Assembly: GCA_937950405.1 (NCBI GenBank)
Contig: CALFDH010000061.1
Location: 1 to 39,492, forward strand
Direction: 5' to 3'
Length of the DNA: 39,492 bases
Source: an uncultured Meiothermus sp.
Lineage (GTDB): Bacteria; Deinococcota; Deinococci; Deinococcales; Thermaceae
The position numbers and the translations under genes were made by a program. The notes under the pieces are model-generated. The model was not told the DNA's origin, did no database searches, and was given only the letters and a program-made list of their open reading frames with translations. Of this stretch, positions 1-39,492 are shown piece after piece; the first letter of the stretch is position 1, and every line of letters starts with the position of its first letter.

Positions 1-77
1 ACGATGACCGACATGGCGTAGTTGATGAAGCTTTGTTTGACTTCGTCGGTGATTTCAATTGGTAGGACTTGGGACAT
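1..77 (-). CDS. gyrA: DNA gyrase subunit A, N-terminal fragment
   Basis: Only the first 25 codons are inside the window; the gene continues beyond its left edge. The minus-strand translation begins MSQVLPIEITDEVKQSFINY and continues AMSVIV. The INYAMSVIV block is the highly conserved start of GyrA, just ahead of the winged-helix domain. GyrA is the DNA breakage-reunion subunit of gyrase, which introduces negative supercoils in the cytoplasm. The ATG at 77 is preceded by a good ribosome site (AGGAGAT, ending about 6 bases upstream). A consensus promoter, an RDRM-like operator and a terminator-like leader hairpin lie upstream (see 106-181). Identity is near certain even though the fragment is short. 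Confidence 0.95.
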   Translation of the reverse strand, partial: MSQVLPIEITDEVKQSFINYAMSVI

Positions 78-105
78 TCAATATCTCCTGTTTCGTTTTC
101 GGCAC

Positions 106-130
106 AAAAAAAGCGCCTGGGTCGCGCTTT
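106..130 (-). terminator. Terminator-like hairpin in the gyrA leader (possible attenuator)
   Basis: Read on the minus strand, AAAGCGC (130-124) pairs with GCGCTTT (116-110) around a 7-base loop. A run of T follows immediately, seven in all including the stem end. It lies between the gyrA -10 box and the gyrA ribosome site, so transcripts from the promoter at 145-173 must pass it. The shape is that of a short intrinsic terminator, but the stem is only 7 bp. An attenuation role is inference. Confidence 0.5.
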
Positions 131-144
131 ATATCCAACGAATC

Positions 145-181
145 ATTATACCCTATCGAGGCTTTTATGTCAAAAACATAA
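145..181 (-). promoter_or_regulatory. gyrA promoter with overlapping RDRM-like (DdrO) operator
   Basis: On the minus strand TTGACA (173-168) is followed by a 17-base spacer and TATAAT (150-145), a perfect sigma-A consensus promoter pointing at gyrA. The -35 box sits inside a 17-bp inverted repeat at 165-181, TTATGTCAAAAACATAA on the plus strand, with 6-bp arms. It closely matches the radiation/desiccation response motif known from Deinococcus (approximately TTATGTCATTGACATAA), where gyrA belongs to the DdrO regulon. A repressor bound here would cover the -35 box. DdrO control in this organism is inferred. Confidence 0.85.
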
Positions 182-223
182 TTTCTTGGCCAGGCTCTTA
201 TCATTTGCCTGGGCATCGTCGCT

Positions 224-320
224 TCAACCCCTCACCCGGCGACAGCGGTTACCGCCAGAATTGTTGTACTTTGCCAAAAAAGCACCTTACTGGCCGGCGC
301 AGTCGCCACCCTCTCCCGCA
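224..320. repeat. Direct-repeat module, copy 1 (left of DUF1501/DUF1800)
   Basis: Two short blocks here recur identically at 3016-3112: a 21-base block (224-244, core CCCCTCACCCGGCGACA) and a 19-base block (302-320, core CCACCCTCTCCCGCA). The spacer between them is 57 bases in both copies. The second block begins a GC-rich inverted repeat (CCCTCTCCCGCA / GGGGAGCGGGAAAGG). A degenerate relative lies at about 456-482. The rest of the 78-542 gap holds the gyrA leader and promoter and no convincing gene. Confidence 0.6.
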
Positions 321-542
321 AGGGGAGCGGGAAAGGGGAAAACGATAAAAGCCTTTTTCTTGGCCAAATGGGGGCATCTTACCCGAATAGCTGCGGAGAA
401 TGGCGCAAAGAAAGGCACATTTGTTGCTCGGGTATCGTCCAATCTGTTTCCCTTTGCCCCTACCCTCTCACGGTGGGGGACGGTTTTCGTTGTCCATTCC
501 AGGTTATGTCCTGTGTGCCCCACAAAGCCGTGCTACCCAGAT

Positions 543-1715
543 TCACATCAAGGCTATTGGGCTGAAATCTGCTCCTAGCACCTGACGTGGGTTGGCGGCA
601 ATCCATTGCAAGGCCGTGGCGTAGACGTTGCGGAAGTCGGTCTTGTATTTGAGCGCGTTCAGCTCGAGGTCTTCCAGGTCGGGCTCGCTCCCGAACAGCC
701 CGCCCTTTATGCCCCCTCCGAGCACAAACATTAGCCCACCCTCTCCGTGGTCGGTGCCAAAGGAGGCGTTTTCGGCGACCTGCCGCCCAAACTCGCTGAA
801 AACCACAATCATTACGTCCTTATCCCGACCAATGGCCTTCATATCGGCCCGGAAGGCGGCAGCGGCCTGGGCCACATAGCCCAGGAGCTCGGCCTGACGC
901 GGGGGCTGGCCGGCGTGGGTATCCCAGCCGCCCAGGGTGGTGTAGTAGACGCTGCTGCCCAGCCCCCCCGCAATCATGCGGGCGATATCCCCCATGCTTC
1001 GGCCAAAGGCATTGTCGGGGTACTGGGCGCGGTTCCTGACCTCGCGCAGTTGTCCGATTTTGTCCAGGGCGCCACGCAACGAGAGCATGGCCTGGCGCAC
1101 CTCCTCGGCGGCGCCGCTGCGGGTCAGGCGGGCCTCCTTGTTGAAGGCTTCCTCGAACTGCTGGGGCAGCCGAATGCTGAAGGCATCTATGCTGCTGATG
1201 GCCGGTGCGCTACGCCGTTCCCCCATCTGGGCCTGGGGGGTGGCTCCGCCCAGAAAGGTATCGCAGAAAGGGTCGTCCTGGAGGTCGCCCCAGCGGCCCA
1301 GCCAGCCGGTTTCTTGCCTGCGGCTGGGGTCGGCGGTGTGCCAGATGGAAGTGGAGATGAAGTGGCTGCGGTTGGGGTTGGGGTAGCCTACTTGCGGGAT
1401 GATGGCCAGTTCGCCGTTGTTCCACATCGGCATCAGCGGCCTAAGTTCGGGGTGGAGGCCCAGTTTTTGCCCATTGGCACCCAAATCCAGCACTTCTTCG
1501 CGCTTGATGGCGATATTGGGGCGCAGGCGGTAGTAGAGTTCGTTGCGGTAGGGAACCAGGGTGTTGAGCTGATCGTTGCCACCGAACAGGTTGACGACCA
1601 CCAGGATTCTGTCCCTAGACTGCGCTGCCAGAGCGGTTTTGGAAAGCAACGAGGGCGCACCCTGCCCCAGGGCCAGTGTCAACAGGGATTTTTGGATGAA
1701 GTCGCGTCGGTTCAT
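543..1715 (-). CDS. DUF1501 domain-containing protein, Tat-exported
   Basis: This 390-residue protein matches the DUF1501 family (distantly sulfatase/alkaline-phosphatase-like). The N-terminus carries a twin-arginine motif (MNRRDFIQKS) followed by a hydrophobic stretch ending near ALAAQ, so Tat export is likely. Family features include VVVNLFGGNDQLNTLVP near residue 40, the HFISTSIWHTADPS block, GGWDTHAGQP, and SEFGRQVAENASFGTDHGEG near the C-terminus. The ATG at 1715 follows GACGAGG with good spacing. It starts 15 bases after the DUF1800 stop codon. These two families are usually encoded together, probably as partners in one exported complex, but their biochemical role is unknown. Both genes lie between two direct-repeat modules. 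Confidence 0.88.
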   Translation of the reverse strand: MNRRDFIQKSLLTLALGQGAPSLLSKTALAAQSRDRILVVVNLFGGNDQLNTLVPYRNELYYRLRPNIAIKREEVLDLGANGQKLGLHPELRPLMPMWNNGELAIIPQVGYPNPNRSHFISTSIWHTADPSRRQETGWLGRWGDLQDDPFCDTFLGGATPQAQMGERRSAPAISSIDAFSIRLPQQFEEAFNKEARLTRSGAAEEVRQAMLSLRGALDKIGQLREVRNRAQYPDNAFGRSMGDIARMIAGGLGSSVYYTTLGGWDTHAGQPPRQAELLGYVAQAAAAFRADMKAIGRDKDVMIVVFSEFGRQVAENASFGTDHGEGGLMFVLGGGIKGGLFGSEPDLEDLELNALKYKTDFRNVYATALQWIAANPRQVLGADFSPIALM

Positions 1716-1730
1716 GGAAACCTCGTCCGG

Positions 1731-2930
1731 CTAGAGTAGCTGGGCTTCTGGCTTTACCAGGGCCAGCGCGCCACTGGCGTCGTCCATAAAGACCTCTAAA
1801 TCGAGGCGGCGCTCCCGGCCCGCAAAGCCCGCCAGCACATTGAGGCGGTTCAGGAAGGGCGACTCGGCGAGCCAGGATAGGCCGCCATCCCAGCCCGCTA
1901 CGGTGGGGGGGTCGAAGGGGATTTGCCCCATAGCAGCCAGGGCCAGGTAAAGCCCACGCCCGGGCCGCCCCTCGAAATCCAACGCCGTAACCCCGGCGGC
2001 ATACCACAGCCCCACCAGGTATTCCAGGGGGCTTTTGATGATGGCGTTGCGGTATTGCGGGCTGTAGAACTCGTCGCGGGTGAAGAGCCAGCGCAAGAAT
2101 TCGCGAGTGCCGCTGCTGCGGAAAACCCCTGCGGCTTCCTGTACCAGCGGCTCGGGCGGTTCGGGGCATAGATAGAACTTAAGCAGCTTTCGCCCCACAA
2201 ACTCGTAGGTTTTGGGGTGGGCGATCAGGATTTCCAGCACCTCGTCGCCGGTTTTGATGCGCTTGCCCAGGAAGGTTTTCTCGCCCGGGTCGTGCCAATT
2301 GCGGTTGAAGACAAACTCAAAGGCTACATTGGCGCTGGCCTCACGGGGGCGCTGGTTGCCGGGCAGCCGCACCGTCCAGCCGGTAAAAGCCCGGGCCGCT
2401 TCCAGGATGTCCTGCTCGCTGTAGTGGCCGGGGCCGACGGTGTAGAGCTCGAGCAGCTCCCGCGCCCAGTTCTGATTGGGGTGCTCCTTGCGGCTCTGGG
2501 CGTTGTTGAGATAAAGGAGCATGACCGGGTTTTTGGCGATGGCCTTCAGGAGTTCGCCGTAGGGCCCATAGCCCAACTGTCGGAAGGTGGCAAACTGGTT
2601 CCAGAAGTCAATCCCCTGGGCTCCCATGGTCTCGCGGAACTCCGAGGTCAGGTGGCCGTGCCAGAACAGCACCAGTCGCTCGGCGGCAGGGGTGGGGGTG
2701 GTGAGCCAGTGGTTCAGCCAGCGCTGGCTGATTTCGCGGTGCTGCTGGGCGCGTTCGTTGCGGGTGGCAGCGGTGGTGTAAGCAGGGGCGGGGGCCGGGT
2801 CACGCAGCAAATAATCCACTGCGCCCTCGAGGCCCACCTCCACCAGCTGCTGGGCTTCCTCCTTGCGCCCACGTGCGGCGGCGCGGCGCAGCAGGTGGGT
2901 GGCCTGGGAATAGGTTAGTGCTCGAGCCAT
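1731..2930 (-). CDS. DUF1800 domain-containing protein
   Basis: This 399-residue protein has the DUF1800 hallmarks: an N-terminal helical block beginning ALTYSQATHLLRRAA, the motif RLVLFWHGHLTSEF, LLYLNNAQSRKEHPNQNWARELLELY, and EAARAFTGWTV. The ATG at 2930 is chosen because AGGAG sits about 6 bases upstream. An in-frame ATG at 2993 would add 21 residues but has only a GAGG almost touching it. The gene is first in a two-gene operon with the DUF1501 gene, 15 bases apart. The pairing is typical, and the function of either member is not established. Confidence 0.88.
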   Translation of the reverse strand: MARALTYSQATHLLRRAAARGRKEEAQQLVEVGLEGAVDYLLRDPAPAPAYTTAATRNERAQQHREISQRWLNHWLTTPTPAAERLVLFWHGHLTSEFRETMGAQGIDFWNQFATFRQLGYGPYGELLKAIAKNPVMLLYLNNAQSRKEHPNQNWARELLELYTVGPGHYSEQDILEAARAFTGWTVRLPGNQRPREASANVAFEFVFNRNWHDPGEKTFLGKRIKTGDEVLEILIAHPKTYEFVGRKLLKFYLCPEPPEPLVQEAAGVFRSSGTREFLRWLFTRDEFYSPQYRNAIIKSPLEYLVGLWYAAGVTALDFEGRPGRGLYLALAAMGQIPFDPPTVAGWDGGLSWLAESPFLNRLNVLAGFAGRERRLDLEVFMDDASGALALVKPEAQLL

Positions 2931-3015
2931 GAAAAACTCCTGGCTATGAACATAGCCTGCCAAGCTGAAACCAGCCTTAAGGGCGGTCTTCATCCTCTGC
3001 AGTGATGATTTGGTA

Positions 3016-3112
3016 TCAACCCCTCACCCGGCGACATGGGGTGCTGATAGCAGAATTCCTGATGGCAATAGGGGTATCAAGTCCGTGTGCGGGGTCGCCA
3101 CCCTCTCCCGCA
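3016..3112. repeat. Direct-repeat module, copy 2 (right of DUF1501/DUF1800)
   Basis: Same two blocks, same order and same 57-base spacing as at 224-320: the 21-base block at 3016-3036 and the 19-base block at 3094-3112. The spacer sequence itself is not well conserved. It fills most of the space between the DUF1800 start and ppk2. Confidence 0.6.
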
Positions 3113-3221
3113 GTGGGGAGAGGGAAAGTGGCACGTTCAAAGTCTTCCTGATGGGCCAGGCCCTGGGGTGCTTTGCTCATCCGTTGCTCTCTGGCATAGA
3201 ATCCCCTGCAAAGGAGCTTTC

Positions 3222-4025
3222 ATGAAACAGTACCGCATCGAATCCAACGGTTCATTTCGCCTCGAGCATTTCGACCCCGATGACACCAGCGCCTTCAAAG
3301 GCGGCAAACAGGAAGCCCTGGTGGCGCTGGAAGCGCTGAACAAAAAGCTGGAAAAGCTGCAAGAGCTGCTCTTTGCCGAAGGTAAGCACAAGGTGCTGGT
3401 GGTGTTGCAGGCCATGGACGCAGGCGGCAAGGATGGCACCATCCGGGTGGTCTTCGACGGGGTAGACCCCAGCGGGGTGCGGGTGGCCAGCTTTGGTGTG
3501 CCCACTGAGCATGAGCTGGCCCGCGACTACCTCTGGCGAGTGCATCAGCAGGTGCCGCGCAAGGGTGAGCTGGTAATTTTCAATCGCTCGCACTACGAAG
3601 ATGTGCTGGTCGTGCGGGTCAAGAACCTGGTGCCCCAAGCGGTCTGGCAGAAGCGCTACCGCCACATCCGCGAGTTTGAGCGGATGCTGGCCGACGAGGG
3701 TACTACCATCCTCAAGTTCTTTTTACACATATCCAGGGACGAGCAGCGCGAACGCCTGCAAGAGCGGCTGGACAACCCCGAGAAACGCTGGAAGTTCCGC
3801 AAGGGCGACCTTGACGACCGCAAACTATGGAACCAGTACCAGGAAGCCTTCGAGGATGCCATCCGCGAGACCAGTACCGAGTACGCCCCCTGGTACGTGA
3901 TACCGGCCAACAAGAACTGGTATCGCAACTGGCTGGTGAGTAGCATCCTGGTCGAAACCCTGGAAGGCCTCAAGATGCAGTACCCCAGGCCGGAGATTGG
4001 CCTCGAGAAAATCGTGATCGAGTGA
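3222..4025 (+). CDS. ppk2: Polyphosphate kinase 2, class III type
   Basis: This 267-residue PPK2 transfers phosphate between polyphosphate and nucleotides. The sequence is very close to the Meiothermus ruber class III enzyme, which can phosphorylate nucleoside mono- and diphosphates. Walker A is MDAGGKDG (residues 65-72), the Walker B region is FNRSHYED (120-127), and the basic lid is KRWKFRKGDLDDRKLW (188-203). The ATG at 3222 follows AAGGAG at 3211; an upstream in-frame extension into the repeat region is not supported. It is a stand-alone gene on the plus strand. Likely role: nucleotide energy balance from stored polyphosphate in the cytoplasm. Confidence 0.95.
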   Translation: MKQYRIESNGSFRLEHFDPDDTSAFKGGKQEALVALEALNKKLEKLQELLFAEGKHKVLVVLQAMDAGGKDGTIRVVFDGVDPSGVRVASFGVPTEHELARDYLWRVHQQVPRKGELVIFNRSHYEDVLVVRVKNLVPQAVWQKRYRHIREFERMLADEGTTILKFFLHISRDEQRERLQERLDNPEKRWKFRKGDLDDRKLWNQYQEAFEDAIRETSTEYAPWYVIPANKNWYRNWLVSSILVETLEGLKMQYPRPEIGLEKIVIE

Positions 4026-4035
4026 GCCTACGGCC

Positions 4036-4359
4036 CTACCAGGGGTTGGGGGCGCTCCAGACCCGCTTGCGCCACTGCTCCCGCGCCGCCTCGACCTGCG
4101 CGGGGTCATCCTTGTCGAGCGGCATCAGGCCGGTCTTGCGCCAGTGCTCCAGGCGGCGACGTACCGTCGGGTCGAAATCGTCCTCACTGGCCGGGCTGAT
4201 GGGCTGGTACTCGCGGCCATCGTAGCGCCACAGCCAGCCGTGCCAGTACACCGTGGCGTCGTAGGGCGACACCCCGTAGCGGCGGGCCGCCTCATGGGTC
4301 AGGGGGTCTTCAATCGCCCAGTCGCGCCAGACAAACTTGGGAGGGGTGGGTTTTTGCAC
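4036..4359 (-). CDS. Hypothetical protein
   Basis: A protein of about 107 residues, rich in Trp and charged residues, with the block EAARRYGVSPYDATVYWHG followed by WLWRYDGREY. I do not recognise the family. The GTG at 4359 is preferred because GAGAGG lies about 7 bases upstream and this start avoids overlap with the divergent gene at 4485. An in-frame ATG at 4491 would give 151 residues, but it has a weak ribosome site and overlaps the next gene head to head. The stop codon lies 10 bases from the ppk2 stop, so the two genes converge. Confidence 0.6.
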   Translation of the reverse strand: MQKPTPPKFVWRDWAIEDPLTHEAARRYGVSPYDATVYWHGWLWRYDGREYQPISPASEDDFDPTVRRRLEHWRKTGLMPLDKDDPAQVEAAREQWRKRVWSAPNPW

Positions 4360-4484
4360 GGGTTTACCTCTCTGGGAAAGCCGTGGCGCTTCGCCACTTC
4401 CGACCTCGGCCTCTATGTTGGGGAGCTTAGCTGGGGCGCTTTTTCTGTCGAACAGAAATCGCTCGAGCGGCAAAATGAACCTGT

Positions 4485-5483
4485 ATGCCAAAGGCTTATC
4501 AGGTTTACCAGAGGGTGTTAGAGGTGGGCCGGGCCTATCTGGGCCGGCCCAAAGCCAGCGACCCGGAGACCGCGGAGGCCCTGCTGGGGCTGGATCAGGC
4601 TTCCTTTGCGGCGTTTACCCACCGGCTCGGGCTGGGCAGCGCCAAGCACCTGCGCTACACGGTGCTGCCCCTGGCCTGTGCGAAGCCGCCCCTGGGCCCC
4701 CTCCTGCGCGAGATGCTGGCTGCCGGGGCCAGCTTTGCCGAGCTACAAAAGCTGCAAAGCCGCTACCGCAGGCGTGAACTGGAACTGGCCCAGCTCCAGG
4801 AAGCAGCCAAAGCGCGCGCCTGGCGCAGCCTGCTGGTCAAGCGGCGGGCGCTGCCCAACTGGGCGACCCGGCCGGTCTGGATTTTTCCGACCGATGTGCG
4901 GCTGCGTGCGCTCGAGGGCCTGAACCCCACAATTGCCGAGGTACTGGTGGAGCGCTACAGCCAGCCGGGGGAGTGGGTGGTAGACCCCATGGCCGGCAAG
5001 GGAACGGTGGTGCAAAAAGCCCTCGAGCTGGGCCGCCAGGCCTGGGGGAGCGACCTGAAGGGCGATAATGGTCTGGTCAAGCGGCTCGACATTGCCGACC
5101 TGGTCGAAGCCCTGGGCGAAGAAGTGGCCGATTTGCTGGTACTCCACCCCCCCACCTTTGCCTGGTTTGCGCAGAATGTCTTTGACCCGAAAACGCACGA
5201 GCACCCCGAGACCGATTACGCCAACTGGCTTTCAGGCCACCTCGAGCACGCCCTGCCGGTGCTCAAACCGGGGGGGCGGCTGGTGCTGATCGTGCGGCCC
5301 GACCACAAGCCGCGCGGGCTGATTCGCCAGGACGGGCGGCTTCGGTGGGCCTTTGTGGCCCCTGTGGAATATCTGCTGAGTGAGAAGGACCTCGAGCCCG
5401 TTCACTACCACCTGGCCGTTTCGGAAGACGGCGAGGAGGACTGGAGCATCTTTGTAGGCAAAAAACCTGTGCTGGACGACTGA
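4485..5483 (+). CDS. DNA/RNA methyltransferase-like protein (class I SAM fold)
   Basis: A 332-residue protein. Residues 1-120 are a helical region of unknown type. Residues 130-325 look like an N4/N6-type methyltransferase: the SAM-binding motif I is WVVDPMAGKGTVVQKALELG (164-183), followed by an acidic strand end (GSDL). The motif IV position reads LVLHPPTF instead of (D/N)PPY, so the first catalytic residue is His. A Gly-rich turn before a late strand (LKPGGRLVLIV) also fits the fold. No adjacent restriction gene is seen, and tRNA or rRNA is as plausible a target as DNA. The start has no strong ribosome site. Confidence 0.65.
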   Translation: MPKAYQVYQRVLEVGRAYLGRPKASDPETAEALLGLDQASFAAFTHRLGLGSAKHLRYTVLPLACAKPPLGPLLREMLAAGASFAELQKLQSRYRRRELELAQLQEAAKARAWRSLLVKRRALPNWATRPVWIFPTDVRLRALEGLNPTIAEVLVERYSQPGEWVVDPMAGKGTVVQKALELGRQAWGSDLKGDNGLVKRLDIADLVEALGEEVADLLVLHPPTFAWFAQNVFDPKTHEHPETDYANWLSGHLEHALPVLKPGGRLVLIVRPDHKPRGLIRQDGRLRWAFVAPVEYLLSEKDLEPVHYHLAVSEDGEEDWSIFVGKKPVLDD

Positions 5484-5631
5484 TCCAAATCACTCTGAAC
5501 AAAATCAAGAAACCGTACCCCCAAATTTCCGCCGGACGAAAAAGTGGATGTCGGGATACTGTCTTTGGAGGTAAACATGACGCAGATTCGTACACAACGG
5601 GCATTGATAGACGGCCGACGGCCAGGATCTC

Positions 5632-6765
5632 TTGCGGGTGGAGATCAAAGCTCCCCAGGAAGGGGTGCAGGCCCGCCGGCTCGACTTAGCGCTGGTGATA
5701 GACCGCTCGGGCAGCATGTCCGGTTCCCGCCTGCGGGCGGCTAGGGAAGCCGCCGAGGGAATCCTCAAAGCCCTGGACGGTCAGGAGGTGCGTCTGGGCC
5801 TGGTTGCGTTCAACGATGGCGTTTTGCGCTCTGAGGGCTGGGTTGGGCCTGCGGAGGCCCGGTTTTTTCTGGATGCCCTGGTTGCCCAGGGAAGCACCGA
5901 CCTTTTTCGAGGCTGGCAGATGGGCCAGCAGATGCTGACCCCGCAAAAAGGGCGACTGCGGGCGGTGCTGCTGCTAACCGATGGACAGGCTAATCGAGGC
6001 CTGACCCAGCCCGAGGCCATTGCGGCCGAGGTGCTCCAGGCAGCGCAACGAGGGGTGTACACCAGCACAGTTGGCATTGGGCTTGGCTACAACGAAGCCC
6101 TCCTCTCGTTTATGGCTGAGGTAGGCGGCGGCACCCATCTGTTTTTGCCCGATGAGGCTGCTCCAGAGCTTACCCAGGCGCTCCTGGAGGAGCTGGCCTT
6201 TTTGCGGGGAACAGTGCTGGATGGGGTTGAACTGATACTCCTGGGGGCCAGGGCGACCCCTTTGCTGGGGGTATGGGAAGGGGGGCAGGGCTACCTGGGC
6301 CCGATGGCACCGGGGGAGGTGCGCACCCTGCTGTTGCAGCTCGAGCCCCTTTCGGAGGTGCCCACCCTGGAAGCTGTGGTGCAACTGCCCGGAGGGCGGG
6401 AGCACTATCGTTTGACCTTGCCCGAACCCGCGCCGACGGGCCCCGATTATCGGCAAGTGGCCTTTGAGCGAGCTGTGGCCCAACTGCGACACCTGTACGC
6501 CAGGCTAAGCGACCTGGAGGGCCCCAGTCAGGCCCAGGTTCTGCTCGAGGCCGTCCAGCCAATCCGGGCTACCTTGCAGGGTCACCCCGATATTCGCACC
6601 CCCCAGTTGCTAGCTCAGCTAGAGCAGCTCGAGGCCCGTCTGAAGCGGCTCGTAACTTCCTTTAAAGTTCAAGAAGCCCGCTGGTTTTCCAAGGCTTTTT
6701 TCACCGAGGCCGACAGCCTCAACTCCACCAGCCGCAAACCCCGCAATCTTCGCACCGGTCGTTAG
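5632..6765 (+). CDS. VWA domain protein, 5' end apparently frameshifted
   Basis: A von Willebrand factor A domain fills residues 15-200 with a complete MIDAS: DRSGS (24-28), the Thr of GSTDL, and LLLTDGQAN. A beta-rich and then helical C-terminal part follows. The frame opens with TTG at 5632, about 6 bases after AGGA. A much better start (ATG 5577 with GGAGGT) lies upstream but one frame off. Skipping one base near 5608-5612 would fuse MTQIRTQRALI to TADGQDLLRVEIKAP, which looks like one continuous domain. Either one base is extra (mutation or assembly error) or translation now starts at TTG. Neighbours downstream are 2 and 186 bases away, and the cluster's function is unknown. Confidence 0.8.
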   Translation: MRVEIKAPQEGVQARRLDLALVIDRSGSMSGSRLRAAREAAEGILKALDGQEVRLGLVAFNDGVLRSEGWVGPAEARFFLDALVAQGSTDLFRGWQMGQQMLTPQKGRLRAVLLLTDGQANRGLTQPEAIAAEVLQAAQRGVYTSTVGIGLGYNEALLSFMAEVGGGTHLFLPDEAAPELTQALLEELAFLRGTVLDGVELILLGARATPLLGVWEGGQGYLGPMAPGEVRTLLLQLEPLSEVPTLEAVVQLPGGREHYRLTLPEPAPTGPDYRQVAFERAVAQLRHLYARLSDLEGPSQAQVLLEAVQPIRATLQGHPDIRTPQLLAQLEQLEARLKRLVTSFKVQEARWFSKAFFTEADSLNSTSRKPRNLRTGR

Positions 6766-6767
6766 GA

Positions 6768-6929
6768 ATGAGCCGAAAGTGCAGTTGGCTGACCGCCACC
6801 CCCGAGGGCGTGCACTACGTCTCACATGACCTGAGCAAGCCCGGCCCGCGCCTGGTGATGACCCCCGACATCGCCCCCTGGATTCAATACTCCCAGGTAG
6901 CTGCCGATGATATTTTCGACGCCGAATGA
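6768..6929 (+). CDS. Small hypothetical protein after the VWA gene
   Basis: A 53-codon frame begins 2 bases after the VWA stop (TTAGGAATG). It encodes SRKCSWLTATPEGVHYVSHD, then PGPRLVMTPDIAPWIQYSQV, ending DDIFDAE. The composition looks coding and the spacing suggests translational coupling, but I recognise no family. It could be the front of a longer gene broken before 6952, since the next frame starts only 22 bases on. Low confidence as a functional gene. Confidence 0.4.
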   Translation: MSRKCSWLTATPEGVHYVSHDLSKPGPRLVMTPDIAPWIQYSQVAADDIFDAE

Positions 6930-6951
6930 TTTTTTGCTACGAAGAGGGTAT

Positions 6952-7485
6952 ATGTTACGCGGCATCTTCCCACCGGCCTATCACAGCGCCCCCAGCGCTA
7001 ACCGATTCCTGGCGCAGGCCACCTATAACCACCGCCTGAGCCTGGAGGAAATCGAGGTGTGGGCGCAACAGCGCATCACCATGCTTATAGCCGAGGCGGC
7101 AGCCCGTGCGACCGGGCGCGAGCCGCCCCCGCGCCCTTACGATGAGTTTGACGACCCCGCCTACGAGGTGCCCCTGGTACTGGACGGCTGGGTGCTGATG
7201 GGCCTGACGGTCTATACCGAGACCCGCAGCGGCGGCTCTTGGGTGCTCTACTGGCTGGACGCCCAGGGCCAGCTTGGGGTGAGCTACCAGGGCAGCAACT
7301 ATTACTCTCCCGACCACCACTCCCTGACCGGCCTGCGGGCTTCGATTGGGCCTGCCCCCACTAGCTGGGAGCTACCCCCCCGAGATAGCGGCGGCCAACG
7401 AGAAGGCAGGCTGGCCCCGCGAGCGCCTGCTGGCCCTGGCGCGGGGGGAAATCCGGGTGGACAACCCGGCCTTGCAGTGGTATGA
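6952..7485 (+). CDS. Hypothetical protein, C-terminus probably frameshifted at a C7 run
   Basis: The ATG at 6952 follows GAAGAGGG. The frame encodes an N-terminal helical part (NHRLSLEEIEVWAQQRITML) and a Trp/Tyr-rich middle (YEVPLVLDGWVLMGLTVY, GGSWVLYWLDAQGQLGVSY). After WELPP the frame turns into an arginine/glycine-rich tail that does not look natural. Dropping one C from the run at 7375-7381 gives EIAAANEKAGWPRERLLALA and then RGEIRVDNPALQWYDP, ending at a TAG at 7490-7492. That version is far more protein-like and ends 17 bases before a terminator. The family is unknown. This is either a real frameshift or a homopolymer error. Confidence 0.55.
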   Translation: MLRGIFPPAYHSAPSANRFLAQATYNHRLSLEEIEVWAQQRITMLIAEAAARATGREPPPRPYDEFDDPAYEVPLVLDGWVLMGLTVYTETRSGGSWVLYWLDAQGQLGVSYQGSNYYSPDHHSLTGLRASIGPAPTSWELPPRDSGGQREGRLAPRAPAGPGAGGNPGGQPGLAVV

Positions 7486-7508
7486 CCCGTAGGGTCGCTG
7501 ACGTGATG

Positions 7509-7533
7509 CCTGGCTTGCTGGCCAGGTTTTTTT
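7509..7533 (+). terminator. Intrinsic terminator of the VWA cluster
   Basis: CCTGGC (7509-7514) pairs with GCCAGG (7521-7526) around a 6-base loop and is followed by seven T. It closes the plus-strand cluster starting at about 5577. Confidence 0.8.
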
Positions 7534-7593
7534 CAGTCTCTTCCTTCTAAGTTGCGCCCGTATAAGGTCTAGAGATGAATCCAGGCTGTGATA

Positions 7594-7631
7594 GAAAATC
7601 ATGCTACGGGCGCAATACCCGAATGATTTTC
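7594..7631 (-). terminator. Nested inverted repeat downstream of the Pat-like gene
   Basis: GAAAATCAT (7594-7602) and ATGATTTTC (7623-7631) are perfect 9-bp arms, enclosing CGGG/CCCG. A separate 11-bp pair (TTGCGCCCGTA 7552-7562, TACGGGCGCAA 7605-7615) offers an alternative fold. It lies 37 bases beyond the Pat-like stop and ends in a T-rich arm on the minus strand, so a terminator is likely. Confidence 0.5.
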
Positions 7632-7667
7632 GATCATGCCATTATCCAAAACATAGACGGGAGGTAC

Positions 7668-9965
7668 TTAGCCTCTGAGCCGAACCTGGGCCTCGGTGAC
7701 GGCGGTGTTTTCGGGAGTAGCCCGCAGGGACAGCTCGAGGCTTTCAACCTCGGGTAGTTCTTCGACCAATCTTGAGACCCGTAGCAGAATGTCCTGCAAG
7801 CTTTCCAGGTGGGCCTTGCCAGACAGGGGCTCGAGCATTTCCAGCGCTTCGCTATCGTTGAGGGGGGCAATACGGATGCCCAGGGCCTGTTCGCCCAGCG
7901 GCAGCCCTGTCAGGGCCAGCGTCAGCACCGAGCCAAACAAAGGGTCGCCCTTGACCCGCAGGGCCAGGGCAATCCCCTCTGCTGTGAAGCCTGTCTCCAG
8001 GCCAAAATACCTCAGCAGTTGGGCGGTCTGGGCTTTGTTCAAAGCGCCCTTGAGGCTGGCTACCAGGGCTCGAGCCTCGTCTTCTTGCACCCCGTGGTCG
8101 GGGATTTCCCCCGGCGGCTTTTTGCGCCACCGGGCATAGGCGTAGGCGGCAGCCAGGGCCTTGCCCGCCGACTCGGGGAAGCGGTACGAGGGCACCTGTT
8201 CTTCGCCGAGCCGCACCCGGGGTCGCCCGGCGGTCATGAAACAGGTCAGGACGGGGATGTTCACCCCTTGTCCCCTGGCCTCGTGGAAGGCTGTGCGCAG
8301 GGCTTCGGCCACCTCGTCCAGGGTGGCATAGCCCAGCGGAACGAATAAGGCAATGGCTGCGTCGTAGCCGCCGGCCAGAAGCTCTCTGGCTGCTTGCAGG
8401 TAATCCTGGGCAGAGGCCCTCGAGCCCAGGTCGCGCACCTCAGCGGTCAGGCCCTCCGTCTCGAGCGCCTCCCAGGCCAGATTCGCCGGCCCCGAAGCAT
8501 TGCTCAAGAGGGCGACGCGAGTGCCTTCCGGTAAGGGCTGGTGGGCCAGCACGGCGGCAATATCAAACATTTCCTCCAGATTTTCCGCCCGCACCACCCC
8601 CGCTTGTTTGAACAGGGCCTCTACCACCGGGTCGCGGCCTGGCCGCACGGCCAGAATGGGCTTTTTCCGCCCTATCCGCCTTGCCAGCCGCGCAAAACGC
8701 CGGGGGTTGCCGAACGACTCCACATACAAGAGGATCAGCCCGGTGGCGGGGTCTTCCTCCCAGTACTGGAGCAGGTCGTTGGAGGAGATATCTACCTTGG
8801 CCCCTAGCGAGACGAAGTTCGAGAACCCCAGGCCCATCTCGCGGGCGTACTCGAGCACGGCCAATCCCACTGCCCCGCTCTGGCTCGACATGGCCAGTCG
8901 GCCCCGAAGCGGCAACTTTGGGGCTAGCCCCGCACAAAGCTGCACCTCCGGACTGGTGCTCATCAGGGCCAGCGAACCCGGCCCCAAAAGGCGCATACCA
9001 TAGTGTCGACAGGTTGCCACCAGCGCTTTGATTTGCTGGGTATCCATGTCGGTGGTGACCACCATCAAAGCCCGCACCCCCCGCTGCCCGCAGGCCTCAG
9101 CGGCCTCCTGCACTTTTTCGCGCGGCGTGGTGATGATGGCCAGGTCTATGGGCCCCGGCACGGCCTTGATGGAGGTGTAGGCCAGCATCGAGCCCACTAC
9201 CGGAACCTCGCCCGCCGCAGGAGTGGCGGCAGTATTGACGGGATAGACCGGGCCCTGGAAACGGTTGAGCACCAGGTGCTCCAGAACCTGATAGCCCACG
9301 CTGCTGGGGTCGCGGGAGGCGCCCACCACGGCCACCCCTTTTGGGCGCAAGACCGGCATGAGCGAAGCCACCGTAGCCACCCGCTCGCGCAGCTCGAACT
9401 TGGCGACCATTTCCGGGCTGGGTTCAATCTCAAAGCTGACCTCGACCTCGCCAGAGTCGGCGTGGGACTCCACCTTGAAGCCGCTGGCCTTGAACACATC
9501 CAGCATCTGCTTGTTTTCAGCCAGGGTGAAAGCATGGAAACGACGAATGCCCCGCTGAACTCCAATCAAAGCCAGCCGCTCGAGCAAGAGCGACCCCAGC
9601 CCCCTGCCTTGATACCAGTCATCCACCAGGAAAGCTACCTCAGCGGAGGTAGAACCCGGCCCCTCCTGCACATACTCGCCGGTAGCAATGATGCGCTCGG
9701 GGTCGCCCGAGAGCACCACCAAGGTGACTTTGTCTTCGTCGGCAGGCTTGCGAAGCAGCAGGTCTGCGGCGGTTTCGGGGCGCACCTCGGAGAAAAATCG
9801 GAAGGTACGGGCCTGGGGCGAGAGGCGCTCCAGGAATTCCACAAACAGCTCCCGGTCCTCGGGCCGGGCAGGCCGCAGGGTGGCGGTGCGCCCATCCTTG
9901 AGCAGGATGGGGCCGGACTCGAGGGCATACTGCGGGGTAGGGGGAGGAATGTAGCGCTGGGGCAT
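7668..9965 (-). CDS. GNAT / acyl-CoA synthetase-like fusion, Pat-type protein acetyltransferase
   Basis: A 765-residue protein. A GNAT domain occupies residues 20-185, with the acetyl-CoA loop VDDWYQGRGLGSLLLERL at 114-131. An NDP-forming acyl-CoA synthetase-like region follows: a CoA-binding Rossmann part (VAVVGASRDPSSVGYQV, 211-227), a succinyl-CoA-ligase-like part (AMSSQSGAVG, SLGAKVDISSNDL), and a C-terminal ATP-grasp remnant. GNAT-first order matches the actinobacterial type of Pat lysine acetyltransferases. The synthetase half looks dead. RPGRDPVVEALFKQAGVVRA (441-460) lacks the SHTGALAG segment with the phosphorylated His, and the ATP-grasp jumps from residue 670 to DPLFGSV without its nucleotide-binding core. 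Likely role: reversible acetylation control of metabolic enzymes. The ATG at 9965 follows AGGA. Confidence 0.85.
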   Translation of the reverse strand: MPQRYIPPPTPQYALESGPILLKDGRTATLRPARPEDRELFVEFLERLSPQARTFRFFSEVRPETAADLLLRKPADEDKVTLVVLSGDPERIIATGEYVQEGPGSTSAEVAFLVDDWYQGRGLGSLLLERLALIGVQRGIRRFHAFTLAENKQMLDVFKASGFKVESHADSGEVEVSFEIEPSPEMVAKFELRERVATVASLMPVLRPKGVAVVGASRDPSSVGYQVLEHLVLNRFQGPVYPVNTAATPAAGEVPVVGSMLAYTSIKAVPGPIDLAIITTPREKVQEAAEACGQRGVRALMVVTTDMDTQQIKALVATCRHYGMRLLGPGSLALMSTSPEVQLCAGLAPKLPLRGRLAMSSQSGAVGLAVLEYAREMGLGFSNFVSLGAKVDISSNDLLQYWEEDPATGLILLYVESFGNPRRFARLARRIGRKKPILAVRPGRDPVVEALFKQAGVVRAENLEEMFDIAAVLAHQPLPEGTRVALLSNASGPANLAWEALETEGLTAEVRDLGSRASAQDYLQAARELLAGGYDAAIALFVPLGYATLDEVAEALRTAFHEARGQGVNIPVLTCFMTAGRPRVRLGEEQVPSYRFPESAGKALAAAYAYARWRKKPPGEIPDHGVQEDEARALVASLKGALNKAQTAQLLRYFGLETGFTAEGIALALRVKGDPLFGSVLTLALTGLPLGEQALGIRIAPLNDSEALEMLEPLSGKAHLESLQDILLRVSRLVEELPEVESLELSLRATPENTAVTEAQVRLRG

Positions 9966-10119
9966 AAAACCGTCCTGCCTAACAGCATAGCGGTATACGC
10001 TGAGGCAGACCGTCTGCTGACTTGGGCCAAACCGCTGGAAGGCTTTTCTATCTTTTGGAAAGCACCCGAATGTATATTGGCAGTTGGTGCGATTTTCCTC
10101 TTCGCGGTAACGTTATAGT

Positions 10120-10506
10120 ATGCGACTCAAAACAAAGTTCTGGCTCGAGTCAGATTCGGGTGACTTTCTGCTGGGGCCCGGCACCTTGCGGCTGTTGGTC
10201 GCCATAGCAGAGCAGGGTAGCCTCAAGGCGGGGGCTAAGGCCATCGGACTTAGTTATCGTGGGGCTTGGAACAGGCTCAACAAAGCTGAGGAGGGGCTCA
10301 CTTTTCCCCTGCTAGAACGACACTCCGGAGGGGAAGGAGGGGGGGGTAGTACCCTCACGGTTGAAGCCCGGGAGCTTGTAAAGCGTTATCGGCGCTTTGT
10401 TCAAGAGGTAGAAGGGGCCCTCGAGGCCCGCTTTGCCGAGGCTTTTGCCGACTGGCGTATAGATACCGATGTTTTGCAAAACGTAAATATAAAAAGAAAC
10501 AAATGA
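10120..10506 (+). CDS. ModE-like winged-helix regulator without molybdate-binding domain
   Basis: This 128-residue protein corresponds to the DNA-binding N-terminal domain of ModE. It contains LLVAIAEQGSLKAGAKAIGL and SYRGAWNRLN (helix-turn-helix), then the wing HSGGEGGGGSTLTVEARELV, equivalent to the E. coli ModE GGKGGGG loop. The C-terminal TOBE/Mop domains that bind molybdate are absent, so the signal it senses is unclear. The mRNA may be leaderless: TAACGT (10108-10113) lies 6 bases before the ATG and no ribosome site is visible. No molybdate transport or cofactor gene is nearby. Downstream is a palindrome plus a strong promoter (10520-10586), possibly its target. Confidence 0.8.
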   Translation: MRLKTKFWLESDSGDFLLGPGTLRLLVAIAEQGSLKAGAKAIGLSYRGAWNRLNKAEEGLTFPLLERHSGGEGGGGSTLTVEARELVKRYRRFVQEVEGALEARFAEAFADWRIDTDVLQNVNIKRNK

Positions 10507-10519
10507 TAGTTTTTTAGTT

Positions 10520-10586
10520 TTACATTTTGCGCAATGTAAGATATTTTACGCAAAGTGTTGACACGAAAAATGCTACATGTTAGTAT
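10520..10586 (+). promoter_or_regulatory. Palindromic operator and strong promoter downstream of the modE-like gene
   Basis: TTACATTTTGCGCAATGTAA (10520-10539) is a perfect inverted repeat with 7-bp arms. Part of it, ATTTTGCGCAATGT, recurs imperfectly 19 bases on as ATTTTACGCAAAGT (10543-10556). Directly after come TTGACA (10558-10563), a 17-base spacer and TAGTAT (10581-10586), a near-consensus promoter. It points into a region with no convincing gene. Confidence 0.7.
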
Positions 10587-11002
10587 TCAGATGCCAGACG
10601 CTTCATGTACCGCTCCCCGGTTGCCAGACCGGGGAGTCCTCCTGTTTAGGGTGCTCTTCACAAAGATGGAGCCATCGGGGGGTTATGAATCCTCTGTCCC
10701 AGCCAAGACCGTAGCCACCTGGACGGGCGGCCACGTCAGTGAAGTGCGCAAGTAGGAAAGACAGCTAAGTGGGCCCGCGATAGAAATATCATGCTGACTA
10801 GCGGAAGTGCGAATTCTGGGGTTTGCAGCGGCGCGGCCTCGTGAATCACCCTTTCCCTACCCATTACGTTTCTATCGTGGAGGTACTTATGTAAAGGTAA
10901 ACTCCCCCTTGCAGGAGGGGGAGGTATGGGCTCGCAAGCCAGGTATGGTTTCAGGACGGTTTCCACAAATACCTGGCTCAGCCGTCCTCGACTGTGACAG
11001 GT
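10587..11002 (+). other. Structured non-coding region, possible ncRNA or mobile-element remnant
   Basis: No convincing reading frame is seen between the promoter at 10558 and ftsH. The region holds a perfect 8-bp GC-rich hairpin (CTCCCCGG 10613-10620 / CCGGGGAG 10629-10636). A segment at 10656-10734 resembles 37840-37917. A 9-bp inverted repeat, CGATAGAAA (10778-10786) / TTTCTATCG (10869-10877), encloses 82 bases, and a 7-bp hairpin lies at 10902-10923 (CTCCCCC / GGGGGAG). The inverted pair AGCCAGGTAT / ATACCTGGCT spans about 10938-10980. The density of inverted repeats fits either a structured transcript or decayed insertion-sequence ends. Confidence 0.45.
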
Positions 11003-11027
11003 AAAATACTTGCCAGGAGAGGCAAGT
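11003..11027 (-). terminator. ftsH terminator
   Basis: On the minus strand ACTTGCC (11027-11021) pairs with GGCAAGT (11014-11008) around TCTCCT, followed by ATTTTAC. It begins 17 bases after the ftsH stop codon. Confidence 0.7.
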
Positions 11028-11044
11028 GTTTGTGGAAGCCGCGA

Positions 11045-12913
11045 TCAGATCTCAGGATTAAAAGCTGCTGGAGCTACTGCTTCGGGACGTTTGGTCTGAG
11101 CGATAATCTCACGCACGCGCTCACCCTGGACGATTTCAGACTCCAAGAGTTCCTCGGCTAGCCGGTGCATGGCCTCAGTGTTGCTGGACAAAACCTGCTT
11201 GGCTTTTTCGTAGGCCCGATCCAGAATGGCCTGAATATCGGCGTCAATCAGGCGGCTGGTTTCTTCGGAATGGTCTTGCTTTTTGGCGATTTCTTCCCCC
11301 AGAAAAATCGGCCCCTGGTTGGAACCCCAGGCCACGTTCTTGAAGTGATCGCCCATGCCCCAGTCCAGTACCATCTGCTTGGCCAGGCTGGTGGCCTGCT
11401 TGAAGTCGTTGGCGGCCCCGGTGGTGATGGTGCCCACAAATAGCTCCTCGGCAGCCCGGCCAGCCAGGGTCATGGCCAGGGTGTCCTCGAGGTGCTCTTT
11501 GCTCATCAGGATGCGTTCCTCGGGCTTGCTCCAGCGCACCCCCAGGGCCATCCCCCGGGGCACAATCGAGACCTTCTCGGTCTTGTCGGCATACGGCAGC
11601 ACCTCACCAGCAATGGCGTGACCCGCTTCGTGGTAGGCCACCGCCCGCTTTTCCTGCTCGCTGAGTTTGAGGGTACCCCGCTCCAGACCCAGCATGATTT
11701 TGTCGAGTGCGGTCTGGAAGTGTATGTTGGCAATCTCGGTGGCGTTTTCGCGGGCGGCTTGCAGGGCCGCTTCGTTCACCAGGTTTTTCAGGTCGGCACC
11801 GCTGAACTGCGGGGTGAGGCGGGCCAGGTTGTTCACATCCACATCGGGGGCGAACTTCTTGCCCCGCATGTGCACCTGCAAAATTTCCTTGCGCTCTTCC
11901 AGGGTGGGTAGCCCAATCACCACCTGGCGGTCGAAGCGTCCGGGGCGCAACAGGGCCGGATCCAGAATGTCCGGGCGGTTGGTCGCGGCTAGCACGATTA
12001 CGCTGGTGTCCTTCTCGAAGCCGTCCATCTCCGAGAGAATCTGGTTGAGTGTTTGCTCCCGCTCGTCGTGGCCGCCGCCAATACCGGCGCCACGCTTGCG
12101 CCCAATCGAGTCCAGCTCGTCAATAAAGATGATGGCGGGGGCGTTGCGACGGGCCTCCTCAAACAGAGTACGCACCCGGCTGGCCCCCACCCCCACAAAC
12201 ATCTCCATGAACTCCGAGGCCGAAACCGAGAAGAAGGGTACGCCGGCCTCCCCGGCCACGGCACGGGTCAGGAGGGTTTTGCCTGTTCCCGGCGGCCCGA
12301 CCAGCAGCACACCCTTGGGAATCTCGGCCCCAATGGCAATGTACTTCTGTGGGTTTTTGAGAAAGTCCACCACCTCCATTAGCTCCCGCTTGGCCTCGGT
12401 GTGACCGGCCACATCCTTGAAGGTGGTGTTGACCCGTTTTTCTTTACCGTACTGGCGGGCCCGGCTCTGCCCAAACTGCATAACCTGGCCAGCTCCCCCC
12501 TGCGAACGCATGAAGAAGAACCACCAGAAGCCAATCAGAAGCAGAATCGGCAGGAGGGTAAACAGTAACTGTCCCCACATGCTGGGGGGGCGGTTGGTAA
12601 TTTCGACCCCATTCTGGCGCAGCAGGTTAGTGAACTGTGGGTCACTGAAGCCCGGTGGGAGAGCGATGACCGTAAAGCGGTCGGTGGTTTCGGTTGTGTT
12701 GCCAACCTGAATGCGCTCGGGGGCTTTGAAAAAGCCGTTGATGCGGCCTTCTTGCAACACTACCCTGGCCACCTTACCTTGCTCGACATAGGCGATAAAA
12801 TCGCTGTACGAGACCGTGGTGCGGGCGTTGTTGCTGCCGCCAAATAGGGTAAAGAGCCAGTAGGCCAGTATGACGACAATGACCAAGCTCCAGGGATTGA
12901 TACGCGTAGGCAA
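11045..12913 (-). CDS. ftsH: ATP-dependent zinc metalloprotease FtsH
   Basis: A membrane-anchored AAA+ protease that degrades unassembled membrane proteins and regulators. With the TTG start at 12913 it has 622 residues: a first membrane helix ([16 protein letters not shown], 9-24), an external domain, a second helix ([20 protein letters not shown], 116-135), Walker A GPPGTGKT (206-213), Walker [10 protein letters not shown], the second region of homology through RPGRFDR, and the zinc site HEAGH. The TTG is preferred because a perfect GGAGGT lies 6 bases upstream. An in-frame ATG at 13009 would add 32 residues but overlaps a 17-bp palindrome and has no ribosome site. It is a single-gene unit, with a terminator at 11003. 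Confidence 0.95.
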
Positions 12914-13296
12914 AACGTAACCTCCATTAGGTACCCGCCGGGCGGGCGATGCATAATTCACCGATTCAACGGCGAACTGACGCACCTTAACTGAGTATAT
13001 GGTACTCAATCCCGGTGTGAGGAATGAGTCCTAGGGTGTAAAGCGGGTGGGGGAGAAGGTTTATGCGGGGTATTGTTTAGTTTGCAAATCTGCAGAGCTC
13101 ATTTCCAAATAACTGTGCTTCGCGATACCTGATGCTATGTCAGACTGAGTGCGGTGGACCATATATGCTGGGAGTGCTCTGTGAAGATCGCGATAGCTGG
13201 AGATAGCGGGCACTTTGCGAGTTCCATTGTATTGAGTTCGTAGCCTGTTGCTTATCCTTCGGCACTCATTGCTTTCAGCTTTCCGCCTTATGATGG
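12914..13296. other. ftsH-TPR divergent intergenic region with a 17-bp palindrome
   Basis: Divergent promoter region between ftsH and the TPR gene. It contains the perfect inverted repeat TGAGTATATGGTACTCA (12992-13008, 6-bp arms), a candidate operator for ftsH. From 13050 to 13280 the base composition is more AT-rich than in the genes on either side, and no convincing gene is seen. A minus-strand frame of about 80 codons there has no recognisable features. Confidence 0.5.
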
Positions 13297-14667
13297 ATGG
13301 CAATGCAAGCGGTTCTCGAGGCCCTCCACCAAGGCGACTACGATACGGCGTTTGAGACGTTGATACGCACTCTTGCGCTGGCGCAGGGGCAGGATGCAGC
13401 CGAGGCAGCCTTGCTGCTGGCCGAGGCTTATTCGCTGTATGGGGAAGGGGGTATTGAGGGGGCCAACCGCGCTCTGGAAGAAGGTCTGGGCAGTGTTCCC
13501 TCCCTCGAGGCCCACCCCCGCTACCGCGCCATTCTGGGCGAGATGCGCGCCCTGGAGGGGGCCTCGGAAGAAGATGTGCGGCAAATTTTGCCCCAGACCC
13601 ACGACCCCCGTGCGCTCTACCACCAGGCCCAGGCCCTGATGTACCTGGGCTTGCCCGAAGAGGCGCTGGAGATTTTGAACCGGCCCCTCGAGCTGCCCGC
13701 TTTCCTGGCCTGGCGGGCCCAAACCCTGCGGGGCAAGGCCCTGGAGCGCCTGGGCCAGGCTGCCGAGGCGGCTGCTGCTTACAGGGAGGCCGCGCGGCTG
13801 GCCGTAGGGCTGGAACACTACTGGAACCTGATAGATGCGGCGGCGATGTTCGTGGAGGCCGGAATGGGCCAGGAAGCCCTGGAGACCCTGCGGGAAGCAG
13901 AGCCCGACGCCCCCGAGCTCGAGGACCCCGAGGACGCGGCCACCCGCTACTACCTCGAGGCCCGCAGCCAGCTTTTGTTGGGCAACCCCAGCCTGGCCCT
14001 CGAGGCCATCCAGCGCGCTTTGGCCAAAGAGCGCGAAGGAGCCGAGGCGGCCCACGGCACCCCCCTGGTCCACGGACAAGCCCTCATGCAACTGGGCTAC
14101 CCCCGCGAGGCCATCGAGGCTTTCCGCGAGGCCGTTCGGCGGGCCGAAGACTCTGACAAAAGTTACGCCCTGCACGAACTGGCGGTGGCCTGCCTGGAAG
14201 CGGGCGAACTGGCCGAAGCCGAGTCGGCCTTACGCGAGGTCTTGCGCGACCCCGAGTATGGCCACCAGGGCGAAGCCTATGGCGACCTGGCCGAGATTCT
14301 CTACCGCCTGGGCCGCTACGAAGAAGCCTCCCAGGCCGCCCAACAAGCCATTCAGTTGGGCAGTCTAAGCGCCGGGTATCTGATTCTGGGTAACCTGGCT
14401 TACGACCTGTTGCACCTGGAAGAGGCCCTCGAGCACTACACCAAAGCCTGCGAAGAAGCCCCCGAAGGCAGCCGCGACTGGGTTACGGCCCAGCAAATGG
14501 TGGTGGATACCCTGGCCCAGCTGGGGTTTCGTCGCCCTGACGAAATAATTTCGCGTAGTGAAGCCGTATTGCCGTATTTGCACCCGGCGGACGAATGGCA
14601 CCAGACCCTCAACAATTACCTCGAGCGGGCCAGAAGCCTGATGGGCGGCAGCCGGACGCTGAACTAG
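13297..14667 (+). CDS. Tetratricopeptide repeat protein
   Basis: A 456-residue, almost entirely helical and strongly acidic protein made of TPR-like repeats. Clear units include ALYHQAQALMYLGLPEEALE, GKALERLGQAAEAAAAYREA, GQALMQLGYPREAIEAFREA and LAEILYRLGRYEEASQAAQQ. There is no signal peptide or membrane segment, so it is probably a cytoplasmic scaffold or binding protein with an unknown partner. The start region is ATG-rich (13290, 13293, 13297, 13303). 13297 and 13303 are in frame and neither has a strong ribosome site. It stands alone, divergent from ftsH. Confidence 0.85.
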   Translation: MAMQAVLEALHQGDYDTAFETLIRTLALAQGQDAAEAALLLAEAYSLYGEGGIEGANRALEEGLGSVPSLEAHPRYRAILGEMRALEGASEEDVRQILPQTHDPRALYHQAQALMYLGLPEEALEILNRPLELPAFLAWRAQTLRGKALERLGQAAEAAAAYREAARLAVGLEHYWNLIDAAAMFVEAGMGQEALETLREAEPDAPELEDPEDAATRYYLEARSQLLLGNPSLALEAIQRALAKEREGAEAAHGTPLVHGQALMQLGYPREAIEAFREAVRRAEDSDKSYALHELAVACLEAGELAEAESALREVLRDPEYGHQGEAYGDLAEILYRLGRYEEASQAAQQAIQLGSLSAGYLILGNLAYDLLHLEEALEHYTKACEEAPEGSRDWVTAQQMVVDTLAQLGFRRPDEIISRSEAVLPYLHPADEWHQTLNNYLERARSLMGGSRTLN

Positions 14668-14802
14668 TGGACTCGCAGTCCAACAATCGGTTAGGTCTCC
14701 CCTGGCCTTGGCTGTTATTCCTGGGCGTAGGCGGCGTGGCGAGGATCTTGTACTGTGACAGGATTCTTGAAACATTGCCCAACCCCAAACCCAAGTCCAG
14801 CC

Positions 14803-15822
14803 TCAAGTACCCCGGAACCCTCTTAGCTTGATGGGTTGGTTGAGCCGAGTGCTCTCGTAGGCGGCCAGCACCAGCCTAACGGCTTCCAGACCATCTTCGC
14901 CAGTACAAATTACCGGACCTTCACCCCGAATGGCCGCCAGAAAGTTGGCGATGTGTCGGGTGTGGTTGGGCGCTCCGGCGAAGTCGTAGATGGCCACGTC
15001 CGGCTCGGCCCAGGCTGTGCTGGGAGAAGCGCGGAAGCTGTGGCGCAACACTGGCTTGCCGTAGCGGTTGGTGTACTCGAGGGCTCCCTCGGTTCCATAG
15101 ATCCAGAAACCCTCTTCCCACCCCGTAGCCGACCAGGAGGTCTCCACCTCGCCCAGGGCTCCGCTGACAAAGCGCAGCGAGGCGTGGGCGGTGTCCTCGA
15201 CCTCGATGAAGAACTTGAGGGTCGCCATCCGGGCGAAGATTTCCTCCACCGGGCCGCCAAAGTAACGGGCTAGGTCGAACATGTGGCAGCCGTTGTCGAG
15301 CAGCGTTCCGCCGCCGGCCAGGGCTTTCTTGCCGAAAGAAGCCCGTACCTGGGGGCTTCCGCCCCAGTCGTGGGCCTGGCGCAAGCGGATAAACGTCACG
15401 CGGCCCAGGGCACCGCTATCCAGGATTTGTCTGGCCTTGAAGGCGGCGCCGTTGGAGCGCAGGTGGTGGTTGATTTGTAGCGTCACCCCGGCTCTGGCTG
15501 TGGCCCGGATCATGGCGCTGGCCTCTCGAATGGACAGCGAGATGGGCTTTTCGCACAGGATGTGCTTGCCGGCCCTGGCCGCTGCGAGGGTAACGGGGTA
15601 GTGCAGCGCATTGGGGGTGCAGACCGAAACGGCCTCGATTTCCGCTAACCTCAGCAGGTCGCGGTAATCGCTAAAAACATGGGGGATGTTCCACTCGCGT
15701 TGGCGGGCCTCGAGGGCAGCGGGGTTGATGTCGGCCAGTGCCACTACCTCGGCACCACTGGCCACATAGCCCTTGTAGTGCGACAACGCTATGCCGCCCG
15801 CCCCGATAATCCCGACCTTCAT
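14803..15822 (-). CDS. Gfo/Idh/MocA family oxidoreductase
   Basis: A 339-residue NAD(P)-dependent sugar or cyclitol dehydrogenase. The Rossmann start is [20 protein letters not shown], with an acidic strand-2 end ([10 protein letters not shown]). The family motif appears as [13 protein letters not shown], where the Lys of EKP is catalytic, and the substrate-site motif as [19 protein letters not shown]. The ATG at 15822 follows GGAG and overlaps the ThuA stop by 4 bases (ATGA), so the two genes are translationally coupled. The substrate cannot be named. Pairing with ThuA is typical of sugar or sugar-acid catabolism. An upstream in-frame extension with Pro/Arg-rich composition is the antisense shadow of thuA. 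Confidence 0.9.
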
Positions 15823-16538
15823 AGGGGCTCCAGAGGGGCCTGATTGGGGGCCTGGGTCACGTCCAGGTTGACCCGCTGCCGGGCCCAGACACAGGCGTTG
15901 GCCAGGATGCGCAGGATGTGCGGGTGGTGGTAGGTGGGAAAGGTTTCGTGGCCGGGGCGGAAGTAGAAGATGCGCCCGTGGCCCCGCGTCCAGGTACAAG
16001 CACTGCGGAACACCTCGCCCCCCTGAAACCAAGAGATCATCAGAAGCTCATCGGGCTCGGGGATGTCGAAGCGCTCGCCGTACATTTCTTCCTGGTGAAG
16101 CTCGAGGTACTCGGGAATGCCTTGCAGAATGGGGTGGTCGGGGCGCAGGTTCCACAAGCGTTCGCGTTCCCCGGCTTCGCGCCACTTGAGGCTACAAAAA
16201 GTGCCCATCAGGCGCTTGAAGATCTTGGCGTAGTGGCCCGAGTGCAGCACGATCAGGCCCATACCCGACAGCACCCGCAACTGTACCCGCTCCACCACGG
16301 CCTCGCTCACCTGGTCGTGGGCCAGATGCCCCCACCACAGCAACACCTCGGTATCGTCCAGAACCGCCTGGCTCAGCCCATGTTCGGGCTCCTCGAGGGT
16401 AGCCGTGCGCACCTTGAAGTCGCCCAGACCCTGCAAACCCTGCGCAATGGCGCCGTGAATGCCTCTAGGGTAGATACGGCGAACAGCTTCGTTCCTGTGC
16501 TCATGCAGGTATTCGTTCCAGATGGTCACTTTGGTCAT
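15819..16538 (-). CDS. ThuA domain protein (trehalose utilisation family)
   Basis: A 239-residue ThuA-like protein with a glutamine-amidotransferase-like fold. Features are [12 protein letters not shown] at the start, [54 protein letters not shown], and [20 protein letters not shown] near the end. ThuA proteins take part in uptake or modification of disaccharides, but the reaction is not well defined. It is first in a two-gene operon with the Gfo/Idh oxidoreductase (4-base overlap), supporting a joint role in oxidising a sugar. There is no signal peptide, so it is probably cytoplasmic. Confidence 0.88.
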
Positions 16539-16727
16539 GGTGTATTACCGGGTTATCACGGTCTGGGGTGGTTGGCGGTTTGATTCGAGGTTATTAGTTG
16601 AATCGCTAAATATCCGGTTCCTAGAAATATCCGAAACACTCGCATAGGCTGATCAGATTTTATCGGGATTGTGCAGGCTGGGTAGAAACCGCCGAGGCGA
16701 GCTGGGCCAGAAGGTGAGGTTGAATCA

Positions 16728-16733
16728 TAGAAT
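16728..16733 (+). promoter_or_regulatory. -10 box for a leaderless mgsA mRNA
   Basis: TAGAAT lies exactly 7 bases before the mgsA ATG and no ribosome site is present. This is the arrangement seen at leaderless genes in Thermus-Deinococcus bacteria. No clear -35 box is seen. Confidence 0.5.
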
Positions 16734-16740
16734 AAAGCCC

Positions 16741-17142
16741 ATGAAGGCACTGGCCCTCATTGCCCACGATGGCAAGAAAACCGACATGGTGTCATTTGCC
16801 AAAGATCACAAAGACCTGCTTTCGCGCTTCCCCCTGGTTGCTACCGGTACAACCGGATGGCTCCTGCAAGAGAAAGCCGGTCTGAACGTGACCCGCATGC
16901 TCTCGGGGCCGCTAGGTGGCGACCAGCAAATCGGGGCTATGATTGCCGAGGACAAGGTACTGGCGGTCATTTTCTTGCGTGACCCCCTTCAGGCTCAGCC
17001 CCACGAGCCCGATGTGCAGGCCCTGATGCGGGTCTGTGATGTTCACAACGTTCCACTGGCCACCAACCTGACCGCCGCCGAGGCCGTGCTGGCATGGCTC
17101 CAAAGCGATCTATCGGCCAATGAGCGGCAGGTAGGCCGGTAG
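16741..17142 (+). CDS. mgsA: Methylglyoxal synthase
   Basis: A 133-residue enzyme converting dihydroxyacetone phosphate to methylglyoxal and phosphate, a bypass of lower glycolysis when phosphate is short. Family signatures run in order: [16 protein letters not shown] at the start, [32 protein letters not shown] (phosphate binding and the catalytic Asp region), [17 protein letters not shown], and [16 protein letters not shown]. Length is typical. Initiation at 16741 is supported by homology and by the leaderless-type -10 box; in-frame codons further upstream are not supported. It is monocistronic. Confidence 0.95.
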
Positions 17143-17275
17143 GAAAAAAGGCTACCCCAGACGGTGCAATCAGGAAATCGGGCGAAGGGTTTTCAGGAGT
17201 CCAAAACCTGGAAACCATTGATAGTGTCAAAAACCCTAATGTCAGGAAAGTTGAGTGCTATATTAGCAAGTAGGT

Positions 17276-17500
17276 ATGTCGCCCGTTGAGTGGATTCAAC
17301 AAATGGTAGAGGCTAACCGTGACGCCTTGCAGCAGATGCCCTTTCCACCCGGTCTGGCGGAATACATAGACGAACTGGTTAAGTCAGGCCAGACTGAGCA
17401 GATTATTGCCCTGATGAAGATGGGTTTCCTGATTGGCATCCAGCAAGGTGCACGAAGCGAAGAGGCCGCTGCCCATCCCCCCAGCCGCATCCAGGCTTAA
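17276..17500 (+). CDS. Small hypothetical protein
   Basis: A 74-residue protein beginning MSPVEWIQQMVEANRDALQQ, followed by a Pro-rich turn and the helix QTEQIIALMKMGFLIGIQQG. It looks like a small folded helical protein. I do not recognise the family. AGTAGG lies just before the ATG and TATATT (17259-17264) could be a -10 box. It stands alone between mgsA and a non-coding stretch. Confidence 0.55.
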   Translation: MSPVEWIQQMVEANRDALQQMPFPPGLAEYIDELVKSGQTEQIIALMKMGFLIGIQQGARSEEAAAHPPSRIQA

Positions 17501-18073
17501 GTGAACAACTGCACAAGTAGTGTGCTGGACGCTCGTGGATTGCTGATAAATACCCATACTGGACGGTTGGAAAAACCACGTAAGTTCAAGGGTCGTCGCT
17601 CAGTTGCTGATATTTCTGTTGCAAAGGAACATGAACTGAGAGCAGCCTTCCGCGAAAGCTTGCTTCCAGAGCTTGCTCCAAATACTCGTGCTTGCACCAG
17701 TAGTGCTTGCACCAGTATGGCGGTTTTGGCTGTGCCGGGCACATTACGCCTTGCCGGGTGAGGCGTAATGGTGTAGATAATCTGGCTCGAGCACATTGGT
17801 GAGCTGGATGCCCAAAATTGGATGACCTGGCTTACAGACAAGACTGGGTGGACACGACCATGTTTGGCGGCCTATATCCAGCCTGTAGGGTATAGTTGAG
17901 GGAACTGGCTTTTTAGTGCTCCATGGCTATTCGGTTCTGCACTTGGGCTGCCAGAAGATTGTGCGTTCCGCTCACATGGGGTTGCCTTCTGTGTCCAGGC
18001 CATCTGAACACAGCCCCGTACTGAGATGCTGCTGAGACGCAAGAGGCGAATACTGGGGAAAAGGAGGCCAGGA
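17501..18073. other. Gene-poor stretch with tandem duplication and strong hairpin
   Basis: An 86-codon plus-strand frame opens at GTG 17501 directly after the previous stop, but its composition is unconvincing and I do not call it. It contains a perfect 15-base tandem duplication, GTGCTTGCACCAGTA at 17688-17702 and 17703-17717. A perfect 10-bp hairpin follows, CATTACGCCT (17742-17751) / AGGCGTAATG (17761-17770), without a T run. Nothing recognisable lies between 17771 and the ribosome site at 18061. Confidence 0.4.
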
Positions 18074-18937
18074 ATGAAGCATTTTAAACGCGCGTTATGG
18101 GTAGCTTCGATGGTTTGTGGATTCGCAGTGGCCCAGACAGAGCTCAGACCCAACCAGCAATACCAGGGCGGTGCGCAGGTCAAGTCCTCGACACTTGGCA
18201 TTAGTTTTACCCTGCCCAAAGGCTGGCTAGGATCCTACAAAGAAGAAAGTGGACAGGCGGTGCTGGTGCTGGGATCCAACAGTGTGGAGGGCGTTGGACT
18301 GGTGATTTTTATGAAAGACCAGACCCCCGCCCAGGTGGTGGCCGGATTGAACGAAGCACAAGACCTGGGGGCGGGGGTGGTATTGGAACTGGTGGGCTCG
18401 GTCAGGACGCAAGGCTCGAGGGTGACGGCCCGTTACCTTATCAGCCAGTACGTTGGGCGGGCGTTGGCCCTGCTGGGCTCGAGAAACCACGTGATCTATT
18501 TCTATGCTGGTCCGCAAAAAAACGAAGCCCTCTATGGGCAACTGTTGGAAGAGCTTGCAGGCTCTACCAGATTCCAAGCTCTGGTGGCGGCACGGCCCCA
18601 GCCGGCACCCCCAGCCCCAACCGGCGTGGCGCGGCAGTGGACGCAGTTGCTGGCCGGTAAGATGCTCAAGTATTTCTCTAGCTATAACTCGGGCGGCGGT
18701 GGCGGGGGTATTTCCGAACAGCGTACCCTACACCTGTGCTCTGATGGGAGCTTCGCCTACCTTGACGAAAGCTTGACCACCATCAATGTGCCGGGTGCGT
18801 CGGCCTCGAGTGGGGGCAATGGTCGGGCTTTGGGTCGTTGGCGTATCGAATCAGCTACCCAAAATAGCGCCGTATTGCTGCTCGATGTGGATGGGGGTGG
18901 GGTAGAGCGCCTGCGGGTTGAATACGATGGCGACTAG
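18074..18937 (+). CDS. Secreted protein of unknown function, cut short by an in-frame TAG
   Basis: The ATG at 18074 follows a strong AAGGAGG. A signal peptide is clear (KRALWVASMVCGFAVAQ). The mature part has a domain like those in stress-related lipoproteins (GISFTLPKGWLGSYKEESGQ), a Pro/Ala-rich linker near residue 180, and a C-terminal beta domain (GISEQRTLHLCSDGSFAYL, GRWRIESATQNSAVLLLDVD). The frame stops at TAG 18935-18937. After it the same frame continues for 17 codons, TFLNGQRWFRVESDACR, to a TGA at 18989-18991. That segment completes the domain and supplies a second Cys. The gene is therefore probably truncated by a point mutation, or the TAG is read through. A terminator follows at 19023. 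Confidence 0.75.
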   Translation: MKHFKRALWVASMVCGFAVAQTELRPNQQYQGGAQVKSSTLGISFTLPKGWLGSYKEESGQAVLVLGSNSVEGVGLVIFMKDQTPAQVVAGLNEAQDLGAGVVLELVGSVRTQGSRVTARYLISQYVGRALALLGSRNHVIYFYAGPQKNEALYGQLLEELAGSTRFQALVAARPQPAPPAPTGVARQWTQLLAGKMLKYFSSYNSGGGGGGISEQRTLHLCSDGSFAYLDESLTTINVPGASASSGGNGRALGRWRIESATQNSAVLLLDVDGGGVERLRVEYDGD

Positions 18938-19022
18938 ACTTTTCTCAATGGACAGCGCTGGTTTCGTGTCGAGAGCGATGCCTGCCGCTGATACGTTCCA
19001 TCCCTGCTCTCGTTCTCCACAA

Positions 19023-19049
19023 ACACTCCACCATCTGGTGGGGTGTTTT
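19023..19049 (+). terminator. Intrinsic terminator
   Basis: ACACTCCACC (19023-19032) pairs with GGTGGGGTGT (19037-19046), with one G-T pair and loop ATCT, then TTT. It lies 32 bases after the TGA that would end the read-through version of the preceding gene, which supports that TGA as the ancestral stop. Confidence 0.75.
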
Positions 19050-19050
19050 G

Positions 19051-19245
19051 TACCAGATTCGATTTGTTTGTCACCATTCGGCAACCAACCAACCCAACCG
19101 AAGTTGGCTGCGTAGCGGAGTGCGGTATGGCCCCTTGGAGGGGAGACGCTTTTTTCGCTCATCCGCAGGGAGAGATGTGCTCCAGGATTCAAAAAGATAG
19201 CCTCTCGCGGTTTTGGTTTTGAAAAAAGTCTTTTTGAATCCGGTA
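19051..19245 (-). repeat. MITE-like element, copy A (long form, inverted)
   Basis: Ends match the family termini: on the minus strand it opens ATACCGGATTCAAAAAG and closes at AATCTGGTAC. It is longer than most copies (about 195 bp) because of an internal segment with GCGTCTCCC, a CCAAGGGG run and CGCTACGC that it shares with copy D. No coding capacity. Confidence 0.7.
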
Positions 19246-19683
19246 TTGTTCACATCTGAAGGGTGGTCGAAGGCTGGATTTCTTACCATCGAGTAACCAT
19301 CTGATACCAACTCTGCGCGTGAGTGGCGCTAAACGCGCCCCTCACTTGCCGCGCCAGGGGGCGCGTCCGTGGGACTTGTGTATCGCTTTTGGGTCACTTT
19401 TGGGCAGTTTTGGTATGAGAGTGATTTCGGTACAGCGGGTTTTTGTGCTGCCGGGTGCCGGAAGCCTTGCCATGTGAGACGTAAAGGGAGGAACCGCGAT
19501 GAGGGCGGATAGGTAGGGGGTGTCCGTTATGTCCAGACGTTATGCAATCGTTTCGCATCTAACTGGGTTAGGGATAGACGGTAACGTTCTGGAGCAATAA
19601 TTCCCGATTACTGCGCGTTCTTATTCTTCACGCCGGGGTTATGTGCGCTTGCGTAAAGTAAGTCAAAGCGATGTGAATGCCGC
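19246..19683. other. Intergenic stretch, no gene seen
   Basis: Contains a GC-rich hairpin (GTGAG 19319-19323 / CTCAC 19341-19345, with GGCGC/GCGCC inside). A short imperfect repeat of CTTTTGGG units lies at about 19386-19412. A weak palindrome-like stretch, TTATGTCCAGACGTTAT, is at 19527-19543. No convincing coding frame and no clear promoter for the next gene. Confidence 0.4.
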
Positions 19684-21552
19684 ATGAAACCCCCCAAGAC
19701 TTCCCCTGCTGAAATCCTGGATCGCTTTGAGCGGGAGGTATTGTATGGCGACGTTATTGGCAGCGCCAGTGATTGTGGAAGTGTACGCCTGGGGGTAGAT
19801 GCAGAAGCCAAGATCTCGGTGGAGGACGGGGTTTTGCGCTTTGCTCCCCTGGACACGCCAGGCTGGGGCCGCCAGGGCATCGCCTATGGCCCCTTTGCCC
19901 GGAGAGCCGGACGGGCCTTTGGGGTCTTGATGCTCAACGGACACAACAACTCACAAACCTATGCTGAACCCCTCAGTGCCCTGCCACGACACCTCGTAGG
20001 CGGCCAGGAGGACGCTGTTGCTCGAATGCCCTTCAAGGCGCATTTTTCGCCCCAGCCTGTCCGGGAAAATCTGGCAGTAGGCTGGTTTGATCAGCCCGTG
20101 CCGACCAACCCCCTCGAGTCCGGTCAGGCCCTGGTCATGCAGGGGCATCCCCGTGAGAATGGCCGGCTTTGCGCTGCGAAGCTGCGGGGCTTACATCATT
20201 TGCTTTTGGGTATTCAGAACAACCCAATCTATTTGCTAACGGTACTGCGCGAGAAGGGGGTGGCTTTTTATGCCGGTTCGCTCGAGGGCAGCCGCCACCT
20301 CCCAGCCCTACCCAGCCTGCGACCCTTGGCAATAGACCCTTACAGCCTGCCCGCAAAGGATTTGTACGCCGGGGTTTACCAGTCCATCCTGGGGGAAATG
20401 GGGCACCGGGTAGACACCCGCGTGTATGGGGTGCGGGTAGCCGACGTGCCCGCGTGGCAGGGGTACGGCACGGCCTTGCTGGCCGATCCCCAGCCACAAC
20501 TGGGGCGCAAGGCGGCTCAGGGTGGGGTGTGGCAACTGCACGGCCCCGGTATGCTTTTGCGTTCGCAAGAAGCCGGTGGACTGTTTCATGTGCGCCTGAC
20601 CGCGCCAGCCAGCCTGATCTGGCGGTACCGCGACCCCAGGCATTATCTGGCCCTGGAGCTGAACCCTCAGGAAGTCCGCTTGCGCCTGCAGTATGGCCTC
20701 CAGCAGTATGTGTTGGCTGCCGAACCCTATACTGGTGCGGCCCAGCAACCTCACTGGGTGCAGGTTCTGGACGATGGGAAAGCCCTCGTCATTACCCTGG
20801 ACGGTCAGCCCCTCTTTTCCGAGCACCCCATCCTCGAGCATCGCCTGGCCAGCGAAACGGGGGTTGGACTGGTTGGACAGGCCGCCGACCTCGAGGTGCA
20901 TCCCCGTGAAGTAGAACTCCCGCCGGAGCTGGACTTGGGGCGACCCTGGCAGGCCAGGGGTCAAACGACGGTGTTTGCCCCCTATCTGAACCATGCCGCC
21001 GAAGATTTGCTGATTTCCTGGGAACCCACCCTGGGACGTGCACATTTGATGCCTGCGGAGGGGGGCTTGCGCATCGAAGCGGCTGGGGGAGAGCGCGCCC
21101 TCTATACCATGCCCTGGGACAGCACCCATCTGGCCGATCTGGAAGTCGAAATTCTTCCCCCAGGCCAGTGTGTGGGCCAAAACCAGCAAAGCCGAGCTGG
21201 GGTCTGTTTCTGGCAAGATGCCAGGCATCACCTGATAGTGACCTTGCGCCTGGACGATAGCGAAAGCTCAGTGGCGGCAATACTGCGTTTTGCAGGCTAC
21301 GAAGACCCGTACGACATGATCTGGAGTCGCGTACCCGATCTGCTTTACCACGGCGTACCGGTGCGTTTGCGGGCGGTTTGTGATGGCGAACGGCTTCAGG
21401 TCTACCTTGACGGCGAGCCGGTACTGTACCGGGCGCTGAGGGACATCTACCCCGGAGCCGACCGCCTGCAAATCCGGCGGGTAGGGCTTGCCCTGAGCGG
21501 TTATGGCGAAGACACGGGTAGCATCTTTCGCACCTGGATTGCCCGAAAGTAG
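19684..21552 (+). CDS. Large protein with lectin-like (concanavalin A/LamG-type) beta domains, function unknown
   Basis: A 622-residue protein without signal peptide or membrane helices. The N-terminal 250 residues hold IEDGV/VEDGVLRFAPLDTPGWGR-type beta strands. Two C-terminal regions look like concanavalin A-like sandwiches: one near residues 290-415 (GGLFHVRLTAPASLIWRYRD, VQVLDDGKALVITLDGQPLF) and one near 480-620 (SRAGVCFWQDARHHLIVTLR, VPVRLRAVCDGERLQVYLDG, ending FRTWIAR). Such folds bind or cleave carbohydrate, but I see no catalytic motif and do not name a family. The ATG at 19684 has no strong ribosome site. It is isolated, though the next gene is a sugar C-methyltransferase, so a link to surface polysaccharide is possible. 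Confidence 0.65.
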   Translation: MKPPKTSPAEILDRFEREVLYGDVIGSASDCGSVRLGVDAEAKISVEDGVLRFAPLDTPGWGRQGIAYGPFARRAGRAFGVLMLNGHNNSQTYAEPLSALPRHLVGGQEDAVARMPFKAHFSPQPVRENLAVGWFDQPVPTNPLESGQALVMQGHPRENGRLCAAKLRGLHHLLLGIQNNPIYLLTVLREKGVAFYAGSLEGSRHLPALPSLRPLAIDPYSLPAKDLYAGVYQSILGEMGHRVDTRVYGVRVADVPAWQGYGTALLADPQPQLGRKAAQGGVWQLHGPGMLLRSQEAGGLFHVRLTAPASLIWRYRDPRHYLALELNPQEVRLRLQYGLQQYVLAAEPYTGAAQQPHWVQVLDDGKALVITLDGQPLFSEHPILEHRLASETGVGLVGQAADLEVHPREVELPPELDLGRPWQARGQTTVFAPYLNHAAEDLLISWEPTLGRAHLMPAEGGLRIEAAGGERALYTMPWDSTHLADLEVEILPPGQCVGQNQQSRAGVCFWQDARHHLIVTLRLDDSESSVAAILRFAGYEDPYDMIWSRVPDLLYHGVPVRLRAVCDGERLQVYLDGEPVLYRALRDIYPGADRLQIRRVGLALSGYGEDTGSIFRTWIARK

Positions 21553-21994
21553 GTTCCCTCCAGTGCGCTTCCTTGTGGTGTGCTGCGCCCGTACAACTGC
21601 TTGATTGCATACACAGTCGCATAGATGCCCGTACAGGTACATTCATTGCGGCAGGGTTGAACGGCTACCTCAAGGCCCATGCGGTGCTTACCGACGGACG
21701 CAGCCGAACCTGGCGCCCTGTCGTTCCTCCCCTACCACGTAGGGGGGGTTGGGAGGGGTTGCCGAGCTGCACCTTCACGGAGCCTGTTGGTTCAGGGCCT
21801 TGCCCAATATCCTCCCTCGCCCTCCCTACCGAGTAGGGAGAGGGCTCGAGGGATATCACTCTTAGAAACCGTGGAGGTGTATGGGTGTCTCCATGACGGT
21901 GTAATGATTGCTTTGTTGCGAGAAATAGGTATTTTGATTGGAGGTCATATCCGAACCAACGAGTCTCTGGCTCGCAAATCGTTACTTGCTGTCT
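21553..21994. repeat. Intergenic stretch with two GC-rich palindromic repeats
   Basis: Two palindromes stand out. CCTCCCCTACCACGTAGGGG with following GGGTTGGGAGG spans about 21725-21758. A long inverted repeat spans 21807-21856, with arms beginning ATATCCTCCCTCG and ending CGAGGGATAT around a CGA loop. They resemble the CCCTCTCCC-type modules at 302 and 36630. No gene seen; the interval separates convergent genes. Confidence 0.5.
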
Positions 21995-23209
21995 TCAAAT
22001 ACCAACTTGAATCTTTTGTTCAATCGGTGGGTTCAGGATGTCGGGGTGGGGTAGGGCTACGATGAACTTGCCCCCTCGTTTCAGATACTCCTGGTATCGG
22101 CGGGCCATCTCGCCGGGTTCATCGCTCAGCAAGAGCAGGTAGTCGGGTTGCTCTTCGAGCAGTTTGTGGACCCCGTAGATAGGGACATGCACCCCAGCCA
22201 TGTAGCGACCCTGTTTGCTGGCATCGCTGTCCACTACAAAATCAATCACCTCGCGACCAAGCCCAACATAGTTGAGAAGAGCCGTGCCCTGGGCATTCGC
22301 CCCGTAGGCGGCCACCCTTCGCCCACGGGCTCGCAGTTCGGTCAGGAGAGCCATCAAGGCTTCGCGCACGGCGGCGATGCGGGAGGCAAACTCGAGGTAA
22401 TAGGCGGTGCCGGTCAGGCCCAGGGCCCGTTCTTCCTCCATATACCAGCCCACCGAGGATTCGGTCTGACGGGTCTTGCCCAGGTAGTAGCGCAGATAGC
22501 CCTCTGAAAGCGTTTCGACCCGCTGGAGCCACAAGCCGTGGCGGCGTATGAGTTCGTGCAAGGCGCTGACCGAGAAATAGTGTTGCTGTTGGTGGGTAAA
22601 GTGCTCGAACTGCCGGGCCTCGAGCATCGCCCGCACATAAGGGAGTTCCATCACCACCGAGCCCGTATCCTTAAGCACCGCCGCGAGGCTCTCGAGCAAC
22701 CCGTTGAGGTCGCTGCTATAAGAAAATAGTTGATTGGCCAGCACCACATCTGCCCGCAGGCCTTCCTCGCGGAGCAGGTGGGCATAGTTGCGATCTAAGC
22801 GCTCGTGGCGGGTGGGAATGCCCTTGCTGGAAGCGGCTTTGCTGCGTTCTGGATGGTACTCGAGATAGACCACCCGCACCCCCGCCTGCATCAACTGGCG
22901 CATCAGCTCCGGGCTGCTACCCTCCAGGGCCAGTACCAGGTGATGCGGGCCCAGCCGATAGCTTTGCATTAGCCGCTCGAGCAGCCCCTCCTGCATCGGC
23001 TGGGCTGAGGCCAGCCAATCCTCGGCAGGGTCGCCCATGAGCTGAACCAGGCTACAGCGCTTGCAAAAGCCCACCTCGAGGCTGCGCCGTTCTTCGGGGG
23101 TGGCAAGCTGATCGGCGCCCAGGGTGCTGGAGAGGGGCAGCCTTCCCAAACTTAGAAAGGACATCAGTTCCCCCGACCCGCACGAGCGACAAGTCTTGAC
23201 TTTCTTCAT
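21995..23209 (-). CDS. SAM-dependent C-methyltransferase (sugar methyltransferase type)
   Basis: A 404-residue three-part protein: an N-terminal zinc-binding domain (KTCRSCGSGELMSFLSLGRL, then EVGFCKRCSLVQLMGDP), a central class I methyltransferase, and a C-terminal C-methyltransferase domain (VAAYGANAQGTALLNYVGLG, VPIYGVHKLLEEQPDYLLLL, GGKFIVALPHPDIL). Relatives methylate carbon 3 of deoxysugar nucleotides or act on polyketide and lipid precursors. Two variations stand out: SAM motif I reads LALEGSSPELMRQL rather than EIGSNDG, and the usual HEHxxYFS is HQQQHYFS. The ATG at 23209 is chosen because AGGTGAT lies 6 bases before it and it starts just before the first zinc-ligand pair. Longer in-frame starts up to 23428 exist. 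Confidence 0.85.
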   Translation of the reverse strand: MKKVKTCRSCGSGELMSFLSLGRLPLSSTLGADQLATPEERRSLEVGFCKRCSLVQLMGDPAEDWLASAQPMQEGLLERLMQSYRLGPHHLVLALEGSSPELMRQLMQAGVRVVYLEYHPERSKAASSKGIPTRHERLDRNYAHLLREEGLRADVVLANQLFSYSSDLNGLLESLAAVLKDTGSVVMELPYVRAMLEARQFEHFTHQQQHYFSVSALHELIRRHGLWLQRVETLSEGYLRYYLGKTRQTESSVGWYMEEERALGLTGTAYYLEFASRIAAVREALMALLTELRARGRRVAAYGANAQGTALLNYVGLGREVIDFVVDSDASKQGRYMAGVHVPIYGVHKLLEEQPDYLLLLSDEPGEMARRYQEYLKRGGKFIVALPHPDILNPPIEQKIQVGI

Positions 23210-23611
23210 TGAAATCACCTGGCCGCACGAGCGGCATCTCTGCGTAAAGGGTACAAGCCCGTCCGTAATCCTTCCGTTATCGGGGTTTACCCGCATGGGT
23301 AGCGGGTTGTACCGGTTCGTTAAGGGGTCTAAAATGTGTCTTTGGAAGCACAACGTAAGCGTAACGAGTTCTTTAACGAGCCAGCAGTGGCCTGTTAATA
23401 TTGCTCGAATGCAGACCTGGAAGGACAAAAAGCCACTTATTGCTTTGATTTTTGTTCAAGGCAGTTAATCCGGCGCCTCTCTGATAGGTACTGGACATCA
23501 GCAGGCGGCCAAACACCCGGTTTTGCGCTACAGCTGAGGGTATTTGAGTCAGAACGGACAAATGAACCTTCTGTCCTAAACATCCTGTAGGAAATGGGCT
23601 AACCTGAGCTT
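23210..23611. other. Divergent promoter region between the C-methyltransferase and sufS
   Basis: No gene seen. The stretch holds the upstream regions of both divergent genes. Near sufS, TAACCT (23600-23605) lies 6 bases before the ATG and could be a leaderless-type -10 box. No clear -35 box or long inverted repeat was found. Confidence 0.4.
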
Positions 23612-24838
23612 ATGGCCATTGTCACACCCCAAGCCATCCGCCAGGATTTTCCACTTCTGAGGCGCTATCCCGATCTGGTCTACCTCAACTCGGCGGCCAC
23701 CAGCCAAAAACCTGAAGTGGTCATCGAAACAATCTCGCGTTACTACCGGGAACTCAATGCCAGCGTCCACCGGGGGGCCTACACCCTTTCGGTGCAGGCC
23801 AGCGAAGCTTATGAGCAGGCCCGCCGAACCCTGGCCCGCTTTATTGGAGCCGACGAGCGCGAGATTATTTTTGTACGCAACACCACCGAGGCCCTCAACC
23901 TGGTGGCCTACGCCTGGGGGCTACATAACCTGCGGCCTGGTGACGAGATTCTGCTCACCGAGATGGAGCACCACGCTAACCTGGTACCCTGGCATCTGGT
24001 CTGTGAGCGCACAGGGGCCCGCATCAAGGCCATTCCGCTGGGGCCGGATGGCCGCCTGGAGTTGGAGGCCCTGGACTCCCTCCTCACCCCGCGGGTCAAG
24101 CTGCTAAGCGTGATGCAGGTATCCAATGTGCTGGGAACGGTGAATCCGGTGGCCGAAATCGCCCAGGCGGCCAGGGCGGTGGGGGCCCTGGTGGTGGTGG
24201 ATGGAGCCCAGTCGGCTCCCCACATGCCCGTGGATGTGCGGGCGCTGGGGGCCGATTTCTACGCCTTCTCAGGGCACAAGATGCTGGGGCCCACCGGGGT
24301 GGGGGTGCTGTGGGGCCGCTACGAGGTGCTGGAAACCCTGGCCCCCTTTTTAGGGGGTGGCAGCATGATTCGAGAGGTGTATGTGGACCGCTCCACCTAC
24401 GCAGCACCTCCCCAGCGCTTTGAGGCCGGAACCCCGGCGGTGGCCGAGGCCATCGGGCTGGCAGCGGCGGTGGAATATCTGACCAGGCTGGGCATGGACA
24501 GGGTGTGGCAACACGAGCTCGAGCTGGTCTCTTACGCCCTCGCACGGCTGGACGAAGAACTACCCGAAGTACGCACCTTTGGCCCAAGGGGCCCTGACCG
24601 TAGCGGCGTGGTCTCCTTTGTGCTGGGCGATATTCACGCCCACGATGTGGCAACCGCCCTCGACCAGTACGGCATCGCCGTGCGGGCCGGACACCACTGT
24701 GCCCAACCCTTGCACCGCAAGCTGGGCGTTCCCGCCACGGTGCGGGCCAGTTTTTATGTCTATACCACCCAGGAAGATATCGACCGCTTCATCGAGGCGC
24801 TGAAGAAGGTGCGGGACTTCTTCAAAGACTGGCTTTGA
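23612..24838 (+). CDS. sufS: Cysteine desulfurase SufS
   Basis: A 408-residue PLP enzyme (class V aminotransferase fold) that takes sulfur from cysteine for iron-sulfur cluster assembly. Signatures: DLVYLNSAATSQKPEVVIE near the start, EMEHHANLVPWHLV, VVVDGAQSAPHMPVDVRAL, the PLP lysine in FYAFSGHKMLGPTGVGVLWG, and the persulfide-forming Cys in VRAGHHCAQPLHRKLGV. The group II SufS type fits the presence of sufU at 27006. The two are separated here by an oppositely oriented ABC transporter flanked by two MITE copies. The start has no good ribosome site, so a leaderless mRNA is possible. Confidence 0.93.
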   Translation: MAIVTPQAIRQDFPLLRRYPDLVYLNSAATSQKPEVVIETISRYYRELNASVHRGAYTLSVQASEAYEQARRTLARFIGADEREIIFVRNTTEALNLVAYAWGLHNLRPGDEILLTEMEHHANLVPWHLVCERTGARIKAIPLGPDGRLELEALDSLLTPRVKLLSVMQVSNVLGTVNPVAEIAQAARAVGALVVVDGAQSAPHMPVDVRALGADFYAFSGHKMLGPTGVGVLWGRYEVLETLAPFLGGGSMIREVYVDRSTYAAPPQRFEAGTPAVAEAIGLAAAVEYLTRLGMDRVWQHELELVSYALARLDEELPEVRTFGPRGPDRSGVVSFVLGDIHAHDVATALDQYGIAVRAGHHCAQPLHRKLGVPATVRASFYVYTTQEDIDRFIEALKKVRDFFKDWL

Positions 24839-24859
24839 AGATTTTGGGGGCCCTCAGTG

Positions 24860-24991
24860 ATACCGGGTTCAAAAAGACAGTTATCCAAAGCAAATAATCC
24901 GGAGGCTATCCTTTTGAATCCCAGTGAGCACCCCTTCTTACGGTCGGGTTGGTTCGTCCCGGTTCGCTGACGAACTAACCGAATCTGGTAT
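24860..24991 (+). repeat. MITE-like element, copy B
   Basis: About 132 bp. It opens ATACCGGGTTCAAAAAG and closes GAATCTGGTAT, so the ends are near-perfect inverted repeats. The left half folds back (TTCAAAAAGACAG against CTATCCTTTTGAA) and the right half forms GGTTGGTTCGT / ACGAACTAACC. It sits between the convergent ends of sufS and the ABC transporter. Confidence 0.75.
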
Positions 24992-25002
24992 AAACACCCG
25001 AA

Positions 25003-26799
25003 TCATCCGGGGCTGGGCACTTCCTCACGGAATTGCAGCTCGTAGAGGTCATGGTAAAGCCCGCCCTGAGCCAACAACGCCTCATGGGTGCCCTGCTGAA
25101 CTACCTGCCCCTTATCGAGCACCACAATCAGGTCGGCGGTTCGCACGGTGGAAAGCCGGTGGGCAATCACAAAGGTCGTGCGGCCTTTCATCAGCTTGTC
25201 AAGGGCTTCTTGTACCAAGGCTTCGGACTCCGAGTCGAGCGAACTGGTGGCCTCGTCCAGAATCAAAATCCGGGGGTTTTTGAGCAGGGCCCGGGCGATG
25301 GCGATTCGCTGGCGCTGTCCGCCCGACAGCTTGACCCCACGTTCGCCCACAACGGTCTGATAGCCTTGCGGAAAAGTGCTGATGAAGGCATGGGCGTTGG
25401 CGGCCTGGGCAGCCTCGATAACCTCGGCCTGGCTGGCCTGGGGTTTGCCGTAGCGGATATTTTCCTCGATGGTGCCCGAGAAGAGCAGGGTTTCCTGCGG
25501 CACCAGGGCAATCTGCCCTCGCAAATCCAGCAGTCGTAGTTGTCGGATGTCTATCCCGTCCAGGGTAATGCGTCCCTGGGTTACATCGTAGAAGCGAGGT
25601 ATCAGGGCAATCAGCGTGCTCTTACCAGCACCGCTGGGGCCTACCAGGGCTACTACCTGGCCGGGTCGGGCGCTCAGGTTAACGCCCCGCAGCACTTCCC
25701 CGCGTTCGTCGTAGGCGAAGTGGACGTCCTCCAGGCGCACCTCGCCGCGCACCTGGCCCAACGGGTGGGGGTTTGTGGGTTCTTTTAGTTCAGAAGGCGT
25801 ATCCAGAAGCTCGAATATGCGGCTGCTGGCGCCCAGAGCGCTTTGCACCTGGCTCCAGATGCCGGCCAGGGTGCCCACGCTGGCGGCCACATTGAAGGCA
25901 TACAAAATAAACGAAACAAGCTGTCCAGGGGTGATTTCGCCCAGCGAGACCAGCCGCCCTCCGTACCAGAAGATGAGGCCCAGGGCGCTAAAGATGGTGA
26001 AGAACACCACCCCACTCAGCCCAGATGACACCAGCGCCCGCCGCAGGGCGGTACGGAAGGACTCGCCTATCAAGCGGCCATAGCGTTCGGCCTCGAGCTT
26101 TTCCGCCGTAAACGACTGCACCACCCGGATGCCGCTGATGGACTCCTCGGCGCGGGCGTTGGCCTCGGCTATCTTGTCCTGGAAGGCTTTACTCATACGC
26201 CGGATGATGCGCCCAAGCACAATGGCCACCAGAATTACCAGCGGGACCACCGCCAGGATGAAGCTCGAGAGCTTCCAGTTGGTGACGAAAAGGATGGTCA
26301 GCGTAGCGGCAAACATCAAGGGGGTGGTGAAAAGCTGTACCAGGGCGTTGGAGGCGACCCCCTGTACGGTGGCAACGTCCGAGGTCAGGCGGCTGGTGAT
26401 ATCGCCGGTTTTGTGGTTCTCGAAGAAACGCGGAGATAGGGTGAGCAGGTGGCTGAACAGGTTGCGCCGCAGGTCGGCCACCACCCCCTCGCCGGCACGG
26501 GCGAAGAGATAGCTTTGCAGCGCACTAAAAAGAGCCTGTCCGGCAAAGACCCCTATCAGCAGCAGGGTATAACGGTCGATTTGCCCCAGATTGCCTTGCT
26601 CGAAAATGGAGGCATCGAGCATCCGGCTGACCAATTGCGGAAAGGCCAGGAAAAAGCCCGTGGAGATGAGGCTTGCCAGGCCGGCGAGTAGCAGGCCCAG
26701 CCGGTAGGGCCGGGTGTAAGCCAGAAGTCGGCCCAGCTGACGGAAATCGCCTTTGGGGGATTTGTCTGAAGGGGAATTGGTACGAAATACGGGTCGCAT
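25003..26799 (-). CDS. ABC transporter, fused permease and ATPase (MsbA/BmrA type exporter)
   Basis: A 598-residue half-transporter. An N-terminal six-helix membrane domain runs to about residue 330 (LGLLLAGLASLISTGFFLAF, YTLLLIGVFAGQALFSALQS, LVFVTNWK-type helices). The ATPase domain has Walker A ALVGPSGAGKST, Q-loop VPQETLLFSGTIEENI, signature LSGGQRQRIAIARALL, Walker B ILILDEATSSLD and the H-loop FVIAHRLSTV. It probably works as a homodimer exporting lipid or drug-like substrates; the actual substrate is unknown. The ATG at 26799 has no ribosome site. GGTATAAC, created where MITE copy C ends, lies 7 bases upstream and may supply the -10 box. Confidence 0.92.
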   Translation of the reverse strand: MRPVFRTNSPSDKSPKGDFRQLGRLLAYTRPYRLGLLLAGLASLISTGFFLAFPQLVSRMLDASIFEQGNLGQIDRYTLLLIGVFAGQALFSALQSYLFARAGEGVVADLRRNLFSHLLTLSPRFFENHKTGDITSRLTSDVATVQGVASNALVQLFTTPLMFAATLTILFVTNWKLSSFILAVVPLVILVAIVLGRIIRRMSKAFQDKIAEANARAEESISGIRVVQSFTAEKLEAERYGRLIGESFRTALRRALVSSGLSGVVFFTIFSALGLIFWYGGRLVSLGEITPGQLVSFILYAFNVAASVGTLAGIWSQVQSALGASSRIFELLDTPSELKEPTNPHPLGQVRGEVRLEDVHFAYDERGEVLRGVNLSARPGQVVALVGPSGAGKSTLIALIPRFYDVTQGRITLDGIDIRQLRLLDLRGQIALVPQETLLFSGTIEENIRYGKPQASQAEVIEAAQAANAHAFISTFPQGYQTVVGERGVKLSGGQRQRIAIARALLKNPRILILDEATSSLDSESEALVQEALDKLMKGRTTFVIAHRLSTVRTADLIVVLDKGQVVQQGTHEALLAQGGLYHDLYELQFREEVPSPG

Positions 26800-26809
26800 A
26801 TAGATTGTT

Positions 26810-26935
26810 ATACCTGATTCAAAAAAACTGCTGGCAAAACCCAGTGCTCTGGGGACTATAAGTTTGAATCCTGGAGCACCCCCGTTGGTGGGGTTGGTTC
26901 GTCACTGTTTGGCAACGAACCAACCGAATCTGGTA
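26810..26935 (+). repeat. MITE-like element, copy C
   Basis: About 126 bp, opening ATACCTGATTCAAAAAAACT and closing GAATCTGGTAAT. The right hairpin is a perfect 10-bp pair, GGTTGGTTCG (26892-26901) / CGAACCAACC (26916-26925). It lies between the divergent starts of the ABC transporter and sufU. Confidence 0.75.
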
Positions 26936-26992
26936 ATGGTGGCTGGTAGATGGGCATTGTGCGCTGTGTCCGGACGCCTTGCCTGTGGGCCT

Positions 26993-26998
26993 TACAAT
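26993..26998 (+). promoter_or_regulatory. -10 box for a leaderless sufU mRNA
   Basis: TACAAT lies 7 bases before the ATG at 27006, the same spacing as at mgsA and ddrO. No strong -35 box. Confidence 0.45.
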
Positions 26999-27005
26999 GA
27001 AGGGC

Positions 27006-27455
27006 ATGAGCTTTCTGGATGAGCTATACAAAGAAATCATCCTGCGCCACTACAAATCGCCCCACAACTATGGCCCCCTGGACTCGGCCAATGTGCGGGT
27101 GAAGGGCGACAACCCCACCTGTGGCGACCAGATCGAGCTGATGGTACTGACGGATGGAGAGCGCATAACAGACCTGCGTTTTCAGGGACAGGGCTGTGCC
27201 ATCTCCCAGGCTTCGGCTTCGCTGATGACCGACCTGGTCAAGGGCAAATCCTGGGCTGAAGCGCTGGCGCTGGAACAACAGTTCAAGGCCATGATTGTGG
27301 ATGGGGCCGCTCCCACCCCTGAACTGGGCGACCTGGCTGCGCTGTCCGGTGTGCACAAGCTCGCGGCCCGGGTCAAGTGCGCCACCCTGGCCTGGAATGC
27401 CCTGGAACAAGCGGCTCATCAGTCGGGAGCGCTTCTGCGAGAATCAAAACACTAG
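27006..27455 (+). CDS. sufU: SufU, iron-sulfur cluster assembly sulfurtransferase
   Basis: A 149-residue SufU. It accepts sulfur from SufS through a zinc-bound Cys and passes it on for cluster assembly. It starts MSFLDELYKEIILRHYKSPH, typical of the family. Zinc ligands are visible: Cys39 and Asp41 (NPTCGDQ), Cys64 (GQGCAISQAS) and Cys125 (RVKCATLAWNAL). The ATG at 27006 fits homologues; ATG 26997 would add three residues. Together with sufS at 23612 it forms the SUF sulfur-mobilising pair; sufB, sufC and sufD are not in the window. An intrinsic terminator overlaps its stop codon. Confidence 0.93.
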   Translation: MSFLDELYKEIILRHYKSPHNYGPLDSANVRVKGDNPTCGDQIELMVLTDGERITDLRFQGQGCAISQASASLMTDLVKGKSWAEALALEQQFKAMIVDGAAPTPELGDLAALSGVHKLAARVKCATLAWNALEQAAHQSGALLRESKH

Positions 27456-27483
27456 CCCAGGGGACTCCCCCTGGGCTTCTTTG
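27454..27483 (+). terminator. sufU terminator
   Basis: AGCCCAGGGG (27454-27463) and CCCCTGGGCT (27468-27477) form a perfect 10-bp stem with loop ACTC, followed by TCTTT. The stem begins within the sufU stop codon and may also serve the convergent folE2. Confidence 0.85.
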
Positions 27484-27499
27484 CACAGTTCTGGATTCA

Positions 27500-28531
27500 C
27501 TAGCAAACCAGAGTGCTGAAATCATTGAAGTCGGCGCGGAACCCGCCGGGTACGCCCTTGGCGATTACCGAGACGGCATCGTGGGAGTGAAGGCTCTCGA
27601 GGTGTGAGCAGGCCGCCTGAAAGTCGTGGATCCGGGGGTCGCGGATAAGCTGCTCGTAGATCAAACGGGCGGCGTCTTCCACAAACTTCACGTAGGCGCC
27701 ATTAAGCTCGGCGAAGGCTTGCTCATCCTCGCGCTTGACCATGACCTGAGTCTCAGTTTTGAGGGCCTCGCGGGCATGACGAACCAGGTCTTCCAGGTGC
27801 AAGGAGGTATCGGGGGCTATTTCGACTTTGATGCGGGCTTTGGAGCGCTGGCTGTGCGGGATGGCGTAAGCACCCCGGTTGTCGCGGGCGTGTTCGGCCA
27901 GCTCGGCAGAGCAGGGACAGGCCGAGGAGTAGACGAAGTCTAGCTCGACAAAGCGGCGTATGTGCCCGTTTTCTTCAATAACTGCTTCGTAGCTGCCGTT
28001 GTAGTACTGATAGCCTTCCAGCCCTGAGCGCAGCGCAGATACCAGCATAGGGTAGCTGAAGCTAACCTTGACCCGTGCCGAGAGGCTCTCGAGGGTGCGC
28101 CTGTAGTCCTGGACGATTTGCGCCAGGGTGTCAAGGCTGAAGACCTCTTCTTTGCGGGCGTAGAAGGTTCGAATAATGCGGCTCATGTTGATGCCCTTGA
28201 GGTCGGCCTCTAGCGAGACCGTACCGCTCACGCGGGCCTCGAGGGTCAGGGCTTCACCCTGGGGCGTAGCAAACTTGAGCGGCAGCTTGAAGCCCGAAAT
28301 ACCCACCTGCTGGATGGCCACATTGGCCCCTTCTACCGAGTTCACGGTCTCGGTCATGTCGGGCAGGCTGGCTTTGTAGGCGTCGTCGGGCTGGAAATGC
28401 GCGTCGTAATAGCGGGTGATGACAGGTTCTGCACCATCGGTGTTGTGGAACAGATAGGCTTTTTTGCCGCCGTTTTTGTCCAGTTTGGGAAGGGGTAGAT
28501 CGAGGATTTGCTTGTTGTCGTAGCTGAGCAA
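27500..28531 (-). CDS. folE2: GTP cyclohydrolase FolE2 (type IB)
   Basis: A 343-residue enzyme that converts GTP to 7,8-dihydroneopterin triphosphate, the first step of folate and queuosine synthesis. FolE2 features: [15 protein letters not shown] near residue 75, the metal-binding and active Cys in [38 protein letters not shown], and the C-terminal [10 protein letters not shown]. Unlike FolE1 it can use metals other than zinc. Initiation is at TTG 28531, 8 bases after GGAG in AAAAAGGAG. Upstream on the same strand, beyond MITE copy D, are an SDR and a Nudix hydrolase that could act on pterins. Confidence 0.93.
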
Positions 28532-28826
28532 GGGGTTCTCCTTTTTCCGTCAGCAACCTCGAGAAGTCTGACGGCCATACAAAGTGAAGAGAGATTCTGG
28601 ATAAAGCCCCCAAACCACCTCCCTTCCGACTGGCTTAGGGGCTTTGCACTGGTGAATATGCCAGCGCTTCGTTGAGTATGCCACCTTATACAAAATATGA
28701 ACGTAACATGGACACTTGTTTTGAGACAAGTGGGTTGGGTTGGCAGCCCCGGTGTGCTTGACGACCAGAAAAGATGCGCAAACTGAATGAGATTCTTGTC
28801 AGGCGCAATTTATACAAAAGCGTGAA
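28532..28826. other. folE2 upstream region with a 7-bp hairpin
   Basis: No gene seen. CACTTGT (28713-28719) and ACAAGTG (28726-28732) form a perfect short hairpin. A direct repeat GAATATGCC / GAGTATGCC occurs at about 28654 and 28675. The folE2 ribosome site is at the left end, and no clear promoter was found. Confidence 0.4.
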
Positions 28827-28978
28827 GGCTGTCTTTTTGAATCCCAGAGCACACTCCTCCCTTTGGTCGGCGAAAAGCGTCTCCCGTTCCAAGGGGCGGT
28901 GTCGCCCTTCGCTACGCGGATAACTGTGGTCGGGCTGGTTCGTTACCATCCGGCAACGAACCAGCCGGGTCTGGTACT
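28827..28978 (+). repeat. MITE-like element, copy D (long form, left end lost)
   Basis: It begins at CTGTCTTTTTGAATCCCAG, the middle of the family sequence; the left terminus is not recognisable. It carries the same extra internal segment as copy A (GCGTCTCCCGTTCCAAGGGG, TTCGCTACGC). The right hairpin is GGCTGGTTCGT (28933-28943) / ACGAACCAGCC (28956-28966), with a compensated base pair relative to copy C. It ends in CTGGTACTA, on the stop codon of the SDR gene. Confidence 0.7.
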
Positions 28979-29690
28979 AAAGGTTCCAGCCACCCGCCAC
29001 CTCGAGCACCTGTCCAGTTAGGTAAGCGCTCGACTCGTCCACGAGGAATAGCACCGCTTTGGCCAGCTCCTCCAGCCGCGCCAGGCGGCCTAGGGGAATC
29101 TCGCTCAGGGGCTTGGAAACAGAGTTTTCGGCCACCCCCGGAGAGACCACATTCACCGTGACGCCTCTGGTAGCCAGGCTTTTGGCCAGCGATTTGCTGT
29201 AGATAATCAGTCCGGTTTTGGCGATTACATAAGGGGTGATTTCCGGACGGGCCAGCAAGTTCTGGGCCCCGGCAAAGCCGATGTTGATCACCCGTCCGTA
29301 GCCGGTAGCGCTCAGGTAGGGAAGGGCTGCTTGGGTCAGGTAAAAAGGTGCATTGAGGTTGGAGTCGAGCATCACATGCCAGTCCTCGGGGGTCAGCCTT
29401 TCGAGCGGTTTTTTGAGGTAATCGCCCACGTTGTTGACCAGCACCTGTAGTCCGCCCAGTTGTTCGGTCACGCTTTGAATCAGGCTTGCGGCTTCTTGCG
29501 CTTTGGTGACATCCGCCGCCACCTTGATGGCCCGCACCCCGAGCTCTAGGGCCTCCTGGCGGGTGCGCTCGGCTTCGGTCTCGCTCTGGCGGTAGTGCAC
29601 CGCCACATCAAAGCCTTTTTTGGCCAGGGCCAGCAAAATGGCGCGCCCGATGCCCCTGGCAGAGCCGGTTACCAGCGCGACCTTGCTCAC
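28977..29690 (-). CDS. Short-chain dehydrogenase/reductase, possible pteridine reductase
   Basis: A 237-residue SDR. The cofactor motif is VTGSARGIG (7-15), with HYRQSE after strand 2, suggesting NADPH. NNVG (86-89) replaces NNAG. The catalytic Tyr154 and Lys158 are in YVIAK. The usual catalytic Ser, 13 residues before Tyr, is Gly141 (NIGFAGAQ), so the active site is atypical. The start overlaps the Nudix stop by 4 bases (ATGA). Flanked by a Nudix hydrolase and folE2, it may reduce a pterin, as FolM or pteridine reductase does. That is inferred from context, and a FabG-like oxidoreductase is the default. Its stop codon coincides with the end of MITE copy D. Confidence 0.82.
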   Translation of the reverse strand: MSKVALVTGSARGIGRAILLALAKKGFDVAVHYRQSETEAERTRQEALELGVRAIKVAADVTKAQEAASLIQSVTEQLGGLQVLVNNVGDYLKKPLERLTPEDWHVMLDSNLNAPFYLTQAALPYLSATGYGRVINIGFAGAQNLLARPEITPYVIAKTGLIIYSKSLAKSLATRGVTVNVVSPGVAENSVSKPLSEIPLGRLARLEELAKAVLFLVDESSAYLTGQVLEVAGGWNL

Positions 29691-30100
29691 GGGTTATCCC
29701 TCTGAAACTTTTCAATCAGGGTACGGGTGATGTTGTTCAGGGGGTACCGAAGGGCCTCTTCCGGGGTTGCCCAGGCCCACTCGAGGATTTCTTCGTTAGG
29801 GGTAATGGTCTCAACCCGGCTTTCGGCGAAGTAGTTGATGAACAAAAAATGCATAGGCTTATAAAACTGCGGGTCGAACACCCCCTCTAGAAGCATGGCG
29901 TAGCGGATGTTGTAAAGCTCGAGGCCCACCTCTTCTTGAAACTCCCGTTGCAGGGCCGTTTCCAGCGGCTCTCCCCACTCAATTTTGCCCCCTGGCACGC
30001 CCCACAAGCCCTGCCACTTGGTGGTCTTAACAATTAGAACCCGGCCCGAAGGCCCCTTCACCAGGGCCCCCACGGTGGGAATTGGATATCTGGGCTCCAT
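29687..30100 (-). CDS. Nudix hydrolase
   Basis: A 137-residue protein with a complete Nudix box, GGKIEWGEPLETALQREFQE followed by EVGL (G-x5-E-x7-REUxEExGU). Preceding strands are TVGALVKGPSGRVLIVKTTK and WQGLWGVP. It hydrolyses a nucleoside-diphosphate-linked compound. It is translationally coupled to the SDR gene and in line with folE2, so removing pyrophosphate from dihydroneopterin triphosphate is an attractive inferred role. Generic (d)NTP clean-up or ADP-ribose hydrolysis cannot be excluded. Confidence 0.88.
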   Translation of the reverse strand: MEPRYPIPTVGALVKGPSGRVLIVKTTKWQGLWGVPGGKIEWGEPLETALQREFQEEVGLELYNIRYAMLLEGVFDPQFYKPMHFLFINYFAESRVETITPNEEILEWAWATPEEALRYPLNNITRTLIEKFQRDNP

Positions 30101-30203
30101 ACACCAACCTTCAGGCTACGCAGGTAAGCGGGATGAAAAGGTGCTGGAGGTTAGCATGGGCTGGAAAGCGGAAAGCCAAAAACCAGGAGACCTCGAGCCC
30201 CAA

Positions 30204-30923
30204 CTAATTCTGTAGCTCCTTGTAGACTGCATAGACCCGTCCCCCTTTAGGGTAGGCCTCGAGGCTGTACAGCACGGCATGGTTGGGCAGGACGGTCTTG
30301 GTACGCTGGGGCAGGCCGGTCTCAAACGCGACCACCAAGGGGTCATCCCGGCGAAAGCCGGTGCCCCGGCTCACCCGGTCCAATAGGCGGGGGTGCTTGG
30401 CGCTGAAATAGACCCGCAGGGGTTTGCTGCCTGCCATCAGCACAATTGAGGGGGTAGAGCCGCGCTCGGCCAGCGCGATAATTGCCACCTCCTCCGAGAC
30501 CTGGTGCAACTCGGCCAGCTCGGGCACCAGCCGGGGGCTCTGGCCCTTTTTGGTCAGGGCTGCGTCCACCACCTCGCCGGGCAGCAGCATCTCGGCAGCC
30601 CCCAGGTTGCAAAGGGCCTCGAGCTCTCTTTCCAGTTCCTGTCCCACGTAGGCTTCGTGCAGGTCGGAGAGCAGGTCGTCGTCCTGCTGGATCAGCATGT
30701 GCATCACCTCGTGAGCCAGGGTAAAGCGCTGACGTTTAGGAGGGGAGTCCTGGTCGATCAGAATATGGTTCTGCTCCGGCACCAGGGCCCCAAACTTGCC
30801 CTCCGGCAGCTTGCCATAGGAGAGACTCGCGCCAATGCCTCCGGCCAGCCGTTCGGGGGTGAGGGGGGCGTGGGCCTTGCGGTAGCCCTGTGCCAGTTCG
30901 ATTATTTTGGGTCTCAGGTTCAT
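30204..30923 (-). CDS. irrE: IrrE/ImmA family metallopeptidase, likely DdrO-cleaving IrrE
   Basis: A 239-residue zinc peptidase. The zinc motif is HEVMH (71-75) in FTLAHEVMHMLIQ; the third ligand is probably in ELEALCNLGAAEMLLPGEVV (101-120), matching the ImmA pattern. The C-terminal 100 residues (STPSIVLMAGSKPLRVYFSA onward) fit the GAF-like sensor part of Deinococcus IrrE/PprI. In Deinococcus, IrrE cleaves the repressor DdrO after DNA damage, switching on repair genes. A ddrO gene lies 0.7 kb upstream on the same strand, supporting this identity over a toxin-linked ImmA. No strong ribosome site; the gene starts 22 bases after the GyrI-like stop, so co-transcription is likely. Confidence 0.85.
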   Translation of the reverse strand: MNLRPKIIELAQGYRKAHAPLTPERLAGGIGASLSYGKLPEGKFGALVPEQNHILIDQDSPPKRQRFTLAHEVMHMLIQQDDDLLSDLHEAYVGQELERELEALCNLGAAEMLLPGEVVDAALTKKGQSPRLVPELAELHQVSEEVAIIALAERGSTPSIVLMAGSKPLRVYFSAKHPRLLDRVSRGTGFRRDDPLVVAFETGLPQRTKTVLPNHAVLYSLEAYPKGGRVYAVYKELQN

Positions 30924-30945
30924 GTGCTCGGCCCGCTTTCCTACC

Positions 30946-31416
30946 TTACCGGATAGCTACAAAAACCGAAACCCGCAGGCTGTTTTCGTGAACTTCGTAA
31001 TCGAATGTATAGGCCCGTTGGGGTGCGCCAGACTGCTCAAAATAGGTATGGATTTCGTGCCAGGCCTGTGCTACCGAGCCTGGCCTGGGTCCTTCAGCAG
31101 TGAACATCAAATACCGTCCTGCCGGTACGTTCAGGCCGCTCAAACCCTTCGGCACGTCGGCCTGCCCAATCACCTGGTAGCCCAGCAACACCGAAAAGGG
31201 GCCCCCCGAGTCGCTTTCATAGTTGTAGTAGACCACAAAGGGCTTGCCCTTGGCCAAGCGTTTGGGAATCAGGGCTTCCAGCTCCCCTCGCTCAATCTTT
31301 TCCCACAGGGCCGGGATTTTAGCCGTTTGGGGATGGGCTTCAGCCACACGGCTGGTGCGGGCCTCGTAGCCCGCAACAAAAAAGCCGGACTCCGAAGTGC
31401 GAACGGGCTTGCCCAT
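30946..31416 (-). CDS. GyrI-like / AraC effector-binding domain protein
   Basis: A 156-residue protein with the GyrI-like ligand-binding fold: an N-terminal strand FFVAGYEARTS, then IPALWEKI, FVVYYNYESDSGGPFSVLLG, the segment AGRYLMFTAEGPRPGSVAQA (typical Y-x-x-F-x-x-x-G), AWHEIHTYF, and a C-terminal DYEVHE with SVFVAIR. No DNA-binding domain is present. Relatives bind or hydrolyse small molecules or inhibit gyrase. The ATG at 31416 is preferred to 31446 because TAAGAT lies exactly 7 bases before it, as at other leaderless genes here. It sits between ddrO and irrE and probably shares a transcript with irrE. Confidence 0.82.
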   Translation of the reverse strand: MGKPVRTSESGFFVAGYEARTSRVAEAHPQTAKIPALWEKIERGELEALIPKRLAKGKPFVVYYNYESDSGGPFSVLLGYQVIGQADVPKGLSGLNVPAGRYLMFTAEGPRPGSVAQAWHEIHTYFEQSGAPQRAYTFDYEVHENSLRVSVFVAIR

Positions 31417-31547
31417 AGCCTTTATCTTATGCGGATCTCGAATCACTATGTGCCAGCGTTCCCTTGTTGGTGGTCTTTGTTGGTAGACCGCACGCCTGGG
31501 AGGAGGTTACCGAGGCTGTTGTTGTAGCGAGCCTCGCTCGAGGCATA

Positions 31548-31590
31548 CCAAAAGCCGTCGGCCTCTGTGCCTTCGGCTTTGGGCTTTTGG
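31548..31590 (-). terminator. ddrO terminator
   Basis: CCAAAAGCC (31590-31582 on the minus strand) pairs with GGCTTTTGG (31556-31548). It begins about 8 bases after the ddrO stop codon. Confidence 0.55.
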
Positions 31591-31597
31591 CCTCCGG

Positions 31598-31990
31598 CTA
31601 ACCTTCCAGCACCCGCTTGAGGTGCAGGAAGATCTCGTACCAGTCGCGCTTGGACTCCGGGCGCTTGCCGCGCAGCTCGATGCGGGCCAGGGTGCGCTGC
31701 CACTCCGGGGTGATTTCGGCCCCCAGGGTGGGGTCGGCTATCAGCTCGGCCAGACCTTTGGGCAGCGAGGCTTCGGTGCGCTCACCGTAGAAGTCTACAG
31801 GGGCCAGTAGGTCGTTGACCGTCACGTTGTAGGAGCCGGCCAGAGTTTGCAGGGTGTCGAGAGAGGGGTTGGTGCGGCCCCGCTCGAGGTCGGACAGATA
31901 GGGGACGGAAAGCCCACTCTTCTCGGACAAATCCTTCAGGCGCCAGCCTTGCTGGCTGCGTAGTTCGCGGAGACGCTCGGCTAGTGTCAT
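31598..31990 (-). CDS. ddrO: DdrO, XRE-family repressor of the radiation/desiccation response
   Basis: A 130-residue protein close to Deinococcus DdrO in length and along its whole sequence. The HTH domain reads [20 protein letters not shown] then [20 protein letters not shown]. The C-terminal dimerisation part reads [46 protein letters not shown]. IrrE cuts Deinococcus DdrO between Leu106 and Arg107; here those residues are also Leu106-Arg107 (RIEL/RGKR). It represses genes carrying the RDRM operator. The ATG at 31990 lies 7 bases after a TACCGT -10 box, so the mRNA is probably leaderless. An imperfect 17-bp palindrome overlaps its -35 box, suggesting autoregulation. Confidence 0.93.
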
Positions 31991-31997
31991 GGTTCTG

Positions 31998-32033
31998 ACG
32001 GTAGCATAAAATCTTTCTACGGTCAAGACGTAA
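31998..32033 (-). promoter_or_regulatory. ddrO promoter with imperfect RDRM-like operator
   Basis: On the minus strand TTGACC (32026-32021), a 17-base spacer and TACCGT (32003-31998) end 7 bases before the ddrO ATG. The -35 box lies in TTACGTCTTGACCGTAG (32033-32017), a 17-base imperfect inverted repeat resembling RDRM but with an 8-base core (GTCTTGAC) instead of 9. DdrO binding here is inferred. Confidence 0.6.
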
Positions 32034-32049
32034 TGTCCCGCAGTGGGTA

Positions 32050-32084
32050 TTGCGTTATGCAGATAGATTATGCTAGTATCATAA
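32050..32084 (+). promoter_or_regulatory. RDRM-like operator in the promoter of the small gene at 32099
   Basis: TTATGCTAGTATCATAA (32068-32084) has perfect 5-bp outer arms at the RDRM spacing (TTATG-N7-CATAA). It covers a -10 candidate, TAGTAT (32074-32079), 18 bases after TTGCGT (32050-32055). The ribosome site GGGAGG follows at 32086-32091. The inner GTC/GAC bases of the Deinococcus consensus are not kept, so strength of binding is uncertain. Confidence 0.65.
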
Positions 32085-32098
32085 TGGGAGGCAAGCAC

Positions 32099-32407
32099 AT
32101 GAACGTCAACGAAAACGTTTGGAGAACCATTGGGCGCGGAACCGTACATCCGAGTGAAGTGCTGAATACCCTCATCGAACTTGACAATCGCAAGGGCCAG
32201 ATTGGTTTATGGGCCCTGGAAAATGAATTGCGCGAGAAAATGCCCCTGCTTCGCCCGCTGGCCCAGCCGCTGGCGCAGGCCTGGCTCGAGGCCACCATCC
32301 AGTACCGCGCCACCTACTACCCCGAAACCCACCTGACCCGGCTCTGGAACCGACTGGCGGGGGCCGATGCCCAAAGCAAAGCCAGAACCCTGCCCATGGC
32401 CAGTTAG
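32099..32407 (+). CDS. Hypothetical protein, candidate new DdrO-regulon member
   Basis: A 102-residue protein, [20 protein letters not shown] at the start, then a helical body ([51 protein letters not shown]). I recognise no family. There is no signal peptide, Cys cluster or obvious catalytic motif. The ATG at 32099 has a clear ribosome site 7 bases upstream. An RDRM-like palindrome lies in its promoter, and it is divergent from ddrO with about 110 bases between starts. The context suggests induction after DNA damage or drying. Confidence 0.75.
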
Positions 32408-32565
32408 TTCCCCCGCCGGCCCCAAGCTTAAAGCGCATTAGGGGCAGGAGGCGGTTATGTTCTCAACATTTTTTTTGGGAAGTAGAGGCCCGGGATCGAC
32501 ACCAACGCCTGCTCGAGGACACCGTGGGGACTGGCCCCACCATTCCAACTGTACAGGAGGCCCGC

Positions 32566-32835
32566 ATGATGCAACTCGCTCAGCAAGTTCAGGTTTCGGC
32601 GGTGGAAAATATTCGTCCAGTGTCTGCTTATGTGTTTGTCTCGTGCGCCCAACCCAAGCGCATCGTGCACGCTCTGAGCCGCCTGCCAGGGGTGGTCAAG
32701 GCCGATGCCCTGCTGGGGGCCTCCGAGGCGGTCCTGGTGGTGGAGCGGCACAACTTTGAAGCGCTGCAAACCCTCTTGACCGAAGTGCAGTCCACCCCCG
32801 GAGTCAAGAAAGTTTCAGTAAAGTTAGCAGCATGA
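32566..32835 (+). CDS. Lrp/AsnC-type ligand-binding domain protein
   Basis: An 89-residue stand-alone RAM/ACT-like domain, the ligand-binding half of Lrp/AsnC regulators without a DNA-binding domain: PVSAYVFVSCAQPKRIVHAL, LPGVVKADALLGASEAVLVV, ALQTLLTEVQSTPGVKKVSV. Such proteins bind amino acids or modulate partners. The ATG at 32566 follows AGGAGG. A second AGGAGG with ATG 32457 lies upstream but one frame off; a T8 run at 32469-32476 separates the frames, and with seven T the protein would gain 36 residues. Its stop overlaps ATG 32832 of the next gene by 4 bases. Confidence 0.82.
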   Translation: MMQLAQQVQVSAVENIRPVSAYVFVSCAQPKRIVHALSRLPGVVKADALLGASEAVLVVERHNFEALQTLLTEVQSTPGVKKVSVKLAA

Positions 32836-32849
32836 ACGGAGCCCCCCTG

Positions 32850-33746
32850 ATGTCCAAAATTGTGCCCCATTTATGGTTTGATCAAGAAGCCAAACAAGCC
32901 GCCGAGTTTTACTGTGCGGTGTTCCCCGATGCTAAAATCACCAATTCTGTGGTTTTGCGCAACACCCCGTCGGGTGACTGCGATCTGGTTTCGTTTGAGC
33001 TTGCGGGCCAGCCCTTCATGGCCATCAGCGCGGGGCCGCTATTCAAGTTCAATCCGTCGGTCTCTTTTATCCTAAACTTTGATCCTTCCCAGGGTCGCAC
33101 CAGGGAAGACCTCGAGGCCCTGTGGAACAGTCTTTTGTCCGGCGGTGAGGAGCTAATGCCGTTGGGCCAGTACCCTTTTGCACCTCTTTTTGGTTACCTT
33201 CGAGATCGGTACGGGGTCTTCTGGCAGTTAATCCTTTCGGACAACATGGAACCCAGGCTGCCCTTTGTCATCCCGTCACTCTTATTTGTGGGGGATTTGC
33301 ATGGCAAGGCCGAGGAAGCCCAGAACTTCTATATGTCGGTTTTCAAAGATACTCACAGTGGCGTGACCTTTCGCTACCCGGCTGGCTCGGAGCCCGAGCA
33401 AGAGGGCACGCTGATGTACAGCGACTTTATGCTCGAGGGCCAGTGGTTGGCTATTTCCGAGAGCGCTCTAGAACACGGGTTTAGCTTCAACGAAGCGGTG
33501 TCTCTGATGGTCTATTGCGATACCCAGGCCGAGATCGATTATTACTGGGAAAAGCTATCCGCGGTGCCTGAAGCGGAGCAGTGCGGCTGGCTCAAAGACA
33601 AGTACGGCGTGAGTTGGCAGGTGGTGCCTCGGGCGATGGACGCCATGCTCCAAGACCCCGACCCGGAACGGGTGCAGCGGGTTACCCAGGCCGTGCTTCA
33701 GATGAAAAAGCTCGAGCTAGCCGAACTGCAAAGGGCTTACGCCTAA
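32850..33746 (+). CDS. PhnB-like VOC family protein, two domains
   Basis: A protein of about 298 residues with two vicinal-oxygen-chelate (glyoxalase/bleomycin-resistance fold) modules of the PhnB type. Each has a start like IVPHLWFDQEAKQAAEFYCA or PSLLFVGDLHGKAEEAQNFY and an end like YGVFWQLI or YGVSWQVV. These are often annotated as 3-demethylubiquinone methyltransferase-like, but the fold has no SAM site and function is unknown. The ATG at 32850 has GGAG 8 bases upstream and matches family starts (MSKIVPHLWF). ATG 32832 would overlap the Lrp-type gene and add six residues. Probably co-transcribed with that gene. Confidence 0.87.
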   Translation: MSKIVPHLWFDQEAKQAAEFYCAVFPDAKITNSVVLRNTPSGDCDLVSFELAGQPFMAISAGPLFKFNPSVSFILNFDPSQGRTREDLEALWNSLLSGGEELMPLGQYPFAPLFGYLRDRYGVFWQLILSDNMEPRLPFVIPSLLFVGDLHGKAEEAQNFYMSVFKDTHSGVTFRYPAGSEPEQEGTLMYSDFMLEGQWLAISESALEHGFSFNEAVSLMVYCDTQAEIDYYWEKLSAVPEAEQCGWLKDKYGVSWQVVPRAMDAMLQDPDPERVQRVTQAVLQMKKLELAELQRAYA

Positions 33747-33814
33747 GCTGTTATGACCCGGTTTATGCCGAGCAGGGCGATTCATGAGCCGGTTGTCCAG
33801 TACTACCAGGAACT

Positions 33815-34768
33815 CTAGGGAATAACCCGCTCCGCAGGGGCTTGCAACAGGGCCTGGCTCAGGGCTTCGCCGGGCTGGCCATCGCCCCGGTAGGCCTCGG
33901 GCTCTTTTTCGATCCAGGCGTAACCCTTGCTGTGGAACTGGATGCTGCGAAAGCCCTCTGCGAAAGTCGCCTCGATGAGCTGGCCCAGCGTGCCCGCCTC
34001 GAGGCCCTTCGCTTGCAGTTCCTCCAGCAACTTTGGCGGCAGGTCGGGCTCGAAGCCCTGCTGGGCGGTGAGCACCTGGTAGGCCCGTTCCCGTTGCTCC
34101 ATGGTGCCGCCCTGGGCAAAGTAGCGCTCCAGCACCCTGTACCAGTCGCCGCTCCTGGTGATGGGGGCCATATCGGCGTAGGCTTGCTCGAGTTCCTCTG
34201 GACTGTAGGCCCGGTATTGGTTTTCGTGCACCACCAGTTCGCGCGACAGGCGCGGGCGCGGCGCCGGGCTTTCGTCCGGCACGCCCACACACAGCCCTGC
34301 TACCGGCACCACCCCCTGCGGTAGGTTGCAGAGCTGGACAATCTCCCGAATGCCGTTCAGCACTCCTCCAATCCATACAATGCCGTAGCCCAGGCTCTCG
34401 GCCATGGTGGCCAGTGCACTTCCAGCCAGCACCGCATCGGTAATGGCGAAGTGCAGGGCGGTGCGGGGCCAGCGCCCAAAGGCCCCCCCTCGGTGTTCCA
34501 CCAGCTTTTGCAGCCGGTGCACATCGGCCAGAATCAGGAAAAACTCGGCGCAGGTCTCGATGTGAGGGTTCTGGCCGGAGTGGCTCGAGATTTCCCTTCT
34601 GAGCACCGGGTCGCTGATGCGAAGCAGGCTGTACATCTGCGCGGTGGCATCGGTGGGGGCCCGCTGGGCTGCCAACAGAAGCTTGTCCAGGTCGCCCTCG
34701 CGCAGGGGCTCGGGCTTGAACTTGCGCACGCTGGCCCGGCGCTTGTATAGCTCGTAGAGGTCGCTCAC
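33815..34768 (-). CDS. Nitroreductase family FMN-dependent oxidoreductase (NfsA-like)
   Basis: A 317-residue flavin reductase. N-terminal RRASVRKFKPEP is the FMN phosphate-binding motif. AAQRAPTDATAQMYSLLRIS, AVLAGSALATMAESLGYGIVWIGG and VVPVAGLCVGVPDESPAPRP follow in the NfsA order. It is 70-80 residues longer than NfsA; the C-terminal extension (GFEPDLPPKLLEELQAKGLE, IQFHSKGYAWIEKEPEAYRG) has no known role. Initiation is at GTG 34768. TAGGCT lies 6 bases upstream and there is no ribosome site, so the mRNA may be leaderless. It probably reduces quinones or nitro compounds with NAD(P)H. Confidence 0.87.
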   Translation of the reverse strand: MSDLYELYKRRASVRKFKPEPLREGDLDKLLLAAQRAPTDATAQMYSLLRISDPVLRREISSHSGQNPHIETCAEFFLILADVHRLQKLVEHRGGAFGRWPRTALHFAITDAVLAGSALATMAESLGYGIVWIGGVLNGIREIVQLCNLPQGVVPVAGLCVGVPDESPAPRPRLSRELVVHENQYRAYSPEELEQAYADMAPITRSGDWYRVLERYFAQGGTMEQRERAYQVLTAQQGFEPDLPPKLLEELQAKGLEAGTLGQLIEATFAEGFRSIQFHSKGYAWIEKEPEAYRGDGQPGEALSQALLQAPAERVIP

Positions 34769-34825
34769 GGGGCTAGCCTATCGCCGGGGTGCGGGTCCAA
34801 CTGTGGCGCCGGTTGTAGAGCCCTG

Positions 34826-35284
34826 CTAGGGGAGCCTTTTTTCCATGCAAATGCTCAAAGGGTCTTCGAAGTAAGGGCCAAAAGGGGGGATACGCTGGAA
34901 GCCGAACCCCTCATACAAACCGATGGCCTCGGTCTGGGCTACGCCGGTCTCGAGGCGGAGTACCCCAATGCCTCGCTCGGCAGCGTAGGCTTCCAGATGG
35001 GCCAGCAGTTGCTTTCCCACGCCCCGCCCACGAAACCCAGGCCGCACGTACATGCGCTTGAGTTCGGCGTATTCGCTGCCAAAAATCTGCACGCCGCCGC
35101 AGCCCACCGGCTGCTCGTCCAGGTACGCCACGAAGAAGGCGACCCCCTGCTGGATCAGCTTTTCCACGCTGTAGCCGTGGCGGCTCTCGGGGGGGTAGTG
35201 GGTGTTCAGTACCGCATCGAGCTCGGCAATCAAGGCTCGGGCCACAGCGCTGTCGGGTTGCTCGGGTTGAATATGTACCCGCAT
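34826..35284 (-). CDS. GNAT family N-acetyltransferase
   Basis: A 152-residue acetyltransferase. Motif A is RMYVRPGFRGRGVGKQLLAH (RxxGxG loop for acetyl-CoA), followed by VLRLETGVAQTEAIGLYEGF and GFQRIPPFGPY. The N-terminal part has AFFVAYLDEQPVGCGGVQIF. The substrate is unknown. It starts 3 bases after the pgk stop codon (TAAAGCATG), so it is translated from the pgk transcript, although nothing links it to glycolysis. Confidence 0.9.
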   Translation of the reverse strand: MRVHIQPEQPDSAVARALIAELDAVLNTHYPPESRHGYSVEKLIQQGVAFFVAYLDEQPVGCGGVQIFGSEYAELKRMYVRPGFRGRGVGKQLLAHLEAYAAERGIGVLRLETGVAQTEAIGLYEGFGFQRIPPFGPYFEDPLSICMEKRLP

Positions 35285-35287
35285 GCT

Positions 35288-36475
35288 TTAGCTGAGCGCT
35301 TCGATACCCGGTAGAGTGCCCAGCTCCAAGAGCTCGAGGCTGGCCCCCCCGCCGGTGGAGACATGGCTGAAGCGGTCCGCCATGCCCAGCTTGTTGGCCG
35401 CGGCCACCGAGTCGCCACCGCCTATCACGGTAAAAGCCCCTTGAAGTCTGGCGATGGCCTCGCCCACCGACAGCGTGCCTTTGGCAAAGTCGTCCACCTC
35501 AAACACGCCCATCGGCCCATTCCACAGCACTGTCCTGGCCCCTTGCAGGGCCTCGGCAAAGATACGGGCACTCTCGGGGCCGATGTCCAGACCCATCCAT
35601 TCGGCTTCGATACGGTCTGCCGGCATGATGCGGGTGGGGGTACCGGCTTCGATCTTTTGCGCCGCTACCACATCGGTGGGCAGCAGCAGCTTCACCCCCA
35701 GGTCGGCGGCTTTTTGGAGCAGTTCTCGGGCCAAATCCAGCTTGTCGTCCTCGACCAGGCTCTTGCCTACCTGCCCCCCCTGGGCCTTGATAAAGGTAAA
35801 AGCCATGGCGCCGCCAATCACCATGCCGGTCACTTTGGGCAGCAGGTTCTCAATTACCCCGATCTTGTCCGAGACCTTGGCCCCGCCCAGCACCACCCAG
35901 TAGGGCTTCTCGGGGTTGTGGAGTACCCTGCCAATGCTCTCGACCTCCTTCTCCATCAGGAAGCCCGCATAGCTTGGCAGAAACCGGGCCACCCCGGTGA
36001 CCGAGGCATGCGCCCGGTGGGCCGAGCCAAAGGCATCCAGCACAAAAGCATCGCCCAGGCGGGCGAAATTTCTGGCCAGGGTTTCGTCGTTCTTTTCCTC
36101 GCCCGGTTCAAAGCGCACGTTGTCCAGCAGAATTACGGAGCCAGAAGGCGCCGACTTTACTTTCTCCAGGGTGGCCTCGCTAGCCGGGGTGAGTTCTGCC
36201 GAACCCCCAATAAAAATCACCGGCCTGCCCAGGTGTTTTTCCAGTACCGGGGCCACCGGTGCAAGGCTGCTGGCATCTTCGTAGCCGCCTTTGGGGCGCC
36301 CGAGGTGCGAGAACAGAACAAGGGTCGCACCCTGCTCCAACAGATGCTTGAGGGTCGGAATGGCTGCCGAAACCCGGGTCTCGTCCTTGACCTTGCCCTC
36401 CTTAATGGGAACGTTGAAATCTACCCGTACCAGCACCCGCTTTCCGGCAGCGTTGAAGTCCTTTAGTGTTCGCAT
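35288..36475 (-). CDS. pgk: Phosphoglycerate kinase
   Basis: A 395-residue glycolytic enzyme converting 1,3-bisphosphoglycerate and ADP to 3-phosphoglycerate and ATP. Signatures: [17 protein letters not shown] near the start, [57 protein letters not shown], and the nucleotide-side C-terminal motifs [20 protein letters not shown] and [20 protein letters not shown]. The ATG at 36475 follows GGAGGTGGAG. It lies downstream of gap, with MITE copy E and hairpins in the 224-base gap, so it may have its own promoter. Confidence 0.97.
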
Positions 36476-36490
36476 ACTCCACCTCCAGTA

Positions 36491-36618
36491 ATACCGGATT
36501 CAAAAAGAACAGTCGACAGAATCAAAAGTCCAACAGGCTGTTTTTTTGAATCCCAGAGAACTTTCGTTGGTCGGGTTGGCTCCCCACGGTTTGGCGAGGA
36601 ACCAACCGAAGCTGGTAT
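36491..36618 (+). repeat. MITE-like element, copy E
   Basis: 128 bp, the cleanest copy. It opens ATACCGGATTCAAAAAG and closes GAAGCTGGTAT. Left hairpin: GGATTCAAAAAGAACAG against CTGTTTTTTTGAATCC. Right hairpin: GGTTGGCTCC / GAGGAACCAACC. It is inserted between gap and pgk, 15 bases upstream of the pgk start codon. Confidence 0.8.
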
Positions 36619-36624
36619 CAAAAA

Positions 36625-36694
36625 CCCCTCTCCTTTTGGGAAAGGGGATGGGGTGAGGGAAATCCCCCTCCCAACCTCCCCCATCGGGGGGAGG
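36625..36694 (-). terminator. GC-rich hairpins after gap
   Basis: Two inverted repeats follow the gap stop codon. The nearer, CCTCCCCC (36675-36682) / GGGGGGAGG (36686-36694), has a 3-base loop. The other, CCCCTCTCC with GGAAAGGGG-type arms, spans about 36625-36655. They resemble the CCCTCTCCC palindromes at 302 and 21725 and may act as terminator or processing site. Confidence 0.5.
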
Positions 36695-36699
36695 AGTAC

Positions 36700-37701
<1,002 letters not shown>

Positions 37702-37839
37702 CTAACTGATGGCGGCACTGAGCCGCGCTCCATAGGACACTATAACGCCTGTATTTGTGAAATCCATAACCAAAAGTTTTAGGATGAACCGTGTTGGTTT
37801 GGAACGCTTTTCACATATGTTTGAGTCATCTAGAACATT

Positions 37840-37917
37840 CTTCACAAAAATCGAGCCATCCAGGACTCAGAATTTTGTGTTCTGGAGGGAATAGTGGCCG
37901 CCGGGATGGGCGGCCAC
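37840..37917. repeat. Non-coding segment related to 10656-10734
   Basis: It shares CTTCACAAAAATCGAGCCAT (37840-37859) and GGGCGGCCAC (37908-37917) with the region after the modE-like gene, at nearly equal spacing (48 against 49 bases). It ends in a perfect 9-bp hairpin, GTGGCCGCC (37894-37902) / GGCGGCCAC (37909-37917). It lies between gap and the solute-binding protein gene. It could be the end of a decayed insertion sequence or a small structured RNA. Confidence 0.5.
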
Positions 37918-37972
37918 ATGGGTACAGAGCGTGTTTAGGGGAGCATCTGGCGCGACAGGTTTGCTGGGGCGC

Positions 37973-39232
37973 CTAGCGGGTGCGGCCTGCCAGCAAGTCC
38001 TCGGCGGCTTTCTGGGCCTTGTCGAGCGCGGCTTTGGGGGCGGCCTGCCCCAGCACGGCTTCCTTGATGGCCTGGCCCAGAATGTCAAAGCGGATCTGCT
38101 CCCACTGCGAGAGGGCCGGCTCAAAGCGGGCAAAACGGGCCTGGTTGATGGCCACGCCGAACGCGGGGTTCTCCTTCACGAAGCGGGTCACGACGGGGTC
38201 TACCGCCGAGCCCTGGTTGACCGGCACGTAGTTGGCCGCTACGCCGAACACTGCCTGGGCCTTGGGGGAGATGATAAAGCGCAGGAAGTCGGCGGCCACA
38301 CGCTTTTCTTTGTCGTCGGCCCCCTTGAACACCACGATGTTGGTGCCCTGCACCAGGCCAAAACCAGGTTGTTTGTCGGTGCGGCCTGGCAGGGTGGCCA
38401 CGCCGACATCAAACTTGGCCGCCCGGACATAAAAACTGTAGCCCGCCGAGGTATCGGTGGAGAAGCCAAACACCCCCGAGCCGAAATTCTCGTTGATGAA
38501 GCCGTTGGTGATGGGCTTGGCCCAGCCGTCCTTGACGGCCTTGACCAGGAACTCGAGGGCCTCCAGCCCTTTGGGCGAGTTGAGCACCAGCTTGCCGTTT
38601 TGCAGGTAGTTGCCCCCCAGGGTGAAGAACCAGTAGGCATAGGTCGAGGCATCGGGCACAAACCAGTACACCGGCTGCTTTTCGCCTTCGGAAATCTTCT
38701 TGGCGGTCTCCACAAACTCTTGAATGCTCTGGGGCACTCGAGCGCTGTATTTTTTCAAGAGGTCGCGGTTGAAATAGAGCAGCTGGATGCTCTTGTTGAA
38801 GGGCACCCCGTACACCTGCCCGTTCATCTTGACCGCATTGGCAAACAGCGGGTTAACCCCCTTCAAGTCCACCCCCAGGCTGGGAATGGGCAGCAGGGCG
38901 TCGCTTTCCAGGTAGAGCGCCATGTTGTTTTCAAAAGCCTGGGCCATCACCGGGATTTTGCCCGAAGCAAACGAAGCCTTGATTTTGGTAGAAAGGTCGC
39001 GGTAGTTGCCCTGGCTAACCGGGCGCACGCAAGCCTTGCCCCCCTGGGTGCGGTTGAATTCCACCGCCAGATTGTCCAGGGCGTCCTTGGGCGCCCCGCC
39101 CCGGAAGCCGTGCCAGAGCTCGGCCACCACCTCGGCTTTTTCACACTGCGCTTTGATGACATCTTCGGGTCTTTGCTGGGCCAAGCCCAGGCCAGCCACC
39201 ACTACACCCCTTCCAATCAACCACTGTTTCAT
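37973..39232 (-). CDS. Extracellular solute-binding protein (family 1, UgpB-like)
   Basis: A 419-residue ABC-importer binding protein. It begins with a basic-hydrophobic export signal (MKQWLIGRGVVVAGLGLAQQ). The mature part has VVAELWHGFRGGAPKDALDN, YRDLSTKIKASFASGKIPVM, VYGVPFNKSIQLLYFNRDLL, FGFSTDTSAGYSF and FGVAANYVPVNQGSAVDPVV, as in UgpB-type proteins for sn-glycerol-3-phosphate or oligosaccharides. The ATG at 39232 is preferred over 39250 because it starts directly at the signal peptide. No permease or ATPase gene is adjacent, so its transporter is either outside the window or shared. Confidence 0.9.
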   Translation of the reverse strand: MKQWLIGRGVVVAGLGLAQQRPEDVIKAQCEKAEVVAELWHGFRGGAPKDALDNLAVEFNRTQGGKACVRPVSQGNYRDLSTKIKASFASGKIPVMAQAFENNMALYLESDALLPIPSLGVDLKGVNPLFANAVKMNGQVYGVPFNKSIQLLYFNRDLLKKYSARVPQSIQEFVETAKKISEGEKQPVYWFVPDASTYAYWFFTLGGNYLQNGKLVLNSPKGLEALEFLVKAVKDGWAKPITNGFINENFGSGVFGFSTDTSAGYSFYVRAAKFDVGVATLPGRTDKQPGFGLVQGTNIVVFKGADDKEKRVAADFLRFIISPKAQAVFGVAANYVPVNQGSAVDPVVTRFVKENPAFGVAINQARFARFEPALSQWEQIRFDILGQAIKEAVLGQAAPKAALDKAQKAAEDLLAGRTR

Positions 39233-39355
39233 ACCAACATCCGCAAACACTGTTGGGCCCCAGTGTCAGGGCTGTGTGAGCCCACCTGCCCCCCATTTAT
39301 ACCCTGGCTTTGCAGTGCAGACCACCGGTTTGCTAGAGTGCATCTGGCCCTCCCT

Positions 39356-39492
39356 ATGGACTTTCTACTGGTGTTGCTGGCTTATCTGATCGGTTCGATT
39401 AATTTCCCTATCCTGGCGGGTCGCTTACGGGGTTGGGACATCCGCGAGCGTGACCTGGCCGGTACGTCCGGGGTTTTTCGCCAACTGGGAAG
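39356..39492 (+). CDS. PlsY-like glycerol-3-phosphate acyltransferase, N-terminal fragment
   Basis: The first 45 codons; the gene runs off the right edge. The translation MDFLLVLLAYLIGSINFPIL followed by AGRLRGWDIRERDLAGTSGV matches the start of PlsY: a first membrane helix with YLIGS and then a DIRE motif. The following GSGNxGATN phosphate loop of PlsY is replaced by DLAGTSGVFRQLG, so this may be a divergent paralogue. PlsY makes lysophosphatidic acid from acyl-phosphate in the membrane. No strong ribosome site precedes the ATG. Confidence 0.75.
   Translation, partial: MDFLLVLLAYLIGSINFPILAGRLRGWDIRERDLAGTSGVFRQLG

What the first reader, a model, noticed from the sequence alone, without database searches (positions are those of the whole stretch)
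32050..32407. Uncharacterised 102-residue gene under an RDRM-like operator: candidate new radiation/desiccation-response gene
The small gene divergent from ddrO has TTATGCTAGTATCATAA covering its likely -10 box and a strong ribosome site. Its protein matches no family I know. A repressor-adjacent gene with the repressor's operator is a classic regulon member, and lineage-specific ddr genes are often small unknown proteins.
Basis: partly seen in the sequence, partly recalled or inferred. Interest (0 to 1): 0.85.

Follow-up and report, generated by a model that had tools for sequence, protein, structure and literature searches.

The report
Meiothermus ddrQ, a DdrO-controlled damage-response gene
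The small gene next to the DNA-damage repressor ddrO in this Meiothermus genome is almost certainly the counterpart of ddrQ, a radiation-induced gene named in Deinococcus in 2017 whose job is still unknown; the regulatory switch is real and conserved, but the gene is not a new discovery.

Summary
A 102-aa gene (32099-32407, +) lies divergent from a true ddrO, with TTATGCTAGTATCATAA (32068-32084) over its extended -10 box and GGGAGG seven bases before ATG. A matrix built only from published D. radiodurans RDRM sites ranks this palindrome second in the 39-kb window; no simulated window scores as high. The best site, 165-181, precedes gyrA, a known DdrO target. Of 111 Deinococcota genomes, 32 of the 35 with DdrO carry the gene and none of the 76 without it do, barring marginal hits. 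All orthologues examined have an RDRM-like site upstream, two of them degenerate. In M. rufus both half-sites change together (TTCTG...CAGAA). Position, operator, size and a bridging 85-aa homologue beside a DdrO ~90% identical to Deinococcus DdrO point to ddrQ; direct comparison with a Deinococcus DdrQ sequence was not possible. New: ddrQ reaches Thermaceae and other families, is predicted all-helical, and in Meiothermus probably heads an operon with an AsnC-type domain protein.

The parts
32099..32407 (+). 102-aa gene, the ddrQ orthologue of this genome (proposed)
   Evidence: ORF; 62-88% identical orthologues in Meiothermus and a Thermaceae MAG; purifying selection; divergent from ddrO in the 32 genomes that hold it
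32068..32084 (.). RDRM / DdrO operator TTATGCTAGTATCATAA of the small gene, over its extended -10
   Evidence: 17.1 bits with the D. radiodurans matrix; conserved at about -31 in Thermaceae, with a two-sided change to TTCTG...CAGAA in M. rufus
32050..32079 (+). Promoter of the small gene: -35-like TTGCGT 32050-32055, 18 nt, TGc + TAGTAT -10 32071-32079 (inferred)
   Evidence: Read from sequence, conserved in alignment; the -35 matches only 3 of 6 and the consensus scan did not pick it
32086..32091 (+). Shine-Dalgarno GGGAGG, 7 nt before ATG
   Evidence: Sequence; AGGAGG-like in orthologues
32017..32033 (.). Second RDRM CTACGGTCAAGACGTAA over the ddrO -35 (TTGACC on - strand); corresponds to the published D. 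radiodurans ddrO site TTCTGTATTGACCGTAG
   Evidence: 13.2 bits; conserved in nearly all ddrO loci examined; D. radiodurans site in PMC8533742 Table 2
31993..32009 (.). Third RDRM-like site TTCTGACGGTAGCATAA over the presumed ddrO -10
   Evidence: 10.6 bits; conserved in most Meiothermus
31598..31990 (-). ddrO, 130-aa XRE-family repressor with the IrrE cleavage site L106-R107 kept
   Evidence: PDB 6rnx and 6jq1, E about 1e-61, 73% identity
30204..30923 (-). IrrE-like M78 zinc metallopeptidase (239 aa, HEVMH motif), presumed to cleave DdrO
   Evidence: PDB 8slm E 4.3e-35, 3dte E 1.3e-32; PF06114
30946..31446 (-). Cass2/GyrI-like small-molecule-binding domain protein between ddrO and irrE
   Evidence: PF14526, PF06445
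32457..32835 (+). AsnC-type ligand-binding-domain gene, 49 nt downstream and probably cotranscribed; frameshifted here by an extra T in a T-run, open part 32566-32835
   Evidence: PF01037 E 2.1e-7; alignment with T7 in relatives and T8 here
165..181 (.). RDRM TTATGTCAAAAACATAA upstream of gyrA (gene starts at 78, - strand), an internal positive control for the regulon
   Evidence: 24.5 bits, best in window; site upstream of gyrA also in G031 and G027

Best explanation
The gene is the Meiothermus orthologue of ddrQ, a member of the IrrE/DdrO radiation-desiccation response (RDR) regulon. In undamaged cells DdrO dimers sit on the RDRM over its -10 box and block RNA polymerase; neighbouring RDRMs over the ddrO promoter give autorepression. 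After DNA damage or oxidative stress the IrrE-like peptidase encoded in the same cluster cleaves DdrO at L106-R107, repression lifts, and the gene is transcribed, in Meiothermus probably together with an AsnC-type domain protein. The product is a small, cytosolic, all-helical, slightly basic protein without recognisable catalytic residues. I think it most likely acts as a protein-binding accessory factor of the damage response rather than as an enzyme or as a core part of the switch. Shown here: gene, operator, conservation, linkage to DdrO, and repair genes under the same motif. Known for D. deserti from the literature: induction, IrrE dependence and DdrO binding to the intergenic region. Inferred: orthology with Deinococcus DdrQ, regulation in Meiothermus, and the protein's role. 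The confidence given is for identity and regulation; the accessory-factor role alone I would put at about 0.5.
For: True DdrO beside it with the cleavage site conserved; IrrE homologue in the same cluster. Operator found with an independent D. radiodurans matrix. An RDRM-like site lies upstream of every orthologue examined across Thermaceae, f2, f3 and f4, with a compensatory two-sided change in M. rufus. 32 of 35 DdrO-bearing genomes carry it and none of 76 others beyond marginal hits. The same motif precedes gyrA, cinA, ruvB, uvrB, recX, a Y-family polymerase and dnaE in Meiothermus genomes, and ruvB plus a weaker uvrB site in this genome. D. deserti ddrQ is adjacent and divergent to ddrO, 83 aa, over tenfold radiation-induced in an IrrE-dependent way, and its shared promoter region is bound by DdrO (PMC5552922). 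Bridging homologue of 85 aa in G001, whose DdrO is 89-91% identical to Deinococcus DdrO. All-helical model, mean pLDDT 82; no membrane segment.
Against: No Deinococcus chromosome was reachable, so no DdrQ sequence was aligned directly. The operator of the bridging locus G001 is degenerate (TTTAGCTATAATCATAA) and that of G008 too. Three DdrO-bearing genomes lack the gene (G003, G024, G028), as D. radiodurans does. Function rests on inference only; the fold matches nothing known.
Confidence: 0.88

Rival explanations
1. DdrQ works like the small division inhibitors encoded next to lexA (SosA, YneA, DivS, ChiZ): it delays cell division while DNA is repaired.
For: Same gene arrangement, repressor operator and small size; such lexA neighbours are division inhibitors in several Gram-positive bacteria (PMC6851548).
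Against: [quoted passage not shown] this protein has neither (best 19-residue hydropathy window 0.49) and is predicted soluble and helical.
Confidence: 0.15
2. DdrQ is a feedback modulator of the switch: it binds DdrO or IrrE and tunes repression or resets it after damage.
For: Near-perfect co-occurrence and fixed divergent linkage with ddrO; absent where DdrO is absent.
Against: Lost while ddrO is kept in G028, G024 and G003 and in D. radiodurans, whose response works (PMC5552922); linkage is explained as well by shared regulation.
Confidence: 0.12
3. The palindrome serves ddrO autoregulation only and the small gene is not regulated by DdrO.
For: Several RDRM-like sites share the intergenic region; in D. 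radiodurans often only one of two divergent genes responds (PMC8533742).
Against: ddrO has two sites of its own, about 50 and 75 bp away; this one sits on the small gene's -10 at a fixed distance from its ATG; D. deserti ddrQ is itself radiation-induced.
Confidence: 0.04

Closest known systems
ddrQ (Deide_20580) of Deinococcus deserti and five other Deinococcus species
   Same: Adjacent and divergent to ddrO, RDRM in the promoter, small protein without known domain or function, member of the DdrO-controlled set (PMC5552922)
   Different: 83 aa against 102 aa here; Deinococcus sequence not compared directly; in Meiothermus the gene appears to head an operon with an AsnC-type domain gene
lexA-adjacent SOS genes sosA, yneA, divS, chiZ
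   Same: Small gene beside the damage-response repressor and under its control
   Different: Unrelated repressor and proteins; those commonly have a membrane segment, this one does not
IrrE/DdrO RDR regulon of Deinococcus
   Same: Same repressor (73% identity), same 17-bp operator, overlapping targets gyrA, cinA, ruvB, uvrB
   Different: Described experimentally in Deinococcus; for Meiothermus I found only the presence of IrrE and DdrO homologues noted (PMC8072749)

Membership tests
DdrQ family | Gene adjacent and divergent to ddrO | tested here: met
   Window and the 32 genomes with the gene
DdrQ family | RDRM site upstream of the gene | tested here: met
   17.1 bits in the window, site upstream of all orthologues examined, two degenerate
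DdrQ family | Sequence similarity to Deinococcus DdrQ (51-78% within the genus) | not testable with these tools
   No Deinococcus chromosome held; only indirect support from the 85-aa homologue in G001, whose DdrO is 89-91% identical to Deinococcus DdrO
DdrQ family | Radiation-induced, IrrE-dependent expression | not testable with these tools
   Needs an experiment; shown for D. deserti in PMC5552922
RDR (DdrO) regulon | DdrO repressor present in the genome | tested here: met
   73% identity to 6rnx/6jq1, E about 1e-61
RDR (DdrO) regulon | IrrE peptidase present and DdrO cleavage site kept | tested here: met
   E 4e-35 to 8slm; HEVMH motif; L106-R107 in IELRGKRP
RDR (DdrO) regulon | 17-bp palindromic RDRM overlapping the promoter | tested here: met
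   32068-32084 on the -10
RDR (DdrO) regulon | DdrO binds the promoter in vitro or in vivo | not testable with these tools
   Shown for the D. deserti ddrO-ddrQ intergenic region only (PMC5552922)
lexA-adjacent division inhibitors (SosA/YneA type) | Single membrane-spanning segment | tested here: not met
   Maximum 19-residue hydropathy 0.49; soluble helical model

The most novel reading that the evidence does not exclude
DdrQ is an ancient partner of the IrrE/DdrO switch, older than the split of Deinococcus from Meiothermus and Oceanithermus-like lineages. It would act directly on the response as a new kind of soluble checkpoint or feedback protein with an undescribed helical fold, working with the cotranscribed AsnC-type domain protein in Thermaceae.
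Probability: 0.15. Interest if true: 0.6.

Novelty: new member of a known kind. Interest (0 to 1): 0.33.

Why it matters
It moves ddrQ from a gene described only in Deinococcus to one kept next to ddrO across four families of Deinococcota. That suggests a general damage-response role and gives thermophile orthologues for structure and function work. It also indicates that Meiothermus runs a DdrO regulon with repair genes much like that of Deinococcus.

Tried and rejected
Family and structure searches (Pfam, NCBIfam, PHROGs, PDB by sequence and profile, Foldseek against PDB and BFVD) gave nothing significant. Weak hits in G102, G076 and Thermus-like g4 genomes were rejected: G102 vanished with the broader profile and the others are short or marginal and lie in genomes without DdrO. 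Deinococcus plasmid ddrO loci carry no member of the family; plasmid searches with two divergent members gave no match. A first pattern search with the wrong spacing missed the operator and is not evidence. The upstream in-frame ATGs at 32033 and 32057 were rejected as starts because they overlap promoter and operator and are not conserved as protein outside Meiothermus. A terminator between the small gene and the AsnC-type gene was sought and not found.

Full report
WHAT IS THERE. The window is one contig of a 2.89-Mb draft genome whose nearest relatives are Meiothermus. The small gene runs from 32099 to 32407 on the + strand and encodes 102 aa. GGGAGG lies 7 nt before its ATG. TTATGCTAGTATCATAA lies at 32068-32084 and covers an extended -10 (TGcTAGTAT); a weak -35-like TTGCGT lies 18 nt upstream. 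The open frame extends further up to 32033, but that part overlaps promoter and operator, so 32099 is the supported start. The gene shows purifying selection (dN/dS 0.08-0.22).

IS THE PALINDROME MORE THAN CHANCE. I built a symmetric matrix from 34 RDRM sites printed in the D. radiodurans regulon paper (PMC8533742), with no Meiothermus data. In the 39-kb window the best site is TTATGTCAAAAACATAA at 165-181 (24.5 bits), which lies upstream of gyrA; the second is the operator of the small gene (17.1 bits). Sixty simulated windows never exceeded 15.5 bits. Two further sites in the same intergenic region, CTACGGTCAAGACGTAA (32017-32033) over the ddrO -35 and TTCTGACGGTAGCATAA (31993-32009) over its -10, rank fifth and seventh. 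The first of these corresponds to the published D. radiodurans ddrO site TTCTGTATTGACCGTAG, sharing the TTGACCGTAG stretch.

THE NEIGHBOURS. The divergent gene is a true DdrO: 73% identical over 128 aa to the solved DdrO proteins of Deinococcus, E about 1e-61, with the L106-R107 cleavage site kept (site from PMC8072749). Downstream of ddrO are a Cass2/GyrI-like protein and an IrrE-like M78 peptidase with an HEVMH motif. Close homologues of IrrE and DdrO in Meiothermus, and their absence from Thermus, are already stated in PMC8072749.

CONSERVATION. Seven orthologues were found in Meiothermus and Thermaceae contigs, all divergent from ddrO with the same operator at about -31. In M. rufus both half-sites change together to TTCTG...CAGAA, which is strong evidence for selection on the palindrome. 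Across 111 Deinococcota genomes, 35 encode DdrO and 32 of these encode the small protein; the 76 genomes without DdrO give only marginal hits. These genomes are related, so the counts are not independent. The gene is divergent from ddrO wherever it is found, and every orthologue examined has an RDRM-like site upstream, degenerate in G001 and G008. Three genomes have ddrO but not the gene. In G028 the operator is kept and the next gene, an AsnC-type domain gene, now follows it directly; G024 and G003 have lost the gene too.

THE REGULON IN MEIOTHERMUS. Exact RDRM-like palindromes in related genomes precede gyrA, cinA, ruvB, uvrB, recX, a Y-family polymerase and dnaE (identities). In the window's own genome, ruvB has TTATGTTCACTGCGTAA about 20 nt before its start and uvrB a weaker TTCTGTTCATACAAGAA about 30 nt before; the start of cinA falls off a contig. 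Several are known DdrO targets in Deinococcus (gyrA, cinA, ruvB, uvrB). Counts of the exact pattern exceed the reversed control in most but not all genomes, so single hits elsewhere should be read with care.

WHAT THE GENE IS. PMC5552922 describes Deide_20580 of D. deserti as adjacent and divergent to ddrO, 83 aa, of unknown function, among the most strongly radiation-induced genes and proteins in an IrrE-dependent way. The shared intergenic region was tested with DdrO in EMSA as a radiation-induced divergent promoter, and the paper names the gene ddrQ and finds it with an RDRM in six of seven Deinococcus species, not in D. radiodurans. The present gene matches in position, operator, size class and lack of known domains. 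I could not align it with a Deinococcus DdrQ because no Deinococcus chromosome is held. The nearest bridge is G001: its DdrO is 89-91% identical to those of D. deserti and D. geothermalis and its divergent gene encodes an 85-aa member of this family (45% identical to the window protein over 76 positions). Orthology with ddrQ is therefore strongly supported but inferred.

HOW IT PROBABLY WORKS. Regulation: DdrO on the -10 operator represses; IrrE-mediated cleavage of DdrO after damage lifts repression. This is established for Deinococcus and inferred here from the conserved parts. Protein: AlphaFold2 gives four helices with mean pLDDT 82, pI 9.3, no membrane segment and no match among known structures. 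The strongest conserved stretches are [17 protein letters not shown]...LE and AWLEA..Y, which look like helix-packing or interaction surfaces rather than a catalytic site. I favour a protein-binding accessory role. Its loss in several DdrO-bearing genomes argues against an indispensable part of the switch.

THE OPERON. In Meiothermus the next gene encodes an AsnC-type ligand-binding domain protein. Its true start is ATG 32457, 49 nt after the small gene's stop, and in L006 and L007 the gap is about 21 nt. The window carries T8 where relatives have T7, shifting the frame; this may be an assembly error. In the sister genus g3 (L032, L035) this gene has its own RDRM, which supports its membership in the regulon.

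VERDICT. Real, well conserved and correctly read as a DdrO-controlled gene, but a new member of a known kind (ddrQ) rather than a new gene. What is added is its breadth across Deinococcota, a fold prediction and an operon partner.

Noticed in passing
window 165-181: Near-ideal RDRM TTATGTCAAAAACATAA upstream of gyrA (start at 78, - strand); letter for letter the published D. radiodurans ddrC site.
   Followed up: yes
window 32457-32835: AsnC-type domain gene is frameshifted by an extra T in a T-run near 32468-32475 compared with relatives (T8 against T7); assembly error or true mutation.
   Followed up: partly
L032:1325-1341; L035:1870-1886: In genus g3 the AsnC-type gene carries its own RDRM (TTATGTTTCTAGCATAA; TTCTGTTAACGACATAA), which points to a further DdrO-regulon member outside Deinococcus.
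   Followed up: partly
L014:1542-1558 (G000:C62:25141-25157): Very strong RDRM-like palindrome TTATGTTTATAACATAA (25.6 bits) between a 236-aa XRE-type regulator and a small hydrophobic protein gene.
   Followed up: no
L016:1559-1575 (G000:C4:32558-32574): TTCTGTTTAGAGCAGAA (19.5 bits) about 250 nt upstream of what looks by eye like a ribonucleotide reductase gene, with a second weaker site between them.
   Followed up: no
L075:1218-1234; L087:1243-1259; L089:1239-1255: RDRM-like sites upstream of recX, a Y-family DNA polymerase and an HU/IHF-like gene in Meiothermus genomes, possible regulon members.
   Followed up: partly
window 30946-31446: A Cass2/GyrI-like small-molecule-binding protein sits between ddrO and irrE in many Thermaceae but was not found between them in family f4; its part in the response is unknown.
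   Followed up: no
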